DNA of 38,124 nt from Roseburia hominis (GTDB lineage: Bacteria > Bacillota > Clostridia > Lachnospirales > Lachnospiraceae). The stretch covers positions 1-38,124 of the forward strand of contig JAETOE010000033.1 in assembly GCA_021771815.1 (NCBI GenBank). Reading direction: 5' to 3'. The position numbers were made by a program, and so were the translations under genes. Numbering within the stretch: position 1 is the stretch's first letter; every line of letters begins with the position of its first letter. Shown here in pieces: positions 1 through 38,124 of the stretch. Below the pieces are notes generated by a model. That model worked only from the letters and a program-made list of their open reading frames with translations. It made no database searches and was not told the origin of the DNA.

Positions 1-69
<69 letters not shown>

Positions 70-118
70 AAGTTTGTGCGTTCTTAAAACGCTTCCTGTC
101 CAGATATTATCTGGCTTA

Positions 119-177
119 TCTTGATCTGCATCAAGATTTACTGTTTTTAAGGTTTTCGTCTGTCAATGTTTTGACAG
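119..177 (-). other. rRNA leader hairpins just upstream of 16S
   Basis: Two short perfect inverted repeats lie 50-110 bases before the 16S start: TCTTGAT/ATCAAGA (119-125 with 130-136, loop of 4) and CTGTCAA/TTGACAG (160-166 with 171-177, loop of 4). Such stems are expected in the spacer where the rRNA precursor is folded and cut by RNase III. The role is inferred from position only. Further out, 448-457 pairs with 484-493 (10 bp). Apart from these and the two promoters nothing else is visible in the 70-579 gap. Confidence 0.45.
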
Positions 178-381
178 CTTGAAGATCTCAAAAGTTTCTT
201 ATCGAAACTTGGAAAAAAACGAAGTTTTTTCATGTTTTAATTGAATCTTTCAAGGTTTATTCACTGTTCAGTTATCAATGTTCGAGCGAATCTCCGATTT
301 ACTTTAGCCTCTGCTTCGCAGAACCGGTTGTAAATCTTTGATCTGCTTTGTTGTCGATCAGTCCTTGGCGACAGCTTATTA

Positions 382-410
382 AGTATATCATCTTTGAACT
401 TGTTTGTCAA
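382..410 (-). promoter_or_regulatory. rRNA promoter (proximal)
   Basis: On the minus strand a perfect -35 TTGACA (405-410) is followed after 17 bases by -10 TATACT (382-387). It faces the 16S gene, about 310 bases upstream. Strong, near-consensus spacing and its place before an rRNA operon support it. Confidence 0.75.
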
Positions 411-510
411 CAACTTTTTTCTAAAACATTTTGATGAAATGGTTTTAGAACAGCGGTCATTCTTTCGAAATCCGCCTGTCTGTACCGCTGTTCTTGCGGT
501 CAGCTTGTTT

Positions 511-539
511 ATATTATCATCATTATTTTGGAATGTCAA
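511..539 (-). promoter_or_regulatory. rRNA promoter (distal)
   Basis: On the minus strand TTGACA (534-539), a 17-base spacer, then TAATAT (511-516). Together with the promoter at 382-410 this gives the tandem promoter arrangement usual for rRNA operons. Sigma-A type, read from sequence only. Confidence 0.7.
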
Positions 540-579
540 CACCTAATTTTGACCAATTTTTTTCATTTTCTTTTCCATA

Positions 580-623
580 AATAGATATGGGGGAGCTGAC
601 GATTCAACTCCCCCATATCTATT
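580..623 (-). terminator. Strong stem-loop after the CvpA-like gene
   Basis: A perfect 16-bp inverted repeat (580-595 with 608-623, loop 12) sits 22 bases after the stop of the CvpA-like gene and before the rRNA promoters. The stem is GC-rich at the loop end. The T tract expected for the minus direction is weak (T-rich only for a few bases), while a T-rich stretch lies on the plus side. It most likely ends the upstream operon and insulates the rRNA promoters. Confidence 0.65.
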
Positions 624-644
624 ACTTTTTGCATAAAAATTTTT

Positions 645-1364
645 TTAAAATATGCTCAGAATAATTGTCAGCACCAGATTATTTTCATATAAGAATGTGA
701 GAAACGGGCTTTCATATATATAAGCAATCAATACCCTGCCCGTGTCACCCGCACTGCACAGCGCGATGATATAAAATACGGTCCAAATTATTAAAAGCGC
801 CTGAATCGCTCCGGCAAATGTGCCGAGAAACCGGTTCACTCCCTTTAATACCGGAATCCGTGATACAACGCCAAGCAGCTCCTGTATGATGCCGAGCATT
901 AAGCCCGCCAGAACCAACGCTGCCACAAATGCGATTCCCTGCACAACAAATCCTGCCAGCCCCCTCGCAATCTGCGTATATACCCCTGTCTGTTCCAGAA
1001 ATTCGTCCGCCGCACCGGAAGTTTTATCAAGAATCTCGTCCAACAAGGTGTCCGGCAGCTTAATCCCAAGATCGGCAAGTTCCTGTCTCCCGATCCCCGC
1101 CTCCGATGCCGCCTGCCCTGTCTCCGTTTCTATCTGCTCCGCCGCAGACTCTCTGACCCACTCTTCACAATAAACCTCTACCTGCTCATAAATCCCGGTG
1201 TTATCCAGCAGAAACTGGTTGACATAAGGCGTCACCCAGGAAACAAATGCCAGCGCGATCAGCCATGCGACCAGCGAATACGCAATTCGCAAGAATCCCT
1301 TATGATAGCCGTGCAATATGCCAAATGCAAGCGTCAATAGAACAATGATAAGTACCCAATTCAT
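645..1364 (-). CDS. CvpA family membrane protein
   Basis: A 239-residue integral membrane protein. Four hydrophobic segments are visible: roughly residues 3-20, 28-48, 136-160 and 185-205, plus a hydrophobic C-terminus. A polar loop rich in Glu and Ala separates the second and third (about 60-130). The start MNWVLIIVLLTLAFGILHGY and the Gly-rich second half match the CvpA/colicin V production family, whose molecular role in Firmicutes is unsettled (often linked to envelope stress or peptidoglycan). The start ATG follows AAGGGGAT. The stop of the DUF5711 gene lies 10 bases upstream, so the two genes are co-transcribed. The family call is by pattern; function is not known. Confidence 0.8.
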   Translation of the reverse strand: MNWVLIIVLLTLAFGILHGYHKGFLRIAYSLVAWLIALAFVSWVTPYVNQFLLDNTGIYEQVEVYCEEWVRESAAEQIETETGQAASEAGIGRQELADLGIKLPDTLLDEILDKTSGAADEFLEQTGVYTQIARGLAGFVVQGIAFVAALVLAGLMLGIIQELLGVVSRIPVLKGVNRFLGTFAGAIQALLIIWTVFYIIALCSAGDTGRVLIAYIYESPFLTFLYENNLVLTIILSIF

Positions 1365-1374
1365 ATGTATCCCC

Positions 1375-2571
1375 TTATTTCAGTCTCACTTTTTCTGTTG
1401 CATCCTTCAGAACGAATGTATAATTCAGTCCGATTTCCCCGGGAATGACCTGGTAAAGCTGCTCGTCAAATTCATGATGAAACTTGTAGATCCCGCGAAT
1501 GGTATAGATGTCGCAGATATTTTCATTTCGAATACAGATTTCATTATTGGAAAGAAATTCGATCTGACTATACTCCAGTCCAAAATCTTTCTCCATGACG
1601 AGCCCGCCATCCGTATTGTAAACAGACACATGGTGCGTCACCGCCTCATCCTCGTTGCTGGTCACAGCGCCAATGTAGTTTTCATTATAAAAAATACTCT
1701 TTACTTCTTTCTCAAAGGGAATCTCCGCAATCGTCTGCAGTTTTTGCGCTCCCTCAAAAATAATCACTTTAGAATCTCCGATGGCTGCCATCCGGTCATT
1801 CGACATAAATTCCATTTCTGGAATCACCATATCGTCATACGTGTTGATTCCGACACAGTTATCAATTTCATTCTGTCCTACAGAGCCATAATTGTAAAAT
1901 GCGATTGTGGTCTTTACGCTTCCCGAACGAATATTAATCATAGAGACCGCAAGCTTGACCGCATCATGAGACAGCGCGATCGCAACAGGATAGCCCCCCT
2001 TCTCTCCGTGAATCGCTCCCTCCGCCAGATTGTTTCCCTCCCTGTCGTAGAGTGCGAGATATGCCGAAGCATCCTTTTTCATAAGGACGGCTACCGTTCC
2101 CTGCGAAGCCACACACACCTGCTGGATTTCCATCGTCGTCTCAATGCTCCCCACCAGCTGCGACTGAGTGAGTATGTAAATTCTCGTTCCTCCCTTATCA
2201 TAAATCGCAAGGTAATCCCCGCAGGTATCGATCTTGGGATTCGGCATCTCATAAGTCTGGTTCCAGATCAGTTCATTTGAGGTATCTGTATAAAACGCAC
2301 CGTCATTGCTGTATTTTAATATGCCGCCATGAAATTCCGCAAAATGGGTCGCCTCCGTATCAGACCTCTCCACAGATGAAAGGACGTCATAATCCTCATA
2401 GTGCCGGAATGCCATATACATGCCAAGCCCTGCCACAACAAGCAGAATCACCAGCACGACGATGCTTGTCCGCCTCAATACCTTGCGGCGATGCTCCCTT
2501 AATTTCTGTCTATATTCCTCCATGTCGGCGTCTTCCACCGTGCGAAATCCCTTTTTATTATTTCCAGCCAT
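1375..2571 (-). CDS. DUF5711 family membrane-anchored beta-propeller-like protein
   Basis: Predicted 398 residues. A cytoplasmic N-terminus of about 36 basic and acidic residues is followed by one transmembrane helix (VVLVILLVVAGLGMYMAF). The rest is a long extracytoplasmic part with recurring short beta-type blades (for example GDYLAIYDKGG, DRMAAIGDSKVIIF and ENYIGAVTSN). This is the layout of the DUF5711 proteins found in Lachnospiraceae; their function is unknown. I placed the start at 2571 rather than at the longer possibility (2679) because AGAGG lies 5 bases before this ATG and a promoter (2630-2658) overlaps the longer reading. It is first in an operon with the CvpA-like gene. Confidence 0.8.
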   Translation of the reverse strand: MAGNNKKGFRTVEDADMEEYRQKLREHRRKVLRRTSIVVLVILLVVAGLGMYMAFRHYEDYDVLSSVERSDTEATHFAEFHGGILKYSNDGAFYTDTSNELIWNQTYEMPNPKIDTCGDYLAIYDKGGTRIYILTQSQLVGSIETTMEIQQVCVASQGTVAVLMKKDASAYLALYDREGNNLAEGAIHGEKGGYPVAIALSHDAVKLAVSMINIRSGSVKTTIAFYNYGSVGQNEIDNCVGINTYDDMVIPEMEFMSNDRMAAIGDSKVIIFEGAQKLQTIAEIPFEKEVKSIFYNENYIGAVTSNEDEAVTHHVSVYNTDGGLVMEKDFGLEYSQIEFLSNNEICIRNENICDIYTIRGIYKFHHEFDEQLYQVIPGEIGLNYTFVLKDATEKVRLK

Positions 2572-2629
2572 ATTTCCTCTTTTCGTAAATCTGAGCCGAA
2601 GCATACGCTCCGCCTCTGTGATACACATC

Positions 2630-2658
2630 ATTATAGCATGACTGGTTTTTCGTTTCAC
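2630..2658 (-). promoter_or_regulatory. Promoter of the DUF5711-CvpA operon
   Basis: On the minus strand TATAAT (2630-2635) is preceded by TGC, an extended -10, with GTGAAA 17 bases upstream (2653-2658). Transcription would begin about 50 bases before the DUF5711 start at 2571, which supports that shorter start. Confidence 0.6.
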
Positions 2659-2692
2659 TATTTTTTTGCCCTGCCTCAAACGGTTATCCTCA

Positions 2693-4477
2693 TCAGTTCG
2701 GCAGCGTCAGATATTGTCCGGCGTATATGGCATCCTCGTCCTCAATACCGTTGACCTCGCACAGCTTATCCATCATCGCCGTTGTCTGATAGATTTTCCG
2801 GCAAATCCCCACAAGACTGTCCCCCTTCTGCACCACATAATATCCCTGTTTCAAATAGGTCTGCGCCTCCGTCGTCGCCGCTGTTTCCGATGTATTTCCT
2901 GACGCCTCCGTTCCTGTTCCCGACGCGCCGTCCAATGCGCCCGCTGTGTCCGCACTGCCCGCAGCACCGCTGTCCGATGCCGTGCCATCCGATGCCGCTG
3001 CACCATCCGATGTTGTACCGCCGCTTACTCCTGCCGCCGTATCTCCTACCGTGCCTGTGCCATCCGGCGCCGCACTGCCGCTTGCCCCTGCCGCACTTCC
3101 CGCAGGACCGGCACTGCCTGCCGCATCCACAGTATTTACTGATGTCCCCACACCATTTGCCGCGTCTGCTCCTGCTGCGTCTGTACTTACCGAAGTAACT
3201 GCTCCATCTGCTCCTGCTACCGTCTCATCCTGCTTTTCTACGTTTCCTGCAACGTTCTCGACCTCTACATCAGGCATCTCACCAAGTTCCGTTCCCTTGG
3301 TCTGTTCTGCCTCTTCCTCCGTGGAAACCGTCTGCGTCTGCCGCATCTGCGCCAAAGTCTCTTCCATTGCCGACATCTTCTCATGATTTAAGTATGCCGT
3401 CACACCCAAAGCGCAGACCACCATGGCAAGCAGAAGTGTCGACGCATAGGACGGCGTTCGTTTCGTCTCCTCTTCCTCCACGACCCGCTTACGGTATTCT
3501 CCGCGCAGTTCCGTCCCTGTTCCTGTGCCAATTCCCTTAAAAAGTCTGCTCCATGACGGCTCGTCCCCGCCTTCAACCGCCCTGCGGCGCTCCCCTTCCT
3601 TCTTCCCGGATATCTCCTCTTCTCCAATCCATCTTCCGGACAGTGCCTGCTTCTCCTTACTCTCCGGCTCGTCCATACGCATGCGCTCCTCAAAGCTCAT
3701 GCCGCTGCCGTGCAGTCCATCCCCGCTCTTTTCCTGTTCCGGCTCGTCCATGCGCATACGCTCTTCAAAGCTCACGCCGCTGCCGTACAGCTTCTCTGCG
3801 CTTTTCTCTGCCGCCTGCTCCTCCTGCATTCCGCTCTCAATATGGATGCTGCCCGCAAAACCCGACTGCACATCGTAGACGCACGCATTCTCCTCCGTCT
3901 TCTCCGCCGCGCGGTGCGCTCTGGAACGCGCCTTAGCACGCTCCTTGTCATAATATATATAAAAGCCTTCTCTTCTATATAAGTGTCCGTTGCGGTTAGA
4001 ATAAAACGCCTCCTCACGCTCAAGACTGTCCATTAAAAACAGCGTCTGGTGTGCGCCGCCAAAATGGTTCAGATGAAGATTTTCCAGCCGCACTGTCATA
4101 TTGGGAAGCTGACCTTTAATATCCATTGCCCAGCCCACAATTACCATGCTGTCATATTCACGCTTCAACTGCTTGTATATGTACGCCCATGTATGATCGT
4201 TCCACAACGGCAGTTCGCCGTCAAATGACATTTCAAGCAGCGGGATTACCGCCTCCACAAAAACACACTGTCTGCCGGAGCAGTTCTCAAACTTTCCCAA
4301 AAGTACATAAGCCCTTTTCTCCTCCAAACTGTCAAAGGGATGCAGCGCCTGATATGCGCCGTCCTCTACATAGATTCTGTCCCCGATGTCCGGGCTGCCG
4401 ATCTGCTTGATCTCTTTTGGCAATTCCCGCGGCGCATAGCTTCCTCCCGCATTCTCCTGTCGGATAATTTCTATCAT
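2693..4477 (-). CDS. LysM surface protein with a degenerate MPN-like N-terminal domain
   Basis: A 594-residue protein with a modular layout. Residues ~30-175 form a compact domain whose pattern (VEAVIPL, then a helix, then VIVGWAMD, then FLMDSLEREEAFY) resembles the MPN/JAB fold, but the His-x-His-Pro metal motif expected after the GW is missing, so no peptidase activity is expected. Residues 232-247 and 257-272 are two near-identical copies of GSG(V/M)SFEERMRMDEPE. One membrane helix follows at about 344-364, then a ~170-residue linker made almost only of Ala, Gly, Ser, Thr, Asp and Val. A single C-terminal LysM domain (YYVVQKGDSL through AGQYLTLPN, 545-593) should bind peptidoglycan outside the cell. 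So the N-terminus faces the cytoplasm. LysM is secure; the MPN reading is inference. RBS is AAAGGGG. Confidence 0.75.
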   Translation of the reverse strand: MIEIIRQENAGGSYAPRELPKEIKQIGSPDIGDRIYVEDGAYQALHPFDSLEEKRAYVLLGKFENCSGRQCVFVEAVIPLLEMSFDGELPLWNDHTWAYIYKQLKREYDSMVIVGWAMDIKGQLPNMTVRLENLHLNHFGGAHQTLFLMDSLEREEAFYSNRNGHLYRREGFYIYYDKERAKARSRAHRAAEKTEENACVYDVQSGFAGSIHIESGMQEEQAAEKSAEKLYGSGVSFEERMRMDEPEQEKSGDGLHGSGMSFEERMRMDEPESKEKQALSGRWIGEEEISGKKEGERRRAVEGGDEPSWSRLFKGIGTGTGTELRGEYRKRVVEEEETKRTPSYASTLLLAMVVCALGVTAYLNHEKMSAMEETLAQMRQTQTVSTEEEAEQTKGTELGEMPDVEVENVAGNVEKQDETVAGADGAVTSVSTDAAGADAANGVGTSVNTVDAAGSAGPAGSAAGASGSAAPDGTGTVGDTAAGVSGGTTSDGAAASDGTASDSGAAGSADTAGALDGASGTGTEASGNTSETAATTEAQTYLKQGYYVVQKGDSLVGICRKIYQTTAMMDKLCEVNGIEDEDAIYAGQYLTLPN

Positions 4478-4666
4478 TTTGTGTCATTCCCCTTTCCGCT
4501 GCCGGCCCCGCGGCATGTCCCAGAATGCAGACTTCCCCGCCTTACCGTTTTATTGGGGAAATCGTAGCACAGTCCGTTCGAATTTTTTGGTGGATTGTGG
4601 AATGATTCCAAAAAACATTTCGACAGAATAAGAACAAAGGTATAAAAATGAGCGCAGATAAAACAA

Positions 4667-4688
4667 AAAAGACGGAACCTCCGCCTTT
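4667..4688 (-). terminator. Terminator of the transketolase operon
   Basis: On the minus strand, AAAAGGCGGA pairs with TCCGTCTTTT (one internal mismatch, 2-3 base loop) and runs into TTTTTTGTTTTA. It lies 19 bases after the transketolase C-subunit stop. The gap 4478-4666 before the LysM gene holds no other clear element. Confidence 0.7.
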
Positions 4689-4706
4689 TCTGTTTTACTT
4701 CATGTG

Positions 4707-5654
4707 TTATCTCTGCTTTACAAATGCCTTAACTTTCTCATAAATGCCCTGCGCGTCAAGCCCGTATTTATGAATAAGCTCAAGCGCCGGACCGGACTCT
4801 CCGAATACATCGTTCACACCGATTTTCAAAACCTTCGTCGGCTGTTTTTCGGACAGAACATCGCAGACCGCACTGCCAAGTCCTCCAATCACCGAATGCT
4901 CCTCCACAGTTACGACCTTTCCGGTCTTTGCCGCAGACGCAAGCACAAGCTCCTCGTCGAGCGGCTTGATCGTGTGAATGTTAATGATTTCCGCGTCGAT
5001 GCCGTCCGCCGCAAGAAGCTTCTCCGCCTCGCGCGCCTCGTTGACGCAAAGACCTGTAGCAAATACGGACACATCCTTACCCTCTTTTAAGACAATGCCC
5101 TTTCCGATCTGAAACTGATAGGTCGCCTCATCGTTGAATACCGGAACGGCAAGCCGTCCAAAGCGCAGGTACACCGGACCCACATGATTGTACGCCGCCT
5201 TTACCGCCGCTTTCGCCTCGATATCATCCGCAGGATTGATAACGACCATCCCCGGGATCACGCGCATTAAGGCAAGATCTTCAAGGCACTGGTGGGTCGC
5301 TCCGTCCTCACCGACGGAAATGCCTGCATGGGTCGCTCCTATCTTGACATTTAAGTGCGGGTATCCGATGGAATTGCGCACCTGCTCATAATTCCTTCCC
5401 GCCGCAAACATGGCAAAGGAACTGATGAACGGCACCTTGCCGCAGGCCGCAAGTCCCGCAGCAATTCCCGTCATATTCGCCTCTGCGATTCCGATATCCC
5501 AATGGCGCTCCGGAAACGCTTTCTTAAAAATTCCGGTCTTGGTCGCGCCCGCTAAATCAGCGTCCAGAACAATCAATTCCTCATGTTCTTTTCCAAGCTC
5601 TACAAGCGCATTTCCATAGCTTTCACGGGTAGCAACCTTCTTTATTTCCGACAT
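4707..5654 (-). CDS. Transketolase, C-terminal subunit
   Basis: A 315-residue subunit equivalent to the pyrimidine-binding and C-terminal domains of transketolase, the pentose phosphate enzyme that moves two-carbon units between sugar phosphates using thiamine diphosphate. The N-terminal part has DADLAGATKT and HWDIGIAEANMTGIAAGLA, where the Glu of GIAEAN is the residue that activates the cofactor. ISVGEDGATHQ contains the conserved His of the active site. The C-terminal domain contains NIHTIKPLDEE and VVTVEEHSVIGGLGSAV. The start overlaps the end of the N-subunit gene by 13 bases, which indicates translational coupling. A split enzyme is common in Clostridia and archaea. The sequence also resembles the related 1-deoxyxylulose 5-phosphate synthase fold, but length and pairing fit transketolase. 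Confidence 0.92.
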   Translation of the reverse strand: MSEIKKVATRESYGNALVELGKEHEELIVLDADLAGATKTGIFKKAFPERHWDIGIAEANMTGIAAGLAACGKVPFISSFAMFAAGRNYEQVRNSIGYPHLNVKIGATHAGISVGEDGATHQCLEDLALMRVIPGMVVINPADDIEAKAAVKAAYNHVGPVYLRFGRLAVPVFNDEATYQFQIGKGIVLKEGKDVSVFATGLCVNEAREAEKLLAADGIDAEIINIHTIKPLDEELVLASAAKTGKVVTVEEHSVIGGLGSAVCDVLSEKQPTKVLKIGVNDVFGESGPALELIHKYGLDAQGIYEKVKAFVKQR

Positions 5655-6478
5655 AATGCTTCACCTGCTTTCTCCAAGTCTTCCATCGCAATCGCGTATT
5701 CCTCGTCGTTCGGCGCTTTCCCGTGCCAATCGACGACATTTTCCATGAAGGAAACGCCTTTTCCCTTTAATGTCTTTGCGATAATTGCCGTGGGCATTCC
5801 TTTTGTCTCCCTCGCCTCTGTAAACGCGGCACGAATCTCATCAAAATCATTTCCGTTGATGTTGATCGCGTGGAAATTGAATGCCTCAAACTTCTTGTCA
5901 ATCGGGTACGGAGAACATACAGTATCAATCGAACCGTCAATCTGGAGATTGTTATTGTCAACAATTACAACAAGATTATCAAGCTTCTTAAAGCCAGCCC
6001 ACATAGCAGCTTCCCAGATCTGCCCTTCCTGAATCTCACCGTCTCCACAAAGTGCGTACACACGGTAATCCTTCTTGTCAAACTTCCCCGCTGCCGCCAT
6101 TCCGACCGCTGCCGAAAAGCCCTGTCCCAAAGACCCGCTCGACATGTCAACACCCGGTATATGCTTCATATCGGGATGTCCCTGTAAGTAAGAACCTGTA
6201 TGGCGCAGTGTCACAAGATCCTCCTTCGGGAAAAATCCGCGCTCCGCAAGCGTCGCATAAAGTCCCGGCGCCGTATGTCCCTTGGACAATACAAAACGGT
6301 CGCGGTCTGCCATCTTCGGATTCTGCGGGTCAATGTTCATCTCCTCGAAATACAGATAGGTAAAAATATCTGCCGCGGAAAGAGAGCCGCCCGGATGTCC
6401 TGCCTTTGCGCTGTGTACGGACGTTACAATGCCCTTGCGGATTTCATTTGCTGTCTTTTGAAGTTCCAGATTCGTCAT
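5642..6478 (-). CDS. Transketolase, N-terminal subunit
   Basis: A 278-residue thiamine-diphosphate-binding subunit. The cofactor motif GDGEIQEGQIWEAAMWAGF through VDNNNLQIDG (GDG ... NN) is intact, as are the substrate-site stretches SAKAGHPGGSLS and LSKGHTAPGLYATLA. It pairs with the C-terminal subunit encoded directly downstream with a 13-base overlap; both are needed for activity. I chose the ATG at 6478 (AAAGGA about 12 bases upstream). The longer reading would start inside the recR 3' end and pass through a hairpin (6517-6540) with no family similarity. Confidence 0.92.
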   Translation of the reverse strand: MTNLELQKTANEIRKGIVTSVHSAKAGHPGGSLSAADIFTYLYFEEMNIDPQNPKMADRDRFVLSKGHTAPGLYATLAERGFFPKEDLVTLRHTGSYLQGHPDMKHIPGVDMSSGSLGQGFSAAVGMAAAGKFDKKDYRVYALCGDGEIQEGQIWEAAMWAGFKKLDNLVVIVDNNNLQIDGSIDTVCSPYPIDKKFEAFNFHAININGNDFDEIRAAFTEARETKGMPTAIIAKTLKGKGVSFMENVVDWHGKAPNDEEYAIAMEDLEKAGEALCRK

Positions 6479-6516
6479 ACTATTTTCTGATCCTTTCTTT
6501 GATTCCTCATTTATCT

Positions 6517-6540
6517 GACAGGCAGCCTCTGCTGCCTGTC
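6517..6540 (-). other. Intercistronic hairpin between recR and transketolase
   Basis: A perfect 10-bp stem with a 4-base loop (6517-6526 with 6531-6540) sits just 5 bases after the recR stop. There is no T tract on the minus side, so it is not a standard intrinsic terminator. It may protect the recR mRNA end or reduce read-through into the transketolase genes. Confidence 0.4.
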
Positions 6541-6545
6541 GCAGT

Positions 6546-7142
6546 TTACAACTCAGTACGCCCTTCCAATGCACGAAGCAGCGTGACTTCGTCGATATAT
6601 TCCAGATCACCGCCCACCGGAACGCCGCTCGCGATCCGCGTTACCTTGATTCCGGTCGGCTTGATTAATTTGCTGATATACATTGCTGTCGTCTCACCCT
6701 CAAGGCTCGAGTTTGTCGCAATAATGACTTCATCTACGTCCTGCTGCAGGCGCTGCATCAGTTCCTTGAGCTTAATGTCTCCCGGTCCGATGCCGAGCAT
6801 CGGGGAAATCGCCCCGTGGAGCACGTGATAAACGCCATCATATTTCTGCGTCTTCTCATATGCTGCCAAATCTCTTGTGTTCTCAACGACCATGATAAGC
6901 TTGTGATTTCTGGCACTGTCCTTACAAATCGGGCAGACCTCCTCATCCGTCAGCGTAAAGCACTCCTTACAGTAACGGACATTCTGCTTCGCGTCAAGGA
7001 TTGCCTGGGAAAGTTCTTTGACCTGATCTTCCGGCATATTTAAAATATGAAATGCCAGACGCTGCGCAGACTTCGTACCGATTCCCGGCAGCGCGGACAA
7101 TTCCTGTATCAACTTACTGATCTGCCTGCTGTAGTAATCCAT
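6546..7142 (-). CDS. recR: Recombination protein RecR
   Basis: A 198-residue protein, the normal length for RecR, which works with RecF and RecO to load RecA on gapped DNA. It has an N-terminal helix-hairpin-helix ([18 protein letters not shown]), a four-cysteine zinc finger (C58, C61, C70, C73) and a Toprim domain starting at [11 protein letters not shown], with the C-terminal [12 protein letters not shown] motif. The start at 7142 follows AGAGGGATGAG; the longer reading has no RecR similarity. In most Firmicutes recR directly follows dnaX and ybaB. Here those lie ~8.5 kb upstream at 15710-17786, and recR has its own promoter (7213-7241). Confidence 0.96.
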
Positions 7143-7212
7143 CTCATCCCTCTGTTTCTGCCCGGCGCTTCCCCGCCGGACTGTGGCTGCATCTTCCACG
7201 GACGCTTTCTAT

Positions 7213-7241
7213 ATATTACTTGATAATGCCCGATTTTACAA
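7213..7241 (-). promoter_or_regulatory. Promoter of recR
   Basis: TTGTAA (7236-7241), 17-base spacer, TAATAT (7213-7218) on the minus strand, about 70 bases upstream of the recR ATG and just after the histidine kinase stop. It would let recR be expressed independently of the two-component genes. Confidence 0.6.
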
Positions 7242-7255
7242 GGCAGTTTTGACTT

Positions 7256-8719
7256 TTATTCACGGAAGACAAGCGTAAAACCCATGCCATCCTCTTTTCG
7301 CTCTGCGTAGATATCGCCGTCCATCTTTCGCATGAGCTGCCTGCAGATATAAAGCCCGAGCCCGTTTCCCTGCACGCCATCCGTATTGCTGCCTCTGAAG
7401 AAGCTGTCAAACAAATGCGTCATTTCCTGCTCCTTTACCGGAATACCCGTATTTACGACCGAAATCAGCAGACAGTATTCCTCCTCTACGGCAAAAATCT
7501 TTATCTCTTTTCCGTCTCCATATTTAAATGCATTTTCCATGAGGTTTTCCAGCACTTCATACGCCCGGTCAAAATCCCCGCGCAGCAGCTTGTTCTCATA
7601 GCTTCCGATTTCAAAACGAATCAGCTTTAATTCGCATTTCGGCGCATAATCACTCCGCAGCTTTTCCAACAGATCTCTGACATAAAATTCGGAATTTTTT
7701 ACTTCAAGGGAAAGAATATCCTCGCTCTGGCTTTTTACGATTTCTGCGACAAACGCCTCTATTTCCTTCGTATGCGTCTGTATTCCCTGCGCCGCTCTCC
7801 GCCGCCCCTCCCCGGAATCATAAATGCCTTCCTCGATTGCCTTTGCGTAGAGCTTTATCGCATTTAGCGGTGTTCTGATATCATGAGAAACCGACAGAAG
7901 CATCAGCTTCTTTTCTTTTTCCAATGCCAGTTCATGCGCCTTCGTCTTCGCGAGCTCGTCTCGCAGCATGGAAATTCCCCAGACAAATTTGCCGAAATAG
8001 CGGCTCTTGCTCTCCTCGGTCTCGCCTTTCAGATGCCCCTTTGCAAGCTCATAAGGAATTTCTGCCAGAGTGTGGAACGGCTTTAAAATCTGAAACCGGA
8101 TATAGAGAAATACGAGAAGCAGTATGCCGACCGTCAGCAGGAGAAAGACAGCAAGCGTGAGCCGTTCCCCGCGATGCTCCCTCGCGTTGACGTAGTCAAA
8201 CCGCAGGAAACCCAGCAGCTTGCCTTCCACGGTGAGGGGTTCAATATGGCTGTCCACACCGTTTCTACTCCGGTAAAATGCTTCTGCTGCCGCCACATCC
8301 GTAGCATATTCCGCCGGAAGGAAATCAACCTGCTGCACGCATGTCATGTGAGATATGTCTACATTTGTAAACATAGTAAAAATCAAGTTTTCATTCTGCG
8401 CTGCTGCACTCTCCGGCAGTACCTCGACTGTCTCTGATGTTCCTGCTGCGTCTGACGCGTCCGCTTCTTTCTCCGGCAGCACCTCGGCTGTCTCTGATGC
8501 TCCTGCTGCATCCGGCGCGTCCACTTCTATCTCCGGCGGCTCCCAGACGGCATCCGGCGCCGCCTGCCCTGCCTCCACCGCCGCCATGATCTCATGCACT
8601 TCCACAAGGTACTGCCTGCCCTGGTGTTTTTGTTCCCGTTCCAGATACACGAAAAGAAGCAGGCTCATACATAGGCAGCCTATGATGATTCCTGCACAGA
8701 TTCTGTCATATTTCTTCAT
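7256..8719 (-). CDS. Sensor histidine kinase
   Basis: A 487-residue membrane kinase. TM1 is at about residues 7-25 and TM2 at 187-208, enclosing a ~160-residue extracytoplasmic sensor. The HAMP-like stretch is followed by the dimerisation helix with the phospho-accepting His279 (SVSHDIRTPLNAIKL). The ATPase domain has the N box (ENLMENAFKYG), a G1 box reading VVNTGIP in place of the usual DxGxG, the F box (LFDSFFRGSN) and the G2 box (GNGLGLYICRQL). The sensor contains two tandem 20-residue repeats at 66-85 and 86-105 (PDAAGASETAEVLPE type), matched by a 60-bp DNA repeat, rich in Ala and Glu. It overlaps the response regulator gene by 14 bases and is last in the permease-ATPase-regulator-kinase unit. 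The signal is unknown; neighbouring FtsX-type transporters suggest a peptide or envelope stress. Confidence 0.92.
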   Translation of the reverse strand: MKKYDRICAGIIIGCLCMSLLLFVYLEREQKHQGRQYLVEVHEIMAAVEAGQAAPDAVWEPPEIEVDAPDAAGASETAEVLPEKEADASDAAGTSETVEVLPESAAAQNENLIFTMFTNVDISHMTCVQQVDFLPAEYATDVAAAEAFYRSRNGVDSHIEPLTVEGKLLGFLRFDYVNAREHRGERLTLAVFLLLTVGILLLVFLYIRFQILKPFHTLAEIPYELAKGHLKGETEESKSRYFGKFVWGISMLRDELAKTKAHELALEKEKKLMLLSVSHDIRTPLNAIKLYAKAIEEGIYDSGEGRRRAAQGIQTHTKEIEAFVAEIVKSQSEDILSLEVKNSEFYVRDLLEKLRSDYAPKCELKLIRFEIGSYENKLLRGDFDRAYEVLENLMENAFKYGDGKEIKIFAVEEEYCLLISVVNTGIPVKEQEMTHLFDSFFRGSNTDGVQGNGLGLYICRQLMRKMDGDIYAERKEDGMGFTLVFRE

Positions 8720-9386
8720 ACTTATATCCCACTCCCCACACGGTCTGAATGCGTTTCGGCTGCCTGGAGTCCTTCTCTATCTTATCCCGCAGCATCTTGA
8801 TGTGAACGGTCAGAGTCTGGTTCTCGCTGAAACTGTCCGCGCCCCATATCCGGTTGAACAGATATTCCTTGCGGAGCACCTTGCCCGGATTCTCTACAAG
8901 CAGGAGAAGCAGTTCATATTCCTTCACCGTCATGGAGAGCGTTTTCCCGTCAAGCGTCACCTGCTTGGCATCCTTGTCGATTATAAGCCCGCCGGAGTGA
9001 ATGACGGTATTCTGCCGCTTCAACTCGTAATTGCGCCGCATAAGCGCGCCGATCTTGGCAAGCAGTATATCCATGTCCACCGGCTTTTCCACGTAATCGT
9101 CTGCGCCGAGCGAAAATCCGTTCATCTGATCCTCTTTTTCGGTGCAGGCACTTAAAATAATAATCGGGATGTTGTTCTCCTTGCGCACCTTATCGCAGAG
9201 CGCAAAGCCATCCATACCCGGCAGCATAATATCGAGCAGCATCAGCTTTGCCCTCTCCCGCCCCAGCCAGCCAAGCGCCTCCTCCCCGGAGGAGACGGCT
9301 GCCACCGCATAGCCGCCCCGTTCCAAAAATGCTTTTATCAGATTCCTCAGTTCTTCGTTATCCTCAATAAGAAGAATATCCACCAT
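8706..9386 (-). CDS. OmpR/PhoB-family response regulator
   Basis: A 226-residue DNA-binding regulator. The receiver domain has the acidic pair in LLIEDNEE (E8, D9), the phospho-accepting D52 (LLDIMLPGMDGF), S79 and K101 (VEKP). The C-terminal winged helix (about residues 130-226) contains LSMTVKEYELLLLLVENPG and the recognition stretch ENQTLTVHIKMLRDKIE ending in TVWGVGYKY. It is coupled by a 14-base overlap to the kinase gene downstream and lies 45 bases after the ABC ATPase gene. It probably controls the permease promoter, where a TTAAA direct repeat with 11-base spacing is present (12641-12656). Confidence 0.93.
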   Translation of the reverse strand: MVDILLIEDNEELRNLIKAFLERGGYAVAAVSSGEEALGWLGRERAKLMLLDIMLPGMDGFALCDKVRKENNIPIIILSACTEKEDQMNGFSLGADDYVEKPVDMDILLAKIGALMRRNYELKRQNTVIHSGGLIIDKDAKQVTLDGKTLSMTVKEYELLLLLVENPGKVLRKEYLFNRIWGADSFSENQTLTVHIKMLRDKIEKDSRQPKRIQTVWGVGYKYEEI

Positions 9387-9431
9387 ATTTCCGTCCTTTT
9401 CTCATGTACTCCACACCAAAATGCTTTTCTT

Positions 9432-10202
9432 CTACCATCCCATCTCCATCAGCCAGTTCGAAAGCCTGCGCTCCCTGTCCTTCACCTCTGTCTCGCTCTC
9501 AAATCTGCCGAGTGTAAATTCCCCTTTGATACTGCCGTCCTCGATATACAGAATCCGGTCGCTTTTCGCCGCGACCTTGATGTCGTGCGTGACAAGCAGA
9601 ATCGTCGTTCCCTCCGCATTGATGCGGTTCAGTTCGCGCATGACCTCCTTGGAATTCTGTTGGTTGAGCGCTCCTGTCGGCTCGTCGGCAAAAACCATTT
9701 TCGGATGATTGATGAGGCTGCGGCAGATACATGCTCTCTGGAGCTGTCCGCCGGACACCTCATTTACCGCGTTCTCCGCAATCTCGCTGATCTGCAATTT
9801 GTGCATAAGCGCCTTCGCCTGCTCATTGATCTTCGCACGACTGCCGCGTCCGCGCCCGCCTGCCGCCTGATACGCCGGCAAAATAATATTATCATAGATC
9901 GTGAGATTTTTTAACATATGCATCTGCTGAAATACGAAGCCCATCTCATTTAATCGCACACCGCTCATTTCCTTCGGGGAGAGACGGCTTAAATCCTTTC
10001 CGAAAAAGTCGATACTTCCCGCCGTCACCGCGTCCATGCCGCTCACCGTATAGAGCAGCGTCGATTTGCCGGAACCGCTCGGCCCCATGACTGCCACCAT
10101 TTCTCCCTCGCGGATTTCCATATTGATATTTTTCAGCACATTGTTCTGTCTTTTATTTACTATATATGTCTTGCACAAATCTTTTACTGTGAGTGTGCTC
10201 AT
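9432..10202 (-). CDS. ABC transporter ATP-binding protein (LolD/MacB type)
   Basis: A 256-residue ATPase. Walker A is MGPSGSGKST, the Q loop is GFVFQQMHML, the signature is VSGGQLQRACICRSL, Walker B is MVFADEPTGAL and the H loop is LVTHD. The order and the QRA/DEPTGAL wording are those of the MacB/LolD/FtsE group that powers FtsX-fold permeases, often for antimicrobial peptides or lipoproteins. The permease gene ends 11 bases upstream, so the two work as one transporter. The C-terminal tail (ERRLSNWLMEMGW) is an extra ~20 residues. Confidence 0.93.
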   Translation of the reverse strand: MSTLTVKDLCKTYIVNKRQNNVLKNINMEIREGEMVAVMGPSGSGKSTLLYTVSGMDAVTAGSIDFFGKDLSRLSPKEMSGVRLNEMGFVFQQMHMLKNLTIYDNIILPAYQAAGGRGRGSRAKINEQAKALMHKLQISEIAENAVNEVSGGQLQRACICRSLINHPKMVFADEPTGALNQQNSKEVMRELNRINAEGTTILLVTHDIKVAAKSDRILYIEDGSIKGEFTLGRFESETEVKDRERRLSNWLMEMGW

Positions 10203-10213
10203 TTGATTTCCTC

Positions 10214-12592
10214 CTATTCCATGTTGTTGATTTCTTTACAGTCCACCCTGCGCACCTCCCCGGCGGCAAAATATGCCATGATTCCGGTAACAAGCAGTAA
10301 AAGCGCCGGGTAAATAATATATGTCTGAACCGGGTCTATGATAAGCTTCATATGCGTCGCGCCCATCATTCCGAAAATCGGCACTATCACAAGCGGAATC
10401 AAAATCTTGGACGCCGCCGCCCCAATTACGATCGCCGCCGCCAGAATCAGCAGAACTCTCGCAGTCTGCCATCCCCGGATCGTGCGGTTCGCAAAACCGA
10501 TGCTTTTTAGCATCGCAATCTCGCCGCGCTCCTTCGCGATAAATGTTTTCATCATAAGGGCGGTAATCAGACTGTTGATGAGAAGCACCAACGCAACGAT
10601 AACAAATCGCACAACGTCGAGCTGATCCGTAATATATCCAAGCATCCGCTTCATAAAAGTTCTTGCATCCCCGATTTCCTTTTCTGGATATATTTCTTCC
10701 AAAAGCTTACAGGCCTCTTCCGCCTCCAGCCCGTCCACCTCCGCCTGCATTGCGAAGATTCCCGAGATCGTTATGCCATCCAAGTCCGCATCGCTGCTGA
10801 AACGCAGACCCTCTCCCATATTAATCATACTCTGATAAAGTCCGGTAATTACAAATGCTTTATCTCCCTCTGGAAACTTATAATAAACGTTGTCGCCAAC
10901 CACAACCCCCATCTCTTTTGCCGTCTTCTCCGTAATCATGACCTCGTCTGCAAGGTATGGCATTCTTCCCTCTAATAGTTCATATTCCCCGTCCGGCTCA
11001 TCTCCGATCCGGCGGATGGAATAGTAGTTGTACAGTTCCTCCGGGTCATTCCCATATACCGGAATCGTATACCCGGCTTCCGCCCACACCGACGCAGTAT
11101 ATCCGCGCGCCTCTATATCCTTCCTGATTCCCTTCAAATCCTCCCGAAGCCTGATATCCCCGTCTTTTGTCACGTAAAATTCCTCGTCTCCGTTGATATA
11201 CGCATCTGACGGGATCAGGGAAAATGATGACACCAATTCCTCACTCTTTAATGTATTTACCGCAGAAAGCGGCAGCAAAATCATTTCTATACCGACGAAG
11301 AAAACAAAGAGCAACACCAAAAATTGTCTTGCGTTTCCGGTAATATCATTGCACGCCATATAGAAATACGGCTTCATCCTCTTTCTGCCGTGCAGGGACA
11401 GCCTGCTTTTCGCCTGAAAACGTTCCCCGCTTGCGCCATCCCGTATCGCTTCCATCACGGAAGTCTTTTTCAGGCGGTTCGTGCTCCCATAACAGAACAG
11501 CGTTACCACAAATACCACTGCCGCCGCGCAGCCTATGCTGACTGCGGCGTTCTGCCTGGTATTCTCCGTCACAATATTCACCACCGTCAGTCCAAGCAGC
11601 ATATCGCCGAACGGGAAGGACAGCACAAGACCTACCACGGCGCCCACGACGGAAAGTGCCAGATATTTCACAAGATACACACCTTTGATTCCTCTATCGG
11701 GAATTCCGATTGCTTTCATAACGCCGATTTCGCGGTAATCCTCCTGCAGCGTAAACGCGATCATAAACCGCAGCACCAGCAGCGCGACCAGGATCAGGCA
11801 GACACTCACAACAATCAGAACGACCGTCATAAGCATATCCATGACATATGCCATTTTCAGCATATCCCTGTCCACGTTCGAGATCGTCTGAAACCGCATT
11901 TTCTTGTATGCGCTTTCGAACGCCTCTGCATCGCTGTAGTCGGCGCAATACAGTCTTGTGATTACAACGCCTTCCTGATCGGCAAATTTCCTGTAATCCT
12001 GTTCTGTGATATAGGCTCTCTTAAAGCCGATCATGGTGGAGCCGAACGCGGCGTCTTTTACGATCTCTTTTATCGTGAACTCCTGCGTGACGTCTCCCAC
12101 CGAAATTGCAAGTACATCCCCCACAGCAAGATTGTTTTTCTCCGCTTCCGCACGCACAACCGCAATTTCACCGTCTGCCAGAGCAAGCTGCCGCTGTTCG
12201 TCGTCAAATATTTTCAGAAAATTCTCTGGAATCGGGCAGATCGACAGCGAAGCGGTTTTTTCATATTCCTCTTTGTCCGCCTCTGCCGCGCGGCTCTTGA
12301 TCTCGATCTGCTCGTTTGCCAGGTTGATCATATCCACCGTCTGATACTCCGTCACCCACTCGCTCTGCTCAAGGAAATCCTCAATCGGATCGTTCCCGTC
12401 CTCCGCCAGTGCAATCACGATGTAATCGGGCACGCCCGAAAGATCAAAAAACTTATCCACCGCTCCGAACACGGTCACTAGATTGCTCGCGCTGCTCGCC
12501 AAAAACATTGCCGACATAATGATGAACAACAACAGAATTATGTTCATGGCGCGCTTGCGCTGTAAGTCTTTTTTTAGTATTCGAAAAAACAT
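10214..12592 (-). CDS. FtsX-like ABC transporter permease with two FtsX domains
   Basis: A 792-residue membrane protein. It starts with one helix (IILLLFIIMSAMFLA), followed by a ~220-residue extracytoplasmic domain. Three helices come next (about 255-285, 310-335, 350-375), each with FtsX-type wording such as QEDYREIGVMKAIGIP. A second half repeats the plan: a helix at about 420-440, a second large outside domain, then ERGEIAMLKSIGFANRTIRGW and three closing helices. This doubled 4+4 layout is that of type VII (MacB/LolCE-related) exporters that move substrates mechanically rather than through a channel. It is first in the transcript with the ATPase, regulator and kinase. The substrate is unknown; peptide resistance is inferred from the company of a two-component system. 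Confidence 0.88.
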   Translation of the reverse strand: MFFRILKKDLQRKRAMNIILLLFIIMSAMFLASSASNLVTVFGAVDKFFDLSGVPDYIVIALAEDGNDPIEDFLEQSEWVTEYQTVDMINLANEQIEIKSRAAEADKEEYEKTASLSICPIPENFLKIFDDEQRQLALADGEIAVVRAEAEKNNLAVGDVLAISVGDVTQEFTIKEIVKDAAFGSTMIGFKRAYITEQDYRKFADQEGVVITRLYCADYSDAEAFESAYKKMRFQTISNVDRDMLKMAYVMDMLMTVVLIVVSVCLILVALLVLRFMIAFTLQEDYREIGVMKAIGIPDRGIKGVYLVKYLALSVVGAVVGLVLSFPFGDMLLGLTVVNIVTENTRQNAAVSIGCAAAVVFVVTLFCYGSTNRLKKTSVMEAIRDGASGERFQAKSRLSLHGRKRMKPYFYMACNDITGNARQFLVLLFVFFVGIEMILLPLSAVNTLKSEELVSSFSLIPSDAYINGDEEFYVTKDGDIRLREDLKGIRKDIEARGYTASVWAEAGYTIPVYGNDPEELYNYYSIRRIGDEPDGEYELLEGRMPYLADEVMITEKTAKEMGVVVGDNVYYKFPEGDKAFVITGLYQSMINMGEGLRFSSDADLDGITISGIFAMQAEVDGLEAEEACKLLEEIYPEKEIGDARTFMKRMLGYITDQLDVVRFVIVALVLLINSLITALMMKTFIAKERGEIAMLKSIGFANRTIRGWQTARVLLILAAAIVIGAAASKILIPLVIVPIFGMMGATHMKLIIDPVQTYIIYPALLLLVTGIMAYFAAGEVRRVDCKEINNME

Positions 12593-12622
12593 ATGCTTCT
12601 CCCTTCGTTTGAATTTAAGTGG

Positions 12623-12656
12623 AGTATACTATGGGAATTATTAAAGAATCCTTAAA
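12623..12656 (-). promoter_or_regulatory. Promoter and possible regulator site of the ABC-transporter operon
   Basis: On the minus strand TATACT (12623-12628) has a poor -35 (GGATTC, 12646-12651). Covering the -35 area are two TTAAA units on the plus strand (12641-12645 and 12652-12656) 11 bases apart. OmpR-family regulators bind tandem sites with this spacing, and a weak -35 is typical of activated promoters. Binding by the adjacent regulator is inference. Confidence 0.4.
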
Positions 12657-12660
12657 TCGG

Positions 12661-12689
12661 GAAAAAAAATGGACGCAACAAAACGTCCA
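12661..12689 (-). terminator. Terminator after the RloB-like gene
   Basis: TGGACG/CGTCCA stem (12670-12675 with 12684-12689, loop 8) followed on the minus strand by a run of eight T (12661-12669 region). It lies 22 bases after the RloB-like stop and separates the module from the ABC-transporter promoter. Confidence 0.8.
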
Positions 12690-12710
12690 CCTTTTTTGCA
12701 TCCACTGCTT

Positions 12711-13388
12711 CTATCCAATATACTTTTGTAATTCCTCAACTAACTCATATACCCTTGTTGCTGGGCATCTCTGGGAAGGTGGCTTATCACCATACTCTTC
12801 ATACTGCTTTTTTGCTCTCTTTATCGCCAATTCCGTTTTATCTTGCAATATCTCATATAGATTTGTAAGATTCTTTTGATAATTACAAACTTCTTTCAAC
12901 TTTTCCTGATAAGCACTCCGACCAATATTTACTGTGAGTTCCTGAAAATGAAGTAAAAACCATAATTCTATACATTCATTTGACCACGCCACTTTATACT
13001 GCCTACTATCCTTTCGACTTTCTGCACTATATTGCGTGTTGTCAAAATCATCATAAGGAAAATCATCCTTATCATACATCAACCACACTACTTCTGCTTG
13101 AGGATGATCTATATCCACTTGTCTTCTCGCATAACTGAGTAAGCTTCGCGTATTTCTTCCAGTTCCATTTACCACAATACGTTTACCAGAAGATAAATCT
13201 TTGTACTTTTCATTAATGCACTCCGTTAGTCCATTAATATAATTTGTTTCAGTCTTTGTCCCTTCACTAATAATATACATATAAGGCGGAATATCATCCA
13301 ACAACTCCTTATGCCTTTTCTCCATTTTCAGTTCCAGTTTCTGCTGGTTCTTTTTCCGTTCGCTCACCTTTAGCGGTTTCAAACTCAT
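12711..13388 (-). CDS. RloB-family protein (Toprim-like, putative defence effector)
   Basis: A 225-residue protein. Near the N-terminus YIISEGTKTETNYINGL (residues 38-54) carries the EGxxTE motif, and VVWLMYDKDDF (100-110) carries an acidic DxDD motif. Both are the spacing seen in RloB proteins, which look like Toprim-type nucleases. NECIELWFLLHF (137-148) is the third hallmark of the family. RloB proteins travel with an AAA ATPase (RloA); this pair is also described in restriction loci and, as I recall, in the AbiL abortive-infection system. The ATG at 13388 follows GGGAGGA at good spacing; this overlaps the ATPase gene by 80 bases. The gene is visibly richer in A and T than its neighbours. 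Nuclease activity is inference. Confidence 0.85.
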   Translation of the reverse strand: MSLKPLKVSERKKNQQKLELKMEKRHKELLDDIPPYMYIISEGTKTETNYINGLTECINEKYKDLSSGKRIVVNGTGRNTRSLLSYARRQVDIDHPQAEVVWLMYDKDDFPYDDFDNTQYSAESRKDSRQYKVAWSNECIELWFLLHFQELTVNIGRSAYQEKLKEVCNYQKNLTNLYEILQDKTELAIKRAKKQYEEYGDKPPSQRCPATRVYELVEELQKYIG

Positions 13389-14628
13389 ATGTGTCCTCCC
13401 AATCCAAAATCCTCCTGATATATGGGTCTGCCCCATACCGTCCTTCTAAATATTGTTTTCCATATACCTCATCATTACGCGGCGGTTGACCTTTCTCCTT
13501 TTTAAACGAAATCAGTGAATACAATTTCGATGCGTTCTCCGAATTCCGTGCGCAAAACCAGATTTCATCTCTTCGATATACATCTGGCACCATTGTTGTC
13601 ATATCATGCGATGTCAATAATAATTGTGCACCATGCCTATTTATCCCAGGATTCGTAAATAATTCAATAATGTACCGCAAAAGTTTTGGATGCAGCTTTG
13701 CATCCAATTCATCAGCCAGTACCAACGTTCCCCTATCCAAACACTCAATAATCTCTGCCAGACATCCAAATAGCTTTCTGGTTCCAGCTGATTCTTCCTC
13801 AAATGGTATCTCACTGGTTCGCCCATCGTCTATCCTATGCTTTGTATATAAATCAACAATATTTCCGTCCATATCTTTCTCCACCCGAAAGCCTACTATT
13901 GGGATATCCATTTCCTGCATCATTTTAAATAGCTGTTCTTGCTTTTCCTTTGTCTTAGGCAATATAATTTTCGTTTCTTTTTTGGGCTTATTAAAATCTA
14001 TAATATGCATGGAAAGAAACCATTTTACCGCTCTATCTGTGGCATCAATATCATAATTCATCGCAATATGTGCCAACAGCGGCATAGTTTTTTTTACCTT
14101 ATCTACCGAAATTCCTTCCAGCTCTTCTCCCAACACACATTCCTCTTCTGACCGCTCAAAAACAATCTTCACATCCTTGGTTCCTACTATTTGCATATAC
14201 AAATTTTCTTTTATGATTTCATTATGCAATATCGAAAGCTCATACTTATATTGTACGCCCTGTGAACGGAACAGGATATCAAAGCATATTGGAATCTTCT
14301 CACATTTTGGATCAAATTTATGATACTTATCTTTAAATCCTGCGCTCGCAAACCGACGCACTGAATCTACACCAATGTCCTCTTCATTCATTTTCGAAAC
14401 TACGATTGTTTGAATCAAAAAAAGTCTTAAATACCCTAATGCCTCTAAGACGGTTGATTTTCCACCTCCATTTGGTCCGTACATTACAACCACAGGGAGA
14501 AATCGTTCCCCATCCATCGAATCTACAATCACGCTTTGTTCGTTATCCTTTATGGACTCTGCCATAAAATCTAAAAATGCCTCTTTCTTAAATGACTTAA
14601 AATTTGAAAATGCAAACTGTCCTAGCAT
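13309..14628 (-). CDS. RloA-like AAA ATPase (ABC/SMC-type, putative defence)
   Basis: A 439-residue ATPase of the AAA15/AAA21 group. FSNFKSFKKE at the N-terminus is the usual opening of these proteins. Walker A is MYGPNGGGKST (49-59), a signature-like EEESAGTRKLF is at 277-287, Walker B is LVLADELDAKLHP (302-314) and the switch is LLLTSHD (336-342). This is the recF/SMC/OLD class in which an ATP-driven dimer is thought to sense phage or damaged DNA. It overlaps the RloB-like gene and starts a two-gene transcript from the promoter at 14678-14706. RBS is GGAGGAG. AT-rich codon use relative to the dnaX, ybaB and recR genes around it suggests horizontal acquisition. Confidence 0.88.
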   Translation of the reverse strand: MLGQFAFSNFKSFKKEAFLDFMAESIKDNEQSVIVDSMDGERFLPVVVMYGPNGGGKSTVLEALGYLRLFLIQTIVVSKMNEEDIGVDSVRRFASAGFKDKYHKFDPKCEKIPICFDILFRSQGVQYKYELSILHNEIIKENLYMQIVGTKDVKIVFERSEEECVLGEELEGISVDKVKKTMPLLAHIAMNYDIDATDRAVKWFLSMHIIDFNKPKKETKIILPKTKEKQEQLFKMMQEMDIPIVGFRVEKDMDGNIVDLYTKHRIDDGRTSEIPFEEESAGTRKLFGCLAEIIECLDRGTLVLADELDAKLHPKLLRYIIELFTNPGINRHGAQLLLTSHDMTTMVPDVYRRDEIWFCARNSENASKLYSLISFKKEKGQPPRNDEVYGKQYLEGRYGADPYIRRILDWEDTYEFETAKGERTEKEPAETGTENGEKA

Positions 14629-14677
14629 AGCTCCTCCATATTGAGATTTTTTCTCGAATAATTGTTACATTTTCCCC

Positions 14678-14706
14678 AGAATATCATAGTTTCATTCTTT
14701 TATCAA
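14678..14706 (-). promoter_or_regulatory. Promoter of the RloA/RloB-like pair
   Basis: TTGATA (14701-14706), a 17-base spacer and TATTCT (14678-14683) on the minus strand, about 45 bases upstream of the ATPase start. Spacing is ideal. Confidence 0.65.
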
Positions 14707-14801
14707 TGGCTCTCAGAGCTTTTTTCTCGCTTTTAAGCCTTTCATTTATCAATGAAGCATATAGAATTTCCTAATATTCTATGATAATATTAAAATGTCC
14801 C

Positions 14802-14830
14802 TTGATTTTAACCATTCTATTATATATTCT
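14802..14830 (+). promoter_or_regulatory. Promoter of the DUF6062 gene
   Basis: TTGATT (14802-14807), 17 bases, TATTCT (14825-14830) on the plus strand, giving a very short leader before the ATG at 14851 with AGGAG as RBS. An inverted repeat ATAGAAT/ATTCTAT (14761-14767 with 14776-14782) just upstream could be an operator; nothing is known about it. Confidence 0.5.
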
Positions 14831-14850
14831 AATTTTACAGGAGTACAGCT

Positions 14851-15621
14851 ATGAAAGAAAACATCGCAACCATCCCACTGATGAACGCATTTAACGCCAA
14901 AGACGAGTGCCCGTTCTGCTTTTTAGAACGTGAGGCCGAGCAGCACGCCATCTCCTTTATCTTAGGCTCTGCCTACATGGAGGACGATATCCGTGAGAAA
15001 ACAGACGCGACCGGCTTCTGCCGCCATCATTTCAAGATGATGTACGACTACGGCAACCGCCTCGGGAATGCGCTGATCCTAAGCACGCATCTGCGAAAAC
15101 TGAACCAGGAACTTGGCGAGGAATTAAAGAGCTTTACGCCCGGCAAATCAAATTTCCTGAAACGCATAAAGCACACTGACGCAACCGCAGACGCCGAGAA
15201 AAAGACGCCGCTTGGCACGTGGATTGCCAAAAAGACCACAGACTGCTACGTCTGCGATCATTTCCGGCAGATCTACGGGCGCTATCTGGATACATTTTTC
15301 GATCTGTACAAGAAGAATGCGGAATTCCGCACGCTTTTCGCGGAGAGCAAAGGCTTCTGCCTGCCGCATTTCGGCGATCTGATCGAGGTTGCGGAGGACA
15401 AGCTCACGGACGAGGAAAAGAAGGAATTTTACCCGAAGGCGTTTTCCATGATGCAGGAGAATCTTGACCGCCTGCAGAAAGAAGTTGCGTGGTTCGTCGA
15501 GAAGAACGATTACCGGAACAAGGATAAGGATTGGGGAAACTCTGCAGACAGCATTCAGCGCGGGATGCAGAAGTGCGCCGGAGGCTACCCGGCGGACGAG
15601 GTGTTCAAGGCGAAGCTGTAA
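14851..15621 (+). CDS. DUF6062 family protein, Cys/His-rich
   Basis: A 256-residue soluble protein. Cysteine and histidine clusters are spaced as two similar halves: C20-P-F-C23 followed by GFCRHH (C57, H59, H60), then C132-Y-V-C135 followed by GFCLPHF (C170, H173). This CxxC plus CxxH pattern suggests metal binding in each half, so the protein may be an internal duplication. It matches DUF6062, a family found mainly in Lachnospiraceae and of unknown function. It is the only plus-strand gene in this part of the window, stands alone between divergent RloA-like and convergent ybaB genes, and returns to the GC-rich codon use of the core genes. Confidence 0.82.
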   Translation: MKENIATIPLMNAFNAKDECPFCFLEREAEQHAISFILGSAYMEDDIREKTDATGFCRHHFKMMYDYGNRLGNALILSTHLRKLNQELGEELKSFTPGKSNFLKRIKHTDATADAEKKTPLGTWIAKKTTDCYVCDHFRQIYGRYLDTFFDLYKKNAEFRTLFAESKGFCLPHFGDLIEVAEDKLTDEEKKEFYPKAFSMMQENLDRLQKEVAWFVEKNDYRNKDKDWGNSADSIQRGMQKCAGGYPADEVFKAKL

Positions 15622-15657
15622 TTACGGCAATCATGTAGAGGTACATAGATGAAATAC

Positions 15658-15682
15658 GCCGCATTCATAAGTGAAATGCGGC
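15658..15682. terminator. Probable bidirectional terminator between DUF6062 and ybaB
   Basis: GCCGCATT (15658-15665) pairs perfectly with AATGCGGC (15675-15682). It lies between the 3' ends of two convergent genes (stops at 15621 and 15710). T-rich tracts on both sides are only modest, so efficiency is uncertain. Confidence 0.5.
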
Positions 15683-15709
15683 ATATGAAACATCTTTTAT
15701 TCTATTCCT

Positions 15710-16060
15710 TTAGAACGGCAATCCGCCAAGTCCGCCCATTCCTCCGGTAATCTTCGCCATCGAATCCTGGGAGAACTCATCGAGCTGACGGTACGCTTCA
15801 TTTGTCGCCGCCATAATCAGATCCTCTAACATCTCGATATCATCCGGGTCTACGACCTCGGGGGAAAGCTTTACCTTCGTGACCTCATGCTTGCCGGAAA
15901 CGGTGATCTCCACGGCGCCGCCTCCGGCTGTCGCTGTGACCTCCTTCTCCTCAAGCTCCTTCTGTGCCTCTTCCATCTGGCGCTGCATCTTCTGCGCCTG
16001 CTTCATAAGGTTATTCATATTTCCCGGCATACCGCCCGGAAATCCACCTCTCTTTGCCAT
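15710..16060 (-). CDS. YbaB/EbfC family nucleoid-associated protein
   Basis: A 116-residue small DNA-binding protein. A Gly/Met-rich start ([21 protein letters not shown]) leads into a long charged helix ([16 protein letters not shown]). A beta-sheet region with [37 protein letters not shown] then follows, which is the YbaB pattern, with a Gly-rich tail. The dimer binds DNA as a tweezer. It follows dnaX by ~145 bases, the standard order, but recR, the usual third gene, is displaced ~8.5 kb. RBS AGGAGG is clear. Confidence 0.94.
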
Positions 16061-16205
16061 ACTATATTCCTCCTATGATCTCTCACATGTCTGTGCTTTC
16101 CATCATAATATAAATTCCGCGATTCGTCTACTTTAAAATTTGGAACCAAACGCCGCGTCACGCTTTCGGCCCGCAGAAGAAGGTCCCCCTCCCGCCGGCT
16201 CCGCG

Positions 16206-17786
16206 CTAGAAATCCTCTTCCTCGATATCGATCTGAATCAGCTGCCCCAGATCAGGATATATCTCGTCACTGGAACGTCCGGTATCGTTAAGCTTGACCT
16301 GTATTTCAATCTCTTTTCCGATACGCTCTGCGACCGCGGCTTTTAACGCATCCTGGCAATCCGAACGGTTCTCCGTCACATACGTGTAAGCGTTCGCGTC
16401 CTCATATACCAGAAGCAGAGCACCGTTTGCGCCAAGCGACTTTGTAGCCATCTTAAGGTATGTCTTCGTCAAGCCTGTAAGCTGCGAAAGGATTCCTCCC
16501 CAGTTCGCAATAACCTGTTTTATATCCTCCGGTATCGCTTTCGGCAGTTCCTTTTTCGGCGCATCCGAAGCCGCACTCTCGGCATTTCCTGCTACGCCTT
16601 GCCTGGCACTCCCCGGTGCCGTCACTACGACGCCTTTTTCCAACTTCTTTTCAAGGCTGTCGATACGGTCCACCAGGGAGGTATAATCTTTTTCCATTTC
16701 AGGTTTGCATAACTTTATTACCGCAATTTCTATCAGGATGCGCTTCTGCACGGCGTACTTGATCTGACTTCCAAGTTCGGAAAAAATACGGATGTAACGC
16801 ATCAGGACATCCACATCCACCATCTGTGCCTCTTCCTTCAAAAGCGCAAGATTCTCGGAGGAAATATCAAGCACATCCTCCATATCATCCGAGCTTTGCA
16901 CCAGCATCAGATTCCTTAGATACCATGTGAAATCCGTGACGAACTGTCCAAGTTCCCTGCCTTCTACCACGAGTTCTTCGATCGTCGCGATCGCCCCGGT
17001 AATATTTTTCTCCAAAATCTGCCGGAGCAGACGGCTGAACACTTCGGTATCGACCGCCCCGAGCGTCTCGAGCACCTTGTCATAGGTAAGCTCCTGCCCT
17101 AAATAAAAGGCAATACACTGATCCAAAAGACTGAGTGCATCACGCATCGAGCCGTCTCCCGCCTTCGCGACATAACGGAGCGCCCGCTCCTCGACCGTAA
17201 TCTGCTCCTCCTCCATCAGCTCCCGAAGTCTCGCAGTAATCGTCTCAATCGAAATCCTGCGAAAATCATAGCGCTGACAGCGGGAGAGAATCGTAATCGG
17301 AATCTTGTGTGCCTCCGTCGTCGCCAGAATAAATATGACATATGACGGTGGTTCTTCCAATGTCTTTAACAGCGCGTTGAACGCTCCTATCGAGAGCATA
17401 TGAACCTCGTCGATGATGTAGACCTTGTATTTTCCTTCGGTCGGACGATACTCTACCTCTTCCCTGATCTGACGGATATTATCGACGCCGTTGTTCGACG
17501 CGGCGTCGATCTCTATGACATTCATGGACGTGCCCGCCGCAATCGCCTTACAGGTCGGACACTCCCCGCACGGACTTCCGTCTGCGGGATGCTCACAGTT
17601 GACCGCCTTCGCAAAAATCTTCGCGATCGTCGTCTTTCCGGTTCCTCTTGTCCCGCAAAATAGATAAGCATGTCCGATTCTGTCCGCCTTTATCTGATTC
17701 TTCAGTGTTGTTACTATATGATCCTGTCCCTTTACATCGTCAAATTCCTGCGGACGGAACTTCCGATATAACGCCTGATACGACAT
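16206..17786 (-). CDS. dnaX: DNA polymerase III subunit gamma/tau
   Basis: A 526-residue clamp-loader ATPase. Residues 1-45 read MSYQALYRKFRPQEFDDVKGQDH and the Walker A is GTRGTGKTT. A four-cysteine zinc module (CEHPADGSPCGECPTC) comes next, then IIDEVHML (Walker B) and the SRC motif LSRCQRYDF. The central three-helix collar region is followed by a tau-type C-terminal part. The alanine- and lysine-rich region near residue 390-420 is a linker. Its length is typical of Firmicute tau; I saw no convincing frameshift signal for a separate gamma. RBS GAGGTGAG precedes the ATG. The gene is preceded by two hairpins that end pfkA. Confidence 0.96.
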   Translation of the reverse strand: MSYQALYRKFRPQEFDDVKGQDHIVTTLKNQIKADRIGHAYLFCGTRGTGKTTIAKIFAKAVNCEHPADGSPCGECPTCKAIAAGTSMNVIEIDAASNNGVDNIRQIREEVEYRPTEGKYKVYIIDEVHMLSIGAFNALLKTLEEPPSYVIFILATTEAHKIPITILSRCQRYDFRRISIETITARLRELMEEEQITVEERALRYVAKAGDGSMRDALSLLDQCIAFYLGQELTYDKVLETLGAVDTEVFSRLLRQILEKNITGAIATIEELVVEGRELGQFVTDFTWYLRNLMLVQSSDDMEDVLDISSENLALLKEEAQMVDVDVLMRYIRIFSELGSQIKYAVQKRILIEIAVIKLCKPEMEKDYTSLVDRIDSLEKKLEKGVVVTAPGSARQGVAGNAESAASDAPKKELPKAIPEDIKQVIANWGGILSQLTGLTKTYLKMATKSLGANGALLLVYEDANAYTYVTENRSDCQDALKAAVAERIGKEIEIQVKLNDTGRSSDEIYPDLGQLIQIDIEEEDF

Positions 17787-17810
17787 GCTCTCACCTCTCT
17801 ACAAAACTGG

Positions 17811-17870
17811 GAAGAACGCCGAAACGGCGTTCTTCTAACGCGAATGCGCTTCAATATAAGGCGCATTCGC
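17811..17870 (-). terminator. Two stem-loops between pfkA and dnaX
   Basis: An 11-bp stem with a 3-base loop (17811-17821 with 17825-17835) and a 10-bp stem (17840-17849 with 17861-17870, loop 11) lie in the 87 bases between the pfkA stop and the dnaX start. In the minus direction the second-encountered stem runs into CCCAGTTTTG. No long T tract follows, so partial read-through into dnaX is possible. Confidence 0.55.
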
Positions 17871-17873
17871 ATT

Positions 17874-18947
17874 TTAGTCCCCAAAACTAATCCCGGTTCT
17901 CTTCGCCTCTTTGATCATCTGGCTGTCCGGATCGACCGTCTTAAGCTTGCCGGCAACCTCGCCGAGCGGTACGCGCTTCGTCTTACCGTTTACCATGGCG
18001 ATCATGTTGCCGTAATCCTCATCCATGATTGCCTTTGCCGCTGCTGAGCCGAGTCTCGTACAGAGTACGCGGTCATACGGGCAGGGACTGCCGCCGCGCT
18101 GCGTATGTCCCGGAACGGTAACGCGCACCTCAACGCCTGTCTCCTCCAAAATGCGGTCTGCAATCTCATAAGATACCGACGGATGTTTACGCTTCGCAAG
18201 CTTTTCTTTGTATTCTTTCTTGGAAAGCGCCGCATCCTCCTTGGAAATCGCCCCCTCCGCCACGGCAAGAATCGTAAACCCCTTTCCTGCCTTGGTACGC
18301 TTGTTGATTGCCTCAACAACCTTATCAATATCATACGGAATCTCCGGCAGAAGGATGATGTCCGCGCCGCCTGCGATTCCCGCGTACAGCGTCAGCCAGC
18401 CGACCTTATGTCCCATGACCTCCACGATGAACACACGGTTATGGGACGCCGCTGTCGTGTGGATGCAGTCGATGCAGTCCGTCGCAATGTTGATCGCACT
18501 CTGGAAACCAAATGTCACATCCGTACCGTAAATATCATTATCGATCGTCTTCGGCAAATGAATGATGTTCAGACCTTCCTCGCGGAGCAGATTTGCCGTC
18601 TTCTGCGTTCCGTTTCCGCCCAAAATAACCAGACAGTTCAGATTCAGCTTATGATAAGTCTGCTTCATTGCCTCGACCTTGTCCAGTCCGTTTGCATCCG
18701 GCACACGCATCTGCTTAAACGGCTGCCTGGAAGAACCAAGGATCGTACCGCCCTTGGTGAGAATTCCCGAAAAATCCGCAGAAGTCAAAAGCCTGTAATC
18801 TCCGTAAATCAGACCCTTATAGCCATTTAGAAAGCCGTACACTTCCAGCCCGTCCACATTTCCACTCAGTCCTTTTACCACACCGCGCATCGCAGCATTC
18901 AATGCCTGACAGTCACCGCCGCTCGTCAGCAATCCGATTCTCTTCAT
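17874..18947 (-). CDS. pfkA: 6-phosphofructokinase (group III-like)
   Basis: A 357-residue PFK, the enzyme phosphorylating fructose 6-phosphate in glycolysis. The N-terminus MKRIGLLTSGGDCQALNAA and the sugar-site stretch PKTIDNDIYGTD (residues 132-143) are clear, with catalytic Asp in TIDND. Two selectivity positions are informative. The residue after GGN is Gly (GGNGT, 110-114), as in ATP enzymes. Lys occurs in PKTIDND, as in PPi enzymes. This combination marks the mixed group III PFKs. Asp at the first position of the usual GGDGS is replaced by Asn, and MGR reads MGH. So the phosphoryl donor is uncertain. The RBS AGGAGGA and the promoter at 19019-19047 are good. Confidence 0.9.
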   Translation of the reverse strand: MKRIGLLTSGGDCQALNAAMRGVVKGLSGNVDGLEVYGFLNGYKGLIYGDYRLLTSADFSGILTKGGTILGSSRQPFKQMRVPDANGLDKVEAMKQTYHKLNLNCLVILGGNGTQKTANLLREEGLNIIHLPKTIDNDIYGTDVTFGFQSAINIATDCIDCIHTTAASHNRVFIVEVMGHKVGWLTLYAGIAGGADIILLPEIPYDIDKVVEAINKRTKAGKGFTILAVAEGAISKEDAALSKKEYKEKLAKRKHPSVSYEIADRILEETGVEVRVTVPGHTQRGGSPCPYDRVLCTRLGSAAAKAIMDEDYGNMIAMVNGKTKRVPLGEVAGKLKTVDPDSQMIKEAKRTGISFGD

Positions 18948-19018
18948 CTGCTCATCCTCCTAAATCCATTCTGCACTCCAATGCAAAAGCATCTTCGTTT
19001 ACCATATTTCTATATAGA

Positions 19019-19047
19019 ATATTACCCTCTTCGCCTTTATTTTGCAA
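19019..19047 (-). promoter_or_regulatory. Promoter of pfkA
   Basis: TTGCAA (19042-19047), 17 bases, TAATAT (19019-19024) on the minus strand, giving a leader of about 65 bases. It lies between the acylphosphatase stop and pfkA start. Confidence 0.65.
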
Positions 19048-19053
19048 CTGCGA

Positions 19054-19332
19054 TTAATACTGCACCGAGAAATTCCGCTCATCGGAAACCGTTTCTATCC
19101 GCGTTCTTTGCACGTCGTCCAGATAAATGTAGCGGTCCTCATTGATGCGCCTTATGATCTCGTCAATCTCCGGCACGGTTCCCTGCAGTTCCGCCGACAC
19201 CGTTCCGTCGCACTCATTGCGCACCCATCCGGTGACTCCATAAGCTTCGGCGAGCCGTGAGATCTTATACCGGAATCCCACTCCCTGCACGCACCCCGAA
19301 AAGGTAATACGTTCCCGCACACGCTCTCTCAT
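19054..19332 (-). CDS. acyP: Acylphosphatase
   Basis: A 92-residue enzyme that hydrolyses acyl phosphates such as carbamoyl or acetyl phosphate. The two family signatures are present: GCVQGVGFRY (with the catalytic Arg) and GWVRNECDGTVSAELQG (with the catalytic Asn). Size is normal. The start codon follows the stop of the ArsC-like gene without a gap (TAG then ATG), indicating coupled translation. Confidence 0.93.
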   Translation of the reverse strand: MRERVRERITFSGCVQGVGFRYKISRLAEAYGVTGWVRNECDGTVSAELQGTVPEIDEIIRRINEDRYIYLDDVQRTRIETVSDERNFSVQY

Positions 19333-19686
19333 CTATAACAGCTTCTCCCATTCCGCTTCTTTAAATCCGGTCAAAACCGTCCCATCCGTCACCAGAAGCG
19401 GACGCTTTACAAGCATTCCGTCCGATGCAAGCAGAGCATACTTCTCTTCCAGCGTCATCCCCGGCAGCTTGTCCTTAAGCTGCATTTCCTTGTAGAGCAT
19501 ACCACTGGTATTAAAAAATTTCTTGATGTCAAGCCCGCTCTTTTCATGCCACGCCCTAAGCTCCTCCGCAGACGGATTCTGCTCCTTGATATGGCGCTCC
19601 TCATACGAAACGCCATGCCCGTCCAGCCACTTCTTCGCTTTCTGGCAGGTACTGCACTTCGGATATTCCACAAATAAAACGCTCAT
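19333..19686 (-). CDS. ArsC/Spx family thioredoxin-fold protein
   Basis: A 117-residue protein with the ArsC-fold start VLFVEYPKCSTCQKAKKWLD, which has a CxxC pair as in Spx and YffB rather than the single Cys of arsenate reductase. It continues with FFNTSGMLYKEMQL and the cis-Pro motif VKRPLLVTD. Such proteins are redox enzymes or Spx-type regulators; the exact role cannot be decided. I took the ATG at 19686 because the longer frame has no family similarity and AGGGAAGGGAG precedes this ATG. It is first in an operon with acyP. Confidence 0.85.
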   Translation of the reverse strand: MSVLFVEYPKCSTCQKAKKWLDGHGVSYEERHIKEQNPSAEELRAWHEKSGLDIKKFFNTSGMLYKEMQLKDKLPGMTLEEKYALLASDGMLVKRPLLVTDGTVLTGFKEAEWEKLL

Positions 19687-19775
19687 GTTCGTCTCTCCCT
19701 TCCCTCTGCAAATAATTCCCGCCTCTTTAGTATAGTATTTTTCCAAACAAATCACAATAATTTTGCCGAAGTATC

Positions 19776-19803
19776 TTGCAAATTAAAGAAAATATGGTAT
19801 ACT
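19776..19803 (+). promoter_or_regulatory. Promoter of tRNA-Ser
   Basis: TTGCAA (19776-19781), 16 bases, TATACT (19798-19803) on the plus strand, about 45 bases upstream of the tRNA. Confidence 0.6.
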
Positions 19804-19847
19804 AATCGAGTGTCTCGCAGTGAGAATACTGCGGGAACGGATTATTC

Positions 19848-19933
19848 GGAGTCGTATCGAAGTGGTCATAACGGGGCGCACTCGAAATGCGTTTGCCCTC
19901 CGGGGCACGAGGGTTCGAATCCCTCCGACTCCG
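19848..19933 (+). tRNA. tRNA-Ser (anticodon CGA)
   Basis: An 86-base class II tRNA. The acceptor stem GGAGTCG pairs with CGACTCC, with discriminator G. The anticodon stem GCGCA/TGCGT encloses the loop CTCGAAA with anticodon CGA, reading UCG. A long variable arm (GCCC ... GGGGC) and the T arm (GAGGG TTCGAAT CCCTC) are typical of serine tRNA. No CCA is encoded. It has its own promoter and a terminator just after (19937-19969). Confidence 0.95.
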
Positions 19934-19936
19934 CTG

Positions 19937-19969
19937 AAATTCACAGACGGCACAGCCGCCTGTGAATTT
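19937..19969 (+). terminator. Terminator after tRNA-Ser
   Basis: A 15-bp stem with one mismatch (19937-19951 with 19955-19969, 3-base loop) followed by TGCTTTTTCTGG. Confidence 0.75.
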
Positions 19970-20028
19970 TGCTTTTTCTGGTATATTGGAATACAAACAA
20001 AAGCAAAAGAATAATCTCAAAGGATAGA

Positions 20029-20140
20029 GAGAATACTTGCTAATGCCAAATGCATATGCTACAATATGCCTAGGCAAAACGAAGTTAGTGCTCAATGCGG
20101 CACAAAATGAAAACCCCAGAGTGCCAGCTCTGGGGTTTTT
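20029..20140 (+). ncRNA. Repeated structured element after tRNA-Ser (copy A)
   Basis: A ~112-base segment that recurs, with the same start (GAGxATACTTGCTAATG), middle (GTGC ... CACAAA) and terminator, after tRNA-Pro at 22794-22894. The two copies share a small stem with a compensatory change: TGCC/GGCA here (20044-20047 with 20073-20076), TGTC/GACA in the other. Copy A has 11 extra bases in the stem's loop. It ends in a terminator (20110-20139). No known RNA family was recognised. It could instead encode a short peptide (ATG at 20043, MPNAYA); copy B also reads M-S-N-A-Y-A before stopping. A structured RNA seems likelier because downstream frames differ. A weak promoter may lie just upstream. 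Confidence 0.45.
20110..20139. terminator. Bidirectional terminator shared by copy A and the small toxin-like gene
   Basis: A 12-bp perfect stem AAAACCCCAGAG/CTCTGGGGTTTT (20110-20121 with 20128-20139, loop 6). T tracts on both strands allow it to end the plus-strand element and, in the minus direction, the small ORF ending at 20147. Confidence 0.8.
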
Positions 20141-20146
20141 GTTAGG

Positions 20147-20245
20147 CTAATTGTCGCAATCTCCACCGTCTAGCCATTTGCAAACATAGTAGGCAACTAT
20201 GCTTGCCATAACGGAGAGAAAAAACGAAGTTAATAAACTCAACAC
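20147..20245 (-). CDS. Small hydrophobic protein, putative type I toxin
   Basis: A 32-residue ORF too short for standard gene finders. It reads from GTG (or the next codon, TTG), after AGGAAGGGG, and ends at TAG (20147-20149). The peptide has one hydrophobic helix of about 18 residues (LLTSFFLSVMASIVAYY) followed by VCKWLDGGDCDN, a charged tail. This is the layout of Fst/TxpA-like type I toxins, and I recognise the KWLDG-type ending from small proteins of Clostridia. The transcript's 5' end (TTGTCGCA, 20275-20282 read on the minus strand) is complementary to TGCGACAA at 20151-20158 inside the last codons, so the ends can pair. An antitoxin RNA was not identified. Low-scoring promoter. Confidence 0.5.
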   Translation of the reverse strand: MLSLLTSFFLSVMASIVAYYVCKWLDGGDCDN

Positions 20246-20303
20246 GACATCCCCTTCCTGTTGCCAGTGTAGGGTGCGACAACATATAGAGGATATCACA
20301 GTT

Positions 20304-20399
20304 ATGGAAAATAGGGAAGACAGAATTCAACTGACAGATGCCAATGTCAGGCGAATAATATGCGCACGAATTAAGTCAAAAGATATTGAAAATTACTAA
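20304..20399 (+). CDS. Possible 31-residue protein, unknown
   Basis: An ATG at 20304 opens MENREDRIQLTDANVRRIICARIKSKDIENY, preceded by AGAGG about 11 bases upstream. The peptide is charged and helical in appearance and has no family I recognise. It may be a chance ORF or remnant. It lies just after the right arm of the inverted repeat (20275-20282), divergent from the small toxin-like gene. Confidence 0.2.
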   Translation: MENREDRIQLTDANVRRIICARIKSKDIENY

Positions 20400-20470
20400 T
20401 GCAAACATCAAGTCCCCAAGGAATATATACAGACATTCTGCACATCCTATTCCTGAAAGGACGGTGCACC

Positions 20471-20641
20471 ATGGAATCGAAAAGTAAAAATACCACGAGC
20501 AAATCCAACAATCTCTATGATGACGGTAACATCCCGGATGTCGATCTGCCGCAGAACAACGTGTCTGCGAAAGATACTTACAATGTGGAGCCTCTGCCGG
20601 AATCATCCAGACCGCGCAAAGACGGCCCGGGCGGCGATTGA
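20471..20641 (+). CDS. Conserved small protein, function unknown
   Basis: A 56-residue hydrophilic protein rich in Ser, Asn, Pro and Asp. It ends in VEPLPESSRPRKDGPGGD, a tail I associate with small proteins of Lachnospiraceae. No transmembrane helix or catalytic motif. RBS AAAGGA lies before ATG. It has its own terminator (20653-20698) and stands alone between the toxin-like gene and the alpha-glucosidase, so it is probably a single-gene transcript. The terminator and RBS support it as real; function is not inferred. Confidence 0.6.
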   Translation: MESKSKNTTSKSNNLYDDGNIPDVDLPQNNVSAKDTYNVEPLPESSRPRKDGPGGD

Positions 20642-20652
20642 CCTTTTACTGC

Positions 20653-20698
20653 AAAAAGCGTTTGCACACTCACTGTTGTGGGTATGCAGACGCTTTTT
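20653..20698 (+). terminator. Terminator after the 56-residue protein
   Basis: A 14-bp stem (20653-20666 with 20685-20698, one G-T pair) with a loop of about 18 bases. The right arm ends in five T (20694-20698). Starts 12 bases after the stop. Confidence 0.7.
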
Positions 20699-20759
20699 CA
20701 ATGCCGGCATGACCTGATATCCGCCAATCGGCCACCCCCGCTTTGTCTGGTAAATCCTC

Positions 20760-20843
20760 CTACTCCTGCCCTGCCTGATAAAACCAGTTACTTCTGCTTT
20801 GCCCGATAAAACCGGCTACTCCTGCCCTGCCTAATAAAGATAC
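20760..20843. repeat. Three tandem 28-bp imperfect repeats
   Basis: Units at 20760-20787, 20788-20815 and 20816-20843 share the form CTACTCCTGCCCTGCC followed by TGATAAAACC and differ at a few positions. A degenerate fourth unit may precede them. The third unit overlaps the last codons and stop of the alpha-glucosidase gene. There are no spacers between units, so it is a tandem repeat and not a CRISPR array. Confidence 0.7.
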
Positions 20844-22447
20844 ATCCGTGCCTCATACGGTCTAAACAACGCCTCGTCCGCAATCTCAGGATAATTGCAC
20901 AAGAGCAGCCCGCTCCCTGCCGGAACAACTGCGCCTATGTCCAGAGTTACAGTATCTCCAAAGAAATTACAAATCACATACAACTCCTGTGTATCCGTTT
21001 TCCGACAGTACGCAAAAAAATGCGCATCATCCTCCAAAAGAAGCTCATACGTGCCGCAGGCGATGACCGGAAGCGTTTTCCGCAGCCCAATCAGCTTTTT
21101 ATAATAAGAGAAAACAGAATCAGGATCTTCCCTCTCCGCTGCGGCGTTAATCTCCTTATAATTCGGATTGACCGCAATCCACGGCTGACCCGTCGTAAAG
21201 CCCGCCTCGCTGCCGTCATTCCACTGCATCGGCGTCCTCGCGTTATCTCTGCTCTTCGCATAGATCGACCGCATGACCTCCGCCTCGGAAAATCCTGCCG
21301 CAAGTCTGTCATGATAACAGTTGAGCGTCTCGATATCACGATAATCCCCAATAGCGTATTTTATATTTGTCATCCCAAGCTCTTCGCCCTGATAGATATA
21401 GGGCGTACCCTGCATTCCGTGCAGCACCGTAGCCAGCATCTTCGCCGACTGCACGCGGTATTCCCCGTCGTTTCCCCATCTGGAAACGATGCGCGGCAGA
21501 TCGTGATTGTTCCAGAACAGGCTGTTCCAACCGCAGCCATGAAGTCCTGTCTGCCAACGGCTTAACACCTGTTTTAGCTTAACGAACGGCAACGGCTCCA
21601 AATCCCATTTTTCCCTGCCCGGCTGCTGGTCCAGACAGATATGTTCAAACTGGAACACCATAGAAAACTCACTGCCGTCGGGGTTGCTGTACTGCTTCGC
21701 GCGCGCAATATCCGCGCCCCACGCCTCGCCGACCGTGACCAAATCTCCCTTTTGGAACGTCTCACGGCTCAACTCCCGGATAAATTCATGCAGTCTCGGA
21801 CCGTTTGCCGTAATTTTCTGCTCCGGTTCCTTGGCAATCTGGTCGATGACGTCCAAGCGGAAGCCGCCGACTCCTTTCTCCATCCACCAGAGAATCATAT
21901 CGTAGATTTCCCGTCTTACCTTCTCATTGTTCCAGTTCAAGTCCGGCTGCTTTATCGCAAACTGATGGAAATAATACTGCCCAAGCTCTGGCACCCACTC
22001 CCATGCGCTTCCTCCGAACGCCGCTTTCATATCGTTTGGCAGGACTCCTTCTTCCCCGTCCGCCCAGACGTAGTAATCATGATACGGATTGTCCTTACTC
22101 TTTTTGGCTTCCTGAAACCACCGATGCTCGTCCGAGGTATGGTTCAGCACAAGATCCATGATGATCTTAATGTGATGCTCTGCCGCCGCCGCGATCAGTG
22201 CCTCCATATCCTCCATCGATCCAAACATCGGTTCAATGTCCTGATAATCCGAAATGTCATACCCGTTATCTTCCTGCGGCGACCGATAGACCGGGGAGAG
22301 CCAGATCGCGTCGATCCCCAATTCCTCCAGATAGTCCAGTCTGTTGATGATTCCGCGCAGATCGCCGATTCCGTCCCCGTTCGTGTCCTGAAAGCTTTTC
22401 GGGTAAATCTGGTAGATTACGGATTTCTTCCACCATTTGTCTGCCAT
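20831..22447 (-). CDS. GH13 alpha-glucosidase (oligo-1,6-glucosidase-like)
   Basis: A 538-residue intracellular glycosidase of GH13, probably subfamily 31. The N-terminal IYQIYPKSFQDTNGDGIGDLRGI is typical. Catalytic residues are visible: nucleophile D199 (GFRLDVID), acid/base E241 (TVGEAWG) and D316 (NNHDLPR). The residue after the nucleophile is Val (V200), the choice associated with alpha-1,6 over alpha-1,4 specificity, so isomalto-oligosaccharides are the likely substrates; trehalose-6-phosphate hydrolase is an alternative. No signal peptide. The start at 22447 follows AAGGAGGACATGCT; the longer frame includes promoter sequence (22509-22537). No sugar transporter is adjacent. Confidence 0.9.
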   Translation of the reverse strand: MADKWWKKSVIYQIYPKSFQDTNGDGIGDLRGIINRLDYLEELGIDAIWLSPVYRSPQEDNGYDISDYQDIEPMFGSMEDMEALIAAAAEHHIKIIMDLVLNHTSDEHRWFQEAKKSKDNPYHDYYVWADGEEGVLPNDMKAAFGGSAWEWVPELGQYYFHQFAIKQPDLNWNNEKVRREIYDMILWWMEKGVGGFRLDVIDQIAKEPEQKITANGPRLHEFIRELSRETFQKGDLVTVGEAWGADIARAKQYSNPDGSEFSMVFQFEHICLDQQPGREKWDLEPLPFVKLKQVLSRWQTGLHGCGWNSLFWNNHDLPRIVSRWGNDGEYRVQSAKMLATVLHGMQGTPYIYQGEELGMTNIKYAIGDYRDIETLNCYHDRLAAGFSEAEVMRSIYAKSRDNARTPMQWNDGSEAGFTTGQPWIAVNPNYKEINAAAEREDPDSVFSYYKKLIGLRKTLPVIACGTYELLLEDDAHFFAYCRKTDTQELYVICNFFGDTVTLDIGAVVPAGSGLLLCNYPEIADEALFRPYEARMYLY

Positions 22448-22508
22448 AGCATGTCCTCCTTGCTTTGATTCTCTTTCGGATGATTTCCTTTTGCTCATGC
22501 TTAATCTA

Positions 22509-22537
22509 TTATTACCATATCTGCCTTCTCCTTTCAA
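22509..22537 (-). promoter_or_regulatory. Promoter of the alpha-glucosidase gene
   Basis: TTGAAA (22532-22537), 17 bases, TAATAA (22509-22514) on the minus strand, about 60 bases before the ATG at 22447. Confidence 0.55.
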
Positions 22538-22587
22538 TTCCGATTCCACATAAGCAACATAAAAATAAGAAATATTTCTCAAAATAC

Positions 22588-22616
22588 TTTAAAATCCAAA
22601 AGATATATGATAAAAT
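22588..22616 (+). promoter_or_regulatory. Possible promoter of tRNA-Pro
   Basis: TTTAAA (22588-22593), 17 bases, TAAAAT (22611-22616) on the plus strand, about 50 bases before the tRNA. AT-rich surroundings make chance matches likely. Confidence 0.4.
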
Positions 22617-22668
22617 AAATAAGCTGTTCGGGAATCATCCGTAGCAAATCTCATAAAGTAAGTATTAT

Positions 22669-22742
22669 CGGAGTATGGCGTAGTTTGGTAGCGCGCACGG
22701 CTGGGGGCCGTGAGGTCGCAGGTTCAAATCCTGTTACTCCGA
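22669..22742 (+). tRNA. tRNA-Pro (anticodon GGG)
   Basis: A 74-base tRNA. Acceptor CGGAGTA pairs with TACTCCG, discriminator A. The D arm is typical, the anticodon stem CACGG/CCGTG encloses CTGGGGG with anticodon GGG (22703-22705), and the T arm is GCAGG TTCAAAT CCTGT. No CCA encoded. No terminator directly follows; the structured element B starts ~50 bases later and would be cotranscribed. Confidence 0.95.
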
Positions 22743-22793
22743 TTCCTTGGCAGGGGCACGGAAGCCTTGAAATTAAAGGATTCCGGCTAAAAA

Positions 22794-22894
22794 GAGCATA
22801 CTTGCTAATGTCAAATGCATATGCTCAGACAAAATGATATAAGTGCCATAACGACACAAACCAAAACCCACAGATGGTAGTCTGTGGGTTTTTT
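22794..22894 (+). ncRNA. Repeated structured element after tRNA-Pro (copy B)
   Basis: The second copy of the element at 20029-20140. It shares GAGxATACTTGCTAATG, the CAAATGCATATGCT block, the GTGC ... CACAAA part and a terminator of different sequence but the same form. The stem TGTC/GACA (22809-22812 with 22828-22831) carries a compensatory C-to-T and G-to-A change relative to copy A. Because no terminator separates it from tRNA-Pro it is probably on the same transcript. Function unknown; see findings. Confidence 0.45.
22863..22892. terminator. Terminator of copy B, shared with the SGNH hydrolase gene
   Basis: A 12-bp perfect stem (22863-22874 with 22881-22892, loop 6) with TTTTTT on the plus side and TTTTGG on the minus side. 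It can end the tRNA/element transcript and the SGNH gene ending at 22917. Confidence 0.8.
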
Positions 22895-22916
22895 AATAGA
22901 GCATTTATATGCATTT

Positions 22917-23705
22917 TTACCGAAATACTCCCGCCTGCTCATCCTGCCTGATCCGCTCCGCGACTGTCTCCGCTAACAGCGCATACCCTGTCTCGTTCGG
23001 ATGAACGCCGTCCGTAAAATATTCCGGATGATTCTCTGTCACCGCATACAGATCAATGAATCCTGCGCCTGTCTCCTCGGCAGCCGCACGCACCGCCTCC
23101 CTGACCGTTCCCTGTATCACGCCGTTGTCAATACCGTAAATAATCTCGCCGCTCTCTAACGGAAACGCCTCGGGCGGCGCCATGACATAAACGTACGGCC
23201 GGCTCGGAATCTCCTGAAGTTCCTTTATGAGCGCGCTGCACTGCTTCTTATACTCGGCTTCATTCCAATATGCCGCGCGGGAATCATTTGTTCCGAGCAT
23301 AAGAATCAGCAGGTCCGGCGACTGCATTTCGGTAAGTTCAAGATAACCTGTACTGCGGTAACTCTTTTCCGATGTATCCAGAAGCGTCGCTCCCGGCACG
23401 CCGTAATTAATGACCGCATACCGCGCGCCCAATAACTGCTCTAAGCGCGCGGGGTAGCATGCCGTAGGACGTTCCTCCTTCGAAAGCCCGCTGCCGTAAG
23501 TGATGCTGTCGCCCAGACAATAGACCTGACAGATCCGCTTCCTTGCTTCCGCGTCCACTTCTTCCCTGACTGTCTCGGTGTTCCAGAAAAGGACTGCAAA
23601 AAGCAGACATACCGCCAACACATTCACCCATTTTTTTCGATTAAAGATCCGGCTTTTTCCTTCTTCCTTCATCTTGCCCCCACGCAGTTTTTCTCCTTCT
23701 ATCAT
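22917..23705 (-). CDS. SGNH/GDSL hydrolase, membrane-anchored
   Basis: A 262-residue esterase-type hydrolase. A basic N-terminus and one helix (about residues 26-42) anchor or export it. The SGNH blocks are present: GDSITYGSG (Ser67), GATLL with the block II Gly, GTND, and DGVHPNETGY with the Asp-x-x-His pair. It may remove acyl groups from wall polymers or exported sugars; the substrate is unknown. Two starts are possible, at 23705 and at 23672 (GGGGG before it); the longer is given. It is convergent with the tRNA-Pro transcript and divergent from the 51-residue gene. Confidence 0.85.
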   Translation of the reverse strand: MIEGEKLRGGKMKEEGKSRIFNRKKWVNVLAVCLLFAVLFWNTETVREEVDAEARKRICQVYCLGDSITYGSGLSKEERPTACYPARLEQLLGARYAVINYGVPGATLLDTSEKSYRSTGYLELTEMQSPDLLILMLGTNDSRAAYWNEAEYKKQCSALIKELQEIPSRPYVYVMAPPEAFPLESGEIIYGIDNGVIQGTVREAVRAAAEETGAGFIDLYAVTENHPEYFTDGVHPNETGYALLAETVAERIRQDEQAGVFR

Positions 23706-23836
23706 ACCACCTTTTGCGGCACTTCATCCATACTTTTCTAACTACACTGCATAAATACCGCATAGAATGCACACCCTTTAGAATGAAGACATGAAAAAAT
23801 TGTTATCATTTTAGAAAGACGAGGTATGGTAATAGT

Positions 23837-23992
23837 ATGGCATCCTATGTTTCCCCCGCAATCCGGGACAAATTCGAGACGCTGTCCGTCGAATTGAAAA
23901 ACTGTATCCTAGAGCGCAATGTTCGCCTCAACAATATGTACGATCTGATTCATGTACTTGAAGATATCGTAGCAGAAGGGGAAGCCGATTGA
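23837..23992 (+). CDS. Conserved 51-residue protein, function unknown
   Basis: A small ORF on the plus strand, reading from ATG at 23837: MASYVSPAIRDKFETLSV through LERNVRLNNMYDLIHVLEDIVAEGEAD. It is helical and hydrophilic in appearance, without TM segment or motif. I recall similar small proteins in Lachnospiraceae. An AGG lies ~12 bases upstream, longer than usual. The stop codon is located in the loop of the terminator hairpin (23978-24002), so coding end and terminator overlap. It is convergent with the 490-residue SGNH gene. Confidence 0.65.
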   Translation: MASYVSPAIRDKFETLSVELKNCILERNVRLNNMYDLIHVLEDIVAEGEAD

Positions 23993-24002
23993 CGGCTTCC
24001 CC
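23978..24002. terminator. Terminator overlapping the end of the 51-residue gene
   Basis: GGGGAAGCCG (23978-23987) pairs with CGGCTTCCCC (23993-24002), loop ATTGA containing the stop codon. A T-rich stretch follows on the plus strand. It can also end the minus-strand SGNH/MBOAT transcript, which stops at 24011. Confidence 0.75.
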
Positions 24003-24010
24003 TTTCCTCT

Positions 24011-25483
24011 TTAAAACATCGAATACCGAAGTACCTCCCCCGTATCGTGGTTAAATACCCACATCTGCACTCCGATTAAATTTTGCTGTCCGGCATCCTC
24101 CGTCTCTTCGTTGTTTTGATCGTCCTGCACGATCTGTGTCTGGAGCATCGTGGCATCCGTGCTTCCATTCAGTGTCAGCATGGTATTTCCGTCTCCGTCC
24201 AACGAATAGCCCAACGTGCCGAAGCTCGCTGCAAACTCTGCCGCTTCGCCGTTACCGATATGCTCCGTGACCTGTCCTGCTTTGTTGTCAATAATACAGA
24301 AATAGTTCTGTTTGTCATCCTCCGGAATATTCGCCTCACCTGCACCGGCATAAGAACCAGCATTTGAGACGAGCGCGGTAAACCAGTCGTCGCCGAACTT
24401 CTCGCATCCCGCCTTCACCGAAATGCAGGCGCTCCACTCCTTATCGTAGAGAAGCATCAAAAGCGCATTCAGATCGTCCACACTGTTAAGCTCCTGCACC
24501 TTATATTCACGATACGCCTCGTAATCTTCGTTCCAGCTCTGATATGCCGCATCATTTCTCTTATCGCTGATTTCATAATTCTCCAAGATATACGCGCCAA
24601 GATAGTTCGTCCACTTGCGCGCGCCGGAAGAATTCATATGACCTCTATCGTAGAGATCTGTCAGTGTGTCAAGCATCCCCTGCGCCGCGCCGTTTACAAA
24701 CGGTACGTTATATTCCTCCGCAAGCTGCCTGGCTCCGTTCGTCCACTCCGAAAGGTATGTCTCGTCGTTGAACGGAGCTGCCACAAGCAGGATCGGAACT
24801 CCCTTTTCCTGACACAGTTCGATCGCCTTGCGCATATATTCCATATTGGTCGTCTCTGTGACCCCGGCATCTGCCACAGTGCCCATATCAAAAATTTCCG
24901 GTACCGGCTCTACGAACGGCACGCCCATCTCATTGTTCTCATAAGCCCCCTTCTGTACGGACAGCTCCCGCTCGAAATATTCCTTCGTTACCGACTCCCA
25001 ACGATTATGATAAATGGAAAACGGCATCAGTAAATCCATCCGGCTCTCCGGCGGAAGAAGATCACGGATTGCCTGCACTTTTGTCCTCGACATCGGCATC
25101 GGGTCAAATGAACTGTGTACATATTCCATGACCGAATATTTCTGGTCGTCGTACAGCGTGTATACATCCATGACCACAAGAGACGGATTCTTCCGCTCGA
25201 GCGCCGCCTTAAGCAGCCAGTAGTCCGCCGGTATCGTCTGTCCCTGATTTGCAAGATTATAGGAAGTAATCCCATAATTCCGCCACAATTCCATCGGCAG
25301 CACGCCCATCGTCACGTGACTGCTGCCAAAAAACAACACATCATATTCCTCATCCGAACTGTAAAATTCCTGATTCTTCTCGTAGCCTGTATTTCTCCGC
25401 AGCACATACGCCGTCAGTTCCAACATCAGACAGGTAATCACAAGGATTGCTATACCCCTTATTATCAGCCCTTTTCTATTCAT
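24011..25483 (-). CDS. SGNH-fold partner of the MBOAT acyltransferase
   Basis: A 490-residue protein with one N-terminal helix (about residues 8-27) and a large outside domain. FFGSSHVTMGVLP (51-63) and, later, DRGHMNSSGARKW are the Ser and His blocks of the SGNH (AlgX/DltD-like) fold. The C-terminal ~130 residues (from about 350) are an extra domain rich in Asp, Glu and Asn. Together with the MBOAT protein encoded immediately upstream (gap 9 bases), it likely transfers acyl groups to an envelope polymer, as PatA/PatB or DltB/DltD pairs do. Which polymer is unknown. Confidence 0.82.
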   Translation of the reverse strand: MNRKGLIIRGIAILVITCLMLELTAYVLRRNTGYEKNQEFYSSDEEYDVLFFGSSHVTMGVLPMELWRNYGITSYNLANQGQTIPADYWLLKAALERKNPSLVVMDVYTLYDDQKYSVMEYVHSSFDPMPMSRTKVQAIRDLLPPESRMDLLMPFSIYHNRWESVTKEYFERELSVQKGAYENNEMGVPFVEPVPEIFDMGTVADAGVTETTNMEYMRKAIELCQEKGVPILLVAAPFNDETYLSEWTNGARQLAEEYNVPFVNGAAQGMLDTLTDLYDRGHMNSSGARKWTNYLGAYILENYEISDKRNDAAYQSWNEDYEAYREYKVQELNSVDDLNALLMLLYDKEWSACISVKAGCEKFGDDWFTALVSNAGSYAGAGEANIPEDDKQNYFCIIDNKAGQVTEHIGNGEAAEFAASFGTLGYSLDGDGNTMLTLNGSTDATMLQTQIVQDDQNNEETEDAGQQNLIGVQMWVFNHDTGEVLRYSMF

Positions 25484-25492
25484 GTCGTCTCC

Positions 25493-26989
25493 TTAAAACT
25501 GGAAATAAATAAAACTTGCTTCGTTATACGCCGATCCCCAGATACCGACTGTCACAATAAACCACACTGCCGCGCAGACAGCAGCGCACCGGAACCAGCC
25601 GTCCTGCATCTGCACCTTCCGGCGGACACTGATTCCCTTGGTCTTCATCAAATCTACAACCATAAGAAGCAACAGACCAAGCATCATCACCGAAAAGCTT
25701 CTGCGCCCGATGCCGAGCATGAACAGCGAATCATCCATCAGAATCCACGGATTGAATACCGCAAATATCGACTTGATCGCCGCAAGCGCCTGTGACAGGC
25801 TCTCCGCCCGGAAAAAAATCCATGCAAAATCCACCAGAATAAATGTCACGACAATCTTTACGATCCGGCTCGCCGCACTTGACGGATTCAGCCGGAGCGC
25901 CTTCGCCGCTTTCTGGCGCAGCCCCTTCGTCATGTCGCCGATAATCTGATATACCGCATGCAGCACGCCCCAGATCACAAACGTCCAGTTCGCCCCATGC
26001 CAAAGTCCGCTGACCGCAAAGACGATCAGCTGATTCAAATATTTGCGCGCCTTCCCCTTCCGGTTGCCGCCGAGCGGGATGTAAAGATAATCGCGGAACC
26101 AGCTTGAGAGAGAAATGTGCCATCTGCGCCAGAAATCCGCTATGCTCGTCGCCAGATACGGCGCATTGAAATTCTCCATCAATTCAAAGCCCATGACCTT
26201 CGCCGCGCCCATCGCGATCGTGGAGTAGCCCGCAAAATCACAATAAATCTGGAATCCGAAAAAGATTGTCGCAACCACCACATACATGCCGCCGTACTGC
26301 GCAATATCCCCGTAAACAGTATTGACGACGATAGCAAGCCTGTCCGCAAGCACCATCTTGAGGAAAAAACCCCACAGCATGAGATAAATGCCGTCGCAGA
26401 ACTTAGCCGCGTCAAAAGAATGTTCCTTTTCAATCTGTTTTAACAGGTTCTTGGATCGCTCGATCGGTCCTGCGACCAACTGTGGAAAAAACGAAACAAA
26501 CAGCGCATATTTTAAGAAGTTCTTCTCCGCCCTGATATCCCCGCGGTAGACGTCGACCGTATAACTCAACGCCTGAAATGTAAAAAATGAAATTCCCACC
26601 GGAAGGATGATATCAAACTGCGGGTTCAGCAGCGTAATATGCAGCTTTGACAACACATAATTGATATTATCCACCGCAAAATCAAAATACTTAAACCAGA
26701 ACAGCACGCCAAGATTCAGCGTAAAACTGGCTGCGACGCAGAGCTTCATGCCCCGTTTCTTCGCGGGCTCGGCAAGCTCCTTATTTTTTATATATCCGAG
26801 CGCCAGACCACTCAGATATGTCACGACCGTCGAAAATAGCAGCAGCAGCGCATACTTGGCATTCCAACTCATATAAAAATAATAGCTCGCCAGCAAAAGC
26901 CAGATGTAACGCACCTTCTTTGGTATCAGATAGTAAAGTGCAACCACTATCGGGAAAAAAATCAGAAATTGTATGGAATTAAATAGCAT
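25493..26989 (-). CDS. MBOAT family O-acyltransferase
   Basis: A 498-residue protein with about 11 hydrophobic segments. It has the MBOAT hallmarks DFWRRWHISLS (285-295) and GLWHGANWTFVIW (328-340), where H331 is the conserved histidine. Similar to AlgI, DltB and PatA, which move acetyl (or alanyl) groups across the membrane. In an operon with EcsC upstream (gap 17 bases) and the SGNH partner downstream. The polymer could be a wall teichoic acid, peptidoglycan or exopolysaccharide. Confidence 0.93.
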   Translation of the reverse strand: MLFNSIQFLIFFPIVVALYYLIPKKVRYIWLLLASYYFYMSWNAKYALLLLFSTVVTYLSGLALGYIKNKELAEPAKKRGMKLCVAASFTLNLGVLFWFKYFDFAVDNINYVLSKLHITLLNPQFDIILPVGISFFTFQALSYTVDVYRGDIRAEKNFLKYALFVSFFPQLVAGPIERSKNLLKQIEKEHSFDAAKFCDGIYLMLWGFFLKMVLADRLAIVVNTVYGDIAQYGGMYVVVATIFFGFQIYCDFAGYSTIAMGAAKVMGFELMENFNAPYLATSIADFWRRWHISLSSWFRDYLYIPLGGNRKGKARKYLNQLIVFAVSGLWHGANWTFVIWGVLHAVYQIIGDMTKGLRQKAAKALRLNPSSAASRIVKIVVTFILVDFAWIFFRAESLSQALAAIKSIFAVFNPWILMDDSLFMLGIGRRSFSVMMLGLLLLMVVDLMKTKGISVRRKVQMQDGWFRCAAVCAAVWFIVTVGIWGSAYNEASFIYFQF

Positions 26990-27006
26990 ATCTGTCCCTC
27001 TCTATG

Positions 27007-27822
27007 TCAAATATTCTGCCGTTTCTTTTCAAGGAAACGTCTCTTGTATTTCAGCGCAGCATAATCGCTGATTTTCTTCTGATAGACCATATCCGACACA
27101 CCGCCGACAACTCCAAGCACCGGTATTCCCTGCACAAACTTCAAATACAGCAGTTCGCGAGAGAGCGCATCTGAGGTAATCCGTTCCTGCCCGCTGCGTG
27201 AAATATCAAAGGCTCCCCCGCCGGAAATCCAGAGATTTAACTCCATGTTGCCCCTGGCAAGCGCCTCTTCATGGGAGACGGCTGTCTCGATAAGCTTCAA
27301 AATGAAAATCTGTTCCTCCTCCGTATCGTAGGAAAAGCCATAGCTGAGTGCAATCTCATATATGCTCTTTAACAGCACCCCAAGGAACACCGGAATATCC
27401 GGGATTCCCATTCCGATCATTCCCATCCCCACACCTTCGATCGTGGACAATGCCATGTTTACACTCTTGCTTGCCCCCGCTTCCCTTCCAAAAGCGCGCA
27501 AAGACCAATGGGTATTCCGCACATCCGCGGCGTACTCATTGATCTTATAGTTTTGTTCCTTCCTCTGCTTCTGATAAGTCTTCTCTATGACAGTAGTTCC
27601 CCTGTCAAAGATCAGCTCAAATGCCTTGAAAAAGGCTGTATTCAATGATGTCTCCAACTTCTGCGGCACAAATCTGGCAATCTTTGCCTGCCAGTCCTTC
27701 TCTTTGACCGGTGTGTTGCGTGAGAGAAATTTCCCCTCCGCAGCCAGAAGCTTTGACCATTCTTTTTCTAAATGACTTTTCTGCACCTTGTACACCTCGC
27801 TGACAATCTTATCAGATTCCAT
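27007..27822 (-). CDS. EcsC family protein
   Basis: A 271-residue protein. It is basic and helical at the N-terminus; the middle contains GASKSVNMALSTIEGVGMGMIGMGIPDIPVFLGVLLKSIYEIALSYGF, a Gly-rich hydrophobic stretch typical of EcsC. The end has VQGIPVLGVVGGVSDMVYQKKISDYAALKYKRRFL. EcsC is associated with the EcsAB transporter in Bacillus, with unknown biochemical role. I took the ATG at 27822; a TTG at 27834 could be used too. It sits between the alarmone synthetase and the MBOAT genes. Confidence 0.82.
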   Translation of the reverse strand: MESDKIVSEVYKVQKSHLEKEWSKLLAAEGKFLSRNTPVKEKDWQAKIARFVPQKLETSLNTAFFKAFELIFDRGTTVIEKTYQKQRKEQNYKINEYAADVRNTHWSLRAFGREAGASKSVNMALSTIEGVGMGMIGMGIPDIPVFLGVLLKSIYEIALSYGFSYDTEEEQIFILKLIETAVSHEEALARGNMELNLWISGGGAFDISRSGQERITSDALSRELLYLKFVQGIPVLGVVGGVSDMVYQKKISDYAALKYKRRFLEKKRQNI

Positions 27823-27869
27823 GTACGGATGCAATCTCTAATTTCCAAAATTTTTCTTAAGATTTGCGC

Positions 27870-28625
27870 TTACTTCTCGAGAACGCTGTTCATCATCTCC
27901 ATCTTCTCCTCCGCCTCATAAATCAGCCTGCTGCATTCCTTAAGTTCGTCGGAAAAATCGGCAGTCACGCTCTGGTACAGCGACTTGTACTTGATATCGT
28001 GTTCAAGGCTTGCCCACAAATCCATCGCGAGCGTCCGTATCTGCAGTTCTACCGGAACCATCTGCTTCTTGTTCATAAAGTAGACCGGCACACGGATCAC
28101 CATATGAAGGCTTCGGTATCCGTTCTTCTTCGGCGTCTGGATATAATCCTTGATCTGCATGATAAGCAGATCGTCCTGCGCCATCAGGCGGTCTCTGATG
28201 AGATAAACGTCTTTTATATAGGAACAGACCACGCGGATTCCCGCGATATCGTATATATTGTTGCACGCCGCGGAAAGGGTCAGGTCCAGATCCTTTTTCT
28301 GCAGCTTTCCGAGAATGCTCTTTGCCGACTTAAGCCGCGTGTCCATATGATGAATCGGGCAGCGCAGTTTTCGGTACTTAAACTCGTCCTCTATGATCTC
28401 AAGCCGCGCCATAGTCGCCGACATCGCCGCGTTGTACATCCGCAGAATCGGGTCTATCGTCTGCGAGAACTGATCCGTCATATCTGCGATATGCTCCATA
28501 TTGTCATTCACCGTTCCACGAAACGGTACCAGTTCGTGAACGGCAATCACGCTCTCTTCCGCTGCTATCTCCTCGACTTCAACTTCTTCAAGCAATATTT
28601 TCTGTTCGTTTTTATGTTCCACCAA
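27870..28625 (-). CDS. Small alarmone synthetase (GTP pyrophosphokinase family)
   Basis: A 251-residue protein with the RelA/SpoT synthetase motifs: DIAGIRVVCSYIKDVYLIRDRL, TPKKNGYRSLHMVIRVP and VPVELQIRTLAMDLWASLEHDIKYK. No hydrolase domain is present, so it is a small synthetase of the RelP/RelQ type that makes (p)ppGpp from GTP and ATP. I chose the TTG at 28625, with AGAGGG upstream. The longer ATG (28715) lies upstream of the perfect TATAAT at 28678-28683, so would be missing from the message. The gene precedes EcsC (gap ~47 bases) and probably leads the operon with MBOAT and SGNH. Confidence 0.88.
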   Translation of the reverse strand: MVEHKNEQKILLEEVEVEEIAAEESVIAVHELVPFRGTVNDNMEHIADMTDQFSQTIDPILRMYNAAMSATMARLEIIEDEFKYRKLRCPIHHMDTRLKSAKSILGKLQKKDLDLTLSAACNNIYDIAGIRVVCSYIKDVYLIRDRLMAQDDLLIMQIKDYIQTPKKNGYRSLHMVIRVPVYFMNKKQMVPVELQIRTLAMDLWASLEHDIKYKSLYQSVTADFSDELKECSRLIYEAEEKMEMMNSVLEK

Positions 28626-28677
28626 TATGTATGACCCTCTCTCCTGTTCGTTTTGAGAATCCCCTTCTCTATATAAT

Positions 28678-28683
28678 ATTATA
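28678..28683 (-). promoter_or_regulatory. -10 element upstream of the alarmone synthetase
   Basis: A perfect TATAAT on the minus strand. A matching -35 at 17 bases is poor (ACGTGG), so strength is uncertain. Confidence 0.45.
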
Positions 28684-28734
28684 ACAAACAATCGTGAACA
28701 CCACGTAAAGTCCACATAAAAAATTTCTTAAAAA

Positions 28735-28771
28735 AAGCGGAGAAATACAGCCATGCCATATTCCTCCGCTT
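28735..28771 (-). terminator. Terminator after the UDP-sugar pyrophosphorylase gene
   Basis: AAGCGGAG/CTCCGCTT stem (28735-28742 with 28764-28771, loop of 21) followed on the minus strand by TTTTTTT. A second 10-bp stem lies closer to the gene (28805-28814 with 28820-28829, loop of 5), without a T tract. Confidence 0.75.
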
Positions 28772-28844
28772 CTTATATTCTGCTTCCTGCCGCTGCTTCC
28801 TCACGGACTTAGCAGTAAATGCTAAGTCCTGACTGAACTGTTAC

Positions 28845-30053
28845 TTATAATTCAATGCCGCAGCCCCTCATCAGCTCTCTTGCCGAATCGAGGGAATCTA
28901 TGCCGTGCAGATTCTTGATCGGCGCGAACTCTCTGTTCCGATCTACTTCATACGGCACACAGTCTGACATCATATGTACCATGTCAAGCACAAGCGTCTC
29001 GAACTTATATCCGTTCGACGCATCCGGCTTCACAAAATTACCCGCCTCATCCGTGTATGGAATCTTCTTCTCCACCACGTGGATCGGCATCCGCGCATCC
29101 GCAATCTCCTCAAGCTTCTTCTCGGAAAATACATAGTTCAAGATAACGCCAAATCCGTATAGCAGGTCACCGTTCTCCTTGCGCGCCGTCGCCATCTCCT
29201 CTGTCATCTCATAATACTCTGCAATCGAAGGTCTGCCGTCCTCCGTGCAGAGCACGCCTACCCTCTCGTCCGGCGCCGCCTTTTTGACGACCTTCGCTCC
29301 GCTCTCACAGCCGCCCGCGATCGTTGCCCCAATGAAGAGTGGATCAGCGATACGCTGCAGACAGTTATCCACCGCAAACACATTTATCCACTCGATGCCG
29401 CGTTCCCTGATATCCGAAAGCAGTCCCGCATTCACCATGGAAGAGAACCACCCGCCGTTGCCGTTCGGGGACATTGCCACTTTCGTATCGGACTCCATAT
29501 AGACCCTGCCCTGATAATCGCAGGCAGGCTCCATCTCCTGTATAAAGAACTTTACATATTCTTTGGGATATCCAAAATAGGAATGCTCCTCCAAAAAGTC
29601 TTTGGTATCCTGATCATTAATATTGCTCGTCATAATATAGAGCGGTACATACGCGCCGACATCATCCGTCACATCCATCAAATTGCGGATAAGCTGCTCA
29701 AACAGATACAGTTCGCGGTCAATTCCGATATTTAACGTGCCCTTCGGCTTGTCCAGACCTAGCCGAGTCCCCTGTCCGCCCGCGAGCAAAACAGCGCCGA
29801 CTTTCCCCTCCGAGACAGCCTTTCTTCCAATCGAATAGAATTCTTCGCGGCGCTCCTCAATCTCACTGATTTCAACCGCCTCAAGCGGCGCGAACACACC
29901 GCGTTCATTCACAGTCTCCCTGCGCTCAATATGCTCCAATACCGACCAGTCAATCTTCTCCAGTTCCGCTTTCAAGTGCTCGTTCGCCTCCGCGGAATTG
30001 CGTTCCATAGCAGCTCTGATATAGCACTGCTTTTCATCTTCCCATATCTTCAT
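28845..30053 (-). CDS. UDPGP-family UDP-sugar pyrophosphorylase (UAP1-like)
   Basis: A 402-residue nucleotidyltransferase. The nucleotide-binding motif VGAVLLAGGQGTRLGLDKPKG (about 85-105) has AGGQGTR, the UAP1 (UDP-N-acetylglucosamine pyrophosphorylase) form of the UDPGP family rather than bacterial GalU. Further motifs are GNGGWFSSM and EWINVFAVDNCLQRIADP, with VVKKAAPDERVGVL. It likely joins UTP and a hexose (or hexosamine) 1-phosphate, supplying an activated sugar for envelope synthesis. The start at 30053 follows AGGAAAGGG; a promoter (30096-30125) rules out the longer frame. Confidence 0.88.
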   Translation of the reverse strand: MKIWEDEKQCYIRAAMERNSAEANEHLKAELEKIDWSVLEHIERRETVNERGVFAPLEAVEISEIEERREEFYSIGRKAVSEGKVGAVLLAGGQGTRLGLDKPKGTLNIGIDRELYLFEQLIRNLMDVTDDVGAYVPLYIMTSNINDQDTKDFLEEHSYFGYPKEYVKFFIQEMEPACDYQGRVYMESDTKVAMSPNGNGGWFSSMVNAGLLSDIRERGIEWINVFAVDNCLQRIADPLFIGATIAGGCESGAKVVKKAAPDERVGVLCTEDGRPSIAEYYEMTEEMATARKENGDLLYGFGVILNYVFSEKKLEEIADARMPIHVVEKKIPYTDEAGNFVKPDASNGYKFETLVLDMVHMMSDCVPYEVDRNREFAPIKNLHGIDSLDSARELMRGCGIEL

Positions 30054-30095
30054 AAAAACCCTTTCCTCACGTTGATTGTAATATTCTCTGTCGTC

Positions 30096-30125
30096 ATTAT
30101 ACGCAAAATCCACCAAATAAGTCAA
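30096..30125 (-). promoter_or_regulatory. Promoter of the UDP-sugar pyrophosphorylase gene
   Basis: TTGACT (30120-30125), 18 bases, TATAAT (30096-30101) on the minus strand, with its -35 just after the YitT stop. Leader ~40 bases. Confidence 0.7.
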
Positions 30126-30128
30126 ATG

Positions 30129-30995
30129 CTAATTAAATCCACGGAATCCCTTACCGATGATCTCACTGCTGTTCGTGATTGCAATAAACGCCGTAGGCTG
30201 ATGCAGGCGGATATAGTTACGCAGCTCCACCGCCTGGCTGCGCTTCATAATTGCAATAATGATTGTCTTCTGGTTGTGCTGATACGCCCCCTGCGCTTTA
30301 TATACCGTCGCGCTGCGGTTCAAATGATTCGTGATAAAATCGCAGATCGGCTCCGGATCATCACAGATAATTGTAAAGTATTTACACAGGTTGATACTCT
30401 CTATCACATTGTCCACCACAAGCGATTTTGCCAGAAGCCCGCAGAGCGAACACAGACCTGTCTGCGCGTCGAACACCAGACAGGACGCGATGACGATCCC
30501 GAGATCAACCAAAAACAATGCCCCTCCAATATTCAGACGCGTATATTTCTTCAAGATCATTGCGATAATATCCGTACCGCCGCCGGACGCCCCGATATTG
30601 AACATGATCGCGGAACTGAATGCCGGAAGTACAATCGCAAATATCAATTCCAGCACCGGCTCATCGGTAAGCGCATGTTCCATTGGAAACCAGATTTCCG
30701 CAAGGCTTAATCCCGCCGACATCAACAGGCTGACGTACACGGTACGGACGCCAAAGCTTCTTCCCAGAAAAAAGAATCCAACTACAAGCAGCAGCATATT
30801 GATGATAAAAGTCAGACTGCCCGGCGTAGCAGGCACAACCGCACTGAGTACGACCGCGATACCCGTGACTCCGCCAAAAGAAAAATTGTTCGGAAACTTA
30901 AACACATAAACTCCCACCACCAGAATCAGTGTCGCGACTGTCAGTATGGTGTACTCTTCCAATGTCTTTTTTACTTTTCCACTATTCTTAAACAT
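30129..30995 (-). CDS. YitT family membrane protein
   Basis: A 288-residue protein. Five or six hydrophobic helices occupy residues ~18-190 (with PNNFSFGGVTGIAVVLS and FNIGASGGGTDIIAMIL, which are YitT signature stretches). The C-terminal DUF2179 domain follows (FTIICDDPEPICDFITNHLNRSATVY through AVELRNYIRLHQPTAFIAITNSSEIIGKGF). The family is thought to be a membrane carrier or regulator; the substrate is unknown. RBS AGAGGGGA. Two DnaA boxes lie ~115-145 bases upstream. Confidence 0.9.
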   Translation of the reverse strand: MFKNSGKVKKTLEEYTILTVATLILVVGVYVFKFPNNFSFGGVTGIAVVLSAVVPATPGSLTFIINMLLLVVGFFFLGRSFGVRTVYVSLLMSAGLSLAEIWFPMEHALTDEPVLELIFAIVLPAFSSAIMFNIGASGGGTDIIAMILKKYTRLNIGGALFLVDLGIVIASCLVFDAQTGLCSLCGLLAKSLVVDNVIESINLCKYFTIICDDPEPICDFITNHLNRSATVYKAQGAYQHNQKTIIIAIMKRSQAVELRNYIRLHQPTAFIAITNSSEIIGKGFRGFN

Positions 30996-31109
30996 TTTCC
31001 CCTCTAAACCCTCGTCGTTTTATATTATTTCTATACACCGCAGAGCCGTTTTGCAATATCTTCCAGAATTGTGCAACAACTCAGACAAGCCCCACAATAT
31101 TTACAGTAT

Positions 31110-31139
31110 TTATACACAGTTTCCACATAGTTATCCACA
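31110..31139 (+). promoter_or_regulatory. Two perfect DnaA boxes
   Basis: TTATACACA (31110-31118) and TTATCCACA (31131-31139) both fit the consensus TTATNCACA, 21 bases start to start and in the same orientation, in the intergenic gap between MATE and YitT. A poorer GTTTCCACA (31119-31127) sits between them. No dnaA or replication gene is near, so this is not oriC but could titrate or respond to DnaA. The remaining intergenic bases (30996-31109, 31140-31158) show no other clear element. Confidence 0.55.
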
Positions 31140-31158
31140 TTCGGTTAAGATATCGGCA

Positions 31159-32496
31159 CTATACAACGCGTTTTTCCAGCCATTTTCCATTTTTATAGCG
31201 GATAACAAAAAACAGCGCGCGAAATATCCAGTCCACATACATACCGATCCACACACCGAGAACGCCAAGCCCCAGTGTTCCTGCAAAAAAGTAACTGCTC
31301 GCCACGCGGAATACCCACATGGAAAATACGCTGACCTCCATCGTATATTTCGCATCTCCCGCCGCGCGCAGGACATTCGGCAGGGCAAAGCTTAACGGCC
31401 AGATCAAAGCCGCACAGACTGCGAAAATCATCAATAGCTGTTGTGCGATCTCCGCTGCCGTCTCGGACAGCGCAAAGCAGGAAACAATGGGCTTCACCAG
31501 AAGAAGCAGCACCAGATTGGAGAGTATCATCCCCGCATATGCCAGCCTAAGCAGCTTCTTGCTGTAATATCTCGCCTGTTCCTTCTCTCCGGCGCCGATA
31601 CAGCGTCCGATGACTGTCACCATCGCAAGTCCGATTGCAATTCCCGGAATATTAGAAAAGCCCGCCACGCTGTTCGCGACTGCATTTGCCGCAATCGCCG
31701 CCGTGCCGAATGTCGCCGTCAGACTTGATACCAGAAGCTTTCCAATCTGGAACATCCCGTTCTCCACGCCACTCGGAATACCGATTTTCAAAATTTTTCC
31801 GATCACGTCGCGCTGCGGCTTCATGCAGCCGGGCGTCGTGATACAGAGCGGGTTGTCCTTTCTGCCAAGCAGCACTGCCATAACGACCGCCGATACGACA
31901 CGCGCGGCGAGCGTCGCAATCGCCGCGCCGAACACGCCAAGCCCGAAACCGAAAATTAGAATTGCATTCCCTCCGATATTGATGACGTTCATAACAAGGC
32001 TTGTATACATACTGATCTTACTGTTTCCGATTGCACGGAAGAGCGCCGCACCCGCATTGTACACACCGAGAAACGGATAGGAGATCGCCGAGATAATAAA
32101 GTAAATCTCTGCATTCTCCATAACGTCCGCCTCAATCTTTCCAAATATTGCCCCAAGGAGAAAACGGTGTGAAAAGAGCACTGCAACCATGACCGTCCCC
32201 GCAGTGACCAGCATAATGAACATAAGCTGCCCCGCCGAAAGCTTTGCACGCTCCGGCATCTGCCTGCCAATGTACTGGCTGCAGACGACCGCCCCTCCGG
32301 TCGCAAGCGCCGACAATATCTGAATGAGCAGTACGCTGATGCTGTCCACGAGCGATACGCCGGACACCGCGGCCTCCCCGCAGGAAGAAACCATAAGCGT
32401 ATCGAACAAACCGATACTAATCGCAAGGGTCTGTTCAATAACAAGCGGTATAATTAACTTCTTCAAATCCTCTCTGGTAAATAATAAATGTTCCAT
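31159..32496 (-). CDS. MATE family efflux transporter
   Basis: A 445-residue protein with about 12 hydrophobic helices in two similar halves. It starts EHLLFTREDLKKLIIPLVIEQTLAISIGLFDTLMV. Its MATE-like wording includes GGAVVCSQYIGR, GAALFRAIGNSKISMYTSLVMNVINIGGNAILIFG and NVLRAAGDAKYTMEVSVFSMWVFR. MATE proteins export drugs or metabolites driven by Na+ or H+. The start at 32496 has AGAGG 7 bases upstream (ATG at 32499 is also possible). It takes the place where ackA often follows pta; a long inverted repeat (32531-32592) is upstream. Confidence 0.9.
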   Translation of the reverse strand: MEHLLFTREDLKKLIIPLVIEQTLAISIGLFDTLMVSSCGEAAVSGVSLVDSISVLLIQILSALATGGAVVCSQYIGRQMPERAKLSAGQLMFIMLVTAGTVMVAVLFSHRFLLGAIFGKIEADVMENAEIYFIISAISYPFLGVYNAGAALFRAIGNSKISMYTSLVMNVINIGGNAILIFGFGLGVFGAAIATLAARVVSAVVMAVLLGRKDNPLCITTPGCMKPQRDVIGKILKIGIPSGVENGMFQIGKLLVSSLTATFGTAAIAANAVANSVAGFSNIPGIAIGLAMVTVIGRCIGAGEKEQARYYSKKLLRLAYAGMILSNLVLLLLVKPIVSCFALSETAAEIAQQLLMIFAVCAALIWPLSFALPNVLRAAGDAKYTMEVSVFSMWVFRVASSYFFAGTLGLGVLGVWIGMYVDWIFRALFFVIRYKNGKWLEKRVV

Positions 32497-32530
32497 CATG
32501 ATTCCTCTGACGTTGTCTGTTTGGATTACA

Positions 32531-32592
32531 GAACAAAAGTGCGCTTCGCACATTCCCGCGCTTCAAATTTTCTGGCGGCGCATCTTTTGTTC
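32531..32592. repeat. Large inverted repeat upstream of the MATE gene
   Basis: GAACAAAAGTGCGC (32531-32544) pairs with GCGCATCTTTTGTTC (32578-32592), a 14-bp stem with one bulge and a ~33-base loop that includes the small hairpin GTGCGCTTCGCAC. A second hairpin (32627-32640 with 32652-32666) lies upstream. No T tract follows in the MATE direction, so it is not a terminator. It could be a leader structure or an insertion-type repeat. Confidence 0.5.
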
Positions 32593-32660
32593 CGCGCGCG
32601 ATAGCTGCGCATCTGTGCACGCAGTGCTTTTCTGCAATAGGACGCAGTTTCCTGTTGCAG

Positions 32661-32692
32661 AAAAAGTGGCACAGCCTTATATGCCGTGCCAC
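32661..32692 (-). terminator. Terminator of pta
   Basis: GTGGCAC (32666-32672) pairs with GTGCCAC (32686-32692) and continues with TTTTTC on the minus strand. It starts ~46 bases after the pta stop. Confidence 0.7.
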
Positions 32693-32737
32693 AATGTCCA
32701 TTGCCTTATTATATCTGCTGCGCAGTCACCGATACGT

Positions 32738-33721
32738 TTATGCAAGCGCCGCCGTGATAATCGCCATGGAGTATACCTCGGAAGCATTGCATCCACGGGA
32801 AAGATCGTTGATCGGTGCGTTCAGCCCAAGTAAAATCGGTCCGTATGCCTCAAAGTTACCCATACGCTGTGCAATCTTATAACCAATATTTCCCGCGCTG
32901 ATATCCGGGAAAATGAAAGTGTTCGCATGTCCTGCAACCTCGTTGCCCGGGCACTTGGTACGCGCTACACGCGGAGATACCGCCGCATCGAACTGAAGCT
33001 CTCCTGCAATCGGAAGATTGGGGTATTTTGCAGTTGCTTTCTCTGCCGCGTTGCGCATCTTGTCGACATCCTCGCCCTTGCCTGAACCGAAGGTAGAGTA
33101 GCTTAAGAATGCAACCTTCGGATCAATGCCGAAAATCTTTGCACACTCCGCAGTTTCCCCGGCAATCTCAACAAGCTCATCCTCGTTCGGCTTGATGTTG
33201 ATCGCGCAGTCGCCCATTGCGAGTACTTCGTTCTCACCCGTTGCGGAAGGACGAACCAGAATAAAGCAGGAAGATACGATGGAATTGCCCGGCTTTGTCT
33301 TAATAAGCTGTAATGCCGGACGTACCGTGTCTGCAGTAGAGTAGGTTGCTCCTCCAAGAAGCGCATCCGCAACCCCCATCTTTACGAGCATTGTTCCGAA
33401 GTAATTCGCCTGAGAAAGCGTCTTCTTTGCCTGCTCCGGCGTCACACCCTTGCTCTTTCTGAGTTCACAGAACAGCTCTACCATCTCGTCAAATCTATCA
33501 TAAGCTAACGGATCGATAATCTCCGCACCGCGGATATTAAAACCGCAATCCTCTGCAGCAACCGCAATTTCCTGTGGATCGCCGACCAGAATCGGATGCA
33601 GGAAGGTACCTGCAAGAAGTCTGGATGCAGCCTCTAAAATACGCGGATCATTTCCCTCCGTAAATACAATTTTCTTTGGGCTCTTCTTTAAGATGTCAAT
33701 CAACTGACCAAATCCGAACAT
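32738..33721 (-). CDS. pta: Phosphate acetyltransferase
   Basis: A 327-residue enzyme, the short form, converting acetyl-CoA and phosphate to acetyl phosphate on the acetate-producing route. The start KKIVFTEGNDPRILEAA, GVADALLGGATYSTADTVRPALQLIK and the end GHANTFIFPDISAGNIGYKIAQRMGNFEAYGPILLGL are diagnostic. Acetate kinase (ackA), usually the next gene, is absent; a MATE gene follows instead after a terminator. A promoter (33805-33832) and a CcpA-type cre in the leader suggest control by carbon source. Confidence 0.95.
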   Translation of the reverse strand: MFGFGQLIDILKKSPKKIVFTEGNDPRILEAASRLLAGTFLHPILVGDPQEIAVAAEDCGFNIRGAEIIDPLAYDRFDEMVELFCELRKSKGVTPEQAKKTLSQANYFGTMLVKMGVADALLGGATYSTADTVRPALQLIKTKPGNSIVSSCFILVRPSATGENEVLAMGDCAINIKPNEDELVEIAGETAECAKIFGIDPKVAFLSYSTFGSGKGEDVDKMRNAAEKATAKYPNLPIAGELQFDAAVSPRVARTKCPGNEVAGHANTFIFPDISAGNIGYKIAQRMGNFEAYGPILLGLNAPINDLSRGCNASEVYSMAIITAALA

Positions 33722-33751
33722 AATGTATTCCCTCCTTATAATAATTGTTGA

Positions 33752-33765
33752 TGTAAGCGCTTACT
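33752..33765 (-). promoter_or_regulatory. Catabolite-response element (cre) in the pta leader
   Basis: TGTAAGCGCTTACT is a near-perfect palindrome (core GTAAGCGCTTAC, 33753-33764) matching the CcpA operator. It lies between the promoter and the pta ATG, at roughly +33 to +46. A site placed after the start is usually repressive, unlike the activating position known upstream of Bacillus pta and ackA. The role is inference. Confidence 0.65.
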
Positions 33766-33804
33766 CCCTGCATACATACGGATTAAGCCCCCTTCTATGC
33801 TTTT

Positions 33805-33832
33805 ATTATATAGCGGATTTTTCAAATTTCAA
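33805..33832 (-). promoter_or_regulatory. Promoter of pta
   Basis: TTGAAA (33827-33832), 16 bases, TATAAT (33805-33810) on the minus strand, about 85 bases before the ATG. Confidence 0.65.
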
Positions 33833-33863
33833 TGCTTGTATTGAAATAAATGCATAATCCCCG

Positions 33864-34400
33864 TCAATCTTCCTTTTCTTCCTCCTGCTTTCCATCCGCA
33901 ATCGGCTCCTGCCGCTCGGCGCACTCCCCGGCAGTCTGTTGCTCCGCCTTGATGACCGCCTCCCGAAATTCCTCGGACTGCGCCACGCGCATCGCCCCAA
34001 AAATATTCGGCACACGCTGCTTCTTATTCGGCTTCGTCATAAGCATAAAGCGGCGGAAAAAGAACAGAATGCCAATGCTTGCCACGGACAAAAGATCCTC
34101 GAGCGGCGTCGTCGTCTGCACGATCATATGCCGCGCGATCAGAAAGATCAGCACTTCTATGATATTCGCCGAATTCGGACGGCAGAGCATTTTCATGAAC
34201 TCGATCCCAATGACGACGTTGAATACGGCATCGAGATATTTTAAGAATGCCCCTTCACTCATACGATTATTCCAATAATGCAGCAGTTCCGGCCACAACG
34301 TAATCACTGCGACCACAATCCCACAGATCACCGCCGCCACCATCAAAAGCTCCATGATTTCACACGCCTTATATAAGGCTTTTCTCACTTTGTCCCACAT
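33864..34400 (-). CDS. PsiE-like small membrane protein
   Basis: A 178-residue protein with four hydrophobic segments: LLMVAAVICGIVVAVITLW, FNVVIGIEFMKML, NIIEVLIFLIARHMI and LLSVASIGILFFFRRFML. The spacing and FNVVIGIEFM resemble the PsiE family (phosphate-starvation-inducible membrane proteins of unknown role). The last ~60 residues are charged and end KQEEEKED. The family is suggested, not certain. Confidence 0.6.
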   Translation of the reverse strand: MWDKVRKALYKACEIMELLMVAAVICGIVVAVITLWPELLHYWNNRMSEGAFLKYLDAVFNVVIGIEFMKMLCRPNSANIIEVLIFLIARHMIVQTTTPLEDLLSVASIGILFFFRRFMLMTKPNKKQRVPNIFGAMRVAQSEEFREAVIKAEQQTAGECAERQEPIADGKQEEEKED

Positions 34401-34481
34401 CCGCCGATTCCCTCAATCTTTTCTGCTTGTCCATCTATCCTCTTCATCGCTTCACTCTTCGTCTAATACGAAAAATGAAAA

Positions 34482-34749
34482 TCCGAGCGCCTCCCATCGA
34501 ACCAAAACCATAAACGTTACCACCACAGTTAACTCAGCCCAGGCACCCTTGCGGCACACAAGAGCTTCTGCTTAGGGCTGCTCCATTCCTGACCTGACCC
34601 GGTTCACAGATTCCTGTTGCGCAAGACCCAAACGTCAACGCCACTTATGATGGGCTGCTTTACAGCTTAACGATCCTCCGTTCGGCATCACCCCAACTAT
34701 AGCGGATTGTTGGTGCAGGGTACCGCTACCACCCCGGCTGCTCGGAGTC
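34482..34749 (-). ncRNA. ffs: Signal recognition particle RNA, large bacterial type
   Basis: A ~268-base RNA read on the minus strand. The helix 8 core GGGTCAGGTCAGGAATGG, then GAGCAGCCC, is intact. The Alu part (GGGGTGGTAGCGGTACCC and CAATCCGC) and the 3' stretch GTGTGCCGCAAGGGTGCC, then TGGGCTGAG, follow the Bacillus subtilis 6S-type SRP RNA in order. The 5' CCGAGC (from 34744) pairs with the 3' GCTCGG (ending at 34483), closing the molecule. It scaffolds Ffh for membrane targeting. Boundaries are good to a few bases. A T-rich stretch after 34482 ends the transcript. 34401-34481 is the spacer to the PsiE-like gene and shows no other element. Confidence 0.95.
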
Positions 34750-34752
34750 TTA

Positions 34753-34782
34753 AGTATATCCTAAAATATGCTGTATTGTCAA
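34753..34782 (-). promoter_or_regulatory. Promoter of SRP RNA
   Basis: TTGACA (34777-34782), 18 bases, TATACT (34753-34758) on the minus strand, directly before the SRP RNA. The -35 overlaps the tadA stop codon. Confidence 0.75.
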
Positions 34783-35264
34783 GCTTTCCGGTTCTTTTTC
34801 TTCTCTCTGAGTTCCTTAAAAAAACCGGAGAGCATAGTCTGACATTCTTCCTCGAGTACCCCGCGCTCAATTTCGACCTGATGGTTAAACTGCGTCATTT
34901 GTAATAAATTAAGAACAGACCCGGCGCAGCCCGCTTTCGGATTCATGCTTCCGATTACCACTTTCTTCATACGGCTTTGCACGATCGCGCCCGCACACAT
35001 CTGGCACGGCTCTAAGGTGACGTACATGGTGCAGTCCTCCAACCGCCAGTCTCCTGTCTTTTTGCTCGCCTTCTTAATTGCGGAAAGCTCCGCGTGAGCA
35101 AGCGTGTTTCCCTCCGTATTTCTCCTGTTATACCCTCTCGCAATAATTCTGTCGTTTTGGACGATCACACAGCCGATCGGCACTTCCTCCAGTGCATATG
35201 CCTTTTTCGCCTCGCGGATCGCCGCTTTCATATATTTTTCTTCCAAAGATAGACTTCTTGTCAT
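34779..35264 (-). CDS. tadA: tRNA adenosine(34) deaminase TadA
   Basis: A 161-residue zinc deaminase making inosine at position 34 of tRNA-Arg. The active-site motifs are HAE (H57, E59) and PCQMC (C87, C90) in LEPCQMCAGAIVQSR. The N-terminal helix and EVPIGCVIV are typical. The ATG at 35264 is preceded by GGAG; a TTG five codons earlier lacks a good site. Directly upstream of SRP RNA, a common neighbourhood in Firmicutes. Confidence 0.95.
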   Translation of the reverse strand: MTRSLSLEEKYMKAAIREAKKAYALEEVPIGCVIVQNDRIIARGYNRRNTEGNTLAHAELSAIKKASKKTGDWRLEDCTMYVTLEPCQMCAGAIVQSRMKKVVIGSMNPKAGCAGSVLNLLQMTQFNHQVEIERGVLEEECQTMLSGFFKELREKKKNRKA

Positions 35265-35391
35265 GGACACTTTCTCCAAAAATGTTATACTATATGTTAT
35301 ATTTTACCTGATTCTCCGCCGCTTGTCGATGAGACTTTTCGGGCGGGATCTCTTATATGAACATTTACACTTTTTCAGAATGGAGCTTACT

Positions 35392-35970
35392 ATGAATACT
35401 ACCTATGAAACCGACCGGCTGATTTTAAAAATATTAACTCCCGATTATGCGCGCGAAGTACTGCGCTTTCAGATTCGGAACAAGGACGTTTTTGCCCCCT
35501 TCGAACCGCAGCGCCAGGATATCTTTTTTACCCCGTCGCATCAGTACGCAATCTTAAAATGTGAATACCGGCTCGCGCTCAAGCTTTCTACCGTCCGCTT
35601 TTATGTCTTCCGAAAAGAAAATCCGTCCGCAATCATCGGAACGGTCTGCCTGCACGATATTCTTCGGCCGCCGCACTGCTGCAGCGAAATCGGCTATCGG
35701 TTCGATCAGGCTCACTGGCATCAGGGTTATGCCCGGGAGGCCGTCGCAAAAGTGCTCGAAATTGCATTTGTAGATCTCGGTCTGCACCGCGTGACTGCCC
35801 GCGTCATGCCAAAGAATGCTCCTTCCATCCACCTGCTCGAATCCTTGAACTTCTTCCCGGAAGGCGTAGAACGCGCCTGCACGGAAATCGCAGGAAGATG
35901 GGAGGATCACCTAAGATACGCGTTGCTCTCCCCCGTGGAGATTTCTCCCGAAACTCACTCTTCGATATAG
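35392..35970 (+). CDS. GNAT family N-acetyltransferase (RimJ/RimL type)
   Basis: A 192-residue acetyltransferase. ETDRLILKIL opens the fold, EIGYRF starts the acceptor part and HWHQGYAREAVAKVLEIAFVDLGLHRV contains the Q-G-Y-A acetyl-CoA loop; NAPSIHLLESLNFFPEG is the C-terminal GNAT helix. Substrate probably an N-terminal amine of a protein or a small molecule. The start is the ATG with GGAG 7 bases upstream; the open frame continues 5' but has no family similarity and overlaps tadA. The 3' end overlaps the convergent DUF6128 gene by 16 bases. Confidence 0.88.
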   Translation: MNTTYETDRLILKILTPDYAREVLRFQIRNKDVFAPFEPQRQDIFFTPSHQYAILKCEYRLALKLSTVRFYVFRKENPSAIIGTVCLHDILRPPHCCSEIGYRFDQAHWHQGYAREAVAKVLEIAFVDLGLHRVTARVMPKNAPSIHLLESLNFFPEGVERACTEIAGRWEDHLRYALLSPVEISPETHSSI

Positions 35971-36941
35971 CGGCACCAACAGCCGAAACGGTTCACCGGC
36001 TCATTTTCCGCTGCTTCCACGTTTTCACCCGGCACCGCCGCCGCAAGAAATTCCGGGAAGCCAAAAATCGCCGCCATGACGCGCTCCTGTCTTTGATAGA
36101 TTCCCGGCACGCCTAAGAACCATCGCTCCTCTCCTGTCTTTCCGACCACAAGATAACGATAATTGAAAAAGCCATGCAGCAAAAAGCTGTTATTTCCCAG
36201 ATACCAGTATTTTTTCGGCAATTCTTTCAAATCCTTAAGTTCTATCTGTATGCATCGCGCTTCACGATCCGCAAGCGGCGCAAGTACGGAATGGTCCGCA
36301 CACAGTTTCTCCCATATTTCTTCCCAGCTATAATCCGGGAAAAAATTGCGCATCGGAATCTCTGTCGCCTGCACGTTCTCATCTTTTGCGCTTTGCAGCG
36401 TTGCTTCCTGTTCCCGCGCGTCCGCAGCGGTTTCCCCCTCCTGCGCGCCCGCAATATCCTGCGCGGCTGTCCGGGACGGCACATCGACGCCCGGTTGCTG
36501 TCCGCCGGACCGCTCTGTCGTCTGTTCCTGCCGGATCACCGGCTGCCACTCCCTAAAATGTTCCCCGTCAACGGTAAGAGGCGCTCCCTCCTTCCAACGG
36601 CTCATAAAGATACGATCATCCCCCGTCCTAAGAAAGATGCCTTCCATATCTCCGATACCAAGCGGCGTATCTTTCAGTCGTACTGCATTTAAAATCATCC
36701 TAAAATCGCCTGCTCCATTTACAAGGCGCATTTCTCCGATCTGTACTCCCTCCATATCGCCGGACGCTTCCCTGAACAGATACACCGCGCAATCCGTCTG
36801 CGTGGCATAGACGCCGCGTATATGAATTTCCATCCCAAGCTCTGCTCCTCTGATCTCGACTTTTGCAAAGCCGATGTTGTTCCCCTTCTTTCTCTCCTCG
36901 TAAGCGTATATATATGTAACAAATCGTTTCATTCCTGCCAT
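35955..36941 (-). CDS. DUF6128 domain protein
   Basis: A 328-residue protein with two parts. The N-terminal ~125 residues (KRFVTYIYAYEERKKGNNIGFAKVEIRG onward) form a beta-rich domain. A ~75-residue linker rich in Gln, Ala and Glu follows. The C-terminal domain (about 210-328) has LKELPKKYWYLGNNSFLLHGFFNYRYLVVGK and FLGVPGIYQRQERVMAAIFGFPEF, the DUF6128 pattern of Lachnospiraceae. Function unknown. Residue composition and linker recall the LysM protein at 2693-4477, though no clear homology was seen. Start at 36941 (GGAG 5 bases upstream) rather than the GTG at 36947. Confidence 0.75.
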   Translation of the reverse strand: MAGMKRFVTYIYAYEERKKGNNIGFAKVEIRGAELGMEIHIRGVYATQTDCAVYLFREASGDMEGVQIGEMRLVNGAGDFRMILNAVRLKDTPLGIGDMEGIFLRTGDDRIFMSRWKEGAPLTVDGEHFREWQPVIRQEQTTERSGGQQPGVDVPSRTAAQDIAGAQEGETAADAREQEATLQSAKDENVQATEIPMRNFFPDYSWEEIWEKLCADHSVLAPLADREARCIQIELKDLKELPKKYWYLGNNSFLLHGFFNYRYLVVGKTGEERWFLGVPGIYQRQERVMAAIFGFPEFLAAAVPGENVEAAENEPVNRFGCWCRYIEE

Positions 36942-37065
36942 AGGCACTCCAAGATTCTGCTTTCCTTATCTCTATTTATATGCGGCTGTCTCCTTTGTAT
37001 GAATTTTTTCTATATGGACACCCTATTTTGAGGCGAAAAAATTTTAGGTATTATTCCTGTTTTTA

Positions 37066-37094
37066 TTGACATTCATTTTTCTTTGGTGTAATAT
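37066..37094 (+). promoter_or_regulatory. Promoter of the PerR-like gene
   Basis: TTGACA (37066-37071), 17 bases, TAATAT (37089-37094) on the plus strand. The operator at 37098-37116 lies directly after it. Confidence 0.8.
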
Positions 37095-37097
37095 CAA

Positions 37098-37116
37098 ATC
37101 AGTAACAATTACTAGT
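37098..37116 (+). promoter_or_regulatory. Putative PerR operator of perR (autoregulation)
   Basis: ATCAGTAACAATTACTAGT, nearly palindromic, with AGTAA and TTACT arms around CAA. It is almost the same as the operator before the rubrerythrin (37595-37613) and lies just downstream of the -10, where binding would block transcription. Confidence 0.7.
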
Positions 37117-37136
37117 TTTATAGAAAGGATGGTCCT

Positions 37137-37532
37137 ATGCAAAAATACAGTCGACAGCGGGAATCTATCAAGAATTTTCTCGCTGACCGATACGATCATC
37201 CCACCGCCGAAACGGTTTATCTCCACATGAGAGAACAGTTTCCGAACATCAGCCTCGGCACGGTCTACCGTAATCTGAATCTGCTTACGGAAATCGGCGA
37301 GATCCAGAAGCTGTCACCGGGAATCGGTCCCGATCGGTTTGACGGGAATCCCGCTCCACACTATCATTTCATATGCAGCCATTGCAGCTCTGTACTTGAT
37401 TTGGAAGTCAGCGGGCTTGATCATATCAACATCCTCGCCGGTCAGAATTTTGGCGGCAGCATCGAAGGGCATATCACCTATTTTTACGGAACCTGTCCTT
37501 CCTGCAAGGCGGCATCCGGTTCTTCTTCCTGA
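37137..37532 (+). CDS. perR: Fur-family repressor, PerR-like
   Basis: A 131-residue repressor. The DNA-binding helix region HPTAETVYLHMREQFPNISLGTVYRNL is Fur-like. The structural zinc site is C80, C83, C120 and C123. Regulatory metal ligands fit PerR: D69 (RFDG), H75 and H77 (PHYHF), D95 (GLDHI) and H21 (DHPTAE), so a peroxide sensor using Fe/Mn is likely. The gene is preceded by its own palindromic operator and followed by a rubrerythrin with the same operator. RBS AAAGGAT. Zur or Fur are alternatives but the target gene favours PerR. Confidence 0.85.
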   Translation: MQKYSRQRESIKNFLADRYDHPTAETVYLHMREQFPNISLGTVYRNLNLLTEIGEIQKLSPGIGPDRFDGNPAPHYHFICSHCSSVLDLEVSGLDHINILAGQNFGGSIEGHITYFYGTCPSCKAASGSSS

Positions 37533-37567
37533 ACCTGCTGCATAATTTTAAAACAATAAAAAAGGTA

Positions 37568-37596
37568 TTGACAAAAGAGTTTTCATCCATTAAAAT
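37568..37596 (+). promoter_or_regulatory. Promoter of the rubrerythrin gene
   Basis: TTGACA (37568-37573), 17 bases, TAAAAT (37591-37596) on the plus strand, with the operator overlapping its end. Confidence 0.8.
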
Positions 37597-37613
37597 CAGT
37601 AATAGTTACTGAT
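37595..37613 (+). promoter_or_regulatory. PerR operator before rubrerythrin
   Basis: ATCAGTAATAGTTACTGAT is a perfect palindrome (8-bp arms around TAG) that overlaps the -10 end and start region. It matches the perR operator closely (ATCAGTAAyArTTACT). Confidence 0.8.
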
Positions 37614-37648
37614 ATTGATTATAATTTTTTGAAAAGGAGAATATGATT

Positions 37649-38124
37649 ATGGCAAAATGGGTATGTACAGTATGCGGTTATGTTTACGAGGGTGAGACAG
37701 CTCCGGAGGTTTGTCCGGTATGTAAGGTCGGCTCCGACAAGTTCAAGAAGGTAGAGGGCGATCTCGGTCTTGCTGCAGAGCATGAGTTTGGCGTGTACGC
37801 TTCTACTGTTAAGAATAATCCGGAGATCAGCGACGAAGACAAGAAGTATATCTTCGAGCAGTTAAAGGCTAATTTCGAGGGCGAGTGCTCCGAGGTAGGT
37901 ATGTATCTTTGCATGGCGCGCATTGCACACCGCGAAGGTTATCCGGAGATCGGTCTTTACTGGGAAAAGGCTGCTTACGAAGAGGCAGAGCACGCTGCCA
38001 AGTTCGCAGAGCTTCTTGGTTCTGACTTAGAGGCGAACATGACAGATTCCACCAAGAAGAATCTGGCTTGGCGTGTTGACTGTGAGTTCGGTGCAACTTC
38101 CGGCAAGACAGATCTTGCAAAGTG
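37649..38124 (+). CDS. Reverse rubrerythrin (NADH peroxidase-like), partial
   Basis: The 3' end is cut by the window edge after 158 codons. An N-terminal rubredoxin-like domain (WVCTVCGYVYEG and CPVCK, four Cys) precedes the ferritin-like di-iron domain (ANFEGECSEVGMYL with conserved Glu, YWEKAAYEEAEHAAKFAELL with ExxH). The rubredoxin-first order is that of clostridial reverse rubrerythrins, which remove peroxide in anaerobes. Codon use is that of a highly expressed gene. An ATG at 37643 is also possible, but AAGGAG is better spaced for 37649. Confidence 0.93.
   Translation, partial: MAKWVCTVCGYVYEGETAPEVCPVCKVGSDKFKKVEGDLGLAAEHEFGVYASTVKNNPEISDEDKKYIFEQLKANFEGECSEVGMYLCMARIAHREGYPEIGLYWEKAAYEEAEHAAKFAELLGSDLEANMTDSTKKNLAWRVDCEFGATSGKTDLAK

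Follow-up and report, generated by a model that had tools for sequence, protein, structure and literature searches.

The closest described relatives of the locus analysed here are par_pAD1 of Enterococcus faecalis (Fst, RNA I/RNA II) and the Fst/Ldr family, type I toxin-antitoxin modules with convergent promoters, a shared terminator and direct repeats on opposite strands over the toxin start. In par_pAD1, the toxin mRNA hides its 5′ end and its Shine-Dalgarno site, and the Fst peptide has about 30 residues, with a tryptophan between its membrane helix and its charged tail. The available text on par modules adds that a U-turn motif for the kissing complex is absent from some par homologs (PMC7472228). 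Lpt/RNAII of Lactobacillus rhamnosus plasmids has an Fst-like layout and encodes a 29-residue membrane peptide, Lpt, and a proline-to-serine change in Fst abolished toxicity, according to the parts of the source at hand (PMC6811638). Within the class Clostridia, the type I modules of Clostridioides difficile likewise consist of convergent toxin and antitoxin genes, but, unlike the module described below, they encode toxins of 50–53 residues and have a long antisense overlap that is thought to drive RNA decay, and the accessible portion of the same Clostridia review names no Fst-like sequences other than those in C. bolteae and C. asparagiforme (PMC6563280).

A preliminary description of a 38,124-nucleotide stretch of Roseburia hominis DNA (hereafter the window) had pointed to a duplicated element behind two tRNA genes and suggested that it might be a new structured RNA family. 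Both segments, copy A (20029–20140) and copy B (22794–22894), are indeed present, with a start, a middle and a terminator common to the two, and they are preceded by tRNA-Ser(CGA) at 19848–19934 and tRNA-Pro(GGG) at 22668–22743, respectively. Their similarity is real and far above chance: the starts are 94% identical across 33 bases, and model R1, made from 35 sequences with copy A in and copy B out, gives copy B a score of 57.1 bits, with E 6.1e-12 within the window. More copies exist as well, since BLAST in 40 genomes returned two further ones elsewhere in the same genome; a pattern search allowing up to 3 mismatches in 145 relatives gave matches in 2 genomes only, the own one counted. The best two own-genome matches to R1 below the four copies (C53 and C85, at most 33.4 bits) were inspected and judged to be chance. 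Sequence comparison shows the components described below, how specifically they pair and how widely they occur. In the best reading, 20029–20318 is very probably a complete type I module of the par_pAD1/Fst kind and 22794–22894 an orphan antitoxin.

Copy A looks like the antitoxin half of such a module. Its conserved start corresponds to a promoter, TTGCTA-17-TACAAT, with the −35 box at 20037–20042 and a −10 box with TG extension at 20060–20065 (both plus strand), separated by a 17-base spacer. Across related loci, an antitoxin-side promoter scoring at least 11.5 occurs in 192/214, compared with 10/214 shuffled sequences and 22/201 upstream stretches. The short reading frame M-(P/S)-N-A-Y-A that the preliminary description saw in both copies starts between the two promoter boxes, before the predicted transcript begins, and amounts to only 9 codons in copy B. 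The putative antitoxin RNA, about 70 nt long (20072–20141, plus strand), has both ends placed from sequence, the start 7 bases past the −10 box and the end by the terminator. The conserved middle is its antisense segment (20076–20105, plus strand), the equivalent of DRa/DRb, which contains AAAACGAAGTTA; the partner copy of this direct repeat lies within the toxin gene start at 20221–20232 and is identical at 12/12 positions. Within the antisense segment, 110/177 loci (redundant ones removed) can form a small hairpin, against 55 expected from shuffles. The terminator at 20110–20139, which would be common to the antitoxin and toxin RNAs, has a 12-pair stem with A4/T4 ends, making it usable on both strands; it was listed by the program on the minus strand only, since on the plus strand the program counts the T-run into the stem, and that strand was read by eye. 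Among related loci, T-runs of 4 on both terminator strands were seen in only 79/205 in a crude scan.

The small gene on the opposite strand beside copy A, at 20147–20242, was overlooked by the preliminary description. It comprises 31 codons on the minus strand with a putative TTG start, and its product has one predicted membrane helix (hydropathy 1.92 over residues 3–21), a CKWLD motif in which Trp23 follows the hydrophobic stretch, and an acidic tail, LDGGDCDN. KWL is present in 206/214 related toxins, a constancy that is partly due to selection because the search patterns required CKWL, and toxin set A5 was filtered for KW. Upstream lie a Shine-Dalgarno sequence, GGAAGGGG (20251–20258, minus strand), which is predicted to pair with an upstream ACCCU, and a weak candidate toxin promoter, TTCCCT-17-TATCCT (20290–20318, minus strand), whose score is tied with two other candidates; toxin promoters of relatives have a mean score of 11.2 (n=208, with no control set on the toxin side). 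The predicted 5′ leader of the toxin mRNA pairs with the 3′ tail of its own locus at a mean of −18.1, whereas pairings across loci average −15.1 (z −12.7; redundant loci removed, n=175), and a null control of leader against mid-ORF gave z 0.8. The preference holds on average, since the tail from the same locus is the single best in only 3/175 loci. The Shine-Dalgarno site is mostly paired in 157/167 predicted toxin leaders, compared with 79% when the leaders are shuffled.

Antitoxins and toxins of this kind fit each other locus by locus. Across 214 related loci, obtained from 252 toxin matches by dropping short flanks and duplicates, the repeat score of antitoxin against toxin start is 32.9 within a locus and 15.0 between loci, and it exceeds 25 in 192/214 cognate pairs versus 0.7% of non-cognate pairs. 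An upstream control (n=203) had its 99th percentile at 21, a score that a weak tail of 11/214 loci does not surpass, and the 137 loci left out of the initial analysis scored 33.1 within against 15.1 between. Copy A, with a score of 24 and rank 3 of 81, is among the weaker ones; five inspected plasmid modules scored 41, 33, 40, 34 and 23. In predicted duplex energies, antitoxin A reaches −34.7 kcal/mol with the start region of its own toxin, while the genome's two remaining toxins give −23.3 and −15.0. Taken over the genome, duplexes with the own toxin lie at −34.7, −38.1 and −38.7, and those with another of its toxins are no better than −25.1. Antitoxin C64 also pairs well with a toxin of the relative G053 (−30.5), so that specificity is not absolute.

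From these parts, we infer that both RNAs are transcribed, that translation is blocked, and that the peptide is toxic and damages the membrane. The strong promoter would drive the ~70-nt antitoxin RNA rightwards, and a weaker promoter would drive a leftward mRNA for the 31-residue membrane peptide, with both RNAs ending at the one common terminator. Because the two RNAs carry opposite strands of the direct repeats, the antitoxin is expected to pair with the toxin mRNA over its ribosome-binding region and start, which would block translation, and internal pairing may hold the 5′ end and Shine-Dalgarno site of the toxin mRNA. Should the antitoxin drop, because the element is lost or the cell is stressed, the peptide would be made and could harm the membrane.

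All of the par RNA features that we tested are found in the module, intramolecular pairing of the toxin mRNA by prediction, and the layout agrees with the description of par in the available text of PMC7472228. The difference from Fst lies in the peptide, where the window toxin has serine in place of the essential proline and serine in place of glycine four residues on, giving SxxxS and thus strictly lacking the motif of the Fst majority, P/D/S/TxxxG(C). Members of this clade mostly have SxxxS or SxxxG in a helix that ends Cys-Lys-Trp-Leu-Asp: a census of 205 toxins (9/214 left out) counted SxxxS 100, SxxxG 61, AxxxG 25 and TxxxG 8 times. They also differ from Lpt, among whose homologs Pro11 is conserved according to the consulted part of PMC6811638, by having serine, alanine or threonine there. 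Curated models see little of the clade. None of seven toxins shown with scores passes a cut-off, and for the NCBIfam Fst model NF033608 the window toxin has no listed match, the genome has none over the cut-off and none at the toxin, and relatives give weak matches in 16/99 (best E 0.012). The window toxin would hence work like Fst yet fall outside NF033608 membership. Profile similarity to NF047374, which we take to be the model of the C. difficile toxins CD2517.1, CD2907.1 and CD0956.2, is weak but seen in 89/99 toxins (best E 1.3e-4), the window toxin scoring 14.3–14.4 bits under a curated cut-off of 60 bits. Among solved structures, no related chain was found at E up to 10, with two chance matches.

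Copy B looks, from its sequence, like a decayed antitoxin left orphaned by a sister module from which the toxin gene and the −10 box have disappeared. A −35 box, TTGCTA (22802–22807, plus strand), is left over, and the −10 box is deleted. The preliminary description had counted 11 extra bases in a loop of copy A; there are 10, and as they hold 5/6 bases of the −10 box, they speak for a loss in B rather than a loop insertion in A. The antisense segment of copy B (22826–22862, plus strand) fits a toxin in the relative G053 and none of the three of its own genome, with duplexes of −40.3 kcal/mol for the G053 module-1 toxin compared with −18.3, −15.0 and −12.2 for the own ones; of six toxins tried, this one from a relative was the only fit. 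The counterpart of copy B in G053 is a module beside tRNA-Pro, and no toxin match was found near copy B itself. The orphan might still be live as the 3′ trailer of the tRNA-Pro transcript, ending at its own stem (22863–22892, listed by the program on the minus strand, T-run by eye), a possibility that we rate as improbable. The hairpin after tRNA-Pro (22759–22785, plus strand) has no T-run, whereas its G053 counterpart has one, and the terminator listing contains no plus-strand terminator between tRNA-Pro and copy B. A T-run terminator follows only 11/29 tRNA-Pro genes in a crude scan, and the hairpin in the relative G034 (L250) also lacks a T-run; its absence after tRNA-Pro is thus common, which lowers the odds of the trailer reading. 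If this reading were true, copy B would be an anti-addiction RNA made from a tRNA promoter, an antitoxin against a toxin absent from its own genome, and the cell could shed or resist incoming elements that bear a G053-type module.

The first proposal, a new stand-alone structured RNA family with its function in the fold itself, has the covarying terminator (11/13 pairs in 25 related loci), the frequent small hairpin and the lack of an Rfam match on its side. At gathering thresholds, Rfam finds only two tRNAs, SRP RNA and an SSU rRNA fragment in the whole window, and a permissive search of 19900–23000 gave only STnc240 at 20080–20145, with 22.9 bits against a threshold of 55. The change from TGCC/GGCA to TGTC/GACA, on which the proposal had leaned, is present, but the covariation of this stem is no better than in shuffles: in alignment A4 of 35 relatives it is paired in 52.9% of cells compared with 51.4% when shuffled, 138/500 shuffles are as high in pairing and 86/500 reach its covariation score. 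It does exceed slid versions of itself (24.3–37.1%), a control that favours structure taken from one aligned sequence, and its left arm falls in the promoter, before the point where the predicted RNA starts. Seen as an inverted repeat, the register originally proposed ranked top in each of two sets (z 5.0 with N 55 in the first, z 2.9 with N 97 in the second), promoters with a spacer other than 17 and redundant ones having been dropped; with stricter removal of near-relatives, registers 12–14 combined were no longer significant in the second set, at z 1.1 with N 62 and z 0.8 with N 38, and both sets pooled gave z 2.3 (N 53). Toxin promoters as a control were null (N 138). The middle segment, moreover, differs between loci together with the neighbouring toxin gene. 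It is most likely that the two segments do not represent a new type of structured RNA, and a function in the fold itself is very improbable; a conserved non-coding RNA that no Rfam family covers is probably involved, as had been supposed, but the preliminary description misread both which feature is conserved and the reason for it. The position of A and B, both 3′ of tRNA genes, could also suggest integration scars or attachment sites, against which stand shared segments that begin past the tRNA genes, no repeated tRNA sequence seen, and a conserved anatomy of promoter, repeat and terminator. There is no tRNA by the genome's other two copies in the stretch examined, nor in 72/77 related loci; the tRNA link of the element is near chance, with a tRNA gene in 6/80 and 5/77 related loci (the latter of at least 2.9 kb, excluding the window's own copy A loci), the expected frequency being a rough estimate from tRNA gene density with no control set. 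We regard scars as having next to no likelihood.

The rival closest to the toxin-antitoxin reading keeps its parts and takes the peptide to be a non-toxic small membrane protein that the antisense RNA merely tunes. The serine in place of the proline that Fst needs would suit this, as would the members on chromosomes, the function of chromosomal Fst systems being called obscure in the available part of PMC7472228; against it, SxxxG and TxxxG toxins are named there as natural Fst variants. The patchy spread (28/62 genomes of the genus), the tandem copies and the plasmid carriage look like those of addiction modules, and close control by an antisense RNA, together with a hidden start site, fits a product that does harm. 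A non-toxic peptide is, on balance, unlikely, though less so than the other rivals.

The toxin clade occurs in 129/397 Lachnospiraceae genomes and 115/334 genera, and it has relatives on Enterococcus, Streptococcus and Mediterraneibacter plasmids, where no annotated feature lies under the 20 + 40 plasmid matches listed, the plasmid gene table being incomplete. Titles and abstract starts in the literature held nothing describing this clade, an earlier mention in Fozo 2010 or Weaver 2009 being possible; a search joining Fst, type I toxin-antitoxin and Lachnospiraceae found no paper, and the string CKWLD gave an unrelated match only. The module looks like an overlooked gene pair of a type that many Lachnospiraceae gut bacteria carry. 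Its paired loci offer a couple of hundred natural cognate and non-cognate cases for how such RNAs recognise their own partner, and together they would represent a large group of membrane peptides under antisense control, missed by curated models, in the Lachnospiraceae, many of which are gut bacteria.

Both look-alike segments of the preliminary description, copy A (20029–20140) and copy B (22794–22894), are genuinely present, 3′ of tRNA-Ser and tRNA-Pro respectively, with copy A carrying 10 extra bases rather than the 11 originally counted. A BLAST search of the genome with copy A returned two more copies on other contigs (C64 and C36). A covariance model of 35 sequences, with A, C64 and C36 included and B left out, scored C64 at 95.5, A at 94.3 and C36 at 90.1 bits, values that are high by construction as all three are in the model; B, absent from it, scored 57.1 bits. 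The next-best matches in the genome reached at most 33.4 bits, and the best two, when examined, were chance-like. Other RNAs in the window are a large bacterial SRP RNA (34483–34745, minus strand) and, at the edge of the contig, part of a 16S rRNA (1–69, minus strand).

The shared start of copy A is, by sequence, a good plus-strand promoter (TTGCTA, a 17-base spacer and TACAAT with a TG extension), from which an antitoxin RNA would start at ~20072 and end at ~20141. Promoter scores of at least 11.5 were found on the antitoxin side in 192/214 relative loci, compared with 10/214 shuffled and 22/201 upstream stretches. The terminator stem, which covaries among relatives, is symmetric and thus usable on both strands, the minus-strand version being flagged by a terminator scan and the plus-strand version by eye. 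Beyond it lies a 31-codon putative toxin open reading frame (ORF) on the minus strand (20242–20147), preceded by a strong ribosome-binding site. Relatives of this ORF in the same genome adjoin copies C64 and C36; none was found beside copy B.

In a par-type type I toxin–antitoxin module, repeats common to the antitoxin and the toxin start should match inside a module and differ between modules. The repeat score, which measures this match, was 32.9 within the same locus versus 15.2 between different loci for the first 81 loci, 33.1 versus 15.1 for 137 later-fetched loci, and 32.9 versus 15.0 for all 214. Scores above 25 were reached by 192/214 cognate pairs versus 0.7% of wrong pairs, with 11/214 loci at 21 or below; copy A's own score is modest (24, rank 3 of 81). 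Predicted duplexes with the own toxin reach −34.7 (A), −38.1 (C64) and −38.7 kcal/mol (C36), versus −25.1 kcal/mol at best with another toxin of the same genome. Pairing specificity is not absolute, since antitoxin C64 is predicted to reach −30.5 kcal/mol with a toxin of the related genome G053.

Toxin mRNA leaders are predicted to pair better with their own tails than with those of other loci (means −18.1 versus −15.1; z −12.7, n=175), although the own tail ranks first among all tails in only 3/175 loci; between leader and mid-ORF no such effect was seen (z 0.8). The Shine-Dalgarno sequence is mostly paired in 157/167 predicted leaders, versus 79% with shuffled leaders. PMC7472228 describes the par family by convergent promoters, a shared terminator, direct repeats and both of these internal mRNA pairings (leader–tail and Shine-Dalgarno).

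The left arm of the small stem for which covariation had been claimed (TGCC/GGCA in A, TGTC/GACA in B) falls within the spacer of the promoter, before the point where the RNA is predicted to start. Among 35 aligned relatives the stem pairs in 52.9% of cells, which exceeds slid versions (24.3–37.1%) but not shuffles (51.4%, 138/500). A looser inverted-repeat test in the same register gave z 5.0 (N 55) in a first set, or 4.2 (N 38) after stricter removal of relatives, and z 2.9 (N 97) in a second set. Taking registers 12–14 jointly gave z 1.1 (N 62) and 0.8 (N 38) in the second set, and 2.3 (N 53) with both sets pooled. In the antitoxin promoters of some relatives (L092, L071, L040, L029, L100, L094 and L226), inverted repeats of 7–11 bases flank the −10 box in this register.

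In copy B the −35 box is still present, as are the antisense segment and the stem of the terminator, whereas five of the six bases of the −10 box are gone and there is no toxin gene. As read from the sequence, the intact form has a copy of the repeat ATATGC on either side of the 10 bases missing from B, and their loss would resemble a slippage deletion. None of the genome's own three toxins fits the antisense segment of B (−18.3, −15.0 and −12.2 kcal/mol), but one G053 toxin does (−40.3 kcal/mol); by repeat score against six toxins, all except this one gave 12 to 21. G053 carries two tandem modules directly 3′ of tRNA-Pro (locus L278, about 4987–5683), of which module 2 matches the region of A (83% identity over 312 bases) and module 1 matches B (78% over 119 bases). 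The order there is tRNA-Pro, module 2, module 1, small ORF, glucosidase and GDSL gene, versus tRNA-Ser, A, small ORF, glucosidase, tRNA-Pro, B and GDSL in the window. From these gene orders, the two copies behind different tRNA genes would be a former tandem pair of modules that rearrangement has separated. An 80-codon ORF (20399–20641, plus strand), with no function assigned, is kept beside the G053 modules (85% identity, 74 residues).

On another reading, drawn from this one locus, copy B might be carried as a trailer on the tRNA transcript and serve as an anti-addiction RNA. The hairpin 3′ of tRNA-Pro (22744–22800) has no T-run where its G053 counterpart has TTCTTTTT, so tRNA-Pro may read through into B, and the terminator listing of the window holds no plus-strand terminator between the two. 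However, a similar hairpin after tRNA-Pro in the related genome G034 likewise lacks a T-run, and a crude scan found no T-run terminator after 18/29 tRNA-Pro genes, G034 among them; as such absence is common, we consider a functional trailer very improbable.

The toxin clade occurs in 129/397 sampled Lachnospiraceae genomes, in 28/62 genomes of the own genus (in part through weak matches), in at least 521 stretches of the GTDB set and at 35 viral-contig loci. Searching plasmids at E up to 1 gave 250 records, 192 from Enterococcus and 239 with <60% identity; five plasmid modules examined had repeat scores of 41, 33, 40, 34 and 23. The window toxin, as a 32-mer, had no Pfam match. Among 99 aligned toxins, 16 weakly matched the Fst model NF033608, 89 the model NF047374 for C. 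difficile type I toxins (best E 1.3e-4), 5 Pfam Ldr_toxin and 93 PHROG 738, which has no function given; small membrane helices also match unrelated models by chance, for example DUF2158 in 52/99. PHROG 738 and the C. difficile model, both weak across this alignment, may form one larger superfamily. Whereas Fst has PxxxG in its helix, the present clade mostly has SxxxS (100 of 205 toxins) or SxxxG (61). The module appears from its sequence to be par/Fst-like in its working, yet outside curated-model membership, and these features, together with a helix motif unlike that of Fst, point to a system of a known kind whose toxins form a divergent clade.
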